Shown piece by piece: positions 1 through 64,000 of a stretch of 64,000 nt of DNA. Each line of letters begins with the position of its first letter. The stretch's first letter is position 1. Under the pieces are notes generated by a model. The model did not search any database. It worked only from the letters and a program-made list of their open reading frames with translations, and was not told the origin of the DNA. The DNA is from Piscinibacter aquaticus (GTDB lineage: Bacteria; Pseudomonadota; Gammaproteobacteria; Burkholderiales; Burkholderiaceae_C): the NCBI GenBank assembly GCA_007994965.1, contig VOPW01000001.1, positions 1,240,001 through 1,304,000 on the forward strand, written 5' to 3'. Both the position numbers and the translations under genes were made by a program.

Positions 1-109
1 ACGGCCCGCTGCCGCTGGCGGCGCGCTGGGTACAGGCCGCGCTGCAGCGGGCGGCGCGGAGCAGCGGCCGGCCCAGGCCGATTGGGCCGAGTGGTCGTTC
101 GCCCGGTGA
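1..109 (+). CDS. 3' end of an unidentified protein, cut by the window edge
   Basis: A reading frame enters from the left edge and stops at TGA 107-109. Two plus-strand frames look protein-like and join near position 55: the first gives residues such as LAARWVQAALQRAA and the second ends in ADWAEWSFAR. That pattern suggests one gene with a one-base shift, as elsewhere in this window. Too little is present to name a family. The next gene, a sulfate-binding protein, starts 115 bp downstream behind its own putative regulatory box, so this gene is probably not part of the sulfate operon. Confidence 0.35.
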   Translation, partial: RPAAAGGALGTGRAAAGGAEQRPAQADWAEWSFAR

Positions 110-125
110 CGCGGCCAACGCAAAG

Positions 126-156
126 CGCATAAGCAGCGGCGGAATGCTTCGTTCGC
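126..156 (+). promoter_or_regulatory. putative CysB-type box upstream of the first sulfate-binding protein gene
   Basis: This 31-bp segment matches 24 of 31 positions in a second segment at 1247-1277, which lies upstream of the second sulfate-binding protein gene. The first ten bases (CGCATAAGCA) and the last seven (CGTTCGC) are identical in both. The position in front of paralogous sulfate genes, and the cysB-like gene at the end of the cluster, suggest a CysB binding region. CysB sites are poorly conserved, so this is inference. Confidence 0.45.
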
Positions 157-223
157 AGATCGCTTCCCCGTTCCTACGATGACCTCATCGCATCTCGGGC
201 CACCGCCCGTCACGGAACGCCTC

Positions 224-1232
224 ATGACTCTTGCTCGACGCCTCCGCATCGGCCTGCTGGCCGCCAGCGGCGGCCGGTGCCACCGCCGCACTGGCCAAGG
301 ACATCACGCTGCTCAACGTGTCGTACGACCCGACCCGCGAGCTCTACGTCGATTTCAACAAGGCCTTCGCGGCGCACTGGAAGGCCAAGACCGGCGACAC
401 GGTGACCGTCAAGCAGAGCCATGGCGGCTCGGGCAAGCAGGCGCGCTCGGTGATCGACGGCCTGGAGGCCGACGTGGTCACGCTGGCGCTGGCCTACGAC
501 ATCGACGAGCTGCACGCCAAGGCGCAGCTGATCCCGGCCGACTGGCAGAAGCGCCTGAAGCACAACAGCGCGCCCTACACCTCGACCATCGTGTTCCTCG
601 TGCGCAAGGGCAACCCCAAGGGCATCAAGGACTGGGACGATCTCGCCAAACCCGGCATCGGCGTGATCACGCCCAACCCCAAGACCTCCGGCGGCGCGCG
701 CTGGAACTACCGGCGGCCTGGGGCTACGCGCTGAAGAAGTTCGGCGGCGATGACAAGAAAGCGCAAACCTTCGTCGGCCAGATCCTTGCCAACGTGCCGG
801 TGCTCGACGCCGGCGCGCGCGGCTCGACCACCACCTTCGTCGAGCGCGGCATCGGCGACGTGCTGCTGGCCTGGGAGAACGAGGCGCTGCTGGCGCAGAA
901 GGAACTCGGGCCGGACAAGTTCGACATCGTCGCGCCGAGCCTCTCGATCCTGGCCGAACCGCCGGTGACGGTCGTCGACAAGGTGGTCGACAAGCGCGGC
1001 ACGCGGGCGGTGGCGCAGGCCTACCTGGAGTTCCTGTACTCGCCGCAGGGCCAGGACATCGCGGGCCAGAACTACTACCGCCCGATCGACCCCGCTGCCG
1101 CGGCGAAGTATGCGAAGCAGTTTCCGAAGGTGAACCTCTTCACCATCGACGAGGTGTTCGGCGGCTGGGCCAAGGCGCAGAAGACGCACTTTGCCGACGG
1201 CGGCAGTTTCGACGGTCTATACCCGCAAGTAG
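224..1232 (+). CDS. sbp: sulfate ABC transporter substrate-binding protein (first copy)
   Basis: Periplasmic protein that binds sulfate (perhaps thiosulfate) and delivers it to the CysTWA permease. ATG 224 starts a signal peptide ([14 protein letters not shown]) followed by the Sbp/CysP pattern: [50 protein letters not shown], and the C-terminal TIDEVFGGW. About 336 residues, normal for the family. Three shifts break the frame, near 270, 711 and 1213. Correcting the last gives the ending VYTRK with TAG at 1230-1232; left uncorrected, this frame reads on into the next sbp gene. Adding the missing bases at 711 and 1213 creates CCTGG and CCAGG. Read as an intact gene with sequencing errors. Confidence 0.88.
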
Positions 1233-1246
1233 CTTCCTGCGGTTTT

Positions 1247-1277
1247 CGCATAAGCAAGCGCGAAACGGATCGTTCGC
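1247..1277 (+). promoter_or_regulatory. putative CysB-type box upstream of the second sulfate-binding protein gene
   Basis: Second copy of the 31-bp element at 126-156 (24 of 31 identical, both ends conserved). It ends 24-33 bp before the two possible ATG codons at 1301 and 1310, so it lies closer to its gene than the first copy does (67 bp). The second binding protein may therefore have its own regulated promoter within the operon. Confidence 0.42.
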
Positions 1278-1300
1278 CGAGGAAGGCCGGCTGCCCTAGC

Positions 1301-2322
1301 ATGCCGGCCATGACGACCATCACCCGCCGCGGCGCCGCGCTCGCGCTCGCCGCCTTCGTTTCGCCGCTCGCCCTCGCGCAGAGCCCCAAGACCTTGCTCA
1401 ACGTCAGCTACGACGTCTCGCGAGAGTTCTACAAGGACTACAACGCCGCCTTCGCCGCGCACTGGAAGAAGACCACCGGTGCGGCGCTGACGCTGAACCA
1501 GTCGCACGGCGGCTCCAGCCGCCGGGCGCGCAGCGTGGTCGAGGGCCTGGAGGCCGACGTCATCACGATGAACAGGCCAACGACATCGACCTGCTGGCCG
1601 AGCGCGGGCAATTGATCCCGGCGGATTGGGCGAAGCGCCTGCCCGACAACGCCGCGCCGACCACCTCCGTCTCGGTGATCCTGGTGCGCAAGGGCAACCC
1701 GAAGCAGATCCGCGACTGGAGCGATCTCGGCAAGCCCGGCATGTCGGTGATCATTCCCAACCCCAAGACCTCGGGCAACGGCCGCTACACCTACCTCGCG
1801 GCCTGGGGTGCGGCGCTGAAGAACGGCGTGGCACCGGCGGCGGCGCAGGCGCTGGTGGAGCGCATCTTCGCCAACGTGCCGGTGCTCGACGGCGGCGGCC
1901 GCGGCGCCACCACCACCTTCGCGCAGCGCCAGATGGGCGACGCGCTGGTCACCTTCGAGAGCGAGGTCCCGCTGATCAAGCGCGAATTCGGCGGCGACTA
2001 CGAAGCCATCTACCCGACCTGGACGGTGCTGGCCGAAAACCCGGTCAGCGTGGTCGACAAGGTGGCCGACCGGCGCGGCACGCGCAAGGAAGCCGACGCG
2101 TATCTCAAGTACCTGTGGTCCGACGAAGGCCAGGAGATCGCCGCGAAGCACCACCTGCGCCCGCGCAATGCCAAGGTGCTGGCGAAATATGCGAAGGACT
2201 TCCCGAAGGTCAACGCCTTCACGGTGGACGAGGTGTTCGGCGGCTGGAAGAAGGCGCAGAAAGACCACTTCGACGACGGCGGCCTGTACGACCAGATCAT
2301 CGCCCGGGCGAAGAAGCGATGA
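1301..2322 (+). CDS. sbp: sulfate ABC transporter substrate-binding protein (second copy)
   Basis: Tandem paralogue of the preceding gene, about 340 residues. The N-terminus is a signal peptide (ITRRGAALALAAFVSPLALAQ) starting at ATG 1301 or 1310. Family motifs follow: LLNVSYDVSREFY, QSHGGSSRRARSVVEGLEAD, NPKTSGNGRYTYLAAWG, TVDEVFGGWKKAQKDHF. One frameshift near 1574 changes an expected AACCAGGCC to AACAGGCC. The stop codon overlaps the cysT start (ATGA at 2319-2322), so translation is probably coupled. Two binding proteins feeding one permease recalls the sulfate/thiosulfate Sbp-CysP pair, but which ligand each prefers cannot be read from sequence. Confidence 0.9.
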
Positions 2323-3151
2323 TCCTCAAGCGGACGCTGCTGAAGCGCCACAGCGTGCTGCCGGGCTTCGACACGGCGCTGGGCTTCACGCTGCTGTACA
2401 TCAGCTTCATCGTGCTCATTCCGCTCAGCGCGGCGTTCCTCAAGACGGCCACGATGACTGGCCGGCCTTCTGGGAGGCGGTGAGTTCGCCGCGCGTGGTG
2501 GCCTCGTACCGGCTGACCTTCGGCGCCTCGTTCGCCGCGGCGCTGGTCAATGCCTTCTTCGGGTTGATCGTCGCCTGGGTGCTGGTGCGCTACGAGTTTC
2601 CCTTCAAGCGGCTCATCGATGCGCTGGTCGACCTGCCGTTCGCGCTGCCCACCGCGGTGGCCGGCATCGCATTGACGGCGCTGTATGCCGGCAACGGCTG
2701 GATCGGCCAGTTCCTGCCCTTCAAGGTGAGCTTCACGCCGATCGGCGTTTTCGTCGCGCTCACCTTCATCGGCCTGCCGTTCGTGGTGCGCACCGTGCAG
2801 CCGGTACTGGAGGATCTGCACAAGGAGATCGAGGAGGCCGCCGCCACGCTGGGCGCCAACCGCTGGCAGACCTTCACCAAGGTGATCTTTCCCATCCTCA
2901 CACCGGCGCTGCTGACCGGCTTCGCGCTCGCCTTCGCGCGGGCGCTGGGTGAATACGGCTCGGTGATCTTCATCGCCGGCAACATGCCGATGGTCAGCGA
3001 GATCACGCCGCTGCTCATCATCACCAAGCTCGAGCAGTACGACTACCAGGGCGCCACGGCGATCGCCTGCGTGATGCTGGTGGCCGCCTTCGCGCTGCTG
3101 CTGGCGATCAATGGTCTGCAGGCCTGGACGCGCGCGAGGCAAGGCCGATGA
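2319..3151 (+). CDS. cysT: sulfate ABC transporter permease CysT
   Basis: Inner-membrane permease subunit (CysT/CysU), about 278 residues with several hydrophobic segments. The start MILKRTLLKRHSVLPGF is typical of the family. The cytoplasmic EAA loop, which contacts the ATPase, reads EEAAATLGANRWQTF (about 2830-2875), and the conserved RALGEYGSVIFIAGN follows. One frameshift near 2458 turns an expected ACCTGGCC into ACTGGCC. It overlaps sbp by four bases and cysW by four bases, so the operon is tightly coupled. Confidence 0.93.
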
Positions 3152-4054
3152 GCACGACCGCTGCCACCTTGCCGTTGCCGAAGTCCGCCGGCGTCGCGCC
3201 GCGCCCCATCCGCAGCGCCACCACCGAAGCCGCCTGGGTGAAGTGGACGCTGGTCGGCATCGCGCTGGCCTTCCTGACCTTCTTCCTGTTCGTGCCGCTG
3301 ACGGTGGTGTTCGTCGAGGCGCTGAAGAAGGGCTGGGACGTCTACCTCGCCGCCATCGTCGAGCCCGACGCGCGCTCGGCCATCCAGCTCACGCTGATCG
3401 CCGCCGCCATCAGCGTGCCGCTCAATCTCGTGTTCGGCGTCGCCGCCGCCCTGGTGCATCGCCAAGTTCGAGTTCCGCGGCAAGAACCTGCTGTTGACGC
3501 TGATCGACCTGCCGTTCTCGGTCAGCCCGGTGATCGCTGGCCTGATCTATGTGCTGGTATTCGGCCTGCAGGGCTGGTTCGGCGAGACCTTGCGCGACCA
3601 CGACCTGAAGGTGATCTTCGCGGTGCCGGGCATCGTGCTGGCCACGGTGTTCGTGACCTTCCCGTTCGTCGCCCGCGAGCTGATCCCGCTGATGCAGGCG
3701 CAGGGCACCGAGCAGGAGGAGGCCGCGCGCGTGCTCGGCGCCGGCGGCTGGCAGATCTTCTGGCGCGTGACGCTGCCCAACGTGAAATGGGCGCTGCTGT
3801 ACGGCGTGATCCTGTGCAACGCGCGGGCGATGGGCGAGTTCGGCGCGGTCAGCGTGGTCTCCGGCCACATCCGCGGCCAGACCAACACGATGCCGCTGCA
3901 CATCGAGATCCTCTACAACGAATACCAGTTCGCCGCGGCCTTCGCGGTGGCCTCGCTGCTGGCCGGGCTGGCGCTGGTGACGCTGGTGCTGAAGTACATC
4001 GTCGAGCAGCACGTGAAGGCCGAGAAGCGCGTGGCGGGCGAACGGAGTGAATGA
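3148..4054 (+). CDS. cysW: sulfate ABC transporter permease CysW
   Basis: Second permease subunit of the sulfate importer, about 301 residues. Diagnostic stretches are [20 protein letters not shown], the EAA loop [18 protein letters not shown], and [20 protein letters not shown]. The frame shifts once near 3451: the sequence has GCCCTGGTGC where the family expects GCCTGGTGC (Ala-Trp-Cys), an extra C at a CCTGG site. The start overlaps the cysT stop, and the stop lies 3 bp before cysA. CysT and CysW form the heterodimeric channel energised by CysA. Confidence 0.93.
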
Positions 4055-4057
4055 ACC

Positions 4058-5107
4058 ATGTCGATCGAAGTCAGAAACCTGAACAAGCGCTTCGGCCCCA
4101 CCGTCGTCTGCGACAACCTCAACCTCGACATCCCGGCCGGCGAGCTGGTCGCGCTGCTCGGGCCCTCGGGCTCGGGCAAGACGACGCTGCTGCGCATCAT
4201 CGCGGGGCTGGAGGTGCCGGACTCGGGCACGGTGCTGTTCCACGGCGAGGATGCGACGAATACCGACGTGCGCGATCGACAGGTCGGCTTCGTGTTCCAG
4301 CATTACGCGCTGTTCGCGCACATGACGATCTTCGAGAACGTGGCCTTCGGGCTGCGCGTGCGCCCCAAGGCCACGCGCCCCTCCGAAAAGCAGATCCGCG
4401 CCAAGGTCACCGAGCTGCTCAAGCTGGTGCAGCTCGACTGGATCGCCGACCGCTACCCGCACCAGCTCTCCGGCGGGCAGCGGCAGCGCATCGCGCTGGC
4501 CCGTGCGCTGGCGGTGGAGCCCAAGGTGCTGCTGCTCGACGAGCCCTTCGGCGCGCTCGATGCCAAGGTGCGCAAGGAACTGCGCCGCTGGCTGCGCCGG
4601 CTGCACGACGAGATGCACGTGACCAGCGTCTTCGTCACCCACGACCAGGAAGAGGCGATGGAGGTCGCCGACCGCATCGTGGTGATGAACGAGGGCCGCA
4701 TCGAGCAGCAGGGCACGCCCGACGAGGTCTACGACCACCCGGCCTCGCCCTTCGTGCTGCAGTTCCTCGGCGACGTGAACCTGTTCCATGGTCGCTTCGG
4801 GCATGGCCCCGGCGCGAAGGACGGCGAGGTCAGCTACGTGCGTCCGCACGAACTGGAGATCGTCGAAGCCGGCGCGGACGGTGCGGTGGCGGCAGTGCTG
4901 TCGCAGGCGCTGACGGTGGGGCCGAATACACGGCTGGAGCTGCGCCGGGTCGACGAAGCCGGTTATGTGGATGTCGAGCTGCCGCGCGCCGACTACCTCG
5001 CGCTGCGCGATCGCCTCGGCCTCAAGCCCGGCTCGGCGGTGCACCTGCGCCCGCGCAAGGTGACGCGCTTCGCCGAGGAACTGCCGGATCCGGCGGCGAT
5101 GATCTGA
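4058..5107 (+). CDS. cysA: sulfate/thiosulfate ABC transporter ATP-binding protein CysA
   Basis: Cytoplasmic ATPase that powers sulfate import; intact, 349 residues. Walker A is GPSGSGKTT (residues 35-43), the Q-loop is in [13 protein letters not shown], the ABC signature is LSGGQRQ (about 137), Walker B is [12 protein letters not shown] (about 157), and the switch histidine is in [17 protein letters not shown]-terminal TOBE-like domain follows from about residue 235, including [13 protein letters not shown] 4058 lies 3 bp after the cysW stop. It is the last gene of the sbp-sbp-cysT-cysW-cysA operon. Confidence 0.96.
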
Positions 5108-5129
5108 GCCGCCGGGCCGGCAAGGGCGC

Positions 5130-6067
5130 TCAGCCCTCGATCGGCTCGCCGGCCAGTGCGCGCTGCACCACCTCGCGCGTCAGCGTCGGCGCGAAGCTCT
5201 CGATGAAGGCATAGACGTAGCCGCGCAGCCGGTGCCGCGGCGCACGGCCAGTCGCGTCAGATTCACTTCGAAGAGATGCCGCGCATCGAGCGCGCGCAGC
5301 GTGCGGTCGCGCTCGGCGTCGAAGGCGATCGAGGCGACGATCCCCACGCCCATGCCCAGCTCGACGTAGGTCTTGATCACGTCGGCATCCATCGCGCTGA
5401 GCACCACGCTCGGCTTCAGGCCAGCCTTCGCGAAGGCCTCGTCGATGTGCGTGCGGCCGGTGTAGCCGGCCTCGTAGGTGATGATCGGGAAGCGCGCGAG
5501 CTGCTGCAGCGTGACCGGCCCGTCGACCTTCAGCAGATCGTGCCCGGGCGGCACGACGATGCTGTGGGTCCAGCGGTAGCAGGGCAGGGCGACGAGTTGC
5601 TCGTACTGCGCCAGCGCCTCGGTGGCCACGCCGATGTCGGCCTCGCCCGAGAGCAGCATTGCCGCCACCTGGCGCGGCGAGCCCTGGTGCAATTCGAGCG
5701 TCACCTGCGGATAGACGGCGCGGAAGTCGCGCACCACGGTCGGCAGCGCGTAGCGTGCCTGCGAGTGCGTGGCCGCGATCGACAGGCGTCCGCTGTTCTG
5801 CGCTACGAATTCGTCGCCCACCTGCTTGAGGTTGTCGGCATCGAGCAGCAGCCGCTCGACGATGGGCAGCAGCACCTCGCCCGGCGGCGTCAGGCCGGTC
5901 AGGCGCTTGCCGGCGCGCACGAAGATCTCGATGCCAAGCTCGTCCTCGAGTTCGCGGATCTGTCGGCTCACGCCGGGCTGCGACGTGTGCAGCGCGTTGG
6001 CGACCTCGGTGAGGTTGAAGCCGAGTCGGGCCGTCTCGCGAACGGCACGCAATTGCTGAAAGTTCAT
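5130..6067 (-). CDS. cysB: LysR-family sulfur regulator, CysB type
   Basis: Transcription factor of about 312 residues. The N-terminal winged helix is typical of CysB/Cbl: MNFQQLRAVRETARLGFNLT, then TSQPGVSRQIRELEDELG. The effector-binding domain carries AATHSQARYALP and RFPIITYEAGYTGRTHID, which in CysB line the sulfate/N-acetylserine pocket. One frameshift near 5230 is repaired by restoring CCTGG, giving the ending RGYVYAFIESFAP. It lies convergent to and directly behind the sulfate uptake operon, which fits control of that operon. Cbl or a thiosulfate-specific paralogue remains possible. Confidence 0.88.
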
Positions 6068-6165
6068 GGTGACTCGCCGTGGCGGAACCGGCGATTGTGG
6101 GCAGTGCCGGCGGCGCCGGCAACGACGCACTGCTTCTAAGCTAACGCGCCGGCGGCATATGCCCC

Positions 6166-6982
6166 TCAGCGCGAGTCGCGCAGCCGCTGCAGGCGCGCAT
6201 CGAGCGAGGCCGCGCTAAGCACGCCCACATGCGCATCGACGAGGCGGCCCTGGGCGTCGTAGAACAGCGTCGTGGGCAGCGCCCGTGAACCGACCAGCGG
6301 GCCGAGGGCGGAGCGATCGTCGAGCAGCACGTCGCGCAGTTCCAGCCCCTCGCGAGCGAGCCAGGAATGAACGACATCGGCGCGCTCGCCCTGGTTGGCG
6401 AACACGATCGCGATGTCGCCGTTGCGCTGCTGCGCCGCGGCCAGCACCGGCATCTCGGCGCGGCAGGGGCCGCACCAGGTGGCCCAGAGGTTGACGACCG
6501 CCGGCCGACCGGCAGCTGCCTGCGCCAGCGTCGCCGGCCGGCCGGTGGCGAGATCGGCCAGCGCGACCTCGGGCCAGCGTGATTCACGCGGCAATTGCGT
6601 GGCCAGCGTGCCGGCCGTCCACACCAGCACGCCGGCGAGGTAGCCGAGGCCCAGTGGCCGCCGTAAGACCTGCAGCTTCCATCCGCGCCAGACGAGCCAC
6701 AGCGTGCCGGCCACCGGGCCGGTGGTGGCGTGCCATCCGCCGTCGCGCAGGTCGACGATCGACCACGGTGATGCGGCATAGGCCGACGCGTGGAAGGCCA
6801 GATGCGACAGGCGCGCGGCGAGCAGCCCGATCAACGTCGCATGGAACAGAGCATTGCCCGCTTCGTGGCGTCGCTCGGGCAGCGCGAGCCGGGAGGCCAG
6901 CGTCATCGCCAGCCAGTGCCGAGACGAACAGCAGCAGCGGCGCGACGGGCAGGGCCAGCGGGCCGAGCTGGATCGCGAGCAT
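6166..6982 (-). CDS. TlpA-family thiol-disulfide protein with N-terminal membrane domain
   Basis: About 272 residues. The first half is hydrophobic, and its pattern (ARLSHLAFHASAYA, then SIVDLRDGGWHATTG) loosely resembles prolipoprotein diacylglyceryl transferase (Lgt). The second half is a thioredoxin fold with the redox motif WATWCGPCRAEMP (Cys pair near residues 168-172) and the cis-Pro loop SRALPTT. It probably reduces or isomerises disulfides outside the membrane while anchored by the N-terminal domain. The frame shifts near 6906. The start at 6982 is 8 bp from the rhodanese stop, so the two are likely co-transcribed. The substrate is unknown. Confidence 0.8.
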
Positions 6983-6990
6983 CGGATCGC

Positions 6991-7377
6991 TCAGCCCGGT
7001 GGCTTGACCATCGGCCAGCCGCGCTTGGCCCACTCGCTCATGCCGCCGTTGACGAAGCGCACATGGCCGTAGCCGCGTTCGCGCAGCGCCTTCAGCGTGC
7101 GGCTGGAGCGGTTCTGCGTATTGCAGATCAGCAGCACCGGTTGGTCGGCACTGGCTGGGATCTCGGCGATGCGGCGCGCGAGCTGGCTCATCGGCAGCAG
7201 CATCGCACCGGCCGCTACGCCGGTGGCATGTTCGTTCGGTTCGCGGATGTCGATCAGCAGCGCACGGCCCGATTCGACAGCGGCCCGAGCCTCGTCGAGG
7301 CTGACCGAGTCGGCATCTGCACGCGCGTGGGTGGCCGCACCAGCCAGTGCGATCACAAGGAACGCACGCCGGTGCAT
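6991..7377 (-). CDS. periplasmic rhodanese-domain protein
   Basis: Small intact protein of 128 residues. A signal peptide (MHRRAFLVIALAGAATHARA) precedes one rhodanese domain. The catalytic cysteine lies in the loop CNTQNRSSR (about residue 85), preceded by the family motif LLIDIREPNEHATG. It probably carries persulfide or handles sulfane sulfur in the periplasm. It sits between the ECF sigma factor and the TlpA-like protein on the same strand, which suggests a small envelope thiol/sulfur stress module. ATG at 7377 was chosen over GTG one codon upstream. Confidence 0.85.
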   Translation of the reverse strand: MHRRAFLVIALAGAATHARADADSVSLDEARAAVESGRALLIDIREPNEHATGVAAGAMLLPMSQLARRIAEIPASADQPVLLICNTQNRSSRTLKALRERGYGHVRFVNGGMSEWAKRGWPMVKPPG

Positions 7378-7430
7378 CACGCAGGTGCTGGATCCGGGGG
7401 CAGGCAGGAGCGCATGGGGCAGGCACTTCG

Positions 7431-7452
7431 AATATCAATCGATGCTGATATT
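7431..7452. promoter_or_regulatory. inverted repeat AATATCA-N8-TGATATT between sigma factor and rhodanese genes
   Basis: A perfect 7-bp inverted repeat spaced by 8 bp lies in the 113-bp gap upstream of the rhodanese gene. The same half-site (AATATCA on plus) recurs at 8191-8197, upstream of the ECF sigma gene. A dimeric regulator or a sigma-specific promoter element could explain it. No regulator family was assigned. Confidence 0.35.
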
Positions 7453-7490
7453 GTGCCCGAGCCGGCATGGCGCGAGCGATCGTCGACGAA

Positions 7491-8128
7491 TCAGTGGAAC
7501 TGAGGCTCGAGTCGCTGCCGGAGGGCCAGATGGGCGCGCCTGAGCCGGCACTTCACCGTGCCGAGCGGCAGCGCCAGATGCGCCGCGACCTCGGCATGGC
7601 TCAGGCCGAGATCGTAGGCCAGCGCCATGCATTGCCTCTGCGAGGCGGGCAGCTTCTCCATCTCCTCACGCAACTGCCGGCTGTACAGCGCGTGCAGGGG
7701 TCGCCGCGCGACCCATCGATGTCCGCCGGTGCTGGCGTGGGCGAGGCTGCGCCGTCCTCGGCGTGCTCTTCGTCGTGCAGGGCGTCGAGCGACACCGTCG
7801 CAACGCGACGCCGGTGGTGGCGCAGGCGATCGATCGCAGCGTGGCGTGCGATCGCGGTCATCCAGGTCCAGGGCGACGCCTTCCGCGGATCGAAGCGGTC
7901 GGCCGTCATCCAGATCTTGATGAAGGTGTCCTGCAGGACTTCGTCAGCGATCGCCGGCGTGTCCACGATGCGCTCGATGGTCCGCCACAGCAGGCGCCGC
8001 GTGATGTGGTGGATGCGGCCCAGGGCTGCGTGGTCGCCGTGTCCCAGCGCGGCCAGGTCGGCGGTGAGCAGGCAGGAGGTCGCGCTGAGACCGGTCGACG
8101 GCAGGGGCGGGTACGAACGAGGCGGCAT
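7491..8128 (-). CDS. ECF-type RNA polymerase sigma factor
   Basis: About 212 residues. Region 2 is visible as DEVLQDTFIKIWMTADRFDP followed by SPWTWMTAIARHAAIDRLR, and region 4 as MEKLPASQRQCMALAYDLG with the helix-turn-helix LSHAEVAAHLALPLGTVKCR. These two parts are in different frames: a C run near 7703 appears one base short. ATG 8128 was chosen; 8158 is possible and adds 10 residues. No anti-sigma gene is adjacent. The co-directional rhodanese and TlpA genes are candidate targets. It resembles SigK/RpoE-like ECF groups, but no subgroup can be claimed. Confidence 0.82.
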
Positions 8129-8254
8129 GGCTGGGCAGAGAGGGGATCTGCCAGCCATTTCGGCCGTAACGTGCTAGCGTTTAGGTAATTAATATCAGTG
8201 TTATCACTAAGAGATTGCGATGAAGGGCGCCGGCACCGCGATACCTCCGACCGC

Positions 8255-8860
8255 TCACAGCGGGTTGAGCGACTTCTCCGGACGGTAATGCGTGTAGCCG
8301 ACGCTCGCGCCCGCGCGCAGACCGGCGCCGAGGCGGATCGGCGCCAGCGTCACGCCATCGAGCCGCTGGTAGTTCACGCCGACGCCCCCGACGTAGTACA
8401 GGCTGCCGTCGACGCCCGGGTAGCGCTTGAAGATCGCCTGCACGTCGGGCAGCTTGTAGACGAGGACGAAGACCTTCGACGCATTGGCACCCAGGTCGAA
8501 ACCGATCGAGGGGCCTGCCCAGTAGACCTTCTTCGTTGCGCCGGACTTCAGCACCAGTTCGCCTTCACCATAGCGCACGCCGGCCGTGACGGCCGCCGCC
8601 ACTTCCTCGCCGCGGATGTAGCCGTTCGGCCGCCCCTGCTCGCGGAAGGCCTTGGCGATCACCTGCGCGAGACCTTCGGTGGTCTGGCCGAAGAAGTCGG
8701 TGGCGGCCTTGAGCGTGCCGGCTTCGTCGTAGGTGCTGTCGTCGGTCACGTCGGCCGCGAGGGCCAGTGCCGGCGCGGCCAGCGCGAGCGAGCCGGCGCC
8801 AGCACGGATCAGCCAGTCACGGCGGGTGGTTTCGAGGATGCGAGAGCGAGTGTCGATCAT
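8255..8860 (-). CDS. DUF1134 (EipA-like) envelope protein
   Basis: Intact protein of 201 residues with a Tat-like or Sec signal (arginine-rich start, then AGAGSLALAAPALALAADV). The conserved core includes ATDFFGQTTEGLAQVIAKAF, GYIRGEEVAAAVTAG, YWAGPSIGFDLGANASKVFV and YVGGVGVNYQR, which I recognise as DUF1134. The Brucella member EipA is a periplasmic beta-barrel protein needed for envelope integrity. A strong ribosome-binding site (AAGGAGAAAAG) precedes ATG 8860. It is a monocistronic unit, divergent from the small LexA-controlled gene at 9038. Confidence 0.85.
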   Translation of the reverse strand: MIDTRSRILETTRRDWLIRAGAGSLALAAPALALAADVTDDSTYDEAGTLKAATDFFGQTTEGLAQVIAKAFREQGRPNGYIRGEEVAAAVTAGVRYGEGELVLKSGATKKVYWAGPSIGFDLGANASKVFVLVYKLPDVQAIFKRYPGVDGSLYYVGGVGVNYQRLDGVTLAPIRLGAGLRAGASVGYTHYRPEKSLNPL

Positions 8861-8987
8861 GTCTTTTCTCCTTGCGGCTCCGGGAAACGGAACCGAGGGC
8901 CGGACCTTAGGCGCCCGCGATCGACAAGGGTTTGTCCGAATGTGGCGGGATGTTCCGATGTAACGGCAGGGGCATCTCCAGGCCGGC

Positions 8988-9016
8988 TTGTGCGCAGCAC
9001 TGTTGTTATATACAGT
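8988..9016 (+). promoter_or_regulatory. LexA-controlled promoter (SOS box 9000-9015)
   Basis: The SOS box CTGT-N8-ACAG occupies 9000-9015. A sigma-70 promoter overlaps it: -35 TTGTGC at 8988-8993, a 17-bp spacer, -10 TACAGT at 9011-9016. The imuA promoter at 19620-19648 has the same layout, with the same spacer and the box beginning 11 bases before the -10 element. LexA bound here would block RNA polymerase. Confidence 0.8.
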
Positions 9017-9037
9017 AGTGGCATCAAGGAGGTTTCG

Positions 9038-9163
9038 ATGAACTCACTGCACCGCCAGACCTATCGCCCGGCCCCCGATCGCACGCCCACGTGGCTGCGC
9101 CGCCTCTGGGCCCTGGCTCTGACCCCCGCGCCGATTTCGACGCCCCAAAGACAAAGCGCCTGA
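9038..9163 (+). CDS. SOS-regulated small protein of 41 residues, function unknown
   Basis: A short open frame starts at ATG 9038 behind an unusually strong ribosome-binding site (AAGGAGG, 7 bp upstream) and a LexA-controlled promoter. Its stop codon lies inside the left arm of a 10-bp terminator hairpin. The product is basic, with an arginine- and proline-rich start, a central hydrophobic stretch WLRRLWALALTP and a polar tail. Length and control recall SOS-induced peptide toxins such as TisB or division inhibitors, but the hydrophobic part is short and I recognise no homologue. It could also be a frame-shifted fragment, though promoter, RBS and terminator frame it tightly. Confidence 0.6.
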   Translation: MNSLHRQTYRPAPDRTPTWLRRLWALALTPAPISTPQRQSA

Positions 9164-9185
9164 CTCCGTGAGGAATCAGGCGCTT
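9154..9185. terminator. bidirectional hairpin terminator between small SOS gene and tRNA-Ala
   Basis: Perfect 10-bp inverted repeat (AAGCGCCTGA at 9154-9163, TCAGGCGCTT at 9176-9185) with a 12-nt loop. On the minus strand it is followed by TTTGTCTTT, so it ends tRNA-Ala transcripts well. On plus it directly follows the small SOS gene, whose TGA is part of the stem. Confidence 0.8.
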
Positions 9186-9195
9186 CTGTGTGTGG

Positions 9196-9270
<75 letters not shown>

Positions 9271-9324
9271 ACGACAACGCGCATTCTAGCAAACTCGCGG
9301 GGCCTCACTCCTGGAGCTCACCGC

Positions 9325-10178
9325 ATGGCCCGCCCCGACCCGACCTGGCTCGACGCCCAGTACAACAACCGCGCCCGCGTTCCCGAGGCGCCGCAGATCC
9401 TGGAGCGCTGGGCCAATGCCTCGGCGCTGGCGCGCGCGCAGTCCGACTGCGTGCTCGACGTTGCCTACGGCGGTGCGCCGGGCGAAACGCTCGATGTCTT
9501 TCGCACCACCGCGCCCGATGCGCCGGTGTTCGTGTTCATCCACGGCGGCTACTGGCGCGCGCTCGACAAGCGCGACCATTCGTTCGTCGCGCCCGCGCTG
9601 GTGGAGGCCGGCGCGATGGTCGTCGTCCCGAACTACGCGCTGTGCCCGGCGGTGACGATCGAACAGATCACGCTGCAGATGGCGCACGCCATCGCCTGGG
9701 TGTGGCGCCATGCGCGCGAGCACGGGGCGACCCGAGGCGCATCGTCGTCGGCGGGCATTCGGCGGGCGGGCATCTGGCGGCGATGCTGCTGAACTGTCGC
9801 TGGCCGCAGCTGGCGCCCGATCTGCCGGCCGATCTGCTGCGCTCCGCGCTGTCCATCTCGGGCCTGTTCGAGCTCGAGCCGATTCGCCACACCACCTTCC
9901 TCGCACCCGATCTGCGCCTCACCGAAGCCTCGGCGCAGCGGCTCAGCCCGGCGCTGCTGCCGGCGCCGCCGGGACGGCTCGCGGCCGTGGTGGGCGGTGA
10001 CGAGAGCGAGGAGTTCCTGCGCCAGAACCGGTTGATCCGGGAGGCCTGGGGCGAGCGTGCCGTGCCGGTGTGCGAGTCGATTCACGGCACCAACCACTTC
10101 ACCGTGCTGCACGACCTTGCCGATGCGAGCACGCGTCTTCATGCGATCGTGCTGGAGTGGCTTGGCCTGCGCACGTGA
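9325..10178 (+). CDS. alpha/beta hydrolase (esterase or arylformamidase-like)
   Basis: Cytoplasmic hydrolase of about 284 residues. The oxyanion-hole motif HGGYWRALDKRDHSF is at residue 73, and the nucleophile elbow GHSAGGHLAAML is near residue 142. A late aspartate (GGDESEEFL) and histidine (HGTNHFTV) can complete the triad. This pattern matches the HSL/BD-FAE group, including kynurenine formamidases (KynB-like), but no kyn genes are nearby, so a general esterase is equally likely. One frameshift near 9729 lies in a G run. It starts 55 bp beyond tRNA-Ala, on the opposite strand. Confidence 0.82.
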
Positions 10179-10236
10179 ATCGGTGGTGACCCTGATCAAT
10201 CAATCGTGATGCAAGCCGGCATAGCCTGGGCCAATG

Positions 10237-10246
10237 CAATGCATTG
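10237..10246. promoter_or_regulatory. palindrome CAATGCATTG upstream of rubrerythrin
   Basis: Perfect 10-bp palindrome nested inside a larger imperfect one (CCAAT at 10231-10235, ATTGG at 10256-10260), 116-131 bp before the rubrerythrin start, in an AT-rich patch. It is a plausible operator or promoter region for the cassette. No factor was assigned. Confidence 0.25.
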
Positions 10247-10361
10247 AGCATTTGTATTGGCATCGGGGCGGCCGCCTCGGTAGCGTTGATGCGTGCTGCG
10301 TGAGGCTCGCCTGCAGTGCCGCCGCGGCCGGTTCGGTTCAACTCAACGACAGGAGAGTGAC

Positions 10362-10784
10362 ATGGGCTTGAAAGGATCGAAGACCGAGCAGAACCTGAAG
10401 GACGCCTTCGCCGGCGAGTCCCAGGCCAACCGCCGGTACCTGTACTTCGCAAACAAGGCCGACGTGGAAGGCCAGAACGACGTCGCCGCGCTGTTCCGCT
10501 CCACCGCCGAAGGCGAAACCGGCCACGCGCACGGCCACCTCGAATTCCTCGAGAACGGCTCGGGCGATCCGGCCACTGGCCTGCCCATCGGTAACAGCCG
10601 CCAGAACCTGATGGCCGCCGTGGCCGGCGAGACGCACGAGTACACCGACATGTACCCGGGCATGGCCAAGACCGCGCGCGAAGAAGGTTTCGACGAGATC
10701 GCCGACTGGTTCGAGACGCTGGCCAAGGCCGAGCGCTCGCACGCCAACCGCTACCAGAAGGCCCTCGACGCGCTCGTCGATTGA
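10362..10784 (+). CDS. rubrerythrin (ferritin-like domain only)
   Basis: Intact diiron protein of 140 residues, probably reducing hydrogen peroxide. Ferritin-like ligand motifs are visible: the first helix glutamate in [14 protein letters not shown] (E19), the pair E52 and H55 in EGETGH, then GETHEY and the late ERSH. It lacks the C-terminal rubredoxin domain of classical rubrerythrin, so it needs an external electron donor; the iron-sulfur protein encoded next is the obvious candidate. RBS AGGAGAG precedes ATG 10362. First gene of a rubrerythrin / CCG protein / DUF3501 cassette. Confidence 0.93.
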
Positions 10785-10805
10785 CGGCGACATCGCGCTC
10801 GAACG

Positions 10806-10828
10806 ACAAGGGGCTTCGTGCCCCTTGT
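10806..10828 (+). terminator. hairpin between rubrerythrin and iron-sulfur protein genes
   Basis: Perfect 9-bp stem (ACAAGGGGC / GCCCCTTGT) with a 5-nt TTCGT loop, followed by a weak T-rich stretch (TCATT). It sits 22 bp after the rubrerythrin stop and 27 bp before the next start. It may act as a partial terminator or mRNA stabiliser, letting rubrerythrin be made in excess of the downstream proteins. Confidence 0.6.
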
Positions 10829-10854
10829 TCATTGGTGGACCGAGGAGAACCCCC

Positions 10855-12202
10855 ATGACCGCTCGCGAAGGCAATCTCGAAGCCCCGACTCGTCACCCCG
10901 TCGACTGGAAGAACCCCGACTTCTACGACGAGGCCAAGTGCTTCGTCGAGATGGAGCGCATCTTCGACATCTGCCACGGCTGCCGGCGCTGCGTCAGCCT
11001 GTGCCAGAGCTTCCCGAACCTGTTCGACCGGTCGACGCCACCGACGACGGCGAGGTGCACGGCGTGAAGAAGGAGGATTACTGGAAGGTCGTCGACCAGT
11101 GCTACCTCTGCGACCTGTGCTACCTGACCAAAGTGCCCCTACGTGCCGCCGCACGAGTGGAACCTCGACTTCCCGCACACCATGCTGCGCGCCAAGGCGA
11201 TCAAGTTTCGCAAGGGCGAGGTCAAGGCCAGCGAAGTTTCTCGCCTCCACCGACGTGCACGGCCAGTTCGCCGGCATCCCGATCGTCGTGCAGGCGGTCA
11301 ACGCGATCAACAGGACGAAGGCGGCGCGCGGCGTGATGGAGAACGTGCTCGACGTGCACAAGGACGCGTGGATGCCCGAGCTGGCCACCAGCCGCTTCCG
11401 CTGGAGCGCGAAGAAGAAGGGCAGTGCGAGCGAGGTGAAGGACGGCCCGCGCAGCCCCGGCAAGGTGGCGATCTTCTCGACCTGCTACGTCAACTACAAC
11501 GAGCCCGGCATCGGCCACGACCTGATCGCCTCGCTCGAGCACAACGAGATTCCGTACGTGATCGTCGAGAAGGAGTCGTGCTGCGGCATGCCCAAGCTCG
11601 AGCTCGGCGATCTCGAAGGCGTGGAGAAGCACAAGAACGCCAACATCCCGGTGCTGGCGAAGTATGCGAAGGACGGCTTTGCGATCGTCAGCGCCGTGCC
11701 CTCGTGCACGCTGATGTTCAAGCAGGAGATCCCGCTGCTGTTCCCCGACGACGCCGATGCGAAGCTGGTGCAGGCGGCGATGTTCGACCCCTTCGAGTAC
11801 CTGATGGCGCGCCACAAGGACGGCCTCCTGAAGACCGACTTCAAGAACCCGCTGGGCAAGGTCAGCTACCACATCCCCTGCCACGGCCGCGTGCAGAAGA
11901 TCGGCAAGAAGACCGAAGAGATGCTCAAGCTGATCGGCGAGAAGGTCACGGTGCAGCTCAACACGGTGGAGCGCTGCTCCGGCCACGCCGGCACCTACGG
12001 CGTGAAGAAGCCGTACCACGAGACCGCGATGAAGATCGGCAAGCCGGTGTTCAAGCAGATGGCCAAGGACGGGCCCGACTGGATCGGCTCCGACTGCCCG
12101 ATGGCCGGCCACCACATCGCGCAGGGCATGGCCAACAACAGCCTGCCGGCGGCGAAGATCGCCCACCCGCTGACGCTGCTGCGCACGGCCTACGGTTTGT
12201 GA
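10855..12202 (+). CDS. heterodisulfide reductase-like iron-sulfur protein (two 4Fe-4S, two CCG domains)
   Basis: About 449 residues. The N-terminus carries two ferredoxin-type clusters: CHGCRRCVSLC near 10977 and CYLCDLCYLTKCP near 11100. Two CCG (DUF224) domains follow, marked by STCYVNYNEPGIG with ESCCGMPKLELG, then IPCHGRVQKIG with ERCSGHAGTYG. This architecture matches GlpC, HdrD and related electron-transfer subunits. It probably passes electrons to rubrerythrin. Frameshifts near 11030 (CCTGG site), 11137 (A run) and 11232 split it. The next gene, DUF3501, follows within about 20 bp. Its electron donor is unknown. Confidence 0.87.
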
Positions 12203-12222
12203 ACCCCATGATGGAGACGAGC

Positions 12223-12799
12223 ATGACCATCACCCGCGACAGCCTCCTGACGCTGGAGGCCTACTCGAAGATCCGCAAGACCAGCAAGCCGGAGGTGATC
12301 GCGCACCGGCGGCTGCGCACGGTGCACCTCGGCGAGCACGTCAGCGTGCAGTTCGAGGACGAGAAGACCATCCGCCGGCAGATCCAGGAGATGCTGCACA
12401 TCGAGAAGATCTTCGACGAGGAAGGCATCCAGAGCGAGATCGACGCCTACGCGCCGCTGGTGCCCGACGGCAGCAACTGGAAGGCGACGATGCTGATCGA
12501 GTACCCCGATCCGCACGAGCGCAAGCGCGAGCTGGCCCGGCTGATCGGCATCGAGGACCGCATGTTCGTCGAGGTCGAGGGCCATGCGCGCATCTATGCG
12601 ATCGCCGACGAGGATCTCGACCGCGAGAACGAGCAGAAGACCTCGTCGGTGCACTTCCTGCGCTTCGAGTTTCCGCCCGCGGCGCGCGAGGCGGTGCGCG
12701 CCGGCGCGAGCGTCAAGCTCGGCTGCGACCACACCAACTACCCCGCGCATGTGGTGATCGCGCCGGACACGCTGGCCTGCGGCCGGCGATCTGAAGTAG
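12223..12799 (+). CDS. DUF3501 family protein
   Basis: About 192 residues, soluble, with no signal peptide. Recognisable stretches are MTITRDSLLTLEAYSKIR, EVIAHRRLRTVHLGEHVSVQ, QIQEMLHIEKIF and KLGCDHTNYPAHVVI. I know this family as a constant neighbour of rubrerythrin and the CCG iron-sulfur protein, but its function is undescribed. The frame shifts near 12776; correcting it gives the ending ALAAGDLK with TAG 12797-12799 and restores a CCTGG. ATG 12223 has a good RBS (GGAGAC); ATG 12208 is an upstream alternative. Confidence 0.83.
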
Positions 12800-12808
12800 C
12801 CGGCGACG

Positions 12809-13689
12809 TCAGGCCGCTGCGGCGGCGGCCCGCCGCGCGCCAAGCCAGCCATCGGCGCTGTACAGCAGCAGCGCCGTCCAGATCAGCCCGAAGCCGACCA
12901 GCCGCGCGCCGCCGAAGGGTTCGTTGAAGAGCCACACGCCGAGCCCGAACTGGATCGACGGGCCGATGTACTGCAAGAGGCCCAGCGTCGTCATCGAGAT
13001 GCGCCGCGCGCCGGCGGCGAAGAGCAGCAGCGGCACGGCGGTGAGCGGGCCCACGCCGATCAGCCACAGGTTGGTGGCCGGTCGGGCGCGGGGAAGCTCG
13101 TCGGGCCGCGGCCCCACCACAGCGCCAATGCGATCAGCGCCGGCGGCGCGAGCAGCAGCGTCTCCAGCGTCAGGCCTTCCAGCGCGCCCAGCGGCGCGAT
13201 CTTGCGCAACAGGCCATAGGCGCCGAAGCTGGCCGCCAGCACCAGCGCGATCCACGGCAGCTGGCCGGTCTGCGCGGTCAGCCACGACGCCGGCGGTGGC
13301 CAGCGCCAGCGCCGTCCATTGCAGACGGCGCGGGCGCTCGTGCAGCACCGTGTAGCCGAGCAGCACGTTGACCAGCGGCGTGATGAAGTAGCCCAGGCTG
13401 GCGTCGATGACGTGGCCGTTGTTGACCGCCCAGATGTAGGTCAGCCAGTTGCACGACAGCAGCAGCGCGCTGACCACGAACGCGCCCAGCACCTTGGGCT
13501 GGCGCAGCGCCGGCAACAGCCAGCCCCAGTGGCGCCGCCCGCCAGCAGGCCCAGCACGAAGACCAGCGACCAGACGATGCGGTGCACCAGCACCTCGGGC
13601 GCGGCCACCGCGGCGAGGTGGCTGAAATACAGCGGGAACAGGCCCCACAGCACGTAGGCGGAGGCGGCGTAGAGGATTCCGGGAGGCAT
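12809..13689 (-). CDS. rarD: RarD-type EamA/DMT-family transporter
   Basis: Integral membrane protein of about 294 residues with around ten hydrophobic segments. RarD hallmarks are [19 protein letters not shown] at the start, [33 protein letters not shown] with [13 protein letters not shown], and [17 protein letters not shown] near the end. The family exports small metabolites; the substrate is uncertain. It is broken by at least three shifts (near 13533, 13285 and 13085). It is convergent with the DUF3501 gene (9-bp gap) and divergent from the oxidoreductase cluster at 13808. Confidence 0.88.
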
Positions 13690-13807
13690 GAAGACCGGCG
13701 CGGGGCGCGCGAAAGGAGCGGCATTGTCGCCGCGGTTCGCGCTTGATGCAGGACAAGCGCGCGGCCCGCGCCGGCTCGAAGAATGCGGCCACCGAGAAGG
13801 AGGCACG

Positions 13808-14397
13808 ATGTTCCAGATCCGCATCCACGGCCGCGGCGGGCAGGGCGTGGTCACCGGCGCCGAGATGCTGTCGATCGCCGCCTTCGAGCAGGGGCGCCAC
13901 GCGCAGGCCTTCCCGAGCTTCGGCTCGGAGCGCACCGGCGCGCCGGTGGTGGCCTTCTGCCGCATCGCCGAGCGCGAGATCCGCCTGCGCGAGCCGGTGA
14001 TGGCGCCCGATGCGCTGATCGTGCAGGACCCGACGCTGCTGCACCGGTCGACGTCTTCCAGGGACTGAAGCCCGAGGGCTACGTGCTGATCAACTCCTCG
14101 CGCAGCTTCGACGAACTTGGCCTCGGCGACTTCGTGCGCCGCTTCCACCGCGAGCGGCTGTGCAACGTGCCGGCCAGCGAGATCGCCAAGGCGCACATCG
14201 GCCGGCCCTTGCCGAATGCGGCGCTGCTCGGCGGCTTCGCGGCGATCAGCGGGTTGATCTCGCTGGACGCGGTGGCGCACGCCATCCGCGACAAGTTCAG
14301 CGGCCGTGTGGCCGAGGCCAACGTGGCGGCGGCCAGCGAAGCCTTCGCCTATGTGAAGAACGAGATCGAGGAGCTGGCCCATGCTGCGGCAGATTGA
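13808..14397 (+). CDS. porG: 2-oxoacid:acceptor oxidoreductase, gamma subunit
   Basis: About 197 residues, the catalytic gamma domain of the pyruvate/2-oxoacid:ferredoxin oxidoreductase family. Signature regions: [18 protein letters not shown] at the start, [17 protein letters not shown], and [11 protein letters not shown]. One frameshift near 14045 is CACCGGTCGAC for an expected CACCAGGTCGAC. It overlaps porA by 17 bp, so translation is coupled. With the alpha, beta and flavoprotein genes downstream it forms a complete enzyme that decarboxylates a 2-oxoacid to an acyl-CoA. Confidence 0.9.
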
Positions 14398-15634
14398 AGG
14401 CTCGCGCGCGGTGGCCGAGGCGGTGGCGCGGGCGCGCCCGCAGGTGATCTGCGCCTACCCGATCTCGCCGCAGACGCACATCGTCGAGGCGCTGGGCGAG
14501 TTGGTGAAGACCGGCGAGCTGAGCCCCTGCGAGTTCGTCAACGTCGAGAGCGAGTTCGCCGCAATGAGCGTGGCCATCGGCGCCTCGGCCGCTGGCGCGC
14601 GGGCGTACACGGCCACCGCCAGCCAGGGGCTGCTCTTCATGGCCGAGGCCGTCTACAACGCCTCGGGCCTGGGGCTGCCGATCGTGATGACGGTGGCCAA
14701 CCGCGCGATCGGCGCGCCGATCAACATCTGGAACGACCACAGCGATGCGATGAGCCAGCGCGACTGCGGCTGGATCCAGCTCTTCGCCGAGACCAACCAG
14801 GAAGCCGCCGACCTGCACCTGCAGGCCTTCCGCCTCGCCGAGGAGGTGAGCCTGCCGGTGATGGTGTGCATGGACGGCTTCATCCTGACGCATGCCTATG
14901 AGCGGGTGGATCTGCCGGAGCAGGCGCAGGTCGATGCGTTCCTGCCGCCCTATGCACCGCGCCAGGTTCTCGATCCGGCCGAGCCGGTGAGCATCGGCGC
15001 GATGGTCGGGCCGGAAGCGTTCTCCGAGGTGCGCTACCTCGCGCATGCCCGGCAGATGTGGGCGCTGGAGCGCATTCCGCAGATCGCCGCGGAGTTCCAG
15101 GCGATCTTCGGGCGCGACAGCGGCGGACTGCTGCACACCTACCGCTGCCAGGATGCGCACACCATCGTCGTCGCGCTCGGTTCGGTGCTCGGCACGATCA
15201 AGGACACGGTCGACGCACTGCGCGAGCAGGGCCATGCGATCGGCGTGCTCGGCATCACCTCGTTCCGGCCGTTCCCGCTGGCGGCGGTGCGCGAGGCGCT
15301 GCAGCTCGCGCAGCGCGTGGTGGTGCTGGAGAAGAGCTTCTCGGTGGGGCTGGGCGGCATCGTCGCCAACGACGTGCGCAGTGCGCTCTCGGGCATCCGG
15401 CTGCACGGCTACACGGTGATCGCGGGGCTGGGTGGGCGGTCGATCACGCAGGCGTCGCTGGAACGGGTGTTTCTGCAGGCGATGCGGGATGAGTTGCAGC
15501 CGCTGACTTTCCTCGATATGGACTGGGGTCTGGTCGAACGGCAGATCGAGCGCGAGCGGCGAGGGGAGCGCAGCGGGCCGGCGGCGGAGGCGATGCTGCG
15601 CGAGGTGGGGGCGGTGGCTTCCCGGGTGCGATGA
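14381..15634 (+). CDS. porA: 2-oxoacid:acceptor oxidoreductase, alpha subunit
   Basis: Intact, 417 residues. Binds the pyrimidine end of thiamine diphosphate with the beta subunit. Family motifs include [59 protein letters not shown] and [17 protein letters not shown]. Separate alpha, beta and gamma subunits place it with multi-subunit PFOR, VOR, indolepyruvate or phenylglyoxylate enzymes. Substrate choice cannot be decided here. One of the few long genes in the window without a frame break. Confidence 0.92.
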
Positions 15635-15692
15635 GTCCCACTCACGCCACCACCGAGCGCGTCGCCGGCCAGGCAGGCCAGAGCTGCGCGCG

Positions 15693-15816
15693 GCCCGATA
15701 TCCGTGCTCTTTGGCCTGCCCGGTCGGCGACGAGCACACAGCGCAGCGCAGGAGGTGCGCGGCACGGTGGTGGCACGGCCGGGGCGGGGCCTGCCGGTCG
15801 AGCACCGATATCGGGC
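15693..15816. repeat. 17-bp inverted repeat arms in the porA-porB gap
   Basis: The arm at 15693-15709 (GCCCGATATCCGTGCTC) and the arm at 15800-15816 (GAGCACCGATATCGGGC) are complementary except at one position and lie 90 bp apart. The second arm sits wholly in the loop of the 23-bp hairpin at 15777-15847, so the two structures interlock. It contains the palindrome CCGATATCGG. Confidence 0.7.
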
Positions 15817-15847
15817 GGCGCGCAGACCGGCAGGCCCCGCCCCGGCC
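15777..15847. repeat. perfect 23-bp inverted repeat upstream of porB
   Basis: The arms at 15777-15799 and 15825-15847 are exactly complementary over 23 bp with a 25-nt loop; each arm contains GGGGCGGGGCCTGCC or its complement. The end lies 25 bp before the porB start. The RNA hairpin would be very stable. It could be an attenuator, an mRNA processing site, or a remnant of a mobile miniature element. Confidence 0.8.
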
Positions 15848-15872
15848 GCGCTCGGTCGAACAAGGAATCGCG

Positions 15873-16883
15873 ATGAGCCACCAGCAGATCAAGTTCTACC
15901 AAACCGGCACCTTCACCGTCGGCAACCGCCTGCTTGCGCCCGAACAGCGCAGCGTGCAGGCGAGCACCGAGCGCAGCAACGCGATCAACTCCGGTCACCG
16001 CGCCTGCCAGGGCTGCGGCGAGGCGCTCGGTGCGCGTTATGCGGTCGACGCGGCGTTGCGTGCAGCGCAGGGCAAGCTCATCGCTGCCAACGCCACCGGC
16101 TGCCTGGAGGTGTTCTCCACGCCGTACCCCGAGACCTCGTGGCAGCTGCCGTGGATCCACTCGCTGTTCGGCAATACCGCCGCGGTGGCCACCGGCATCG
16201 CCGCGGCCTTGAAGGTGCAGGGCCGCAGCGACGTGCGCGTGCTGGCGCAAGGCGGCGACGGCGGCACCACCGACATCGGCTTCGGCTGCCTGTCGGGCAT
16301 GTTCGAGCGCAACGACGACGTGCTTTACGTCTGCTACGACAACGAAGCCTACATGAATACCGGCGTGCAGCGCTCCTCGGCCACGCCGCCGGCCGCGCGC
16401 GCACCGCCACCACGCCGGCGATGGGCGTGCAGCCGGGCAATGTCTTCGGCCAGGGCAAGAATCTGCCGAAGATCGCGATGGCGCACGGCATCCCCTACGT
16501 GGCCACCGCGACGGTGGCCGATCTGCACGATCTCGAGGCCAAGGTCGAGCGGGCGATGAGCCTGCGCGGTGCGCGCTACCTGCACGTGCTGGTGCCGTGC
16601 CCGCTGGGCTGGGGTGCGGCCTCACGACACCATCCGCCTCGCGCGGCTGGCGCAGCAGTCGGGGCTGTTCCCGGTGTTCGAGGCCGAGCACGGCGAAGTC
16701 ACGTCGGTGGCGAAGATCCGCCAGCGCGTGCCGGTGGAGGCCTACCTGATGCCGCAGAAGCGCTTCGCCCATCTCTTCGCGCCGCAGCGCCGTGACGACG
16801 TGATCGCCAAGCTGCAGATGCAGGCGGACCGGAACATCCGCGACTACCGCCTGATCGATCCGGTCGACGTGGAGGGCGCGTGA
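15873..16883 (+). CDS. porB: 2-oxoacid:acceptor oxidoreductase, beta subunit
   Basis: About 337 residues; binds the diphosphate and magnesium of thiamine diphosphate. The TPP motif starts at [20 protein letters not shown] and ends at [13 protein letters not shown]. The cluster cysteine region is [18 protein letters not shown], and CPLGWG lies near the C-terminus. Shifts near 16395 (in a GCGCGCGC run) and 16615 break the frame. A 239-bp gap with large inverted repeats separates it from porA, unusual for an otherwise overlapping operon. The stop codon overlaps the start of the next gene (TGATG). Confidence 0.9.
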
Positions 16884-18508
16884 TGAAGAAGCCGTTCGCG
16901 ATCACGCTGGACGTCGGCTCGTCGCTGGCCAACAAGACGGGCTCGTGGCGCTCCAGCCGCCCGGTCTATGTCGACCGGCTGCCGCCGTGCAACGCCACCT
17001 GCCCGGCGGGCGAAGACATCCAGGGCTGGCTGTTCCACGCCGAGGGCGGCGATTACGAACGCGCCGGCGCCACCTGATCCGCGACAACCCGTTCCCGGCG
17101 ATCATGGGCCGGGTCTGTTATCACTCCTGCGAATCGGCCTGCAACCGCGGCAAGCTCGATGCACCGGTGGGCATCAATGCCGTCGAGCGCTTCCTCGGCG
17201 ACGAGGCGCTGAAGCAGGGCTGGGCTTTCGAGCCGCCGGCCGCGGACAGCAGCAAGCACGTGCTGGTCGTCGGCGCCGGGCCCTCGGGGCTGAGTGCGGC
17301 CTACCACCTGCGCCGGCTCGGCCACCGCGTCACCGTGCTCGAGGCCGGGCCCAAGCCGGGCGGCATGATGCGCTTCGGCATCCCCAAATACCGTCTGCCG
17401 CGCGAGGTGCTCGACGCCGAGGTCGAGCGCATCCTCGCGATGGGCGTGACCCTGCGCTGCGGCGAGAAGGTGGGCGACCTGCGCGAAGCGATGCAACGCG
17501 AGGGCGCCGATGCGGCCTTCCTCGCCGTCGGTGCGCACATCGCCAAGCGCGCCTTCATCCCGGCGGGCGACTCGGCGCGCGTGCTCGATGCGGTGTCGGT
17601 GCTGCGCAGCATGGAAGGCGAGGCGCCGCCGCTGCTCGGCCGCCGCGTGGTCGTCTATGGCGGCGGCAATACCGCGATCGACGTCGCGCACCGCGCGGCG
17701 GCTCGGCGCCACCGAGGCGGTGATCGTCTACCGGCGCACGCGCGACCGCATGCCGGCGCACGACTTCGAGGTCGAAGAGGCCCTGCAGGAAGGCGTGACG
17801 GTCAAGTGGCTGTCGACCATCCGCCGCGCCGAGGAGGGCGAGATCACCGTCGAGAAGATGGTGCTCGACGACGCCGGCCAGCCGCAGCCCACCGGCGAAT
17901 TCGAGACGCTGCAGGCCGATTCGCTGGTGCTCGCGCTGGGGCAGGAGGTCGATCTGTCGCTGCTCGACGGCGTGCCGGGGTGGAACTGCGCGACGGCGTC
18001 GTGCAGGTGGATTCTCAGCTGATGACCGGCCACCCCGGCATCTTCGCCGGCGGCGACATGGTGCCGGCCGAGCGCAACGTGACGGTGGCGATCGGCCACG
18101 GCAAGAAGGCCGCAAGGCACATCGATGCCCTGGCTGCGCGGCGAGGCCACCGAGACGGCGGTGCCCAAGCACGAACCGGCCACCTTCGAGCGCCTGAACC
18201 CCTGGTACTACAGCGATGCGCCGGCCACCGTGCGGCCGCTGCTCGATCTGGCGCGCCGCCAGAGCAGCTTCGACGAAGTGCAGGGCGGGCTCACCGAGGG
18301 CAACGCCCTCTTCGAGGCGCGCCGCTGCCTGTCGTGCGGCAACTGCTTCGAGTGCGACAACTGCTACGGCGTCTGCCCCGACAACGCGGTGATCAAGCTC
18401 GGGCCGGGCTGGCGCTTCCAGTTCAACTACGACTACTGCAAGGGCTGCGGCCTGTGCGCCGCCGAGTGCCCCTGCGGTGCGATCGACATGGTCGACGAAA
18501 CGGTCTGA
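16883..18508 (+). CDS. fused flavoprotein (GltD-like) and two-cluster ferredoxin subunit
   Basis: About 542 residues. The N-terminal iron-sulfur region has CNATCPAGEDIQGW and CYHSCESACNRG. The FAD site is VVGAGPSGLSAAYHL and the NAD(P) site is VYGGGNTAIDVA, with TGHPGIFAGGDM later, all as in the glutamate synthase small subunit family. The C-terminus has two 4Fe-4S sets, CLSCGNCFECDNCYGVCP and CKGCGLCAAECPCGA, the usual delta-subunit ferredoxin. It probably carries electrons from the 2-oxoacid oxidoreductase to NAD(P)+, as PadH does in phenylglyoxylate dehydrogenase. Shifts near 17064, 17700, 17980 and 18129 interrupt it; two are at CCTGG. Confidence 0.85.
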
Positions 18509-18657
18509 GCCGGCGGTGGGCCGGCGGCGCTGTGGCGGCGGCGTCACAGTGCAGCCCCGCGCTCGCGGGGTGATGCACGGGCGAGGGATGTCCTGTCACA
18601 TACCGCTGCCCACAATGCCCACATCGGTGCAGTGCACCGCCCGCCGGAGACGCCGCC

Positions 18658-19200
18658 ATGCCGCAGACCTTCAACGTCGGAGCCCGTTCGATCTTCGTCA
18701 CCACGGTGGCCTGGGTATTCATCGCCCTGTCGCTGCTGGCGGTGGCTTCGGCAGTGGTGCAGAACGCGGCGGTGGCCTCGCTGCTGCCGGGCTGGCAGGC
18801 CAGCGGCTCGCAGCGCGCGCTGCCGCTGCTCACCGGCCTGCTGATCGCCTACCTGCCCTGGGTGGTGGGCGCCGGGCTGGCGCTGTCGCTGGCCACGCTG
18901 GCCTCGGCGATCGGCCTGCTGATGCGGCTCGATTGGGCGCGCCGCGCCTTCATCGGCCTGCTGGTGCTGGCCATCGTCGCCAACCTGCTGGGCCTGTGGT
19001 TCCAGCACGAGGTGGTGCAGTCGGTGGTCGACAGCACGCTGAGCCGCACGCCGCTGCCCGAGCAGGCGCTGGGCGTGTTCGGCGGCTTCGTCACCGCGGC
19101 GCGCGCGATGGGCGTGGCGATGACGCTGCTGGCCTGCGCGCTGCTGGGCTGGATCATCCACCGGCTGATGTCGGCGGCGGTCAAGCAAGAGTTCGCCTGA
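18658..19200 (+). CDS. unknown membrane protein with about four transmembrane helices
   Basis: Intact, 180 residues. Hydrophobic segments lie at roughly residues 13-40, 56-85, 95-115 and 140-168, including FVTTVAWVFIALSLLAVASA and AFIGLLVLAIVANLLGLWF. It has no cofactor or catalytic motif I recognise. It follows the oxidoreductase cluster by 149 bp on the same strand and ends 4 bp before the convergent YchJ gene. I know no function; similar small multi-pass proteins are common in Burkholderiales. Confidence 0.75.
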   Translation: MPQTFNVGARSIFVTTVAWVFIALSLLAVASAVVQNAAVASLLPGWQASGSQRALPLLTGLLIAYLPWVVGAGLALSLATLASAIGLLMRLDWARRAFIGLLVLAIVANLLGLWFQHEVVQSVVDSTLSRTPLPEQALGVFGGFVTAARAMGVAMTLLACALLGWIIHRLMSAAVKQEFA

Positions 19201-19204
19201 ACCC

Positions 19205-19588
19205 TCAGCTGACGTCGCCGTCGACGTAGAACCACCGCCCGCCTTCGCGCACGAAGCGGCTGGTTTCCTGCAGCCGGTGGGCGCGCCCGCCGAGCTTGCT
19301 GCGCGCCACGAAGCTGACGGTGGCGTGCTGCTCGTCCTGCCGCTCGTGGCGGCGCACTTCCAGGCCCAGCCACTTCAGCCCGGGCGGATCGGGCTCCAGT
19401 GAGGCCGGGCGCGTGCTCGGGTGCGAGGTGGTCTGCAGGTAGTCGGTCAGGCCGAGCACGTAGGCGCTGTAGCGCGAGCGCATGAGCCGCTCTGCATCGG
19501 GCGCCTGCAGATGGAGCTCGCCGGCGTGGAAGCGGCCGCAGCAGGCCGCGTAGGGCGTGCCGGAGCCGCAAGGACAGGGGGTGTTCAT
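19205..19588 (-). CDS. YchJ family protein with SEC-C zinc motif
   Basis: Intact, 127 residues. The N-terminus has the SEC-C-like zinc motif CPCGSGTPYAACCGRFHAG. The NTF2-like YchJ core follows: AERLMRSRYSAYVLGLTDYL, TSHPSTRP, FVARSKLGGRAHRLQETSRF, WFYVDGD. The family is widespread, but its role is not firmly established. The start at 19588 places the first cysteine at residue 5. It is divergent from imuA, 67 bp away, so the LexA box at 19632-19647 lies between the two genes. Confidence 0.9.
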   Translation of the reverse strand: MNTPCPCGSGTPYAACCGRFHAGELHLQAPDAERLMRSRYSAYVLGLTDYLQTTSHPSTRPASLEPDPPGLKWLGLEVRRHERQDEQHATVSFVARSKLGGRAHRLQETSRFVREGGRWFYVDGDVS

Positions 19589-19619
19589 CAAGGCGTGAGA
19601 TTGTGGTCAGCGATCGGGC

Positions 19620-19648
19620 TTGCACCAAATACTGTATGAAAATACAGT
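19620..19648 (+). promoter_or_regulatory. LexA-controlled imuA promoter (SOS box 19632-19647)
   Basis: The SOS box CTGT-N8-ACAG is at 19632-19647. The overlapping promoter has -35 TTGCAC (19620-19625), a 17-bp spacer and -10 TACAGT (19643-19648). imuA starts at 19656, only 8 bp after the -10 element, so the transcript would be nearly leaderless. The layout equals that of the small SOS gene at 8988-9016. Confidence 0.82.
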
Positions 19649-19655
19649 ATTCTCC

Positions 19656-20407
19656 ATGGACGCCATGCCCGCCGCCGCCCTCGCTCCGCAGGATCTGCAC
19701 CCCGCGCTGTGGCTGGGCCATCAGCTCGGCCGCGCGGCCGGCGCCGGCGTGCCCAGCGGCTTTGCCGCGCTCGACCGGCATCTGCCCGGCGGTGGCTGGC
19801 CGCGCCGCACGCTCACCGAGCTGCTGCTGCCGCACCCCGGCGTCGGCGAGGTGCGCCTGCTCGCGCCCAGCCGGCCGCTGCGCAGCGCAGCGGCCGGCTG
19901 GTGATGCTGTTCGATCCGCCAGCGCAGCTCTCGGCCTGGGCGCTGGCCCAGCTCGGGCTCGATGTCGGCCAGCTGCTCGTGGTGCAGACGCGCCAGCGCG
20001 TGGCGCCGCAGGTGCTGCCGGGGCCGACAGCCTCTGGGCCTTCGAGCAGGCGCTCAAGAGCGGCCATGTCGGCGCGCTGGTCGCCCTGGCTGCCGCCGCG
20101 GCTGCGTGCCGAGCGGCTGCGCCGGCTGCAGCTGGCCGCGCAGGCGCACGACGGTGTCGCCTTCGTGATGCGCGAGCTGGCTGCCGCCGAGCGCCCGAGC
20201 GCTGCGCCGCTGCGCCTGTCGCTGCGCGCCGCCGGGCCCGACGCGCTGGCGCTGCGCCTGCTCAAGCGCCGCGGCCCGCCGCTGGAGTCGCCGATCACGC
20301 TGGCGCTGCCGCCGGTGCTGTCGGAAGCGGCGCACGCCCGCCGGCGCGTCGAGCGCATGGCGAGCGTGCCCTCGCTGGCGGTGGCCACCTTCGTCGACGT
20401 CGGCTGA
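19656..20407 (+). CDS. imuA: SOS mutagenesis protein ImuA
   Basis: About 250 residues, RecA/SulA-like fold, partner of ImuB in error-prone lesion bypass. Recognisable parts: HPALWLGHQLG, GFAALDRHLPGGGWPRRTLT, LLAPSRPL, VMLFDPPAQLSAWALAQLGL, then LRLSLRAAGPDALALRLLKR and the C-terminal SVPSLAVATFVDVG. The frame shifts near 19895 and 20027 and again before 20100. LexA control is direct through the promoter at 19620. ImuB starts 33 bp downstream. Confidence 0.84.
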
Positions 20408-20439
20408 GCGGTCGTGGCGCGCTTCTTCTCCTTCCTGCC

Positions 20440-21962
20440 GTGCTCTGGATCGCCCTGCACCTCCCGTTGCTCTCGCTGGAGGCTTTTGCCGCCACGCTCA
20501 CGCACGAGCAGGCGGGGCGCCGCTGGCGCTGGTGGATGCGCACCACATCGCTGCCGCCAATGCCGCTGCCCGCGCCCTCGGCGTCGAGCCCGGGCAGAAG
20601 CGAGCCACCGCGCTCGCGCTCGCGCCGGATCTGCTGATCGGTCAGGCCGATGCGGCGCGCGATGCCGCCGCGCTGGCCGCGATCACTCACGCGGCGCTGG
20701 CCTTCACGCCCAGCGTGTGCGTGCAGCCGCCCCACGATCCGCAGCGCAGCGCCGACACCGTGCTGCTCGAGGTGCGCGCCAGCCTGCGCTACTTCGGCGG
20801 GCCGGTGAAGCTGCTGCAGCGGCTGCGCGAGGTGGTGACGCCGCTGGGGCACCGCATCCAGGCGGCCAGCGCGCCCACGCCGCTGGGCGCCGCGCTGCTG
20901 GCCCGCGGGCCGCAGCGGGTGCACGTGCAGGACAAGGCCGCGATGCAGCGCGCGCTCGATGCGCTGCCGCCCTGGCTGCTCGGCCCGGGCCGTGAGCACT
21001 GGGAGGCGCTGCAGGGCATGGGTCTGGCCACGCTGGCCGATCTGCGCCGGCTGCCGCGCGCCGGGCTGGCACGGCGTTTCGGCACCGCGCTGCTGAACGA
21101 TCTCGACCGCGCCTACGGCGAGCGGCCCGATCCGCGCGTGCCGATCACGCTGCCGCCGCGCTTCGACAGCCGGCTCGAACTGTTCGCCCGTGCCGACAGC
21201 GCCGAGCAGGTGCTGCATGCGGCCGGCATGCTGCTGGCGCGGCTGTCGAGCTGGCTGGCCGCGCAGCATGCCTTCGTGCGCGGCTTCTCGCTGGCGATGC
21301 AGCACGAGCCGCGCTGGCGCAGCGATGCGCAGGTGCCGCCGCAGACGGTGCTCGAGGTGGCGCTGGCCGAACCCTCGCGCGACCCGGCGCACCTGCAGGT
21401 GCTGCTGCGCGAGCGGCTGGCGCAGGTGCAATTGCCGGCGCCCACGCTGGAGCTTCGACTGGCCGCGCGCGAGATCGTGCCCGGCGAGGCGCCCAGCGGC
21501 GAACTCTTTCCCAGCGCCGCCAGCGAGCGCGAGGGCCTGGTGCGGCTGGTCGAGCGGCTGCAAGCGCGGCTGGGCGCCGAGCGCGTGCAGACGCTGCAGC
21601 CGGTGCACGACCACCGCCCCGAGCGCGCCAGTGCGCTGCAGCCGGCGCAGCCGGCGCGCATCGGCCAGCCGCGCGCCACGCTCAGCGTGCCGGCCTCGCC
21701 GGTGCGTCCGGTGTGGCTGCTGGCGCCGCCCGAGCCGCTGCCGGTGCGCGGCGGCCGGCCACTGCTGGCGGGGCGCGAACTGCAACTGCTCAGCGGCCCC
21801 GAGCGCATCGAGGCCGGCTGGTGGGATCACGAACTCGCCGAGCGCGACTATTTCATCGCCGAGGATGCCGAGGGTGCGCTGGTGTGGCTGTACCGCAGCC
21901 GCCTGCCCGATTCACCCGGCGAGGCGGTCACCGGCTGGTTCCTGCACGGCCGCTTCGCCTGA
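20440..21962 (+). CDS. imuB: Y-family polymerase-like protein ImuB
   Basis: About 507 residues, an inactive DinB-like protein that bridges ImuA, the beta clamp and DnaE2. It starts with LWIALHLPLLSLEAF, where active DinB enzymes carry the first catalytic aspartate, so the catalytic site is absent, as expected for ImuB. The thumb region contains LGAALLARGPQRVHV and LATLADLRRLPRAGLARRFG, followed by a little-finger-like part and a long C-terminal domain ending GWFLHGRFA. GTG 20440 was chosen as the start. One frameshift near 20515 lies in a G run. dnaE2, usually next, is not here. Confidence 0.88.
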
Positions 21963-21969
21963 CATGAGC

Positions 21970-22003
21970 CCCCCAGTCGCTGCGCTCCTGCCCCCGAGGG
22001 GCG
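21970..22003. repeat. extragenic GC-rich repeat, copy 1
   Basis: A 34-bp core beginning CCCCCAGTCGCTGCGCTCC and ending CCCCGAGGGGCG matches 33 of 34 bases of the copy at 37076-37109. Similarity continues weakly downstream (a GGCCCG element). It lies between the convergent imuB and TauE genes. I recall closely similar repeats between genes in many Burkholderiales genomes. Confidence 0.75.
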
Positions 22004-22036
22004 TCGTTCCGCCTTGGGACGGCCCGGCGGCGGAAC

Positions 22037-22785
22037 CTACCGCGAGAGCAGCACCGGCACTGCCGCCACCAGCAGCGCCATGCCCGAAGCCGTGAGCAGC
22101 AGCAGCACGATGCGCCGGAAGGCCACCTCGCTGATGCCGATGTACATGCGCATGCCGATCAGCGCCGGCAGCAGCATCGCCGGCAGCACGATCGCCAGCG
22201 AGGGCAGCATCGCCGGCGTGACGATGTCCTGCCACAGGTAGGCGGCGAAGGTCACCGACAGCATCGCCAGGTTGAAGTTCTGGATCACCGCGCGCTGCGC
22301 ATCCTTGTCGAAGCCGCGCAGCGTGCACCACAGCGTCGGGATCGCGCCGGTGAAGCCGCCCAGGCCGCCCATCACGCCACCGGCGGGCCCGAGGCGGCGT
22401 CGCCGATGCGGCCGCCGCGGCCGATGCGGGGCAAACGAGGTGCCAGCAGCATCAGCGGACACCGGGTGACCAGCAGCGCGCCGAGCAGTGCGCGAAAGAG
22501 CGGCACGTCGAGCCGCGGCAGCAGCCACAGCCCCAGCGGCAGGCCGAGCAGCCCGCCCACGATGAAAGGCGCGAGCCGTGCGCCATCGAAGCCGCGCCGC
22601 ACGGTCAGCGCCGCCAGCACCTGCCCTGCCAGCGCGCCGGCCACCGCCAGCACGGCGGCCAGCCTCGGCTCCAGCGCCCAGGCCCAGACCGCCATCGCGG
22701 TCAGCCCGAAGCCGAAGCCCGACAAGCCTTGAACGAAGCCGGCCAGCGCCGCGCCGGCAACGATGACGATCAGGGATGGATCCAG
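22037..22785 (-). CDS. TauE/SafE-family membrane exporter
   Basis: About 250 residues, highly hydrophobic, with some eight segments. Family patterns: LIVIVAGAALAGFVQGLSGF, FGLTAMAVWAWAL, PFIVGGLLGLPLGLWLLPRL, then GGVMGGLGGFTGAIPTLWC and RMYIGISEVAFRRIVLLLL. The family exports sulfite or organosulfonates, or acts in anion efflux; the substrate here is unknown. The frame shifts near 22385. The start is uncertain: a CTG codon at 22785 follows GGAGG by 8 bp, and a TTG at 22725 is the next option. It diverges from the phosphomannomutase gene. Confidence 0.8.
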
Positions 22786-22831
22786 GGGTGCGCCTCCCTA
22801 CAATGCCGCGATTCTCAACCGAGCCCGTCTC

Positions 22832-24221
22832 ATGAAAGTCGACCCCAGCATCTTCAAGGCCTACGACATCCGCGGCGTGGTCGGCAAGACCATCGACGAG
22901 ACCCTCGCGGAGCACCTCGGCCGCGCCTTCGGCAGCGAAGCCATCGCCGCCGGCGAGCGTGCCGTGGCGGTGGGCCGCGACGGCCGGCTGTCGGGCCCGG
23001 GGCTGGTGGCGGCGCTGGTGCGCGGCCTGGCCTCGACGGGGCTGGACGTGGTCGACCTCGGCGCGGTGACCACGCCGATGCTGTACTACGTGGCGGCCAC
23101 GCGCGGCCAGCACGGCTGCCACAGCGGCATCCAGGTGACCGGCAGCCACAACCCGAAGGACTACAACGGCTTCAAGATGGTGCTGGCCGGCAAGGCCATC
23201 TACGGCGATGCGATCCAGGGTCTGCGCCAGCGCATCGAGCGCGAGGACTACGTTCGCCGGCCGGGCCGTTCCGCGCCGATGGACATCGTGCCCGAATACA
23301 CCGCGCGCATCACCGGCGACTGCAAGCTCGCGCGCAAGATGAAGATCGTGGTCGATTCGGGCAATGGCATTCCCGGTGCGTCGGCGCCGGCCATCCTGCG
23401 CGGGCTGGGCTGCGAGGTGATCGAGTTGTACTCCGAGGTCGATGGCGACTTCCCCAACCACCATCCGGATCCGAGCAAGCCGGAGAACCCGCCGACCTGA
23501 TCCGCACCGTGAAGTCCAGCGGCGCCGAACTCGGCCGGCCTTCGACGGTGACGGCGACCGGCTCGGCGTGGTCACCGTCGACGGCAACGTCATCTACCCC
23601 GACCGCCAGCTGATGCTGCTCGCGCAAGACGTGCTCCAGCGCAACAAGGGCGCCAGCGTGATCTTCGACGTCAAGTGCACGCAGCGCCTCGGCCCGGCGA
23701 TCCGCGCCGCCGGCGGCGTGCCGCTGATGTGGAAGACCGGCCATTCGCTGATCAAGGCCAAGATGCGCGAGATCGGCGCGCCGATCGCCGGCGAGATGAG
23801 CGGCCACATCTTCTTCGGCGAGCGCTGGTACGGCTTCGACGACGCCACCTACACCGCGGCGCGTCTGCTCGAGATCCTCTCGCGCTCGAAGAACCCGAGC
23901 GCCGTGCTCGATGCGCTGCCCACCAGCCACAGCACGCCGGAGCTCAACGTGCCCTGTGCCGAAGGCGAGCCGAAGCAGGTGGTGCAGCGGCTGCTGGAGA
24001 CGGCGAAGTTCCCTGGCGCGAAGGAGATCATCACCATCGACGGCCTGCGCGTCGAGTACGACGACGGCTTCGGTCTGGTGCGCAGCTCCAACACCACGCC
24101 GGTGCTGGTGCTGCGTTTCGAAGGCCACACGCCCGAGGCGCTGCACCGCATCGAGGCGGCGATGATGGACGCGCTGCGCGCCGTCAAGCCCGACGCCACC
24201 TTCGCCGCCGCGGCGCACTGA
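22832..24221 (+). CDS. algC: phosphomannomutase/phosphoglucomutase
   Basis: About 463 residues. Interconverts mannose- or glucose-6-phosphate with the 1-phosphates for polysaccharide and LPS synthesis. The N-terminal FKAYDIRGVVGKTIDE, the phosphoserine loop TGSHNPKDYNGFKM, the magnesium loop DGDGDRLG, the sugar loop GEMSGHIFF and the phosphate-binding RSSNTTPVLVLRFEG are all present. Two frameshifts (near 23489 and 23535) both sit where CCTGG is expected. It precedes waaC and waaA on the same strand, consistent with a surface-polysaccharide role. The AlgC subgroup is favoured by length. Confidence 0.9.
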
Positions 24222-24237
24222 GCGGGCGGGCGCGCGC

Positions 24238-25220
24238 TTGAAAGTCCTGATCGTCAAGCTCTCGTCGCTGGGCGATGTCGTGCACGCCATGCCGGCGGTG
24301 CAGGACATCCGCGCCGCGCATCCCGATGCGGTGATCGACTGGGTGGTCGAGCCGGCCTTCGCGCCGCTGGTGCGCCGCGTGTCGGGCGTGCGTCGCGTCA
24401 TCGAGTGTCCGATGCGCCGCTGGCGCAAGAGCTGGTGGTCGAGTGCCACTCGGTCCGAGTGGCGGGCCTTCAAGGCACAACTGCAGGAAGAGCCCTACGA
24501 CGCGGTGATCGACCTGCAGGGCCTGACCAAGTCGGCGATCGTCGCCAAGCTCGCACGCGGCACCCGCTTCGGCCGCCAACCAGACGGAGGGTTCCAGCTA
24601 CGAGGCGCCGGCGGGCTGGCTGGTCGACCATGCGATCCGCATCGAGCCGCACATCCATGCGATGGACCGCTCGCGTGCTGGTCGGCGCGGTGCTGGGCAA
24701 GCCGGTGGAAGGCCCGCCGCGCTACGGTCTGCATGCGAGCAAGCGGGTCTTTCGCTCGGCCACGCCGACGGTGGCCTTCGTGCACGGCACCTCGCGCGAC
24801 GACAAGCTCTGGCCGGTGCAGCACTGGGTGCAGCTCGGCAAGCGCGTCATCGAGGCGGGCTGGCGCATCGGCCTGCCGCAGGGCAACGAGATGGAGCAGA
24901 CGCGCGCCGAGCTGATCGCGGCCGGCCTGCAGTTCGAGAAGGCCTTCCACGTCGAGGTGTGGCCGACGCTCTCGCTCGATGCGGTGCTCGATCGGCTGGC
25001 GCTCACGCAGGGCGTGATCGGCGTCGACAGTGGCCTGAGCCACATCGCCGTGGCGCTCGACCTGCCGCACGTGCAGCTCTACAACTTCCCGACGGCCCTG
25101 GCGCACCGGGCCGCAGGCCGCCCACGGCCACCGTCACCAGTGGCGCTCGAAGGGCGGCCCACGCCGACGGTGCAGGCCGCCTGGCTGGCCTGGAGCGACG
25201 TGCTGGTCGCCGCGTCGTGA
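24238..25220 (+). CDS. waaC: lipopolysaccharide heptosyltransferase I
   Basis: About 327 residues, GT9 family. Adds the first heptose to Kdo in the LPS inner core, at the cytoplasmic face of the membrane. The start TTG 24238 gives MKVLIVKLSSLGDVVHAMPA, the family's N-terminal motif. Also present: DAVIDLQGLTKSAIVAKLARG, FVHGTSRDDKLWP and GVIGVDSGLSHIAVALDLPH. Frameshifts occur near 24588, 24670 and 25098; at the last, an extra C sits in a CCTGG where Ala-Trp-Arg-Thr-Gly is expected. The stop overlaps the waaA GTG start. Confidence 0.9.
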
Positions 25221-26516
25221 GCGCGGCGCGCACGCTGTATTCGGCGCTGCTCTGGCTGGCCCAGCCGCTGTACCTGCTGCGCCTGTGGTGGCGTGGCCGC
25301 GCCGAGCCCGGCTACCGGGAGGCGATGGCCGAGCGGCTCGGCCACTACGCCGATGCGCCATCGTCCGGTGGCTCTGGGTGCATGCGGTATCGCTCGGCGA
25401 GACGCGCGCCGCCGCCGCGCTGATCGCCGCGCTGCGCCAGCGCCGGCCCGATGCCCGGCTGCTGCTGACCCACGGCACGGCCACCGGCCGCGAGGCCGGC
25501 CGCGAACTGCTGCGCGAGGGCGACCGGCAGACCGATGGCTGCCCTTCGACACACGCGGTGCGGCGCAGCGATTCGTCGCGCACTTCCGGCCCTCGATCGG
25601 CGTGCTGATGGAAACCGAGATCTGGCCGAACCTGCTGCCCGAGGCCAAGGGGCAGGGCGTGCCGCTGGTCCTGGCCAATGCGCGGTTGTCGGCGAAGAGC
25701 CAGCGCCAGGGCGCGCGTTATGCGTCGCTGATCGGCCCGGCGGTGCGCGCGCTCGACGTGGCGCTGGCGCAGACCGAGGCCGATGCGCGGCGCCTGCGCG
25801 AATCGGGTGCCGCGCAGGTGCATGTCTGCGGCAATCTCAAGTACGACATGACGCCCGATGCCGCTCTGCTGGCGCGCGGGCAGGCTGGCGCGCGCGCTGG
25901 CGCGGCCGGTGCTGCTGTTCGCCGTCTCGCGGGAGGGCGAGGAAGCGCCGTTGCTCGGGCCTGGTTCCAGCGCCGTGCCAGCATTCCGGGCCGGCCGCTG
26001 CTGGTGATCGTGCCGCGCCATCCGCAGCGCTTCGACGAGGTGGCTGCCCTGATGCGCGCCTCCGGACTGACGATCTCGCGGCGCAGCGAATGGGGCGACG
26101 CGCCCCGGCCCGCCGACCTCGACGCCGACGCCTGGCTGGGTGATTCGATGCGCGAGATGGCCCAGTACTACGGGCTGGCACAGGTGGCGCTGCTCGGCGG
26201 CAGCTTCGCGCCGCTGGGCGGGCAGAACCTGATCGAGGCGGCGCGTGCGGCTGCCCGGTGGTGATGGGGCCGCACACCTTCAATTTTCTCCGAAGCCGCG
26301 GAGCTCGCCGAAGCCGCCGGCGCCGCGCGGCGCGCCGATCGCATCGAGGCAGCGCTCGACAGCGCGCTGTCGCTGCTGGGCGATGAGGCGGCCCTCGGAG
26401 AGGCCAGCCTGCGAGCGCGCGCGTTTGCCACGGCGCACCGCGGCGCCGCGCAGCGCATGGCCGAGGCGATCGTCGCGCTCTGGCCTGAGGTACAAAGCGC
26501 ACCAGCGACGCACTGA
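25217..26516 (+). CDS. waaA: 3-deoxy-D-manno-octulosonic acid (Kdo) transferase
   Basis: About 433 residues, GT30 family; transfers Kdo to lipid A, an essential step. N-terminal anchor [20 protein letters not shown], then the catalytic region [17 protein letters not shown], the Kdo-binding [48 protein letters not shown] and [15 protein letters not shown]. It has at least four frame breaks (near 25372, 25530, 25885 and 26255), yet the order of motifs is complete. Loss would be lethal or nearly so in most Gram-negative bacteria, so these are read as sequence errors. GTG start overlaps waaC. Confidence 0.9.
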
Positions 26517-26533
26517 CCGCGAGACACACCGCC

Positions 26534-26986
26534 ATGCCTGCCATCCTCGTCCTCAACGGCCCGAACCTGAACCTGCTCGGCACGCGCGAACCCGCCACCT
26601 ACGGCAGCACGACGCTGGCCGACGTCGAGCGCATGTGCACGGCGCGCGCCGGCGAACTGGGCTGCACGGTCGACTTTCGCCAGTCGAACCACGAGGGCGT
26701 GCTGATCGATGCGATCCACGAGGCCGGCCGCACCTTCAAGGAGGGCGCGCTGCTGGGCGTGGTGTTCAACGCCGGCGCCTACACCCACACCTCGATCGCG
26801 CTGCACGATGCGGTGCGTTCGGTGGAGGTGCCGGTGATCGAGGTGCACATCAGCAACGTGCACGCTCGCGAGAGCTTCCGCCACCACTCGTGGCTGTCGC
26901 CGGTGGCCGCCGGCATCATCGTCGGCTTCGGCGTCGACGGCTACGTGATGGCCATCGAGGCCCTGGCACGCCGCGCCTCGCGCTGA
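26534..26986 (+). CDS. aroQ: type II 3-dehydroquinate dehydratase
   Basis: Intact, 150 residues. Converts 3-dehydroquinate to 3-dehydroshikimate in the shikimate pathway. The family's fixed motifs are all present: [18 protein letters not shown] at the start (catalytic Tyr in the lid), [40 protein letters not shown] and [15 protein letters not shown] 26534 follows waaA by 17 bp. Its 3' end overlaps the convergent DUF2061 gene by 46 bp. In Burkholderiales aroQ usually precedes accB-accC; here it does not. Confidence 0.96.
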
Positions 26987-27141
26987 GCCCAGTACTTCTC
27001 GAAGACGTAGTGCATCACGGTGTTGACCGCCGGCTCGACGAAGGTGATCGCGCCGGCGATCGCCACGCTGCCGGTGAGCAGGTAGCCGACGGTGAACGAG
27101 GTGCCGAGGTGCAGCACGCCGAAGGTCGCGGTCTTGGCCAT
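26941..27141 (-). CDS. DUF2061 small membrane protein
   Basis: Intact, 66 residues. The pattern [20 protein letters not shown] followed by [19 protein letters not shown] is the DUF2061 signature, with two short hydrophobic helices and a basic tail. Function unknown. An RBS-like AGGAACC precedes ATG 27141. The last 15 codons overlap the end of aroQ on the other strand; the overlap may be real or the stop may be displaced by an indel. It reads toward aroQ and is divergent from the gene at 27304. Confidence 0.78.
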
Positions 27142-27303
27142 GGTGAGGGTTCCTGCGTCGTATCGGGGATGCCGGTGATGGTCGCGCGCTGCGGCTCTGC
27201 AGTCCAATCGGCTTGAATGATGGCGGCCATAGCACGCCGCCCCCACGTTTGACGATCTCGCCCGGCGACGGCCTTCGTGGCAGGATGCAGGCAGGAGATC
27301 GCG

Positions 27304-28603
27304 ATGGAAGATCTGGCGTGGTGGCTCGTGGCGGTGCTGGCGCTGGCCTGCGCGGTGCTGCTCGGCCAGTTGTGGCGCCAGCGCGGGCGCACGTCGGCGC
27401 CGCGGCTGGGCAGCGCACCGCGGGCCACGCCCTCGGCCGAGGGCGATCGGCGCCAGCCGGTTCCTGCGCCGGTGCGCGGCGTGCCGGGCGGCGGGCTCGC
27501 ACCGATGCCTGCGCCGACGGCGCTGAGCCAGCCGCCGGTGGCGGCACTGGTGGCGCCGCCCACGGTGCGCCTGCCGGCGATGCTGGTGGCCGCGCGAGCC
27601 CGCCGCTACGAACTGCGCGACGACCGCCCCGAACCCGCGCTGATGCTCGAGCGCGTCGGCGCCGGCGAGTGGCACCGTGCGCCGCCGGCCCTCGCCACGC
27701 CGATGCAGTGCCAGCTGATTGCGGGCGCGTTTGCGCACGCACCGCTGCTCGCCGACGCGCGAGGCGGCGGGGCCGATCTGTACCGGCTGTCGCTGAGGCT
27801 CGGTGCGGCGCTGGCGCTGGCCCGCGGCGAACTGGCCGAGGGGCGCTGCGCGTGCTGCCGGCGCAAGCGCTCGACCCCGGCCACGCCTGCGGGCTCGCGG
27901 CCCTGGTGCTGGCTCTGCACTGCGCGCCGGTCCACCTGCGCGCACTGCGCCGCGAGGTGGCGGCGATCCAGGCGGATTCGTCGCCCTGGTTGCGCTCGTC
28001 GTCGGCCGGCGAGGAGCGGCTGCGGGCCCTGCTGCAGGATCTCAGCCGCCATCTGCGCGAGGTGGAGGAAAACCACGCCGGCGCGATCCGCAAGCCGGTC
28101 TTCGTGGCGCAAGTGGCCGACTACTGCGTGCAGGCGGAGGCGCAGTGGCGCGCGGCCAGCGACGCAGCCGCTGGGTCGCGCCGGGCGCTGGCCGGTACGG
28201 CGTCGGAAGGCGGGGGCGGTGAGACGGATTGGCAGGAGCGGACCCAGGCCTACGCACTGCGCCGCAGCGTGGCCTGCAGCGCGGCGCGGATGCTGGCCGC
28301 CTGGCACGGCCTGCGCCCGGCGCTGGGCGAGGCCGTGCCAGCGGCGGCGCTGGTGCTCGGCGCCGCCCGGCGCGTCCAGCGTGCGGCTGGCGCCCAGGAG
28401 CTCGAGATCGCACGCAGTCCGGCCGCCCGACGCTGGGGCTGGCCCGTGCCACCCGATGCAGGCGAGCGTGCCGAGCGCGCGCTGGCCGATGCGCTGCAGG
28501 CCATCGAAGGCGGCTTCAGCGGCAATGCCGGGCTGACGCTGCTGGTGCGCCTCGATTCGCTCGGCCAGTCTGCGAGCTGCGCGGGCCGCTGGTGGCGGCT
28601 TGA
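27304..28603 (+). CDS. unknown membrane-anchored cytoplasmic protein
   Basis: About 433 residues after joining frames near 27840 (G run) and 28570. It starts with one transmembrane helix (DLAWWLVAVLALACAVLLGQL), then a proline-rich linker to about residue 100, then an alanine-rich helical domain. Islands such as ALRVLPAQALDPGHACGLAAL, LQDLSRHLREVEENHAGAIR and RKPVFVAQVADYCVQAEAQW look conserved, but I recognise no family. The likely end is CELRGPLVAA at TGA 28601-28603, convergent with tolC. It could be an envelope or polysaccharide accessory protein given its neighbours; that is speculation. Confidence 0.6.
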
Positions 28604-28636
28604 TCGCGCCGATCAGCGGGCCGCTCAGCGCGCCGC

Positions 28637-29992
28637 TCAGCGCGCCAGCAGCTGGTTCAGCGCCGTCACGTCTTCCGGCTTGAGCAGGCCGGCGGCCTGT
28701 CGCAGCCGCAGCGAGCCCACCAGCACGTCGTAGCGGGCCTTGGCCAGTCGCGGCGGGTGCTGAACAGCTGCGTCTGCGCGTTCAGCACGTCGAGGTTGAC
28801 GCGCACGCCGACCTTGTAGCCGAGCTGCGTGGCTTCCAGCGCCAGCTGGCTCGACGACTCCGCCGCTTCCAGAGCCTTCACCTGCGCCTGGCCCGACTGC
28901 ACGCCGAAGAAGGCCTGCCGCGTGACCTGCGCGACACCGCGGCGCGCGGCCTCGAGGTCGTTGCGCGACTTCTCCTCCAGCGACAGCGTCTCCTTCACGC
29001 GGTTCTGGATCGCATAGCCGGCGAACAGCGGCATCTGCAGCGTCACGCCGATGCTGGCATTGGTCTGCGTGCCGGAGACGCTCGGGTAGCTCGGGCCGGC
29101 GAGATCGCTGGCGGCCGACACATGCCCCTTGCCATAGCTGCCGTTCAGCGCCACGGTGGGCAGGTGGCCGGCCCGCGCCTTCTCGGTCTCCAGCCGCGCC
29201 ACCTCGAGGCCCAGCGTGGCCTTGCGCACCGTCGGGTGCTCGGCATCGGCGCGCAGCACCCACTCGTCGACCACCGGCGGCTGCGTGGGCGGCAGCACCA
29301 CCGGCACGGCCAGGCCCTTGGGGCTCACGCCGGTGCGGCCGACCAGCTGATCGAGCGCGATGCTCTTGGTGCGCAGGTCGTTCTCGGCGGCGATTTCTGC
29401 GCGGTGGCGAGGTCGAAGCGGGCTTGCGCCTCGCGGGTGTCGGTGATCGTCGCGGTGCCGACCTCGAAGTTGCGCTTGGCCGAGGCCAGCTGTTCGCTGA
29501 TGAAGGTCTTGTTGGCGCGCGTGGTGGCCAGTGCGTCCTGCGCGGCCAGCACGTCGAAGTAGGCCTGGGCCACGCGCACGATCAGCTCCTGCTCGGCGGC
29601 TTCGAAGTCGGCACGCGAGACGGCCAGCGCCTTTTCGGCCTGTTCGATGCTGATGCCGTTGGCGCGGTTGAACAGCGGCTGCGTGGCGCTGACGCCGGCC
29701 TGGGCGACCGTGCTGCCGGTCTTCTCCGGGCTGGTGTAGGGCGTGTCGCTGAGCGAGCGCGTGCCCGAGACCTGCAGGCCCACCGACGGCCGGTTCAGCG
29801 CCTTGGCCTGCTCGTTGCGGTACTGCGCCGAATCGAGCAGCGCGCGCGCGGCGGGTAGCTGGCGTCGTAGCCGCGTGCCGCCTCGTAGACCTCCTGCAGG
29901 CTCTGCGCCCGGGCGCTGGCGCCGAAGGCCGTGCCCAGCGCGAGCGCGAGGGTGGCGGGGGCGAACGGGAAGGGCAGGTGCAGGCGTCGCAT
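28637..29992 (-). CDS. tolC: TolC-family outer membrane channel
   Basis: About 452 residues. Forms the trimeric outer-membrane exit duct for the RND pump. A signal peptide (PFAPATLALALGTAFGASARA) is followed by LQEVYEAARGYDA, the TolC repeat patterns AGVSATQPLFNRANG and GVTLQMPLFAGYAIQNRVKE, ARFDLATAQ, and VGVRVNLDVLNAQTQLFSTR. Shifts near 29853 and 28745 coincide with CCTGG, and one near 29390 with an A run. It is the last gene of the minus-strand run that starts with tetR at 36105, so pump and channel share an operon. Confidence 0.92.
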
Positions 29993-30029
29993 GGAAGTCC
30001 TTTGTGGGGATCGCGGGTCGAAAGCGGGG

Positions 30030-30367
30030 TCAGTAGCGCGGCACCGAAGGGTCGACCTGGGCCGACCAGCGTCGATGCCGCCGGCGAGGTTGTAGACCGA
30101 CTCGAAGCCGGCGCGCGCGAGGAATGCGACGACCTGCGCCGATCGCATGCCGTGATGACAGATACAGAGGATGGGCTGCGCCGGGTCCAGCTCGGAAAGC
30201 CGCTGCGGAATCTGGCCCATCGGCAGGTTCAGCGTGCTGGCGCCCGGGATGCGGATCGCGGCGAGCTGCACCTCCCAGGGTTCGCGCACGTCGAGCAGCA
30301 GCGGTTCGCCGTCGCCGGCGGTTTGCGCCGCCCACTGCCGCACTTCGGTGGCCGCTAGCTGCTTCAT
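30030..30367 (-). CDS. cytoplasmic rhodanese-domain protein
   Basis: About 113 residues, no signal peptide. Rhodanese motifs are LLLDVREPWEVQLAAI, IPGASTLNLPMGQIPQRL, and the active-site loop CHHGMRSAQ with the catalytic cysteine, ending in VYNLAGGIDAWSAQVDPSVP. The frame shifts near 30068 (GACGCTGG for an expected GACGCCTGG). The start overlaps the pcm stop by one base (ATGA-type). The pcm-rhodanese-tolC order is common in betaproteobacteria, but why they belong together is not known. GlpE-like thiosulfate sulfurtransferase activity is likely. Confidence 0.88.
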
Positions 30368-31020
30368 CAGAAGTGGAACTTCGTCGGCTCGTCAAAGCCC
30401 TGCAGGCGCTGCGCGACGGTGTCGAACAGCTCGACGCTGGCGTAGCCATGCTCGCCGCTGCGGGTGATCAGCGTGCAGCGCATCACTGGCTGCTGGCCGA
30501 CGATGGCGATCAGCCGGCCGCCGACCTTGAGTTGCCCGAGCAGGCCCTGCGGCACTTCGGCCACCGAGCCGGAGAGCACGATGACGTCGAACGGCGCCTC
30601 GGCGGGGAGGCCGCGCGAACCGTCGGCCTGGCGCACGGTGGCGTTCATCACCGCCGCGCGGCGCAGGTTGTCGGCGGCGAGCTGGGCCAGCTCGGGCACG
30701 ATCTCCAGCGTGGTCACGTGCTGCGCGCGGTGGGCCAGCAGCGCGGCCATGTAGCCCGAGCCGGCACCGACCTCGAGCACGCGCTCGTGCTTGTGCACGT
30801 TGAGTTCCTGCAGCATGCGGGCCTCGACGCGCGGCGCCAGCATGCACTGGCCGCCGGGCAGCGGCACCTCGGTGTCGACGAAGGCCAGCGAGCGGTAGGC
30901 CGCGGGCACGAAATCCTCGCGCTTGACCACGGTCAGCAGCGAGAGCACGGCGGGATCGAGCACGTCCCAGGGACGGATCTGCTGCTCGATCATGTTGAAG
31001 CGGGCTTGTTCGATGTTCAT
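30367..31020 (-). CDS. pcm: protein-L-isoaspartate O-methyltransferase family protein
   Basis: Intact, 217 residues. SAM-dependent methyltransferase of the isoaspartyl repair family. It starts ARFNMIEQQIRPWDVLDPAV, has the SAM motif VLEVGAGSGYMAALLAHRA, and the post-motifs DGSRGLPAEAPFDVIVLSG and LLGQLKVGGRLIAIVG. In this position (before a rhodanese and tolC) members often diverge from true Pcm, so another acceptor is possible. It overlaps the rhodanese start and lies 30 bp after the RND pump gene, in the same operon. Confidence 0.85.
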   Translation of the reverse strand: MNIEQARFNMIEQQIRPWDVLDPAVLSLLTVVKREDFVPAAYRSLAFVDTEVPLPGGQCMLAPRVEARMLQELNVHKHERVLEVGAGSGYMAALLAHRAQHVTTLEIVPELAQLAADNLRRAAVMNATVRQADGSRGLPAEAPFDVIVLSGSVAEVPQGLLGQLKVGGRLIAIVGQQPVMRCTLITRSGEHGYASVELFDTVAQRLQGFDEPTKFHF

Positions 31021-31050
31021 CAGAAGGACTCCTCCGGGTAACCCCGCATT

Positions 31051-34000
31051 TTATTTCGCCGGGGTCAGCGCCCCGCCTTGACCTGTCGCAGCCGGGCGGC
31101 CGGCGAAGCGCCGCTTCAGCCAGGCCGACAGGTCGTCGAGGTAGCAGTAGATGACCGGCACCACCACCAGCGTCAGCAACGACGAGGTGATCACGCCGCC
31201 GATCACCGCCTGGCCCATCGGCGCGCGCTGCTCCGAGCCTTCGGTCAGCGCGAAGGCCAGCGGCACCATGCCGAAGACCATCGCCAGCGTCGTCATCAGG
31301 ATCGGCCGCAGCCGCACGCGGGCGGCGTGCAGCAGCGCTTCCTCGCGGCTCATCGGCGCCACGTCGTGGTCCAGGCCGTGCTCGCCGGCATGTTCGCCGC
31401 GGCGCGAGCGGATCGCGAAGTCGATCAGCAGGATGGCGTTCTTCGTCACCGGCCCATCAGCATCACGATGCCGATGATCGAGAACATGTTCAGCGTCGAG
31501 CGGAACATCAGCAGCGCCAGCACCACGCCGATCAGCGTCAGCGGCAGCGAGCTCATCAGCGCGATCGGCTGCAGGAAGCTGCGGAACTGGCTGGCCAGGA
31601 TCATGTAGATGAACACGATCGCCAGCGCCAGCGCGCCGACGGCGTACTGGAACGACTCGTTCATGTTCTTCGTCGAGCCGCCGAACACGTAGCGGTAGCC
31701 CGGCGGCCGTGCGATCGAATCGAGCACCTTCTTGACGTCGGCCGAGACCTCGCCGGCGCTGCGCCCGAGCGCATTGGCGTCGACGTTGATCTCGCGGTTG
31801 AGATCGCGGCGGTTGATCTGGTTCGGTCCGGTCGAAGCGCGCACCTCGGCCACCTGAGACAGGCGCACCACGCGCGGCGAGCCGTCCGCCGCTGCCGCGA
31901 CGGTGATCGGCAGGTGCTGCAGGTCGGCCAGCGCATCGCGGCTCGTGGGCGGCAGGCGCACGTTCACGTCGTAGTTCTCGCCGTCCGGCGCGCGCCAGTT
32001 GCCCACGGTGTTGCCGGCCACCAGCGTGCGCAGCGTGCCGGCCAGCGCGTTGACGTTGAGCCCCGCGTCGGCCGCCGCATCTCGCTTCACCTCGATCGAC
32101 ACCGTCGGCTTCTCGTCCTTCAGCGTGCTGTCGAGGTCGACCAGCCCGGGGATCTCGCGCAGCTTCGTGGTGATCTGCCTCGACAGCCGGGCGAGCTCGC
32201 CGAGATCGCTGCCCTGGATGGAGAACTGCAGGCTCTTGTTGCCGCCGAGGTCGGTCGGGCCGATGTTGGTGACGGTGATGCCCGGGATGCGCGCGAGCCG
32301 GTCGCGGAAGGGCGCGACCAGCTGCGCGATGCTGCGCTGCCGGTCCTTGCGGTCGACCAGTCGCACGTAGACCGAGGCGGTGTTCTTGCCCGAGGTGAAG
32401 CCGCTGTTGACGGTGGTGACGGTGTAGCGCACTTCGGGAAACTCGCGCAGCGCCGCATCCACCTGCTTCGCGCGAATCTCGGTGATCTCGAGCGACGAGC
32501 CCACCGGCGTGTAGAAGTTGACCTGCGTTTCCGAGAGATCGGCCTTGGGCACGAACTCGGCGCCGAGGACCGGAATCAGCGCGAAGCTGCCGATGAAGGT
32601 GAGCAGCGCCAACCCCAGCGTCGCCAGCTTGTGCTTCAGCGACCAGCCGAGGATGGACTGGTAGGCATCGCCCAGCCACTCGGTGAAGCGGTCGAACTGC
32701 AGCGTGATGCGGCCGAGCGTCCTGTCGTACAGCGTGACCGGCGGCCCGCGGTGCGTGCCGTGCGCGGCCGGGTCGTGCCAGACGCTGGAGAGCATCGGGT
32801 CGAGCGTGAAGCTGACGAACATCGAGATCAGCACCGCCGCGACGATGGTGATGCCGAACTCGTGGAAGAACTTGCCGACGATGCCGCCCATGAAGCCGAT
32901 CGGCAGGAACACCGCGACGATCGACAGCGTGGTCGCCAGCACCGCCAGGCCGATCTCGGCGGTGCCGTCGAGCGCCGCCCGGTGGGCGGACTTGCCCATC
33001 TGCACGTGGCGCACGATGTTCTCGCGCACGACGATTGCGTCGTCGATCAAGAGGCCCACGCACAGGCTCAGCGCCATCATCGTGATGCCGTTGATCGTGA
33101 AGCCGAAGGCGTATGATGAAGAGGAACGTGCCGATCAGCGCGATGGGCAGCGTCAGCCCGGTGATGACGGTCGAGCGCCAGCTGTTCAGGAACAGGAAGA
33201 CGATCAGCACGGTCAGCGCCGCGCCCTCGATCAGCGTGCGCTTGACGTTGGCCACCGAGACGCGGATGCCGCGCGAGTTGTCGCGGTTGACCTCCACCTT
33301 CACGCCCGGCGGGGTGACCGACCGGCGTCGTCGAGCGCCTTGTACAGGCCGTCGACCACCGTGATGGTGTTCTCGCCCTGCGACTTCTGCACCGACAGCA
33401 GCACCGTGCGCTGGCCGTTGTAGAGCGCCACGCTCTCGATCTCCTGCGGGCCGTCGACCACGTCGGCCACCTGCCAGAGCTTGATCGGCTGGCCCGCGCC
33501 GCCTGCGGCGGCGCTGCCTGTTGCTCGGCGCGCGACGACGATGTCTCGGAAGTCCTCCGGCCGCTTCAGCCGCGCGTTGATCTGCACCACGCGCTCCTGC
33601 TCGGCGGAGCGGATTGCGCCCATCGGCAGTTCCTGGTTCTCGCTCTTCACCGCGGCGACGATCTGATCGACGCCGATGCCGAAGGCTTCCAGCGCCGCGG
33701 GGCGGATGTGCAGGTTGATCTCGCGCTCGACGCCGCCCACCAGCGTCACCGAACCGACGCCGCGCACGTTCTCCAGCCGCTTCTGCAGCACCTGCGTGGC
33801 CCAGGTGCTCAGATCCTGCGCCGACTTCGTGCCGTCGGTGGCGAGGATCGCGACGTTGAAGATCGGCGCGCTGGCCGGATCGAAGCGGAAGATGCGCGGC
33901 TCCTTCACCTCGTCGCGCAGCAGCGGGCGGATCAGCGCCACCTTCTCGCGCACGTCCTCGGCGGCCTTGCGTCCGTCGATGTCGAGGTTGAACTCGACGA

Positions 34001-34274
34001 TCACGATCGAGGTGCCTTCGTAGGATCGCGACGACAGCGTGCTGATGCCGGCGACGGTGTTGACCGCCTCCTCGACCCTCTTCGTGACCTCGCTCTCGAC
34101 GATCTCCGGCGAGGCGCCTGGGTAATCCATCTGGATCACCACGGTGGGCAGGTCGATGTTCGGGAACTGGTCGACCGCCAGGCGCTGGTAGCTGAACAGC
34201 CCCAGCACCACGAAGGCCAGCATGACCATCACGGCCATGACCGGATTGGCGATCGAGACGCGGGTGAACCACAT
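31051..34274 (-). CDS. RND efflux transporter permease (AcrB/MexB type)
   Basis: About 1074 residues, proton-driven drug or metabolite exporter in the inner membrane. Landmarks: VSIANPVMAVMVMLAFVVLG, VDQFPNIDLPTVVI, KRVEEAVNTVAGISTLSSRS, LCVGLLIDDAIVVRENIVRH in TM4 (the Asp pair of the proton relay), FLPIGFMGGIVGKFFHEFG, and the C-terminal LRPILMTTLAMVFGMVPLAF. Frameshifts occur near 33320, 33112 and 31450; the last is a lost base at CCTGG before VTKNAILLIDFA. Length is normal once joined. Substrate unknown; control is probably by the TetR gene two positions upstream. Confidence 0.93.
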
Positions 34275-34296
34275 GGCGTGCGGGCCTGCGATGCGT

Positions 34297-35436
34297 CTAG
34301 CGGGCGGCCGAGGCCGCGGCCGGGCCGACTGGGCGCACGGCGGTGCCGTCGCGCACCGCGCCGGCGGTGCCAGTGAGCACGGTCGCGCCGTCCTTGAGGC
34401 CGGCGGTGATTGCCACCCAGGGCTGGCCGTTCACCTCGCCGCGGGCACCGAGCGTCACCGTCTTCAGCACCGCCTTGCCGTCCTGCACCTGCAGCACGTA
34501 GGGCTGCGAGAGATCGGTGCGCACGGCGGCCAGCGGCACGGCCAGCGCCTGCGCCTCGTCGACCGCCACGCGGCCGCGCGCAAACAAGCCCTGGCGCAGC
34601 GCCGGGTGCGGATCGAGCGCGAGGTAGACGAGCACCGAGCGGCTGCCGGTCTGCGCGCTCGGGTTGATGCGCGCCACGCGCGCCGTCATCGCCTCGGGCA
34701 GGCCGTCGACCTGCAGCCGCGCGGTCTGGCCGATGGCCAGCTGCACCACGTCCTCCGGCGCCACCGCGGCCTCCAGCTCGACACGCGCCAGGTCGACGAT
34801 CTCGACGATGCGCGCATCGAGCGGCACCCGCTCACCCGGCTGCGCGAGACGCTGCGACACCAGGCCGGCGATCGGTGCCACCAGCGTGGCGTCGGCGCGC
34901 GTCTTGCGGGCCAGCTCCATCGCGGCGAGGGCGGCCTCGTGATTGGCGCGCGCGGCCGCCTCGTTGTTCACCGAGGTCTCGAGGCCGGTCGGCGAGATGA
35001 AGCCCTGCGCCACCAGTGCACGGTTGTTCTCCAGCGTGCGGCGCGCAATGTCGAGCTGCGCGCGGGCCGAGGAGGCCTGCTGCTCGGCCTGGCGCAGGCG
35101 CCAGTCGAGCTCGCTGGTGTCGAGCTGGCCGATCACCTGGCCGGCCTTGACGCGGTCACCTTCGCGCACGCTGAGCACTCGCAGCTCGGCGGCGACCTTG
35201 GCCTTCACCAGCGCGGTGTTCACCGCCTTCAGCCCGCCGGACACCTCGAGCGTTCGCGCCAATGGCACCGTCTTCGCCACCACCACATCGGCCGGGGCGA
35301 GATCGAGCGCCAGCGTTTCGCGGGCCGGCGCGGCAGAAGCCTGCTCGGTGCGGCGCTTGTCGAGCGCGCGCAGCACGCCCGCACCGACCAGCAGCACCAC
35401 CAGCAGCGGCACGATCCACTTGAGGTGCCGCTTCAT
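34297..35436 (-). CDS. RND efflux periplasmic adaptor (membrane fusion protein)
   Basis: Intact, 379 residues. It starts with one transmembrane anchor (HLKWIVPLLVVLLVGAGVL). The barrel-sandwich halves are VKAKVAAELRVLSVREGDRV and ATLVAPIAGLVSQRLAQPGE, separated by a helical hairpin with RLRQAEQQASSARAQLDIA. A beta-barrel domain and membrane-proximal domain follow to residue 379. It links the inner-membrane RND pump to TolC. ATG 35436 overlaps the tetR stop by four bases. Confidence 0.94.
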   Translation of the reverse strand: MKRHLKWIVPLLVVLLVGAGVLRALDKRRTEQASAAPARETLALDLAPADVVVAKTVPLARTLEVSGGLKAVNTALVKAKVAAELRVLSVREGDRVKAGQVIGQLDTSELDWRLRQAEQQASSARAQLDIARRTLENNRALVAQGFISPTGLETSVNNEAAARANHEAALAAMELARKTRADATLVAPIAGLVSQRLAQPGERVPLDARIVEIVDLARVELEAAVAPEDVVQLAIGQTARLQVDGLPEAMTARVARINPSAQTGSRSVLVYLALDPHPALRQGLFARGRVAVDEAQALAVPLAAVRTDLSQPYVLQVQDGKAVLKTVTLGARGEVNGQPWVAITAGLKDGATVLTGTAGAVRDGTAVRPVGPAAASAAR

Positions 35437-36105
35437 GCATCTGCTCCAGCAGTGGAAGTCGGGTGAGCCCGCAGGCCGTGCAGCACCAGCTCGACGTGCT
35501 GGCGGATGAAGGCGTGCGGCTCCATCATGTCGGTGGCCGGTGCGCAGGCGCCCAGCGAGTGCTTGTGCAGGCACAGCATGATCATCGGGAAGACCAGCGA
35601 CATCACCGCGCCGCGCACGTCGACCGGCGCGAACTCGCCGCTGCGGACGCCGCGCTCGACGATCTCGCCGACCAGCGCCGTGGCGGGCTCGACCACCTCG
35701 GCGCGGTAGAAGGCCGCGATCTCGGGGAAGTTGCGCACCTCGGTGATCACGAGCTTGAAGACGGCCGAGGTGGGGCTGTCGAACACACGGCTCCACCACT
35801 CGGTGAAGACGTCGCGCAGCAGTGCCTCGCACGAGCCCTGGAAGGCGTTGGCGTATTCGGTCACCGCCACGATCTCGCTGGACAGCCGCTGGCTGATGAC
35901 CGCCTTGAGCAGTTCTTCCTTGCTCGGGTAGTAGAGGTAGAGCGTGCCCTTGGCCACGCCGGCACGTGCGGCGACTTCCTCGGACCGCGTGGCCGCAAAA
36001 CCCTTCTCCGCGAAGAGCTCGAGCGCGGCGTCGATCAGTTCCTGCGGGCGGGCTTCCTTTGCGGCGCTGGCGCGGCGTGTGGGGTGCGACGACGGAGGTG
36101 GACAT
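35433..36105 (-). CDS. TetR-family repressor of the efflux operon
   Basis: About 224 residues. The DNA-binding domain reads ELIDAALELFAEKGFAATRS, then EVAARAGVAKGTLYLYYPSK, a classical TetR helix-turn-helix. The C-terminal ligand domain contains SAVFKLVITEVRNFPEIAAF. ATG 36105 (MSTSVVAPHTP) fits best, with a one-base shift near 36075 before RRASAAKEARP. A palindromic operator lies 11 bp upstream at 36116-36129. First gene of the run tetR, adaptor, RND pump, pcm, rhodanese, tolC, implying autoregulation of the whole pump. Confidence 0.9.
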
Positions 36106-36115
36106 CGAAATAATG

Positions 36116-36129
36116 ACTGACTGGTCAGT
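36116..36129. promoter_or_regulatory. putative TetR operator
   Basis: Perfect inverted repeat ACTGAC-TG-GTCAGT in the gap between tetR (minus) and uppP (plus), beginning 11 bp upstream of the tetR start. Size and symmetry match operators of TetR efflux regulators. Binding would repress the tetR-pump operon. Confidence 0.65.
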
Positions 36130-36236
36130 AATGTACCTGCCTGGGTAGGCATGGGTCAAGCATGCCATGGGGCTTCCCAGGGGCCCTCGAGGGCGGCCGC
36201 TATCATCCGCGGCTCCTTCAGAAGCGGAGAACGGTC

Positions 36237-37070
36237 TTGGACGTCGCGCAGTGGATCTTCCTGGCCAAGGCGGCCGTCATGGGCGTCGTCGAAGGCCTGA
36301 CCGAATTCCTGCCGATCTCCAGCACCGGGCACCTGATCCTCGCCGGCTCGCTGCTCGGCTTCACCGACGACAAGAGCAAGGTCTTCGACATCGCCATCCA
36401 GACCGGCGCGATCGTCGCGGTGATCATCGTCTACTGGCAGCGCCTGCGCGATACCGTGGCGGGTTTCGGGCAGGGCAGCCCGGCGGCACGCCGCTTCTCG
36501 GTCAACGTCGCGATCGCCTTCGCGCCGGCCGTGGTGCTGGGCCTGCTGTTCGGCAAGGCGATCAAGGCGAACCTCTTCACGCCGACCGTGGTGGCCACCG
36601 CCTTCATCATCGGCGGCTTCGTGATCCTGTGGGCCGAACGGCGCAGCGTGGCGGCGCGCATCCATTCGGTGGACGACATGACGCCGTGGGATGCACTCAA
36701 GGTCGGCCTCGTGCAGTGCGTGGCCATGATCCCCGGCACCAGCCGCTCGGGCGCCACCATCATCGGCGGCATGCTGCTCGGGCTGGACCGCAAGGCCGCC
36801 ACCGACTTCAGCTTCTACCTCGCGATCCCGACGCTGATCGGGGCCGGCGCCTACAGCCTCTACAAGGAGCGTGCGCTGCTGTCGATGGCCGATCTGCCGC
36901 TGTTCGGCGTGGGCCTGCTGTTCTCGTTCCTGTCGGCCTGGGTCTGCGTGCGCTGGCTGCTGCGCTACATCGCCAGCCACACCTTCACGCCCTTTGCGTG
37001 GTACCGCATCGCCTTCGGCATCGTGGTGCTGCTCACCGCCCAGATGGGCTGGGTGACGTGGCACGGATGA
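36237..37070 (+). CDS. uppP: undecaprenyl-diphosphate phosphatase
   Basis: Intact, 277 residues, integral membrane (BacA family). Recycles undecaprenyl pyrophosphate for peptidoglycan and polysaccharide synthesis. Both active-site motifs are present: [19 protein letters not shown] and [23 protein letters not shown] 36237 is the start, preceded by GCGGAG at a good distance; no ATG fits the conserved N-terminus. It is transcribed away from tetR and converges with trmB, with an extragenic repeat between their ends. Confidence 0.95.
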
Positions 37071-37075
37071 CAGCG

Positions 37076-37109
37076 CCCCCAGTCGCTTCGCTCCTGCCCC
37101 CGAGGGGCG
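37076..37109. repeat. extragenic GC-rich repeat, copy 2
   Basis: Second copy of the 34-bp core at 21970-22003 (33 of 34 identical; T replaces G at one position). It starts just after the uppP stop and ends 12 bp before the trmB stop. Both copies therefore sit between convergent genes. Confidence 0.75.
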
Positions 37110-37120
37110 CCCACGCCCGG

Positions 37121-37828
37121 CTAGGGGCGGCCCGTCGCCGGGCGTTCGAAGATCAGGTCCCACACGCCGTGGCCGAGCTTGAGGCCGCGGTTCTCGAACT
37201 TGGTCAGCGGGCGGTAGTCCGGCCGCGGCGCGTAGCCGTCGAAGCGGTTGGCCAGCAGCGGCTCGGCCGACAGCACCTCCAGCATCTGCTCGGCATAGGG
37301 CTGCCAGTCGGTGGCGCAGTGCAGGTAGCCGCCCGGCGCGAGCCGGCTGGCCAGCAGCGCCACGAAGGGCGGCTGGATCAGCCGACGCTTGTGGTGGCGC
37401 TTCTTGTGCCAGGGATCGGGAAAGAACACGTGCACACCCGCCAGCGACGCGGGCGCGATCATCTGCTCGACCACCTCCACGGCGTCGTGCTGGACGATGC
37501 GCAGGTTGCCGAGGCCCCGTTCCTCGATGCGCTGCAGCAGCGCGCCCACGCCGGGCGGATGGACCTCGATGCCGAGGAAGTCGGTGTCGGGCCGGGCCGC
37601 AGCGATCTGCGCGGTGGCGTCGCCCATGCCGAAGCCGATCTCGACCACCAGCGGCGCCTGGCGCCCGAATGCCGGGGAGAGGTCCACGGCACGGCCGGCG
37701 AAGGGGAGCACCCAGCGCGGCGCCAGTTCGGCCAGCGCCCGCACCTGGCCTGTGCCCATGCGGCCCGCGCGCACCACGTAGCTGCGGATCGCGCGGCGCG
37801 GCGAGTTCTCGTCGGAAGGCGTGCTCAT
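37121..37828 (-). CDS. trmB: tRNA (guanine-N7)-methyltransferase
   Basis: Intact, 235 residues. Makes m7G46 in tRNA using SAM. TrmB motifs: [34 protein letters not shown] (SAM binding), [36 protein letters not shown] and [19 protein letters not shown] 37828 gives the usual N-terminus. It converges with uppP and lies 55 bp from the chemoreceptor gene upstream of it on the same strand. Confidence 0.95.
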
Positions 37829-37883
37829 GAGGGCGCGGATTGTGCCGGATCGGCACCCCGCACCGGCCCGACGCGCGCCGAGC

Positions 37884-39385
37884 TCAGACCAGGCGGCCGT
37901 TGTCGAAGCCGACGCGCACGGCGCCCCAGTGCCGGCCGTCGATGAAGATCGGCATCGACAGATCGTTGATCACCTCGCCGGTGTCGCGCAGGTAGCTCTG
38001 GAACAGGAAGGGCTGCGTGTTCGCGGCGAGCTTGCGACCGACCGGGTCGTCGAAGATGCGCTTGTGACGGCACTGCTTCAGGTCTGTCTCGTGGTCGCCA
38101 GTGGGCGGCTTGGAGAAGGCGGCGTTGTGGGCGGGTGCGTAGCCGTTGCGGTCCACGGCCAGCGCGTACACACAGCCGTCCAGCGACGACAGGGTTCGAT
38201 CGAACAGCGCCTGCAAGTCCTTCTCGACCGACGCGTCGTAGCGCGTGGTGTAGCGCGGCGGATTGGAGCCTTCGATACGCTGGTAGTCCTGATCGAAGAC
38301 ATCCACGCCCGCGGCGAGGCGCTCGCCCAGGCAGCGGGCCGTGGCGCTGCGCAGCTCGCGCGTCGACTCGACGAGTCTGTCGAACACCGTGCCGCCGGTT
38401 CGAATTCCGCCAGCACGCCCTGCATGTCCTCGGTGTTGGTGCGCAGCTCGTCGACCTGCTTGGAGGATTCGGCCATCAGGCCGTGCGCGCTGCGCCGCAT
38501 CGGCCACTTCGGCGATGCGCTGGTTCATCTGGCGGTTCAAGCCGGTCGCCTCGCCGATCGTGCCGACGATGTGCTGCACCTGCTGTGCCATGGCCTCGAA
38601 GTCGGCCACGAAGGCTTCGAAGCGGCCGGCCGTGGCCCGCACGTCGGTCACCGAACTGGCGACGCCGTCCTTGATGGACTCAGTGCCCGCCATGGTCGAC
38701 TCGACCAGCGTGAGCATGGTCGCGCTGCGCTCGCTGATCTCCCGCGTCTCCGCATTCACGCGGGCGGCCAGACCGCGCACCTCGCTGGCCACGACCGAGA
38801 AGCCACGGCCCGCCTCACCGGCGCGCGCGGCCTCGATCGCGGCGTTCAGCGCGAGCAGATTGGTCTGCATCGCGATGCCCTGGATGACGCCGCCGATCTC
38901 GCCGATCGCCTTCGCCCCTTCAGACAGCTTGCGCACCGTCTGCGCGAACTCGGCCACGCTCGCCTCGATCGTCTGCATGCGCTGCATGACCTGCTCGAGT
39001 TCCTGCATGGCCGCCGAGGCCGAGGCCAGATTTCGGTTCGAGGTCTCGGCGATGCCGCTGCTGGCGGCCTCCACGTTGCCCAGCAGCTCGGTGACCTGCC
39101 GAGAGGACTCCGCCAGCACCTGGGCGTCGTCGCGCTGGCGGTCCGACGCCGTGGAGCAGGTCTCGACGTGCTTCTTCAGGTGGGCGACGTTGATCGCAGT
39201 GCGGATGCTGCCGCTGCGTGCGGTCAGCACCAAAGGCTGCGGATGCGCTCGAGGAATCGGTTCAGCATGGGCCCCACGCCGGTCAGCGGCACGGCGCGCG
39301 CATCGAGAGCGGCTGTGCCCTCGTTGATGGCCGCGAGGGCGCTGCCGGCGGTGCCAGGGATCCGGAGGTACCTTGTCCACGTCAT
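37884..39385 (-). CDS. soluble methyl-accepting chemotaxis protein with C-terminal sensor
   Basis: About 500 residues with no transmembrane segment, so a cytoplasmic chemoreceptor. The signalling hairpin is near residues 160-200: [20 protein letters not shown], then [20 protein letters not shown]. The C-terminal third (from about 335) has [39 protein letters not shown] and [17 protein letters not shown], a Cache/PAS-like sensor pattern seen in other proteobacterial receptors. Shifts lie near 39235 (T run), 38500 and 38400. The ligand is unknown. No che genes are nearby. Confidence 0.87.
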
Positions 39386-39516
39386 TGACTGCTCCGCGTG
39401 TGCTGCATCTGGGGAGGCGGGTTCAGACGCGGATTGTGGTCAGGAGCAACCGTCAGATGACTCAGAAATGACCGTCGAAACGGGGCCATCTCCGGCGTCG
39501 CGCGGATTGCGCACGC

Positions 39517-39522
39517 TAGAAT
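39517..39522 (+). promoter_or_regulatory. -10 element of the tRNA-Gly promoter
   Basis: TAGAAT lies 12 bp before the first base of tRNA-Gly, a good match to the TATAAT consensus at the expected distance. No convincing -35 hexamer is visible at 16-18 bp spacing. Confidence 0.4.
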
Positions 39523-39534
39523 CTGAGGTGCCGT

Positions 39535-39608
39535 GCGGGTGTAGTTCAATGGTAGAACGGCAGCTTCCCAAGCTTCATACGAGGGTTCGATTCCCTTCAC
39601 CCGCTCCA
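39535..39608 (+). tRNA. tRNA-Gly(CCC)
   Basis: A 74-nt cloverleaf with encoded CCA. The acceptor stem is GCGGGTG/CACCCGC, fully paired. The anticodon loop is TTCCCAA with anticodon CCC (reads GGG, glycine). The T loop is GGTTCGATTCC. A strong hairpin follows at 39621. Confidence 0.95.
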
Positions 39609-39620
39609 AGAATCGTGACG

Positions 39621-39644
39621 CAGAGGGCCCATCGGGGCCCTCTG
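39621..39644 (+). terminator. hairpin terminator after tRNA-Gly
   Basis: Perfect 10-bp stem (CAGAGGGCCC / GGGCCCTCTG) with a 4-nt ATCG loop, 12 bp after the tRNA. There is no long T tract, so termination may rely on stem stability. It separates the tRNA from the GGDEF-like gene at 39671. Confidence 0.7.
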
Positions 39645-39670
39645 TCGCATCGGCAGGAGGAGACCAGGCC

Positions 39671-40535
39671 ATGAGCCTCGAGATGCTGCGCGTTGGAGTG
39701 CCCGCGTCGCTGTTCGACGTGGTGCAGGCGTCGCTGGCGGTCTCGCCGGCCGGCCCCTTCGACGTGCTGCCCCTGGCCGATCCATCGGCCTTCGACGCCG
39801 GCGGCTTCGATGCCGTGCTGCTGCCGCAACCGACCGGCCTGGCCGATCTTCCGGCACATGCGGCAGCCACCGCGCTGGTGGTGGTGGCCGAGGGCGACGA
39901 TGCCGCCCCTTGCTCGGCTGGCTGCGCCAGGGTGCCGCCGACGTGGCCGGCACGCATGACCTGCGCTCGCCGGGCTTCGGCGCGCGGCTGCGCGTGGCGG
40001 TGGAGCGCCGCCGCATCGAGCGCGAGGCACGCCAGCCTATGCCACCGATCTGGCCACCGGCTTGCCGCACCGGCAGCAGCTGGTCGAGCACATGAGCCAC
40101 CTGATCGCGCTGCGCGAACGCCAGCCCGCGCCGATGGCCATCCTCGTGCTGCGCATCGAGGGCATCGAGACGGCTGCGGCGCGCCTCGGCCATGAAGCGG
40201 CCAACGTGCTGCGCCGCAAGATCGCCGTGCGGCTGCGTGCCGGAGTGCGCGCCAGCGACGTGGTGGCCTCGCTGGGCGACGACAGCTACGCCGTGCTGCT
40301 GGCCGCGCTGCTCGCGCCGGGCGATGCCGCGCACGTGGGCGCCAAGCTGCTGACCCAACTGCGCAAGCCTTTCCAGGTGGCGGGGCAGGAGGTCTCTGTC
40401 TCGGCCGCGCTGGGCATCGCGCTGCACCTGCGCGATGGCGCACAGCCCGAGGCGCTGCTCGCACGCGCCTCGGCGCTGGCCGCCGCCGCGCCGGCCGAGG
40501 GCCGCCTCACGGGCACCGCGGCCAACGACGGCTGA
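39671..40535 (+). CDS. GGDEF-domain protein with degenerate active site
   Basis: About 288 residues. The N-terminal 100 residues resemble a receiver-like fold (LRVGVPASLFDVVQASLAV, FDAVLLPQP). The second half is a GGDEF domain: DLATGLPHRQQLVEHM matches the usual D-LTGLPNR start, followed by RKIAVRLRAGVRASDVVASL. The signature GGDEF is replaced by GDDSY, so diguanylate cyclase activity is unlikely. It may bind c-di-GMP or another partner instead. Shifts near 39908 (C run) and 40035 (CCAGG reduced to CCAG) break the frame. Convergent with gabD. Confidence 0.75.
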
Positions 40536-40550
40536 GCCTCGTTCAGCGCG

Positions 40551-42029
40551 TCACTTCAGGATGTCGCCCAGGCAAAGGTACTTGATCTCGACGTAGTCGT
40601 CGATGCCGTGGTGCGAGCCCTCGCGGCCGAGGCCCGATTGCTTGACGCCGCCGAAGGGCACCTCCGCCGTCGAGATCAGCCCGGTGTTGATGCCGACCAT
40701 GCCGTACTCCAGCGCCTCACCGACGCGGAAGATGCGGCCGACGTCGCGGCTGTAGAAGTAGCTGGCCGGCCGAACTCGGTGTTGTTCGCCATCTCGATGG
40801 CCTCCGCCTCGGTCTTGAAGCGGAAGACGGGCGCCACCGGGCCGAAGGTCTCTTCCTTCGCGCACAGCATCTCGCCGGTGACGTTGGCCAGCACCGTCGG
40901 CGTGTAGAAGCGCTCGCCGATCTTCGCGCCGCCGACCACGACCTTCGCGCCCTTGCTGACCGCGTCGGCCACGTGGCGCTCGACCTTGCCGATGGCCTGG
41001 TCGTCGATCAGCGGGCCCTGGTTGACGCCGGCCTCGAAGCCGTTGCCCACCTTGATGCCCCTGGCCTTCTCGGCCAGCTTGGCGACGAAGGCGTCGTAGA
41101 CGCCGTCCTGCACGTACAGGCGGTTCGCGCAGACGCAGGTCTGGCCGGCGTTGCGGTACTTGCTCACCATCGCGCCCTCGACGGCGCTGTCGATGTCGGC
41201 GTCGTCGAAGACGATGAAGGGCGCGTTGCCACCGAGCTCGAGGCTGAGCTTCTTGATCGTCGGCGCGCATTGCGCGGCCAGGATGCGGCCCACCTCGGTG
41301 GAGCCGGTGAAGGAGAGGTGGCGCACGATGTCGCTGGCGCACAGCACCTTGCCGACCGCGATGGAGTTGTCGCCATCGGCGGTGATCACGTTGAGCACGC
41401 CGGCCGGCATGCCGGCGCGCTGCGCCAGTTCGGCCACGGCCAGCGCCGACAGCGGCGTCTGCTCGGCCGGCTTGATCACCACCGGGCAGCCGGCGGCCAG
41501 CGCCGGCGCGACCTTGCGCGTGATCATCGCGATCGGGAAATTCCACGGCGTGATCGCCGCGCACACGCCCATCGCCTGCTTGATGACGAGGTAGCGCTTG
41601 TTGCCGTCGGTGGTGGGAATCGTCTCGCCGTAGACGCGCTTGGCCTCCTCGGCAAACCACTCGAGGAAGCTGGCGCCGTAGCCGACCTCGCCCTTGGCCT
41701 CGGCCAGCGGCTTGCCCTGCTCGGCGGTCATGATGCGGGCCAGGTCGTCGGCATGCTGGTGCAGCAGCGCGAACCACTTCATCAGGATCGCGCCGCGCTC
41801 CTTGGCGGTCTTGCTGCGCCAGGCCGGCCAGGCCTTGTGGGCGGCCTGCAGCGCGGCTTCGGTCTCGGCGGGGCCCGAGGTTGGCCACGTCGGCGAGCTT
41901 GGCGCCGGTGGCCGGGTCGGTCACGTCGAAGCGGGCGGCGCCGGCCACCCATTCGCCGTTGATCAGGGCGTTCGTCTTCAGCAGCGAGGCGTCGGCCAGC
42001 GTGGCCAGCGGCGAGGTCTTCATGTCCAT
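40551..42029 (-). CDS. gabD: NAD(P)-dependent succinate-semialdehyde dehydrogenase
   Basis: About 493 residues, aldehyde dehydrogenase superfamily. Oxidises succinate semialdehyde (or glutarate semialdehyde) to the acid. Motifs: [54 protein letters not shown], the catalytic glutamate in [15 protein letters not shown], and the catalytic cysteine in [15 protein letters not shown]. The C-terminus [20 protein letters not shown] is typical of GabD. Shifts near 41880 and 40768 (CCTGG reduced to CCGG). Divergent from alaS; no gabT adjacent. Confidence 0.92.
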
Positions 42030-42108
42030 GGTGCAGTCTCCAGGGTGCAGCCCGCCACTTTACTGCGCCGGGCCGAAGGGCGAGGGACCCCCGGTAGAAT
42101 TCCGGGTC

Positions 42109-44706
<2,598 letters not shown>

Positions 44707-44734
<28 letters not shown>

Positions 44735-46528
44735 TCTCTGGCCGCTGCGCTGGCGTCGAGCCAGCGCAGCAACGTGGCGTAGAGCGCACCGACATCGATC
44801 GGCTTGGCGACATGGTCGTCCATGCCGGCGTCGATGCAGGCCTCGCGCTCGTCGGCGAAGGCGGTGGCCGTCAATGCGATCACCGGCAGGCGCGGCAGCC
44901 CGGCCGCGCGTTCGTGGTCGCGCCACTCGCGTGTGGCGGCCAGCCCGTCCTGCACCGGCATGTGCACGTCCATCAGCATCAGGGCCGGCGGTTGGCGGCG
45001 GGCGTGGGCGAGTGCCTGTGCGCCGTTCTCCGCGAGAGTCACGGTCAGGCCGGCACGGCGCAGCATCTCGCTGGCCACGATCTGGTTCAGCTCGTTGTCC
45101 TCCACCAGCAGCACCTCGCGGCCGGCGTGATGTTCGCGAAGCATCGCCTCGGCGTCGGCTGGCGGGCTCGGCGCTTCGGCTGGGCTGGCCGCTGCAGCGG
45201 CACCTCCAGCACGGCGCATGTGCCGTCGCCCGGCGTGCTGGTCAGCGACAGCTGGCCGCCCAGCGCCTCCGCCACCTGCTGCGTGATCGCCAGGCCCAGG
45301 CCGCTGCCGCCATGGCGGCGCGTCGTCGAGACGTCACCCTGCTCGAAAGGCTGGAACAAGCGCTGCTGCCCGTCACACGGCAGGCCCGGGCCGGTGTCTG
45401 ACACCTCGAATCGCACGCGCCAGCCCTCGTGCTTTTCGTCCACCGCCTGTGCAGCGATCGCGACGCGGCCGTGCTCGGTGAACTTCACGGCATTGCCGGC
45501 CGGGTTCAGCAGCGCCTGCATCAGCCGCGTCGGGTCGCTGCGCACGCGCGCGGGCAACGGGCCGAGCTGCAGCTGGAGTTCCAGCCCCTTGTCGCGTGCC
45601 CGCTCGACGAGCAGCGCCTGAACGCGTTCGAGCAGCGCGGGCAGCTCGAAATCCGCCGGCTCGATCGCCAGCTTGCCGGCCTCGATGCGCGACAGATCGA
45701 GGATGTCGTCGATCAGCGCCTGCAGATGGCGCGAGGCTTCCTCGACGCGGCCGAGCCGATCGGCCGCGACCGGCTCAGCCACGTCGCGGCGCAGCAGCTG
45801 CACGAGGCCGAGGATGGCGTTCAGTGGCGTGCGGATCTCGTGGCTCATGTTGGCGAGAAAGGCGCTCTTGGCCTTCGTCGCGGCCTCGGCGCGCTCGAGC
45901 GCCGCGGCGAGCTCGCGCTCGCGCGCCTCTCGGCGCTCAGGTCGGTGGCCAGCACGATGAAGCCGACCACCTCGTCGCCTCGCCAGTCGGGCACGTAGTA
46001 GGCGAGCGAGACGCAGGGCTGCCCATCGGGCGCGGTGTCGTCGCGCTCGAAGCGCTGCGTGCGGCCGGCCAGCACCGCCTCGACGCGCGGCGCGTTGGCA
46101 CGCGCCCGGCGGTCCCACGGTGCGCCGAGGTCGGCGATGCGCCGGCCGAGAATGCGATCGGCACCGATGCCGTGCCACTCGCAGAACCCGCGGTTGGCAA
46201 AGCGGCAGCGGTTGTCGCGGTCCCAGTAGCTCAGGCGCGCGGGCAGACTGTCGGCCACCAGGCGGAGGAAGTCCTCGGCGGCCCGCCGATCGGCCAGCGC
46301 CCGTTCGAGGTGGGCCTGCTGGCGCAGCGTCGCCCGGGCGGCACGGGCACGCTCGTAGGCCATGGCGCTGGCGGTCAATGCCACCGCCAGCAATGCCGCC
46401 ATCATCGCGGCCGCGATGCCACCGGTCGACGCGAAGCCGAACAAGGTTGCCGCCAGTGCCGCTGCGACCGCCACGCCGCAGATCAACGCGGCCTGTTGCC
46501 GCCGCACGTGGGGATCGTTCTCAGTCAC
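44707..46528 (-). CDS. hybrid histidine kinase / response regulator
   Basis: About 607 residues. Two N-terminal transmembrane helices (about 12-60), a PAS domain (about 85-190: [20 protein letters not shown]), a HisKA domain with the phospho-histidine in [16 protein letters not shown] (about 230), an ATPase domain with [20 protein letters not shown] and GGSGLGLAI, and a C-terminal receiver with [12 protein letters not shown] and the aspartate in LMLMDVHMP (about 518). It lacks an HPt domain, so a separate phosphotransfer protein is needed. Shifts near 45935 and 45190. The signal and target are unknown. Confidence 0.9.
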
Positions 46529-46583
46529 GGTGACATGCTATCGGGGGTCCGCGTCGCCGGGCTTGATCCAGCGCTGGCCGCGA

Positions 46584-47364
46584 TCAGGACGGGCCGGCCC
46601 GTGGCTTCTTCAACTGCTCGGCCAGGCCCTCGCAGGGATCCGGCCGCGGCGTGATACGGGCGCTGCGCAGCTCGTCGGCCTGCAGGCCATGGTCCTGCGC
46701 GCCGAAGATCACCACGTGCAGGCCGGGTGCACCGTGCCGCTGCGCCGGTGCAGCGGCACGCCGCGATCGCGCGCCGCATGCTGCGCGCCGGTGAGCAGCA
46801 GCACCGGCGCCCGGGCTGCAGCGCGCCGGCGATGGTCTCGGCCATGGCCTGGTCCCGCGCGATCTGCACGCGCACCATGCCCGGCTCCTGCGCGGCCGGC
46901 AGCAGGCCGCAGTGGCCCTCGCGCACGGCCACAGCCAGCTTCTCGCGCGCCGCGGCATCGACGAGCGCATCGCGGGCGGCATCTCCCATGGTCTCGCGCA
47001 GCTTCGCGCGCGGCAGGTTGCCGCCGAGCACCGGCACGCCGGCGCGCACCGCCGCCATCACCACGCCCTCGTAGACCGGCCACTCCCAGCCCGACCACTG
47101 CAGCGCGCCTCGAACACTGGCGGCATCGGCATCGCGCGGCAGGCCGGCGGTGCTGCGGCCCTGCTCGGCCATCTCGATCACCACGGCCGCCAATCGCCCC
47201 TGCGCAGCCAGCTGCTTCACCGCCTGCGCCACTGGCGCTGATGGTCGGGCTGGTCGTGCTGCTCGCCGAAGATCAGCACCGGCGCATCGGGCAGGGGCGG
47301 GGCAGGGGTCGCGCAGGCCGCCAGGGCCAGCAGCGCGCTGAGGCAGGGGGAGGCGCAACTTCAT
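46584..47364 (-). CDS. ChaN-family lipoprotein
   Basis: About 260 residues. The N-terminus becomes a lipoprotein signal (ALLALAAC) after one shift in a C run near 47345. The ChaN/Tiki-like core reads LIFGEQHDQPDHQRQ, VVIEMAEQGRS, WEWPVYEGVVMAAVRAGVPV, GGNLPRAKLR and VLLLTGAQHAARDRGVP. Campylobacter ChaN binds haem and takes part in iron uptake; the role here is inferred from family only. Shifts also near 47231 (CCAGG reduced to CCAG), 46820 and 46735. Divergent from the GNAT gene, 38 bp away. Confidence 0.82.
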
Positions 47365-47402
47365 CGTCCCAGCATACGATAGGCGCACAAGGAGCACCGA
47401 CC

Positions 47403-47926
47403 GTGAACATCCCCGTCCGCCGCGCCACGCCGCGCGATGCCGCGGCCTTCGCGAAGATCATGGCCGATCCGCTGGTCTACGGAAACCTGCTGCAGATGCC
47501 GATGCCAAACGAGGAACTCTGGCATGCGCGGCTGAGCGAATCGACCGCACCGGGCAAGCCCGACCTGCTGCTGTGCGCCGAGCTCGATGGCGAGGTGGTG
47601 GGCACCAGCGGGCTGCATCCGGCCGGCGCTCAGCTCCGCCGGCGCCACGCGATGATGCTGGGCATCTCGGTAGCACCGTCGGCACAGCGTCGCGGCGTGG
47701 GCAGCGCGCTGATGGCGGCGATGTGCGACTACGCCGACCGCTGGGCCGGCGCGCTGCGTCTGAGCTGACGGTCTTCGTCGACAACGCGCCGGCGATCGCG
47801 CTTTATCGAAAGTTCGGCTTCGAGGTGGAAGGCACGCACCGCGGCTACGCGCTGCGCGATGGCCGCTACGCCGACGTGCTCGCGATGGCTCGCTGGCACC
47901 CGAACCCGCCGTCGACGCCGGGCTGA
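47403..47926 (+). CDS. GNAT-family N-acetyltransferase
   Basis: About 175 residues. Acetyl-CoA-dependent transferase of the RimI/YhhY-like group. IPVRRATPRDAAAFAKIM opens the fold. The acetyl-CoA loop is SVAPSAQRRGVGSALM, and the last strand-helix is ELTVFVDNAPAIALYRKFGF, followed by EVEGTHRGYALRDGRYADVL. One frameshift near 47765 loses a G in CTGGAG. GTG 47403 is the start. YhhY-type enzymes acetylate amino acids or peptides; the substrate is unknown. Confidence 0.88.
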
Positions 47927-47938
47927 GCCGCGCCGCGC

Positions 47939-49279
47939 TCATCGCATCTGCAGGGCCAGCGCCTGCGCGCCAATGCAGCGGCCGAGCGTGCCGCCGTGCT
48001 CGATCGCCGAGCGGAAATGGATGCCGGCGTACAGCCGCGACAGCCCCGCCTCGCGCGCGGCGGCGGCGACGCTCGGAAAGCGGCGCGGGCCCCAGCCCCG
48101 GTCGTTGTGGAAACGGTCTTCGATCGCCGTGTCGCGGCCGTGGAAGCGCTCGAGCAGCTCCGCGGCAGCGCCTGACACCACCGAGTGGCCCGAGGGGTAC
48201 TCGGGAAACGGCGGCGTCTCCATCGTCGGCGGCACCCAGTTCGCATCGAGCACCAGCTGGATGTAGGTGACCGGCCGCAGCACATTCAGTTCGTACTTGA
48301 TCTTCCAGGTGGCGATGAAGGCATCCGACATCGCGATGCCCAGCTGCGCATACTGCTGCGCCGCGGCGGCGAGATCGGCGCGCCTGTCGCGCAGCAGGTC
48401 GGTCAGGATCGAGCTCCAGTGGCCGGCGGGCGTGGGCGTCTTGCCCGGGTCGTCGGCCCAGTACAGCGCGATGCGGCGCTCCTCCTCGCTGGGCCGCGTG
48501 CCCACGCGCAGCACCTCGGCCGCTTCGCGGTGGAAGGCCGAGCCCGGCTGTTCGTCGTAGGCCGGCGGGCCCGGGATGCGGCAGCGATCGAGCGTGGGCA
48601 GGAAGGGCCGGTTCTCGCCCCAGTGCGGCAGCACCGGCCGGCCGAAACGCGGCGGCGTCGGCACCCAGGCGCCCGGGCCGCTGGGTGCCACGAATTGCGC
48701 GTCCAGGCGCTGGCGCCGCGCGCCGAGCACATCGTGGCCGCCATCGGTGCGCGCCCAGGTCATCAGCGCCATCGCCAGCAGTCGGCCATGCGTCTGCGAG
48801 CGCACGATCACCTCCGGCGTGCGTTGCTGCGGATCGAAATCCTGCGGCTGCAGCACCGGCATGCTGCGCTCCAGCGCCTCGAAGCGTGCCTTCCAGTCGG
48901 GCGGTGCATTGGGCAGCAGCATCGCGGTCAGCGCGGCCATCGTCGAATTCGCGACGGTCGGCCAGTGCAGCGTGTCGTCGGGCTGGGCCGGCGGCAGCGA
49001 CTCGAGCTCGACCAGCTGACCGGCGAGGCTGCGCCCCTGCGGAATGCCGGCGACGATGGCCTCGTGCAGCCCGAGGCCGAGGTAGGCCAGCGTGCGCGCG
49101 GCTACCGGCGGCGATTGCCCGGGCGTCTGCTGGATGGCCGGCAGCACGACGCGGAACCATTCGGTGGCCACCGCGGCGCTGTAGCGCGTCGCCTCCGGGC
49201 CGCCGGCCGCAGCGATCGCGGGCGCCAGCAGCAGCGCAGCGAGGAACGCCTTCAACGCAGTCCTCAGCGTGGTGCCCAT
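47939..49279 (-). CDS. vanadium-dependent haloperoxidase / PAP2-like phosphatase
   Basis: Intact, 446 residues with a signal peptide (AFLAALLLAPAIAAAGG). The vanadate/phosphate-binding residues are in three motifs: KYELNVLRPVTYI (Lys and Arg, about 327-333), FPEYPSGHSVVSGAAAELL (PSGH, about 363) and LYAGIHFRSAIEHG (about 419). Vanadium haloperoxidases oxidise halides with peroxide, but bacterial relatives may be acid phosphatases. Its start overlaps the end of the FG-GAP/ASPIC gene by 16 bp, implying a functional pair. It is the last gene of the xylose-region run on this strand. Confidence 0.85.
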   Translation of the reverse strand: MGTTLRTALKAFLAALLLAPAIAAAGGPEATRYSAAVATEWFRVVLPAIQQTPGQSPPVAARTLAYLGLGLHEAIVAGIPQGRSLAGQLVELESLPPAQPDDTLHWPTVANSTMAALTAMLLPNAPPDWKARFEALERSMPVLQPQDFDPQQRTPEVIVRSQTHGRLLAMALMTWARTDGGHDVLGARRQRLDAQFVAPSGPGAWVPTPPRFGRPVLPHWGENRPFLPTLDRCRIPGPPAYDEQPGSAFHREAAEVLRVGTRPSEEERRIALYWADDPGKTPTPAGHWSSILTDLLRDRRADLAAAAQQYAQLGIAMSDAFIATWKIKYELNVLRPVTYIQLVLDANWVPPTMETPPFPEYPSGHSVVSGAAAELLERFHGRDTAIEDRFHNDRGWGPRRFPSVAAAAREAGLSRLYAGIHFRSAIEHGGTLGRCIGAQALALQMR

Positions 49280-50883
49280 GGCAGCAGCCCCTTCTCGCGA
49301 TCGATGATCACCGTGCGGTCGGCGCTGGTCTCGAACCAGGGGCCGACGCCGTCGTCGCTGCCCCAGCGATTGCCGGGCCAGCGCACGCGCACGCGCGCCG
49401 TGGTTGCTTCGCCCAGGCCCACGTGCAGCATGCCCAGCGTGCCGCTCGCATGGCCGCCGCCGACCACCTGCTCGATCTGCTGCACGCGCCCCTGCGCCTC
49501 GGCCTCCAACCACGCCCCCACCGCATCGCGGTTGCCGCCGCCCTGGCGCAGCTTGACCTTCAGCCAGTGCCCGAGGGGGCGCGGCGCTTGAGCGGTGCCG
49601 CTGCCGACATTGCGCCACAGCTTCGCGCGGTCCCAGCGGTTGACGATCACCGCATCGAGCAGGCCGTCGCCATTGAGGTCGACCAGCAGTCCGCCGCGGC
49701 CGCGCTGGTAGTTGCGCAGTGCGGCGGCCTCGGCGGCTTCGACGAAGCGGCCGTCCGGCATGCCGAGCAGCAGGTTGCTCGGGTCGAGCATCGCGAAGTC
49801 CGGCATCTGGCCGATGTTGCCCTTGACGACGAAGAGATCCGGCCAGCCGTCGTTGTTGGCGTCGGCGAATTGGGCGTGCCAGGCGGTCGAGGATGCACGT
49901 CGCCGCCGGTGTGCGGCCGGTGCGCGGTGATGCCGCGCGCGAAGGCGATGTCGCGGTAGGCCGGCTGCGCCGCATCGCCGGCCAGCGCCTGCAGCTTGTT
50001 GTCGGCCATGCTGGTCAGGAAGTAGGCCGGGTAGGGGCTGCCGTCCAGCGGCGTCGAGGCAATGCCCATGCCCCAGATCTGCAGCGGCTTCCAGCCGGTG
50101 GACGCGTCGTGCAGGCGTGGCTCGCCCGTCGCGTCGATGCGCCACAGCTGCTCCTGGCCACCTTTGTAGTACTCGCGGTCGTTGGTCACGCGCAGCGAAG
50201 GCTGGCCGCTGCGGTTCCAGTCGGAGAACAGCATGCCCAGCGCGCAGAAGCCGGGGCGCAGCGGCGTGGGCGGCGCAAAGCGCAAGGCGTCGGCGCTGCC
50301 GGGTGCCGGGCGCAGCAGCACGTTGTCGGTGCAGCTGCCCCAGGAAACTCGGGCCGGCCGCGGTCGATGTAGGTGCCGAAGGCGAGCGTCGGCCGTGCGT
50401 CGCCACCCAGCCACGCCGCCGAGAAGGCCGTCGTCCACTCGTTGCCGCCCTGGAAGCCCCAGCGCTCGTTGGCGCGCTCGAAGCGGCAGTCGCCGAGGCC
50501 GCGCATCAGCATCGTCTCGCCGACGCGCAGCACCACCAGATCGAGCCGGCCGTCGCCGTCGAGGTCGATCGGGTAGGCGCCCAGCGTGCTGGTCAGCTCC
50601 AGCCCGGAACGCTCGGCGACCAGGCGCAGCGCGCCGCCCCCGGCGCTGCGGTTGCGGTAGAAGCGCGAGCGGTTGGCGCCGCCGGCGATGAACAGCGAGG
50701 GCAGGCCGCTGTCGTCGCAGTCGAGCGCGGCCACCCCGCCGCCGACCATGTATTCCCACTCGCCGTCGAAGCGGCTGTTCAGGCCGGCCGATTCGGTCTC
50801 ATCGACGAACTGCGGCACCGCGGGCGCGGCCTCGAGCGCGCCCGCGAAGCTGAGTGCCAGCCGATAAGGGCGAGGCGCCGCAC
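49264..50883 (-). CDS. FG-GAP/VCBS-repeat protein with C-terminal ASPIC/UnbV domain
   Basis: About 540 residues, probably exported (start region [14 protein letters not shown]). Repeats with calcium-loop sequences are visible: [49 protein letters not shown] and [17 protein letters not shown]. The C-terminus has the ASPIC/UnbV pattern [19 protein letters not shown] and VRVRWPGN. This is the CRTAC1-like beta-propeller family. Shifts near 50343 (CCTGG) and 49895. The GTG start at 50883 is uncertain, as the signal peptide also shifts frame. It lies 4 bp after xylG and overlaps the haloperoxidase gene. Confidence 0.83.
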
Positions 50884-50887
50884 GCGC

Positions 50888-51653
50888 TCAGCCCTTCGCG
50901 CGGGGCTTCTGCCCGAGGATGATCATGCCCAGCACCTCGTCGGGCGTGACGTCGGCGACGCGCACCGTGTCGACCACGCTGCCGTTCTTCATCACCGTCA
51001 CGCGGTCGCAGACCTCGAACACATCGGCCATGTCGTGGCTGATCAGGAAGATGCCGATGCCTTCTTCCTTCAGTCGGTGGATGGTGTCCAGCACCATGCG
51101 CGTCTCGGCCGGGCCGAGCGCGGCGCAGGGCTCGTCCATGATCAGGATGCGCGCGTTGAAATACAGCGCCCGGGCGATCGCGACGGTCTGACGCTGGCCG
51201 CCGGACATCGAGCGCACCGGCTTGCGCAGCTGGGTGAAGTTCGGGTTCAGGCGCTGGATCACCTGCCGCGCCTCGTGCTCCATGCGGTCGGTGTCGAGCG
51301 TGCGCCAGGGCGTGAGCAGCTCGCGGCCGAGGAAGAGGTTGCTCGGCGCATCGAGGTTCTCGGCCAGCGCCAGCGTCTGGTGGATGGTCTCGATGCCGGC
51401 TGGCGCGCATCGCGCGGCGTGCGGAAGTGACAGTCCTTGCCGTGCACGCGCAGGGTGCCGCCATCGGCCGGGAAGACGCCGGACAACACCTTGATCAGCG
51501 TGCTCTTGCCCGCGCCGTTGTGGCCGAGCAGGCCGACCACCTCGCCGGCGTGCAGGTCGCAGCTGGCCTTGTCGACGGCGTGGATGCCGCCGAAGTGCTT
51601 GGAGAGCTCGTGCACCTCGACGAGCGGCTGGTAGGGAGCTGCGCGGCGCTCAC
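50888..51653 (-). CDS. xylG: xylose ABC transporter ATP-binding protein, single-domain form
   Basis: About 255 residues. One ABC module: Walker [17 protein letters not shown], the signature [16 protein letters not shown], Walker [19 protein letters not shown], and the switch region [18 protein letters not shown]. coli XylG and most CUT2 ATPases have two fused modules (about 500 residues), so this is the short FrcA-like type that must dimerise. Shifts near 51635 and 51402 (CCAGG reduced to CCAG). GTG 51653 overlaps the xylH stop. Confidence 0.87.
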
Positions 51654-52859
51654 TTGCCCTGCCTCCGGTTGTAGACGACGTCGAACCACACCGCGGCGAT
51701 GAGGATCATGCCGATGAAGATCTGCCGCATCGGGCTGGAGACATCCATCAGCACCATGCCGTTGTCCAGGCTCTGGATCAGCAGCGCGCCGACGATGGCG
51801 CCGGGGATGGTGCCCGAGCCGCCGGCCAGCGAGGTGCCGCCGATCACCGTGGCGGCGATCACGTAGAGCTCGGCCATCTGGCCGATCGAGTGGGTGCCCG
51901 AGTTCAGGCGCGCGGTGGTGATCACCGAGGCCAGCGCGGCCAGCGCGCCCATCAGCGCGAAGAGCATCAGCAGCACGCGGCGCGTCGGCAGGCCCGACAG
52001 CAGCGCGGCTTCGGGGTTGCCGCCATAGGCGAAGACGTAGCGCCCGAACCGGGTGGCGGTGGCCACGCCGTGCAGCAGCGCCGCCGCGGCGATCAGGATC
52101 AGCACCGGCACGCCGATGCCCTTGCCCGGCGGTGCGGCGCCTTCGACGGCCGCGGAAGGATCGGGATAGGCGCAGACCACCGCGACGAAGCCGAGGATCG
52201 CTGCGCAACCGACCACCACCTTGGCGGCATCGGCCCAGGCCGGCGCCTGCGCCGAGCCGTAGCGGGCCCGCGAGCGGCGTGCCTGCAGTGCCGCGCCGAT
52301 CAGCAGCGCGCAGCCGATGGCGCCCAGCGCCCAGCTCCAGGCAGTGCCGATCGAGCCGTTCACGCCGCCGCCCAGGCGCTGGTAGGGCTGCGCCAGCGGC
52401 GCGAGCGTCTGGCCGTCGGCGACCAGGAATGCCGAGCCGCGCCACATCAGGTAGCCGGCCAGCGTGACCACGAAGGCCGGCACCTCGCGATGCGCGACCC
52501 ACCAGCCCTGGAAGATGCCGACCAGCACACCGGCCAGCAGGCCGGCGCCGATCGAGATCCAGGTGATGCCGGGCGTGTCGGCGCCCAGCCAGGTCACCTG
52601 CACCCAGGCGATCACCATGCCGGTGAAGGCCATCAGCGAACCGACCGACAGATCGATCTGGCGCGCGACGATGATGAACACCATGCCGCAGGCCATCAGC
52701 GCGGTCACGCAGGTCTGGATCGACAGGTTGTAGAGGTTGCGCGGCGACAGGGAAGATGCCGTCGGTCAGCATCGCCAGGGCGATCCAGACCGCGGCCAGT
52801 GCCAGCACGAGCGAAGTGAAGCGCGGGTCGAAACCGGCCCGCTCCAGCCAGGAACGCAT
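51650..52859 (-). CDS. xylH: xylose ABC transporter permease
   Basis: About 403 residues, CUT2 permease with around ten membrane segments. Family motifs: [20 protein letters not shown] followed by [55 protein letters not shown] (the EAA-like loop), and [20 protein letters not shown]. The N-terminal 35 residues are in another frame because of an extra C near 52755. The larger central insertion matches XylH rather than RbsC. It sits between xylF and xylG. Confidence 0.9.
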
Positions 52860-52923
52860 CGAATTCTCCTGAGACGTGCCGCCGCCGGGGCGGCACGTCG
52901 GGGGTCACGAGATCAGCGATGCG

Positions 52924-53968
52924 TCACTTGCAGGCGGCCGGCGCCTTGGCGGCATCGACGCCCTGGCAGACCTGGGCCTTGGTCACCCAGCCGGCGTCGA
53001 TCACCACCTTCAGGTTGTCGCGCGTGATCGGGATCGGCTTGAGGAACACCGAGCTGATGGTGATCTTCTTCGTGCCGCCGCTCCACGGCGCCGCGCCCTT
53101 CAGGCTGGCGACCTTGGCGCCGCCGGCCAGCTGCGCGGCGTAGGTGCCGGCGGCCTTGCCGAGTTCGCGCGCATCCTTCCACACCGACACCGTCTGCTCG
53201 CCGCGCGCCACGCGGTTCAGCGCCGCTACGTCCCCGTCCTGGCCCGACACCGGGATGCCGACCGGGTTCTGCGCCTTCAGTGCCGCCACCACGCCGCCGG
53301 CGGTGCCGTCGTTGGAGGCCACCACCGCGTCGACCTTGTTGGCGTTCTTGGTGAGGATCTGCTCCATGTTCTTCTGCGCGTTCTCCGGCGCCCAGCCGTC
53401 GGTGTACTGCTCGCCGACGATCTTGATGTCGCCCTTGTCGATCGCCGCCTTCAGCACCTCGCGCTGGCCGCCGTTGAGGAAGTCGGCATTCGGGTCGGTG
53501 GGCGAGCCCTTGATGAACACGTAGTTGCCCTTGGGGCGAACCTTGAGCACCTCGCGCGCCTGCATGCGGCCGACCTCGACGTTGTCGAAGGTGAGATACA
53601 GCACGTCCTTGTCCTGGATCAGGCGGTCGTAGGCGACGACGGGGATCTTCGCCTCCTTGGCCTTGGCCACCGCCGGGCCGATCGCATCGGCGTCCATCGC
53701 CAGGATGATCAGCGCCTTCGCGCCCTTGGCGATCAGCGCCTCGACGTCGGCGAGCTGCTTCTCGTTGCTGCCCTGCGCATCGGCGGAGATGTACTTCGCG
53801 CCGGCGGCTTTCCAGCGCCGCCTTGATGGCGGCTTCATCCTTCTTCCAGCGCTCCTCCTGGAAGTTGGACCAGGACACGCCGACCACCTCGCCCTTGGCG
53901 TGGGCGGGAACGGCGGCGAAGGCGGCGAGGGCCGTCAGGCCGGCCGCGGTAAGGGTGCTGAGTTTCAT
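52924..53968 (-). CDS. xylF: D-xylose ABC transporter substrate-binding protein
   Basis: About 348 residues, periplasmic. Signal peptide [19 protein letters not shown], then [20 protein letters not shown], a XylF-specific beginning. Further: [58 protein letters not shown] and [19 protein letters not shown]. One extra C near 53818 breaks the frame. It follows xylA on the same strand by 31 bp. CUT2 periplasmic binding protein type I fold. Confidence 0.94.
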
Positions 53969-53999
53969 GGCTTGTCTCCTCTCTCGTTGTCGTGGGGAA

Positions 54000-55358
54000 T
54001 CACAGATAGCTGTTGACCAGCGCCTCGAGCCGCTCCTGCCGGCCCGAGACGGGCTTCGGTTCGAGCGACGACTTGTCGACGATCGCGGCGAGGTCCGCGA
54101 GCGACCGTTTGCCTTGCAGGATGGCGCGGCCGAGCTTGCCGTCCCAACCCGCATAACGCTCCTGCACGTGGCGCGCGAGCGCGCCGTCCTCGACCATCTT
54201 CTCGGCCACCAGCAGGGCGCGCGCGCACAGGTCCATCGCGTGGGCGTGGCCGGCGATCAGGTCGTCGGGGTCGATCGACTGGCGGCGCAGCTTGGCGTCG
54301 AAGTTCAGGCCGCCCGAGGTGAAGCCGCCGCCTTGCAGCACGTGGTACAGCGCCAGCGCCACCTGCGGCAGGTTGTTCGGGAACTGGTCGGTGTCCCAGC
54401 CGAGCATCTCGTCGCCGCGGTTCATGTCGATCGAGCCGAAGATGCCCAGCGCCTGCGCCAGCGCGATCTCGTGCTCGAAGCTGTGGCCGGCCAGAAGCGC
54501 GTGGTTCTGCTCGATGTTGACCTTGACCTCCTTCTCGAGGCCGTGCGCCTTCAGGAAGCCGAACACGGTGGCGACGTCGTAGTCGTACTGGTGCTTGGTC
54601 GGCTCGGCGGGTTTGGGCTCGATCAGGATCGCGCCCTTGAAGCCGATCTTGTGCTTGTGCTCGACCACCAGTTGCAGGAAGCGGCCGAACTGCGCCAGCT
54701 CGCGCTTCAGGTCGGTGTTCAGCAGCGTCTCGTAGCCCTCGCGGCCGCCCCACAGCACGTAGTTCTCGCCGCCGAGTTCGTGCGTCATCTCCAGCACGTT
54801 CTTCACCTGCGCGGCGGCGTAGGCGAACACCTCGGGGTCGGGGTTGGTCGCCGCGCCGGCCATGTAGCGGCGGTTGGAGAACAGGTTGGCCGTGCCCCAC
54901 AGCAGGCCGATGCCGGTCTGCTCCATCTTGCGAGCGAACACCTCGCCGACGCGGCGCACGTTGAGGTTCGATTCGCGCAGCGTGGCGCCTTCGGGCACGA
55001 TGTCGCGGTCGTGGAAGGTGAAGAAGGGCGCGTCGAGCAGGCGGAAGAGGTCGAAGGCGACATCGGCCTTGTGCATGGCCTGCTTCATCGGATCGCCGCC
55101 GGCGGCATGCCAGGGGCGCTCGAAGGAATCGCCGCCGAACGGGTCGCTGCCGTTCCACACGAAGCTGTGCCAGTAGCAGACGGCGAAGCGCAGCTGGTCG
55201 GCCATGCGCCGGCCGAGCACGATGCGCTCCGGGTCGTACCAGCGGTAGCCGAGCGGGCGCTTCGCCGAGGGCTTGTACTTCGGGCCCTCGTAGCGCAGGG
55301 GCTCGTCGATCGTGAAGTAGCCCGATGACAGGGCGGTGGAGGGCGATTTCTTCTTCAT
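54000..55358 (-). CDS. xylA: xylose isomerase
   Basis: Intact, 452 residues (class II length). Converts D-xylose to D-xylulose with two divalent metals. Active-site stretches: [90 protein letters not shown] and [16 protein letters not shown] 55358 was chosen; the frame stays open upstream into xylB, but the family starts here. It lies between xylB and xylF. Confidence 0.97.
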
Positions 55359-55383
55359 GAAAGGCTGTGGATGAGAAAGGGCC

Positions 55384-56834
55384 TCAGCGCGCGATCTCGC
55401 GCGCCAGGGGTACAGGCGCTGCCAGCGCGCATGGCGCTCGGCGTGCAGGGCGGTGGCCTGCGGTCGGGGGTCGTAGGTGCGGAGTCGCCGGGCCGGGCGG
55501 GCCACTTCGAGGCCTTCGCCGGCGGCCATGCGGGCAGGCGCGCGGCGCCGAGTGCGCAGCCGATGTCGCTCTCGGCGACTGGTGCAGCGTCACGCCGAGC
55601 GCATCGGCCATCAGCTGGGCCCAGCGCGGCGAACGCGAGCCGCCGCCGATCAGCGCGGCCTCGCGCAGCGTGGTGCCGGCGCCGGCGAGTGCGTCACGCG
55701 CATCGGCCATCGCATAGGCCACGCCTTCGAGCACGGCCAGCGTCATCTCGGCGCGCGAGCTGTCGGCCGCGATGCCGAGGAAGCCGCCGCGCACGCGGGT
55801 GTCGTTGTGCGGCGTGCGTTCGCCGGAGAGATAGGGCGCGAACCACAGCGGGCTGGCCTCGAGACCGTTGGCATCGATTTCATCGAGCAGCTCGATTTCG
55901 CTGTGGCCGCACACGCCCGACCACCACGCGAGGCTGGAGGCGGCCGACAACAGCACGCCCATCTGGTGCCGGTGTCGGGCACCGCATGGCAGAAGGCATG
56001 CACGGCACGCGCGGGATTCGGCGCGAAGCGGCCGGTGGTAGCCCACAGCACGCCCGAGGTGCCCAGCGACACGAAGGCATCGCCCGGGCGCACCGCGCCC
56101 ACGCCGACCGCACCGGCCGCGTTGTCGCCGGCGCCGCCGGCGATGATCGGCGTGCGGCGAAAGCCCCAGCGCTGGACCAGCGCGCTCGACAGTTCGCCCG
56201 CCACCTCGCTGCCTTCCACGAGACGCGGCATCTGGTCGAGCCGCATGCCGCAGGCGGCCAGCGCCGGCTCCGACCAGCGACGCGCGCCGACATCCAGCCA
56301 CAGCGTGCCCGAGGCATCGGAGCAGTCCTCGGCATATTCGCCGCTCAGCCGCCAGCGCAGGTAGGCCTTGGGCAGCAGCACCTTGGCGACACGGTCGAAG
56401 ATCTGCGGCTCGTGCTTGCGCACCCAGCACAGCTTGGGCGCGGTGAAGCCGGGCATCGCGATATTGCCGGTGACTGGCGCAGCGCCGGCCGTGGCGCGTT
56501 CGAGCTCGGCGCACTCGGCATCGCTGCGGCCGTCGTTCCAGAGGATGCAGGGGCGCAGCACCTCGCCGCGCGCATCGAGCAGCGTGGCGCCATGCATCTG
56601 ACCCGACAGGCCGATGGCGGTGGTGTCGGCCAGCGCCTGCGGTGCCTGCGAGCGCAGGTCGTCGAGGCCGTTGCAGGCGGCCAGCCACCAGTGCTCGGGA
56701 TGCTGCTCGCTGAAGCCCGGCTGCGGGCGGCTGACGGCCAGCGGCTGGGTGCTGTGGGCGAGCACCTCGTCGCCGTCGCGCACCAGCGCGACCTTGACGC
56801 CGGAGGTGCCGATGTCGATGCCGATCGTGATCAC
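55384..56834 (-). CDS. xylB: xylulokinase
   Basis: About 484 residues, FGGY kinase. Phosphorylates D-xylulose for the pentose phosphate pathway. N-terminal ATP/sugar site [76 protein letters not shown] and [17 protein letters not shown]; the second half contains [18 protein letters not shown]. Shifts near 55970 (CCTGG reduced to CCGG), 55580 and close to the C-terminus. GTG 56834 overlaps the xylR stop, so xylR and xylB are coupled. Confidence 0.94.
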
Positions 56835-57865
56835 GGCAGGTTGTCCTTCAGGAAGACGTCGATGCGGATGCGCTCCTGGTCGGCGATCACACGCTCGCCG
56901 TGCACCTCCGCCAGCGCCGGGCGGCAGGCGGATCGCACCTCGTGGCCGGCGTCCTGGTTGATGACGGCATCGGCGGTGCCGTCGAGCAGCGCGCGGCGCG
57001 CATGCGGCGTGAGCTCGTGGCAGACCCAGGTGACCTCGCGCTGCCGGCCGCTGGCTTCCAGCGCGCGGCCGATGCCGCGGTTGCCGGCGCCGATGCTGTA
57101 CAGGCCGAGCAGGCCGGGCTCGCGCGCCAGCAGTTCGGCCACCAGCGGCTCGGTGCGATCGGAGAGGTCGTGCCCCTCGATCGGCGGCAGCAATTGCAGG
57201 TGCGGGTGCTCGGTGGCCATCACCTGCTCGAAGCCGAACAGCCGCTCGGCGTGGTCGCGCAGCGCGCGGCTGCCCATCACGATGCCGACCCGGCCGGCCC
57301 GGTTGCCGATGAATCGGCCGAGCAGCGTGGCGGCGGTGCGGCCGGCGGCGACGTTGTCGATGCCGACGAAGTGGCTGCGGCGCGAGGAGGGCACGTCGGA
57401 CACCAGCGTGACGACCACCGTGTCGTGATCCACCAGATCGTCGATGGCGGCGCGCACCTGCGGGTGATCCTGCGCCATCAGCACGACGGCATCGCACTGT
57501 CCTTGCAACTCGGCGAGCTTCTGCGCGACGGCCGTGGGCGAGAACACATCGACGGTGTGCACCGTGGCGGCGGCCCGCTGCTCGCCCAGCCAGGGCGCCA
57601 GCGCCTGCAGCTGCTGGCTGAGCAGCGTGATGAAGCTGTTGGTGCCCGAGGGCAGCACGAAGACGAGGCGTGCCGTGCGGTTGCGCGCCAGCCGTGCGGC
57701 GGCCGGATCGGGACGGTAGCGGAGCTGCTCGATCGCCGCATTGACCCGCTCCACGGTCCGCGCCCGCACGCCCGGCCGGCCGTGCAGCACGCGGTCGACG
57801 GTGGCGAGGCTGACGCCGGCGATGCGCGCGACGTCCTGCAGGCTGGCCCGGTTGGGGAGTTCCAT
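56831..57865 (-). CDS. xylR: LacI-family regulator of xylose genes
   Basis: Intact, 344 residues. The LacI helix-turn-helix and hinge are ASLQDVARIAGVSLATVDRV followed by LHGRPGVRARTVERVNAAI. The sugar-binding domain resembles periplasmic binding proteins: RLVFVLPSGTNSFITLLSQQ, DAVVLMAQDHPQVRAAIDDL, VGIVMGSRALRDH. It is the first gene of the xylR-xylB-xylA-xylF-xylH-xylG run. Its promoter (-35 57896-57901, -10 57873-57878) ends almost at ATG 57865, so the mRNA may be leaderless. E. coli XylR is an AraC-type activator, so the name here is by context. Confidence 0.92.
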   Translation of the reverse strand: MELPNRASLQDVARIAGVSLATVDRVLHGRPGVRARTVERVNAAIEQLRYRPDPAAARLARNRTARLVFVLPSGTNSFITLLSQQLQALAPWLGEQRAAATVHTVDVFSPTAVAQKLAELQGQCDAVVLMAQDHPQVRAAIDDLVDHDTVVVTLVSDVPSSRRSHFVGIDNVAAGRTAATLLGRFIGNRAGRVGIVMGSRALRDHAERLFGFEQVMATEHPHLQLLPPIEGHDLSDRTEPLVAELLAREPGLLGLYSIGAGNRGIGRALEASGRQREVTWVCHELTPHARRALLDGTADAVINQDAGHEVRSACRPALAEVHGERVIADQERIRIDVFLKDNLP

Positions 57866-57872
57866 GGCCGCG

Positions 57873-57906
57873 ATGCTAATGAGGCGTAATGAGGTGCGCA
57901 ACTCAT
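57873..57906 (-). promoter_or_regulatory. putative xylR promoter with shared 13-bp element
   Basis: On the minus strand, -35 TTGCGC (57896-57901), a 17-bp spacer and -10 TAGCAT (57873-57878). The -35 is embedded in ATGAGTTGCGCAC (57894-57906), which is repeated exactly at the GH43 promoter (60999-61011). Predicted transcription starts within a few bases of the xylR ATG. Confidence 0.5.
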
Positions 57907-57933
57907 CTGAGGGTTTGTCTGGAGCGCAGATTG

Positions 57934-57961
57934 TTGACAACGATTTCAGCCCACCTAGGAT
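57934..57961 (+). promoter_or_regulatory. promoter of the sugar-binding protein gene with XylR-type operator
   Basis: -35 TTGACA (57934-57939), a 16-bp spacer and -10 TAGGAT (57956-57961). The 14-bp operator candidate TGACAACGATTTCA (57935-57948) overlaps the -35. It matches 13 of 14 bases of a site at 60962-60975 before the GH43 gene. TGA and TCA ends around a central CG fit LacI-family operators. Confidence 0.65.
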
Positions 57962-57993
57962 TCGCATCGCTTGCCAACCCCAACAGAGGAGAC

Positions 57994-59241
57994 ATGATGT
58001 TCAAGCGACTGTTGACCGCCGCGGCCGTGCTGCCGGCGCTTTGGAGCGGTGCCGCCGCGGCTGCGCCGATCACCTTGACGGTGGCGTCCTTCCCCAGCTT
58101 CGACGAGGCGGTGAAGGTGGCCATCCCCGAGTTCAAGAAGAAATATCCGGACGTCGAGATCAAGCTGATCAGCCCGGCCTACGGCGACCACCACACCGCG
58201 ATGACCACGGCGCTGGCCACCGGCGCCAACCTGCCCGACGTGATGGCAGTTGAAATCGGTTTCATCGGCAAGTTCGCCGAATCCGGCGGCCTGGAAGACC
58301 TGGGCGCTGCGCCGTACAACGGCATGCAGTACCAGAAGCAGTTCGCACGCTTCACCTACCCGCAGGCGATGAGCGGCATGGGCCGGCTCGCCGCCATTCC
58401 GGCCGACATCGGGCCGGGCGCGCTCTTCTACCGAAAAGACCTGCTCGACAAGGCCGGCGTCACCGAGGCCGAGCTGACGAAGTCGTGGGAAGGATTCGTC
58501 GACGCCGGCAAGAAGGTCAAGGCCGCGACGGGTGCCTACATGATCGCCAGCGCGGTCGACCTGAAGGACATCTACATCCGCTCGGGCCTGAAGGACGGCG
58601 AGGGCATCTACTTCGACAAGGGCGGCAAGGTGCTGGTGGACTCGCCGCGCTTCCGCAAGGGCTTCGAACTGGCCAAGGCTGCGCGCGAGGCGGGCATCGA
58701 CGGCAAGGTCGCGGCCTGGTCGCCCGAGTGGGGCGAGGGCTTCAAGCGCGGCCGGATCGCCTCGCAGATGATGGGCGCGGCTCGGCGGCCACCTCGCGAG
58801 CTGGCTGGCGCCCGACACCAAGGGCCAGTGGCGTTCGGCGCAGCTGCCGGCCGGCGCCTTCGCTTCATGGGGCGGTTCGTTCTACGCCATTCCGAAGAAG
58901 GCGGCGAACAAGCCGATGGCCTGGGAATTCATCAAGTTCATGACGCTGGACCGCGACCAGCAGCTGCGCGCCTTCCGCGCGCTCGATGCCTTCCGTCGCT
59001 GGTGACCGCGCAGGACGACGCCTTCGTCGACCAGCCGATCGCTTTCCTCGGTGACCAGAAGGCGCGCCAGCTGTGGAAGGTCTCGGCCTCGCGCATCCCG
59101 GCCACTGCCGTGCACCGGCAGGATCCGGTCGCGCAGGAGATCGTCAATGCCGAGCTCGAGAACGTGCTCGAGAAGGGCAAGGACATCGGCCGGGCGCTGA
59201 CCGACGCCAAGACGCAGATCGAGAAGCGCGTGCGCCGCTGA
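57994..59241 (+). CDS. orphan extracellular solute-binding protein (family 1, CUT1 type)
   Basis: About 415 residues. Signal peptide LTAAAVLPALWSGAAAA, then ITLTVASFPSFDEAVKVAIP, MTTALATGANLPDVMAVEIG, YRKDLLDKAGVTEAEL and the C-terminal AQEIVNAELENVLEKGKD. It probably binds a xyloside or xylo-oligosaccharide, given its position. Two shifts cancel each other: near 58779 (expected GCCTGGCTC, found GCGGCTC) and 58993 (C run), so about 70 residues between them read wrong. No CUT1 permease genes follow; the next gene is convergent. Confidence 0.86.
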   Translation: MMFKRLLTAAAVLPALWSGAAAAAPITLTVASFPSFDEAVKVAIPEFKKKYPDVEIKLISPAYGDHHTAMTTALATGANLPDVMAVEIGFIGKFAESGGLEDLGAAPYNGMQYQKQFARFTYPQAMSGMGRLAAIPADIGPGALFYRKDLLDKAGVTEAELTKSWEGFVDAGKKVKAATGAYMIASAVDLKDIYIRSGLKDGEGIYFDKGGKVLVDSPRFRKGFELAKAAREAGIDGKVAAWSPEWGEGFKRGRIASQMMGAARRPPRELAGARHQGPVAFGAAAGRRLRFMGRFVLRHSEEGGEQADGLGIHQVHDAGPRPAAARLPRARCLPSLVTAQDDAFVDQPIAFLGDQKARQLWKVSASRIPATAVHRQDPVAQEIVNAELENVLEKGKDIGRALTDAKTQIEKRVRR

Positions 59242-59252
59242 GGCGGCACGCC

Positions 59253-59309
59253 GTCGCGAGGACCTCAGCCCTCGCCGGCGCACGAGGTCGCGAGGGCCTC
59301 AGCCCTCGC
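59253..59309. repeat. tandem hairpin repeats between sugar-binding protein and GH43 genes
   Basis: A 23-bp unit at 59253-59275 is repeated at 59287-59309 (22 of 23 identical). Each contains the inverted repeat GCGAGG / CCTCGC around a short loop. The second copy covers the GH43 stop codon. The pair lies between convergent genes and probably acts as a terminator region; the duplication looks recent. Confidence 0.6.
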
Positions 59310-60948
59310 GGTAGCGGAAGTGGTCGAAATCGGCGACCACGTCCGCGCCGCCGAGCGATTGGCAGGCCAGGCCGAGGAAGTTGCCGGTGAAGCCGAAACC
59401 CTGCGCGACGTTGTCGCCGCGGAACTCGGTGGCGTGTTCGTCCGACAGGATCGCCGTGGGCAGCGCTGGCCCGACATCGCGCCACGCGCCGTCACCGGCA
59501 TGCCAGCCGAACTGCATCGTCTGGCCACGAAGTTGCACGCGCAGGCCGATCGGGCCGGTGGCCGGCAGAGCCACCGGCAGCGCCGGTTCGCGGGCCGTGC
59601 CGCGGTCGTTCACCGTCAGGCGCAGCACGCGCGCTGCGATGGTCTCGTCGTGCGTCACGTGCAGGTAGGCGTGATTGCGCGTGTTGTAGTACGCCACCAG
59701 CCCGGCCATCTGCTGGAAGTCCTGCGGCGCAAACTCCAGCAGCGTCTGCGCCTCGGCGTCGAAGGCCTGCTGGCGCCGCGCGACCGGGCTTTGATCGAAC
59801 TGCGACATCAGCGATTCGCGGCCGCGCAGCCGCAGCCAGCCGCGGCGGGCGGTCAGCGACAGCCAGTCGCCCGGCGGGCTGCGCAGCGTCGCCCAGTGCG
59901 GCGACAGCGTCGTCGCGTCGAAGTCGTCGAGCTCCGGCTCGGCGGGCCAGCGGTGCTCTGCCAGCGCCGGCGCGTCCACCTCGCGGCGCGGCGTGTTGTC
60001 GCCATGGGCCAGCCGCGGCCAGCCTTGCGCATCCCACACGATCTTCTGCAGCGCCGTCTCGCGTCCCAGCGGGCAGTGCAGTGCCTCGAGCGAGTAGTGC
60101 TCCGGCGCCCGTGCGGGCGGGTCGTCGCGCCATTCCAGCGGGCGGCCGCAAAGGTGAGCGAGATACCACTCGCCACCCTGGGTCTCGACCAGCTCCCGTG
60201 CCCCGCACGTTGCAGGCCCGAAGGTGAAGAGCCGAACGCGGTGAGCAGCGGGTGATGCGGGCTCAGTTCGTAGGGCCCGGTGATGTGGCGCGAGCGCGCC
60301 ACCGTGACGGCGTGCTCGTAGTAGGTGCCGCCCTCGGCAGTGACGAGGTAGTACCAGCCGTCGCGCTTGTAGAGGTGCGGGCCCTCGGTCACGCGCAGCG
60401 AGGTGCCGAGGAAGATGCGGTGGATGTCGCCCACCCGGGCGGCGGCGCTCGTGGTCGTACTCCTGCAGCAGGATGCCGCAGAAGGGGTGGTGACCGGGGC
60501 GATGGTCCCACTGCATGCCGACCAGCCAGCTGCGGCCGTCGTCGTCATGGAACATCGACGGATCGAAGCCGCTGCTGTTCAGGTAGACCGGCTCCGACCA
60601 CGGCCCCTCGATCGACGGCGCGGTGACGAGATAGTTGTGTGTGTCCTTGTGCATGCCCAGCAGGCTGCGCACGTTGGTGTAGATCAGGTGGAAGACGCCG
60701 TCGCGCCAGCTCAGGCAGGGCGCCCAGATGCCGCCCGAATCCGGGTTGCCGCGCATGTCCAGTTGCGAGGTGCGCGTCAGTGCGTGGCCGATCGGCCGCC
60801 AGTGGCGCAGGTCGCGTGAGTGATGAAGCCTCACGCCGGGCCACCACTCGAAGGTGGAGGTGGCCAGGAAGTAGTCGCTGCCGACGCGCAGGATCGACGG
60901 ATCGGGGTGAAAACCGGGCAGGACGGGGTTGTGGATGGAGGCAGGCAT
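59299..60948 (-). CDS. GH43 beta-xylosidase
   Basis: About 549 residues without a signal peptide, so probably intracellular. The five-blade propeller starts NPVLPGFHPDPSILRVGSDY (catalytic base Asp in HPDPS). The pKa-tuning Asp is in NSSGFDPSMFHDDDGRSWL, and the acid Glu in VTEGPHLYKRDGWYYLVTAE (about residue 185). A C-terminal beta-sandwich (GH43 C2-like) includes GLVAYYNTRNHAYLHVTHDE. Shifts near 60440 and 60205 cancel each other. It converges with the sugar-binding protein and has a XylR-type operator at its promoter. Confidence 0.92.
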   Translation of the reverse strand: MPASIHNPVLPGFHPDPSILRVGSDYFLATSTFEWWPGVRLHHSRDLRHWRPIGHALTRTSQLDMRGNPDSGGIWAPCLSWRDGVFHLIYTNVRSLLGMHKDTHNYLVTAPSIEGPWSEPVYLNSSGFDPSMFHDDDGRSWLVGMQWDHRPGHHPFCGILLQEYDHERRRPGGRHPPHLPRHLAARDRGPAPLQARRLVLPRHCRGRHLLRARRHGGALAPHHRALRTEPASPAAHRVRLFTFGPATCGARELVETQGGEWYLAHLCGRPLEWRDDPPARAPEHYSLEALHCPLGRETALQKIVWDAQGWPRLAHGDNTPRREVDAPALAEHRWPAEPELDDFDATTLSPHWATLRSPPGDWLSLTARRGWLRLRGRESLMSQFDQSPVARRQQAFDAEAQTLLEFAPQDFQQMAGLVAYYNTRNHAYLHVTHDETIAARVLRLTVNDRGTAREPALPVALPATGPIGLRVQLRGQTMQFGWHAGDGAWRDVGPALPTAILSDEHATEFRGDNVAQGFGFTGNFLGLACQSLGGADVVADFDHFRYREG

Positions 60949-60961
60949 GCGTCGGCCATTC

Positions 60962-61011
60962 TGATAACGATTTCAGCATGGTAGTGACTGCCTTTGATGT
61001 GCGCAACTCAT
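60962..61011 (-). promoter_or_regulatory. GH43 promoter with XylR-type operator and shared 13-bp element
   Basis: On the minus strand, -35 TTGCGC (61001-61006) lies inside ATGAGTTGCGCAC (60999-61011), followed by a 17-bp spacer and -10 TACCAT (60978-60983). The operator candidate TGATAACGATTTCA on plus (60962-60975) covers the predicted start of transcription, 14 bp before the GH43 ATG. Both elements recur in the xylR intergenic region. Confidence 0.65.
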
Positions 61012-61047
61012 TCCGGACGCGCAGGGGCCGCGAAGCCCAGGGCGCTC

Positions 61048-62165
61048 TCAGGCGCCCATCCAGCGCTGCGTGGCGCCTTCGACCACCGCCGACAGCGGCC
61101 GGCCGCTGCCGCGCAGGCCGCGCAGCCACTGCGCGTCGTTGCCGACAAACAGGCTGTCGCGGATCAGGTTGGAGGCGTCGAGCGCCTGCAGGTCGAGCGC
61201 GTGTTCGTCGATGCGGGCCAGCGTGCGCAGGATGTCGTCGCGCAGCCGGTGCCGCTCCTTCGTCTTGGGGTCGACGATCTCGCCGTCCAGTCCGAAGCGG
61301 CAGGCCTGGAAGCGGTTGAAGGTGTAGACGAGGTAGTCGTCTTCGGAGGGTTCGAAGGGCTTCTGCTCGCGCAGGTAGCGGCAGATGCACTGGAGGTAGC
61401 AGGCCAGCGCCGCAGCCTTCTCGACCGTCAGCGGCGTGTCGCACACGCGCAGCTCGATGGTGCCGAACTCGGGCTTGGGGCGGATGTCCCAGTAGAAGTC
61501 CTTCATCGAGTTGACGACGCCGGTGCTGGTCATCTTGTCGAAGAACTTCTCGAAGTCCTCCCAGGTCAGGCAGAAGGGCGCTCGGCCCGACAGCGGGAAG
61601 GCGAACACCGAATTGAGCCGCGCCGAATCGAAGCCGGTGTCCACGCCCTGCACATAGGGCGACGAGGCCGACAGCGCGATGAAGTGCGGCACGTAGCGGC
61701 TGAGGGAATGCAGCAGCCAGAGCGCGCGGTCACCGTCTTCGCAGCCCACGTGCACGTGCTGGCCGAATACGGTGAACTGCTTGGCGAGGTAGCCGTACAG
61801 CTCGCTGATGTAGTGGAAGCGCTCGCCCGGGAAGATCTTCTGCTCGCTCCAGTGCTGGTAGGCGTGCGTGCCGCCGCCGGCGATGCCGATGTTGAGCTTG
61901 CGGGCGCCGCGCGAGAGCTGGTCGCGCAGGTCGCGCAACTCGGCCAGCAGCACCGAATGCTGGCGCTGGATCGAGGTGCCGATCTCGATCATGCTGCGCG
62001 TGATCTCCGGCTTCACGTCCCAGGTGCCGGTGTGGTTCTTCAGCACGCGCAGCAGGTCCCTCGGCCTGCGGCGCCGTGGTCGAAGTCCTGTGTGCTGACG
62101 AGCTGCAGTTCGAGCTCGACGCCCAGGGTCAGCGGCTCGGAGACGGTGAAGGGTTGCAGCGGCAT
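61048..62165 (-). CDS. ybdK: YbdK-type carboxylate-amine ligase (glutamate-cysteine ligase family 2)
   Basis: About 372 residues. The GCS2 family joins glutamate to an amine, as in weak gamma-glutamylcysteine synthesis by E. coli YbdK. It starts [20 protein letters not shown]; core motifs are [48 protein letters not shown], and FWDIRPK-like [20 protein letters not shown] shift near 62055 separates the first 40 residues from the rest and makes an artificial fusion with the upstream antiporter frame. It starts 5 bp after the antiporter stop, so the two are co-transcribed. Confidence 0.9.
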
Positions 62166-62170
62166 GGGCG

Positions 62171-63432
62171 TCAGGCGTCGTTGGTCTCGCGCGCCGGTGG
62201 CGCAGCGAGAGCTGGGTCCAGATCGGGCCGGTCACCTGCATCAGCGTGGTGGCCAGCAGCAGGGCCTGCACCGTCGGCGTGTGGGCGCCGGGCAGCTGAG
62301 AGCTCCAGCCGAAGGTGTCGGCTGCCAGCAGCACGGCGAGGCTGCTCATCGGCTGCAGCGCGAGCGTCAGCCCGGCGGCCTGCCGCAGGCTCAGGCCGCT
62401 GAGCCGCGCGAGGCCGCCGATCGCGACGGCGGTGCCCGCCACGCGCGCCAGCACGATGACGATCACCCAGGGCCACAGCGTGGCCGGGCCATCGAGCGAG
62501 AACAGCAGGCCGAGGCAGATGAACAGCAGCACGTTGAGCACGGCGCCGGCCGAGCCGAGGTGCGGCTCCACCGTCAGCGCGTGCTTCATGCGCGCGCGGG
62601 CGGTCATGCCGGCCACCAGCAGCGCCAGCAGCGGCGACAGCGTCCACTGCGCGGCGAGCATGCTGGCGATGATGACGAGGGCGATCTGCATCACCGGCAT
62701 CGCGGGCGTGCCGCGCACCAGCGGACTCAGGCGATCCATCGCGAAGCCGCAGGCCACGCCGAGCAGGAAGGAGCCGCTGATTACGCGCAGTGCGCTGATC
62801 GAGGCGCGGGTGAACTCCTCGGTGGGCGTGCCGTCGTCGGAGGCCAGGACGATGCGCAGCACCTTCAGCCCGATCACCGCGATGACCGCGTTGAAGGCGG
62901 CCATCAGCATCAGTCGCTCGGTGACCTGTCCGCGCGCGCGGGCTTCGTGGCTGACCGCCAGCACGATCACCGGCGAAGTCGATGCCGCCACCGTGCCGGC
63001 CACGGCCGCCGTGAGCCAGGGTGCGCCCATCCAGGCGAGCACCATGGTGACGAACAGGCCGGTGAGCAGCGCGACTGCAGCAGGCAGCTGAGGGCGAGCC
63101 AGCGGTTGTCGAGCAGCCAGCGCGGCCGGATCCGAGTGCCCAGCTCGAACAGCAGTGCGCCGATGGCCAGATCGATGAGGGGCTTCCAGGGTCGAGATCG
63201 AGCCCTTCGAACAGCCGCAGCATCACCGGGCCCGCCACGGCGCCGGTGATCATGTGGCCGCAGATGCGCGGCACGCGCCAGTGCGATGCAGCAGTTCCGC
63301 GAGGAGCACCGCGGCCAGCATCAGCAGCGCCAGCCCGAGCACCGGGTCGGCGGCGCGCAGGCCGTCGAGTGTCCACAGCGGCGCCGAGGCGGCAGAGGCA
63401 GGCAGGGCGGCTGGGGAGATCGGTTCGGCCAT
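62171..63432 (-). CDS. CPA2-family cation:proton antiporter
   Basis: About 420 residues with ten to twelve hydrophobic segments. Recognisable parts: [74 protein letters not shown], then [20 protein letters not shown] and [19 protein letters not shown]. It exchanges Na+ or K+ for protons; no regulatory TrkA domain is present, so it is shorter than KefB/KefC. Shifts occur near 63290, 63190 and 63085 and close to the C-terminus, where RETNDA with TGA 62171-62173 is the likely end. Confidence 0.85.
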
Positions 63433-63618
63433 GGGTTGCGGACTGTACGGTCGGGTTCGTGTTTCGAAAGTGACCAAGGGTTCCATGCACTGGGCACAGG
63501 GAATGCCCGAAGCCAACCAGGAATCTTTGCACAAATGCATGCGCTTTCGGCATGCAGCACGGCGACCCGAGGGGCTGATGAATAATGCGCGGCTCCGCTT
63601 CGGGCCTCATGGCAACGC

Positions 63619-64000
63619 ATGCAGATCGGCTTTTCCATCAACGAGATGCTCTTCCTGGCCTCGCTGGCCACGGGCGCGGCGTGGCTGGCGTGGAGCTCAA
63701 GCTGCGCCGGCTCGGCGGTCGCGAGCCGGCGAAGAAGCCGTGGTGGGTGCATCTCGGCGCCGAGCTCTTCGTCGTCGTGGCGCTGATGTTCACCTGCCGC
63801 GTGGCGGTGGCTGACTGGCCCAAGGTGCCGTCGGGCTCGATGGAGCCGACGCTGCGCGTGGGCGACTACCTGCTCGTGAACCACTTTGCCTACGGGCCCC
63901 GGCTGCCGTTCACCAACACCGCGGTCGAACTCGGCCAGCCGCAGCGCGGCGACGTGGTGGTGTTCCGCTTTCCGCCGGATGTCTCGCAGTTCTATGTGAA
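63619..64000 (+). CDS. lepB: signal peptidase I, 3' end cut by the window
   Basis: The first about 127 residues are present. A first membrane segment (INEMLFLASLATGAAWLA), a basic stretch LKLRRLGGREPAKKP, and a second membrane segment (HLGAELFVVVALMFTCRVAV) precede the catalytic serine in KVPSGSMEPTLRVGDYLLVN. The lysine-dyad part lies beyond the window. One frameshift near 63690. It removes signal peptides from exported proteins at the inner membrane. It is divergent from the antiporter; lepA is not next to it. Confidence 0.92.

Follow-up and report, generated by a model that had tools for sequence, protein, structure and literature searches.

A conserved LexA-boxed gene for a short basic peptide in a group of Burkholderiales, a candidate damage-induced inhibitor

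Described SOS inhibitors and the locus in the window

SulA of Escherichia coli is an SOS-induced, folded protein, larger than the peptide considered here. It acts on FtsZ (PF03846; PMC9578287), and small SOS division inhibitors unrelated to SulA are described from other lineages as YneA and SosA (PMC13396833, PMC6851548, PMC9578287), both of which are membrane proteins (PMC9578287). The 29-residue SidA of Caulobacter is described as an SOS division inhibitor of the inner membrane that interacts with FtsW and blocks division through FtsW/FtsN (PMC4211646), and DinQ, which with TisB belongs among the small SOS-induced peptides, as a single-transmembrane peptide accompanied by antisense RNAs (PMC3567139, PMC11575346). 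The peptide reported here resembles SidA in its size, its SOS control, and its proposed role as an inhibitor unrelated to SulA but, unlike SidA, has no transmembrane stretch; the two were compared by description. The same feature separates it from YneA and SosA, likewise compared by description only, and from TisB and DinQ, with which it shares small size and a predicted SOS induction and from which it may also differ in its RNA partners, the DNA around it holding no known RNA family besides a tRNA. With SulA it has in common a predicted SOS induction and a similar proposed role, but not size.

The gene lies in a window of 64,000 nucleotides (the whole stretch of Piscinibacter aquaticus DNA that was analysed, to which the coordinates below refer). 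The first-pass annotation of the window had proposed a stand-alone SOS-boxed gene with a perfect LexA box over its promoter and a very strong Shine-Dalgarno sequence, and these elements are all present. A -35 element TTGTGC (8988..8993, plus strand) is separated by 17 nt from a -10 element TACAGT (9011..9016, plus strand), the LexA box CTGTTGTTATATACAG (9000..9015, plus strand) has its right half inside the -10 element, and a Shine-Dalgarno sequence AAGGAGG, read from the sequence (9026..9032, plus strand), precedes the ATG at 9038-9040. The gene for EipA (PF06577, equivalent to DUF1134; 8255..8860, minus strand) is divergent from the peptide gene, and that for tRNA-Ala (cgc) (9196..9271, minus strand) converges on it. 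No sigma-70 site appeared in the output of a mechanical scan of 8500-9600, so the promoter in the window rests on comparison with relatives. The perfect box by itself is weak evidence at this locus: two perfect boxes were observed in the window against 0.53 expected, at least two occurred in 11 of 100 shuffles, and the genome as a whole holds 14 sites of the perfect-box pattern against 13 for a reversed control pattern, so that the former is not commoner. The second perfect box of the window (19632..19647, plus strand) stands before imuA and is an internal positive control; apart from the box of the peptide gene, the genome has perfect boxes at the start, or immediately upstream, of the genes for DNA polymerase IV, ImuA (the box just named), and a radical SAM protein of the PA0069 family. 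A further, AT-rich perfect box is found at G000:C1:2626174-2626189 (L008).

A frame of 41 codons does exist at 9038-9163, as annotated, but the frames of the relatives are only about 27 codons long (26-35 residues, median 27) and follow the pattern R-x-x-Y-x-P...P-x-W-L-x-R-[ILV]-W-x-W-[LF]-stop. The window copy matches the family profile with an E value of 2.9e-11 over profile positions 1-25 and diverges afterwards. It retains the family frame to codon 25 (9112), and with it the core motif up to W24; the C-terminal W-x-W-[LF]-stop is missing from the assembled frame, and the common W-L-stop stands one frame over, at 9114-9122; we describe the copy as a frame-broken relative. The peptide gene is taken to span 9038..9122 (plus strand), one base more than 28 codons. 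Accordingly, the core quoted in the first-pass annotation, WLRRLWALALTP, agrees with the family through WLRRLWA and is out of frame beyond that point. What follows (9113..9163, plus strand) is an out-of-family tail, which is absent from the relatives read and probably untranslated in the true gene; judged against these relatives, the length of 41 residues is probably wrong. A truncation by an indel, in which the frame would open a longer known gene such as one for a sulA-type inhibitor, is rejected on the relatives read, which are short.

The imuA gene (at 19656, 10 kb from the peptide gene) begins with 82 residues that match ImuA, but its reading is scattered in pieces across all three frames. 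The gene that follows it, which we take to be imuB-like, is apparently also shifted (window 19632-20420 and on). The assembly (4.57 Mb in three contigs, scored 77% complete) appears to contain one-base indels; because imuA is frameshifted and the genome is scored 77% complete, an assembly indel is likelier than a real 41-residue product, and the tail of the window copy is probably an artefact of such an indel. If the frame break is a real mutation, the local gene may be dead.

A hairpin reported as a terminator that includes the stop codon is present at 9154..9185 (without an assigned strand), between the peptide gene and the converging tRNA gene, and was not listed by the mechanical scan of 8500-9600. 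Because the tRNA-Ala (cgc) gene has its 3' end about 10 nt before the hairpin, this structure probably terminates transcription of the tRNA, or acts in both directions, and the stop codon inside it is best explained by the frame difference. In an Rfam search of window positions 8800-9400, the tRNA alone reached a gathering score. A weak Rfam match to the ftsZ-DE RNA (window 9150-9222, minus strand; 20.9 against a gathering score of 72.2 bits) overlaps the hairpin and the tRNA and is probably due to chance.

LexA-type control across relatives

The region upstream of the peptide gene was compared among 52 distinct members kept by a motif filter. Within 100 nt upstream, 41 of the 52 have a perfect LexA box, and 48 have one if a single mismatch is allowed; in 1,678 control windows taken from these loci, the corresponding counts are 2 and 26. 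Further, TTG stands exactly 17 nt before a TACAGT-like -10 element in 37 members. Two or more box-like sites lie upstream in 21 of the 52, which suggests tight repression. Loci that the filter dropped and that hold a peptide match of at least 25 bits are mostly repeats of kept members. Five are distinct (the window copy, L107, L108, L109, and L111), and a perfect box precedes each of them. Four kept members have no box (L060, L062, L104, and L105). In the first three, the peptide is the second gene after a small protein, P69 (described below), and the box before P69 is perfect in L060, has two mismatches in L062, and is absent by this measure in L104, where we count three mismatches before the peptide and three before P69; in L105, a perfect box stands before a frame further upstream, whose resemblance to P69 is weak.

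We also read 26 weaker places found with the first profile, nine of which have a perfect box and two a box with one mismatch. The other 15 comprise four operons in which P69 comes first (L115, L122, L126, and L128), L112 (a place apparently identical to L105), L124 (which belongs to the family but, with four mismatches, has no box in the stretch read), and nine chance-like places. In a later test, a broader profile gave 17 new places, 15 of which were fetched (G172 and G280 were left out). The C-terminus marked 13 of the 15 as genuine, and each of these has a box no more than 110 nt away (six perfect, seven with one mismatch); both of the remaining two are chance matches, and neither has a box. 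The box was not used as a criterion in either profile search, and one of the 13 (G258) had been glimpsed beforehand. From this comparison of sequences, we conclude that the LexA box, the promoter, and the ribosome site are conserved before the peptide gene, and we regard it as nearly certain that this is a conserved SOS-controlled peptide gene.

Distribution of the peptide family and the linked protein P69

The first-pass annotation had recognised no homologue, but many were found. When the genus was searched with the 41-residue product as a query, short homologues were returned, with frames mostly of 27-28 codons and each with a LexA box upstream at no more than one mismatch. Clear homologues occur in six of seven same-genus relatives (L016-L021), and a paralogue is present in the same genome as the window; the best match in G006 (L022) resembles chance. 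Among 299 genomes of the taxonomic family, 51 matched the first profile (E<=0.01, partly by chance) and 63 the broader profile, 57 of them at E<=1e-4. Because 242 of the 299 have no match at E<=1e-4, the peptide is no checkpoint common to the whole family. In a class-wide sample, 184 further genomes (including at least one family member, G120) gave no peptide match, and an order-wide search of 300 genomes (at least nine from the family) with a narrower profile gave three weak, chance-like matches outside the family, none ending in W-x-W-[LF]. A scan of named genomes returned 37 loci, nearly all from the Rubrivivax-Rhizobacter-Ideonella-Azohydromonas group or from Burkholderiales metagenome-assembled genomes; it required PxWLRR[IV]WxW and is therefore unusable for invariance there, and many of its loci come from genomes already counted without names. 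One match, in Acidimicrobiia (L110; 19 bits), is probably chance. The carriers belong to the Burkholderiales and include Rubrivivax, Rhizobacter, Ideonella, Azohydromonas, Piscinibacter, and others.

The ratio pN/pS across 47 aligned sequences is 0.52 in frame compared with 0.97 and 1.35 in the other frames; this set was chosen by the motif filter, so that invariance at the letters fixed by the filter is partly circular. In a diverse alignment, the most constant residues are R6, Y9, P11, P17, W19, W24, and W26. We conclude from these substitution patterns that the open reading frame is conserved at the protein level. Pfam, NCBIfam, PADLOC, and PHROGs yielded nothing significant for the members tried, in keeping with the original proposal of a candidate new component.

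The position of the gene is not conserved; it stands at differing places in different genomes. A LexA box and open reading frame between EipA (DUF1134) and tRNA-Ala had been suggested as a check in relatives. An EipA match at E<=1e-20 was found in two of the seven same-genus relatives; neither stretch has a perfect LexA box, and the peptide genes of both genomes lie on other contigs, so that a conserved genomic position is rejected. Insertion linked to tRNA genes was also rejected, since a tRNA occurs anywhere in just 11 of 57 loci scanned, as was an origin in phages or plasmids, in which tblastn found no match for the peptide (at the limited sensitivity of short queries); 41 pattern matches on viral contigs included no confirmed peptide relative. 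A leader peptide of a downstream gene is unlikely, given that the window copy faces a converging tRNA gene, that 20 of the 37 named loci are without any P69 match, and that the third genes looked up are not common to the loci.

P69 is a protein of about 69 residues with the consensus MNAPLLPEVLL..EGVxRYVWxxRFGxMLIEVxxGxxxVNGxxVEP, and comparison of the loci shows that the peptide is often encoded in a two-gene operon with this second SOS-boxed small protein. The two are adjacent in 16 of the 37 named loci and in 12 of 25 genomes with P69 (overlapping sets), one of the 12 being G258, in which P69 has internal stops and the peptide scores low under the first profile. The peptide is present in 19 of the 25 P69 genomes (Fisher p about 1e-10, relatedness ignored). 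It comes first in 15 of the 16 named pairs, and P69 comes first in seven distinct places (L060, L062, L104, L115, L122, L126, and L128). Three of these copies (L115, L126, and L128) occur in a single genome, G073. The 25 P69 genomes are among the 299 of the family, and an order-wide sample of 199 other genomes (at least four family members) has no P69. Sixteen copies have no adjoining peptide, and of the 15 that were read (all except L162), five have a perfect box, six have one mismatch, and four have neither; judged by these boxes, P69 may be SOS-controlled independently of the peptide. The solo copies after a perfect LexA box are L146, L147, L149, L157, and L159.

The P69 members tried gave no significant match in Pfam, NCBIfam, PADLOC, or PHROGs, and a comparison with plasmids gave one weak match (E 0.5). 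P69 was modelled as a four-strand meander, its N-terminus at low confidence (pLDDT 66.5), and the model has no match in PDB or BFVD at E<=0.001. The genome of the window has its own peptide-P69 pair at about G000:C1:1856629-1856961 (L232, minus strand), with a one-mismatch box. This operon consists, in order, of an intact peptide gene, P69, and a DUF433 protein whose start overlaps the stop codon of P69. In G202 (L047 / L233), the peptide-P69 operon lies about 240 nt before mraZ, MraZ being the third gene, an adjacency matched, among the loci compared, in the G202 copies only. The mraZ gene is the first of the division and cell-wall cluster.

Candidate functions of the peptide

The peptide is basic and polar (median GRAVY -0.91 and net charge +5 in the 52 members), with a median best 15-mer hydropathy of -0.43 and a longest uncharged run of five residues at the median, and so no transmembrane stretch. 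Its model shows a helix near the C-terminus only, with low confidence elsewhere (pLDDT 69.5, pTM 0.23). Because residues are constant over about 20 positions and the C-terminus is fixed, we argue for a protein partner, and the constant Y, P, P, W, and W together with that C-terminus suggest a specific one.

Our explanation is that the gene encodes a LexA-repressed, 27-residue basic peptide of a new family that inhibits growth or division, and we give this statement as a whole an even chance. LexA bound on the -10 element very likely keeps the gene off, and DNA damage, through RecA-driven cleavage of LexA, would then release a short and well translated message. The N-terminal half (R-x-x-Y-x-P) might remain extended, and the C-terminal helix P-x-W-L-x-R-I-W-x-W-L might dock on a protein, perhaps at the membrane surface. 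The peptide could in this way be an inhibitory ligand that delays growth or division while damage is repaired, with P69 possibly as a co-effector or modulator. That it is an inhibitor at all, a part of the explanation based on regulation, size, and sequence character, could equally be right or wrong, and a small division inhibitor is our leading guess. Counting against it are the lack of a significant fold or family match to any inhibitor and the many family genomes in which the peptide found no match. An inhibitor is the best guess because of the LexA-type control, the frequent double sites, and the lack of a stand-alone SulA among the profile matches in the 299 family genomes. A SulA profile matched 21 of these genomes, 20 in frames of 246-387 residues (ImuA-sized by length) and one in a 97-residue frame with two stops, and no stand-alone SulA was found among these matches. 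Confusion of imuA with sulA is mentioned in a review (PMC9578287). No SulA (PF03846) match was obtained for the window peptide or for three relatives.

A membrane toxin like TisB or DinQ, inserting in the inner membrane and depolarising it, would also account for the SOS control, the small size, and the positive charge, and a likeness to TisB had been proposed at the outset. The last 10 residues, a Trp-rich end, have a favourable interfacial energy (median -5.3 kcal/mol), and double LexA-like sites (21/52) also fit. However, the one defining feature of TisB that is well testable here, a transmembrane stretch, is lacking, no RNA but the tRNA reaches an Rfam gathering score near the gene, and the constant residues and fixed C-terminus suggest a specific partner; on these features, membrane toxicity of the TisB kind is less likely, and we consider this reading rather unlikely.

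Instead of inhibiting growth, the peptide might assist SOS repair or mutagenesis by binding RecA, ImuA/ImuB, or the sliding clamp. Its box type is shared with imuA and dinB of its own genome, imuA is 10 kb off in the window, and P69 is a second small SOS-boxed protein. Yet no clustering with repair genes was seen in the loci read, no clamp-type motif is visible by eye, and only part of the family has the peptide, and we hold such a role to be unlikely. Concerning the window copy alone, the frame break and the intact paralogue with P69 in the same genome could mean that it is a decaying, non-working solo duplicate beside that pair. This we find improbable: promoter, box, and Shine-Dalgarno sequence are intact, 25 codons are family-like, and the broken imuA nearby points to an assembly error.

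Returning to the inhibitor, a likeness to the FtsZ tail offers a more specific version. The tail [DE]IPA[FY]LR[RK]QAD is found in all 28 readable FtsZ genes (29 were fetched), and its P-x-aromatic-L-x-[RK] core recurs in the peptide: 46 of the 52 members contain P.[FWY][LIM].[RK], which a proxy proteome contains about 0.0016 times per 27-mer, and 40 contain the strict form P-x-[FWY]-L-[RK]-[RK]; the motif was, however, picked after looking, and the filter behind the 52 itself fixes its P and W. The peptide differs in being basic and in extending to I-W-x-W-L, and position 21, an invariant R in FtsZ tails, is variable in its distant members. An FtsA-like membrane tail was rejected; the FtsA tails read end in W[FV]xxNF or FIVGNF and are not close. 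On this likeness, the peptide would mimic the C-terminal tail of FtsZ, fill the pocket of FtsA (or another reader) through its P-x-W-L-R-R helix, and unhook the Z ring, with P69 as a partner, a proposal that we offer as a long shot; if it is true, the SOS checkpoint would be a bare 27-residue decoy.

Least probable, and in our view very much so, is a ribosome-targeting or arrest peptide that slows translation during SOS: Y-x-P-[RK]-P, a motif like those of insect proline-rich antimicrobial peptides, occurs in 23 of the 52 members compared with about 0.0003 per 27-mer (proxy proteome of 73,542 residues; Y and the first P are fixed by the filter that chose the 52), but P13 is not constant (23/47), the C-terminal W-x-W helix has no counterpart, and the motif was picked after looking.

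We found no description of such a peptide from this group of Burkholderiales in the openly licensed literature. In bacteria that have no SulA, how division stops after DNA damage is known for few lineages. A conserved, compact SOS peptide and a linked small protein would be two candidate members of the SOS regulon, and both genes are short enough to be missed by routine annotation.
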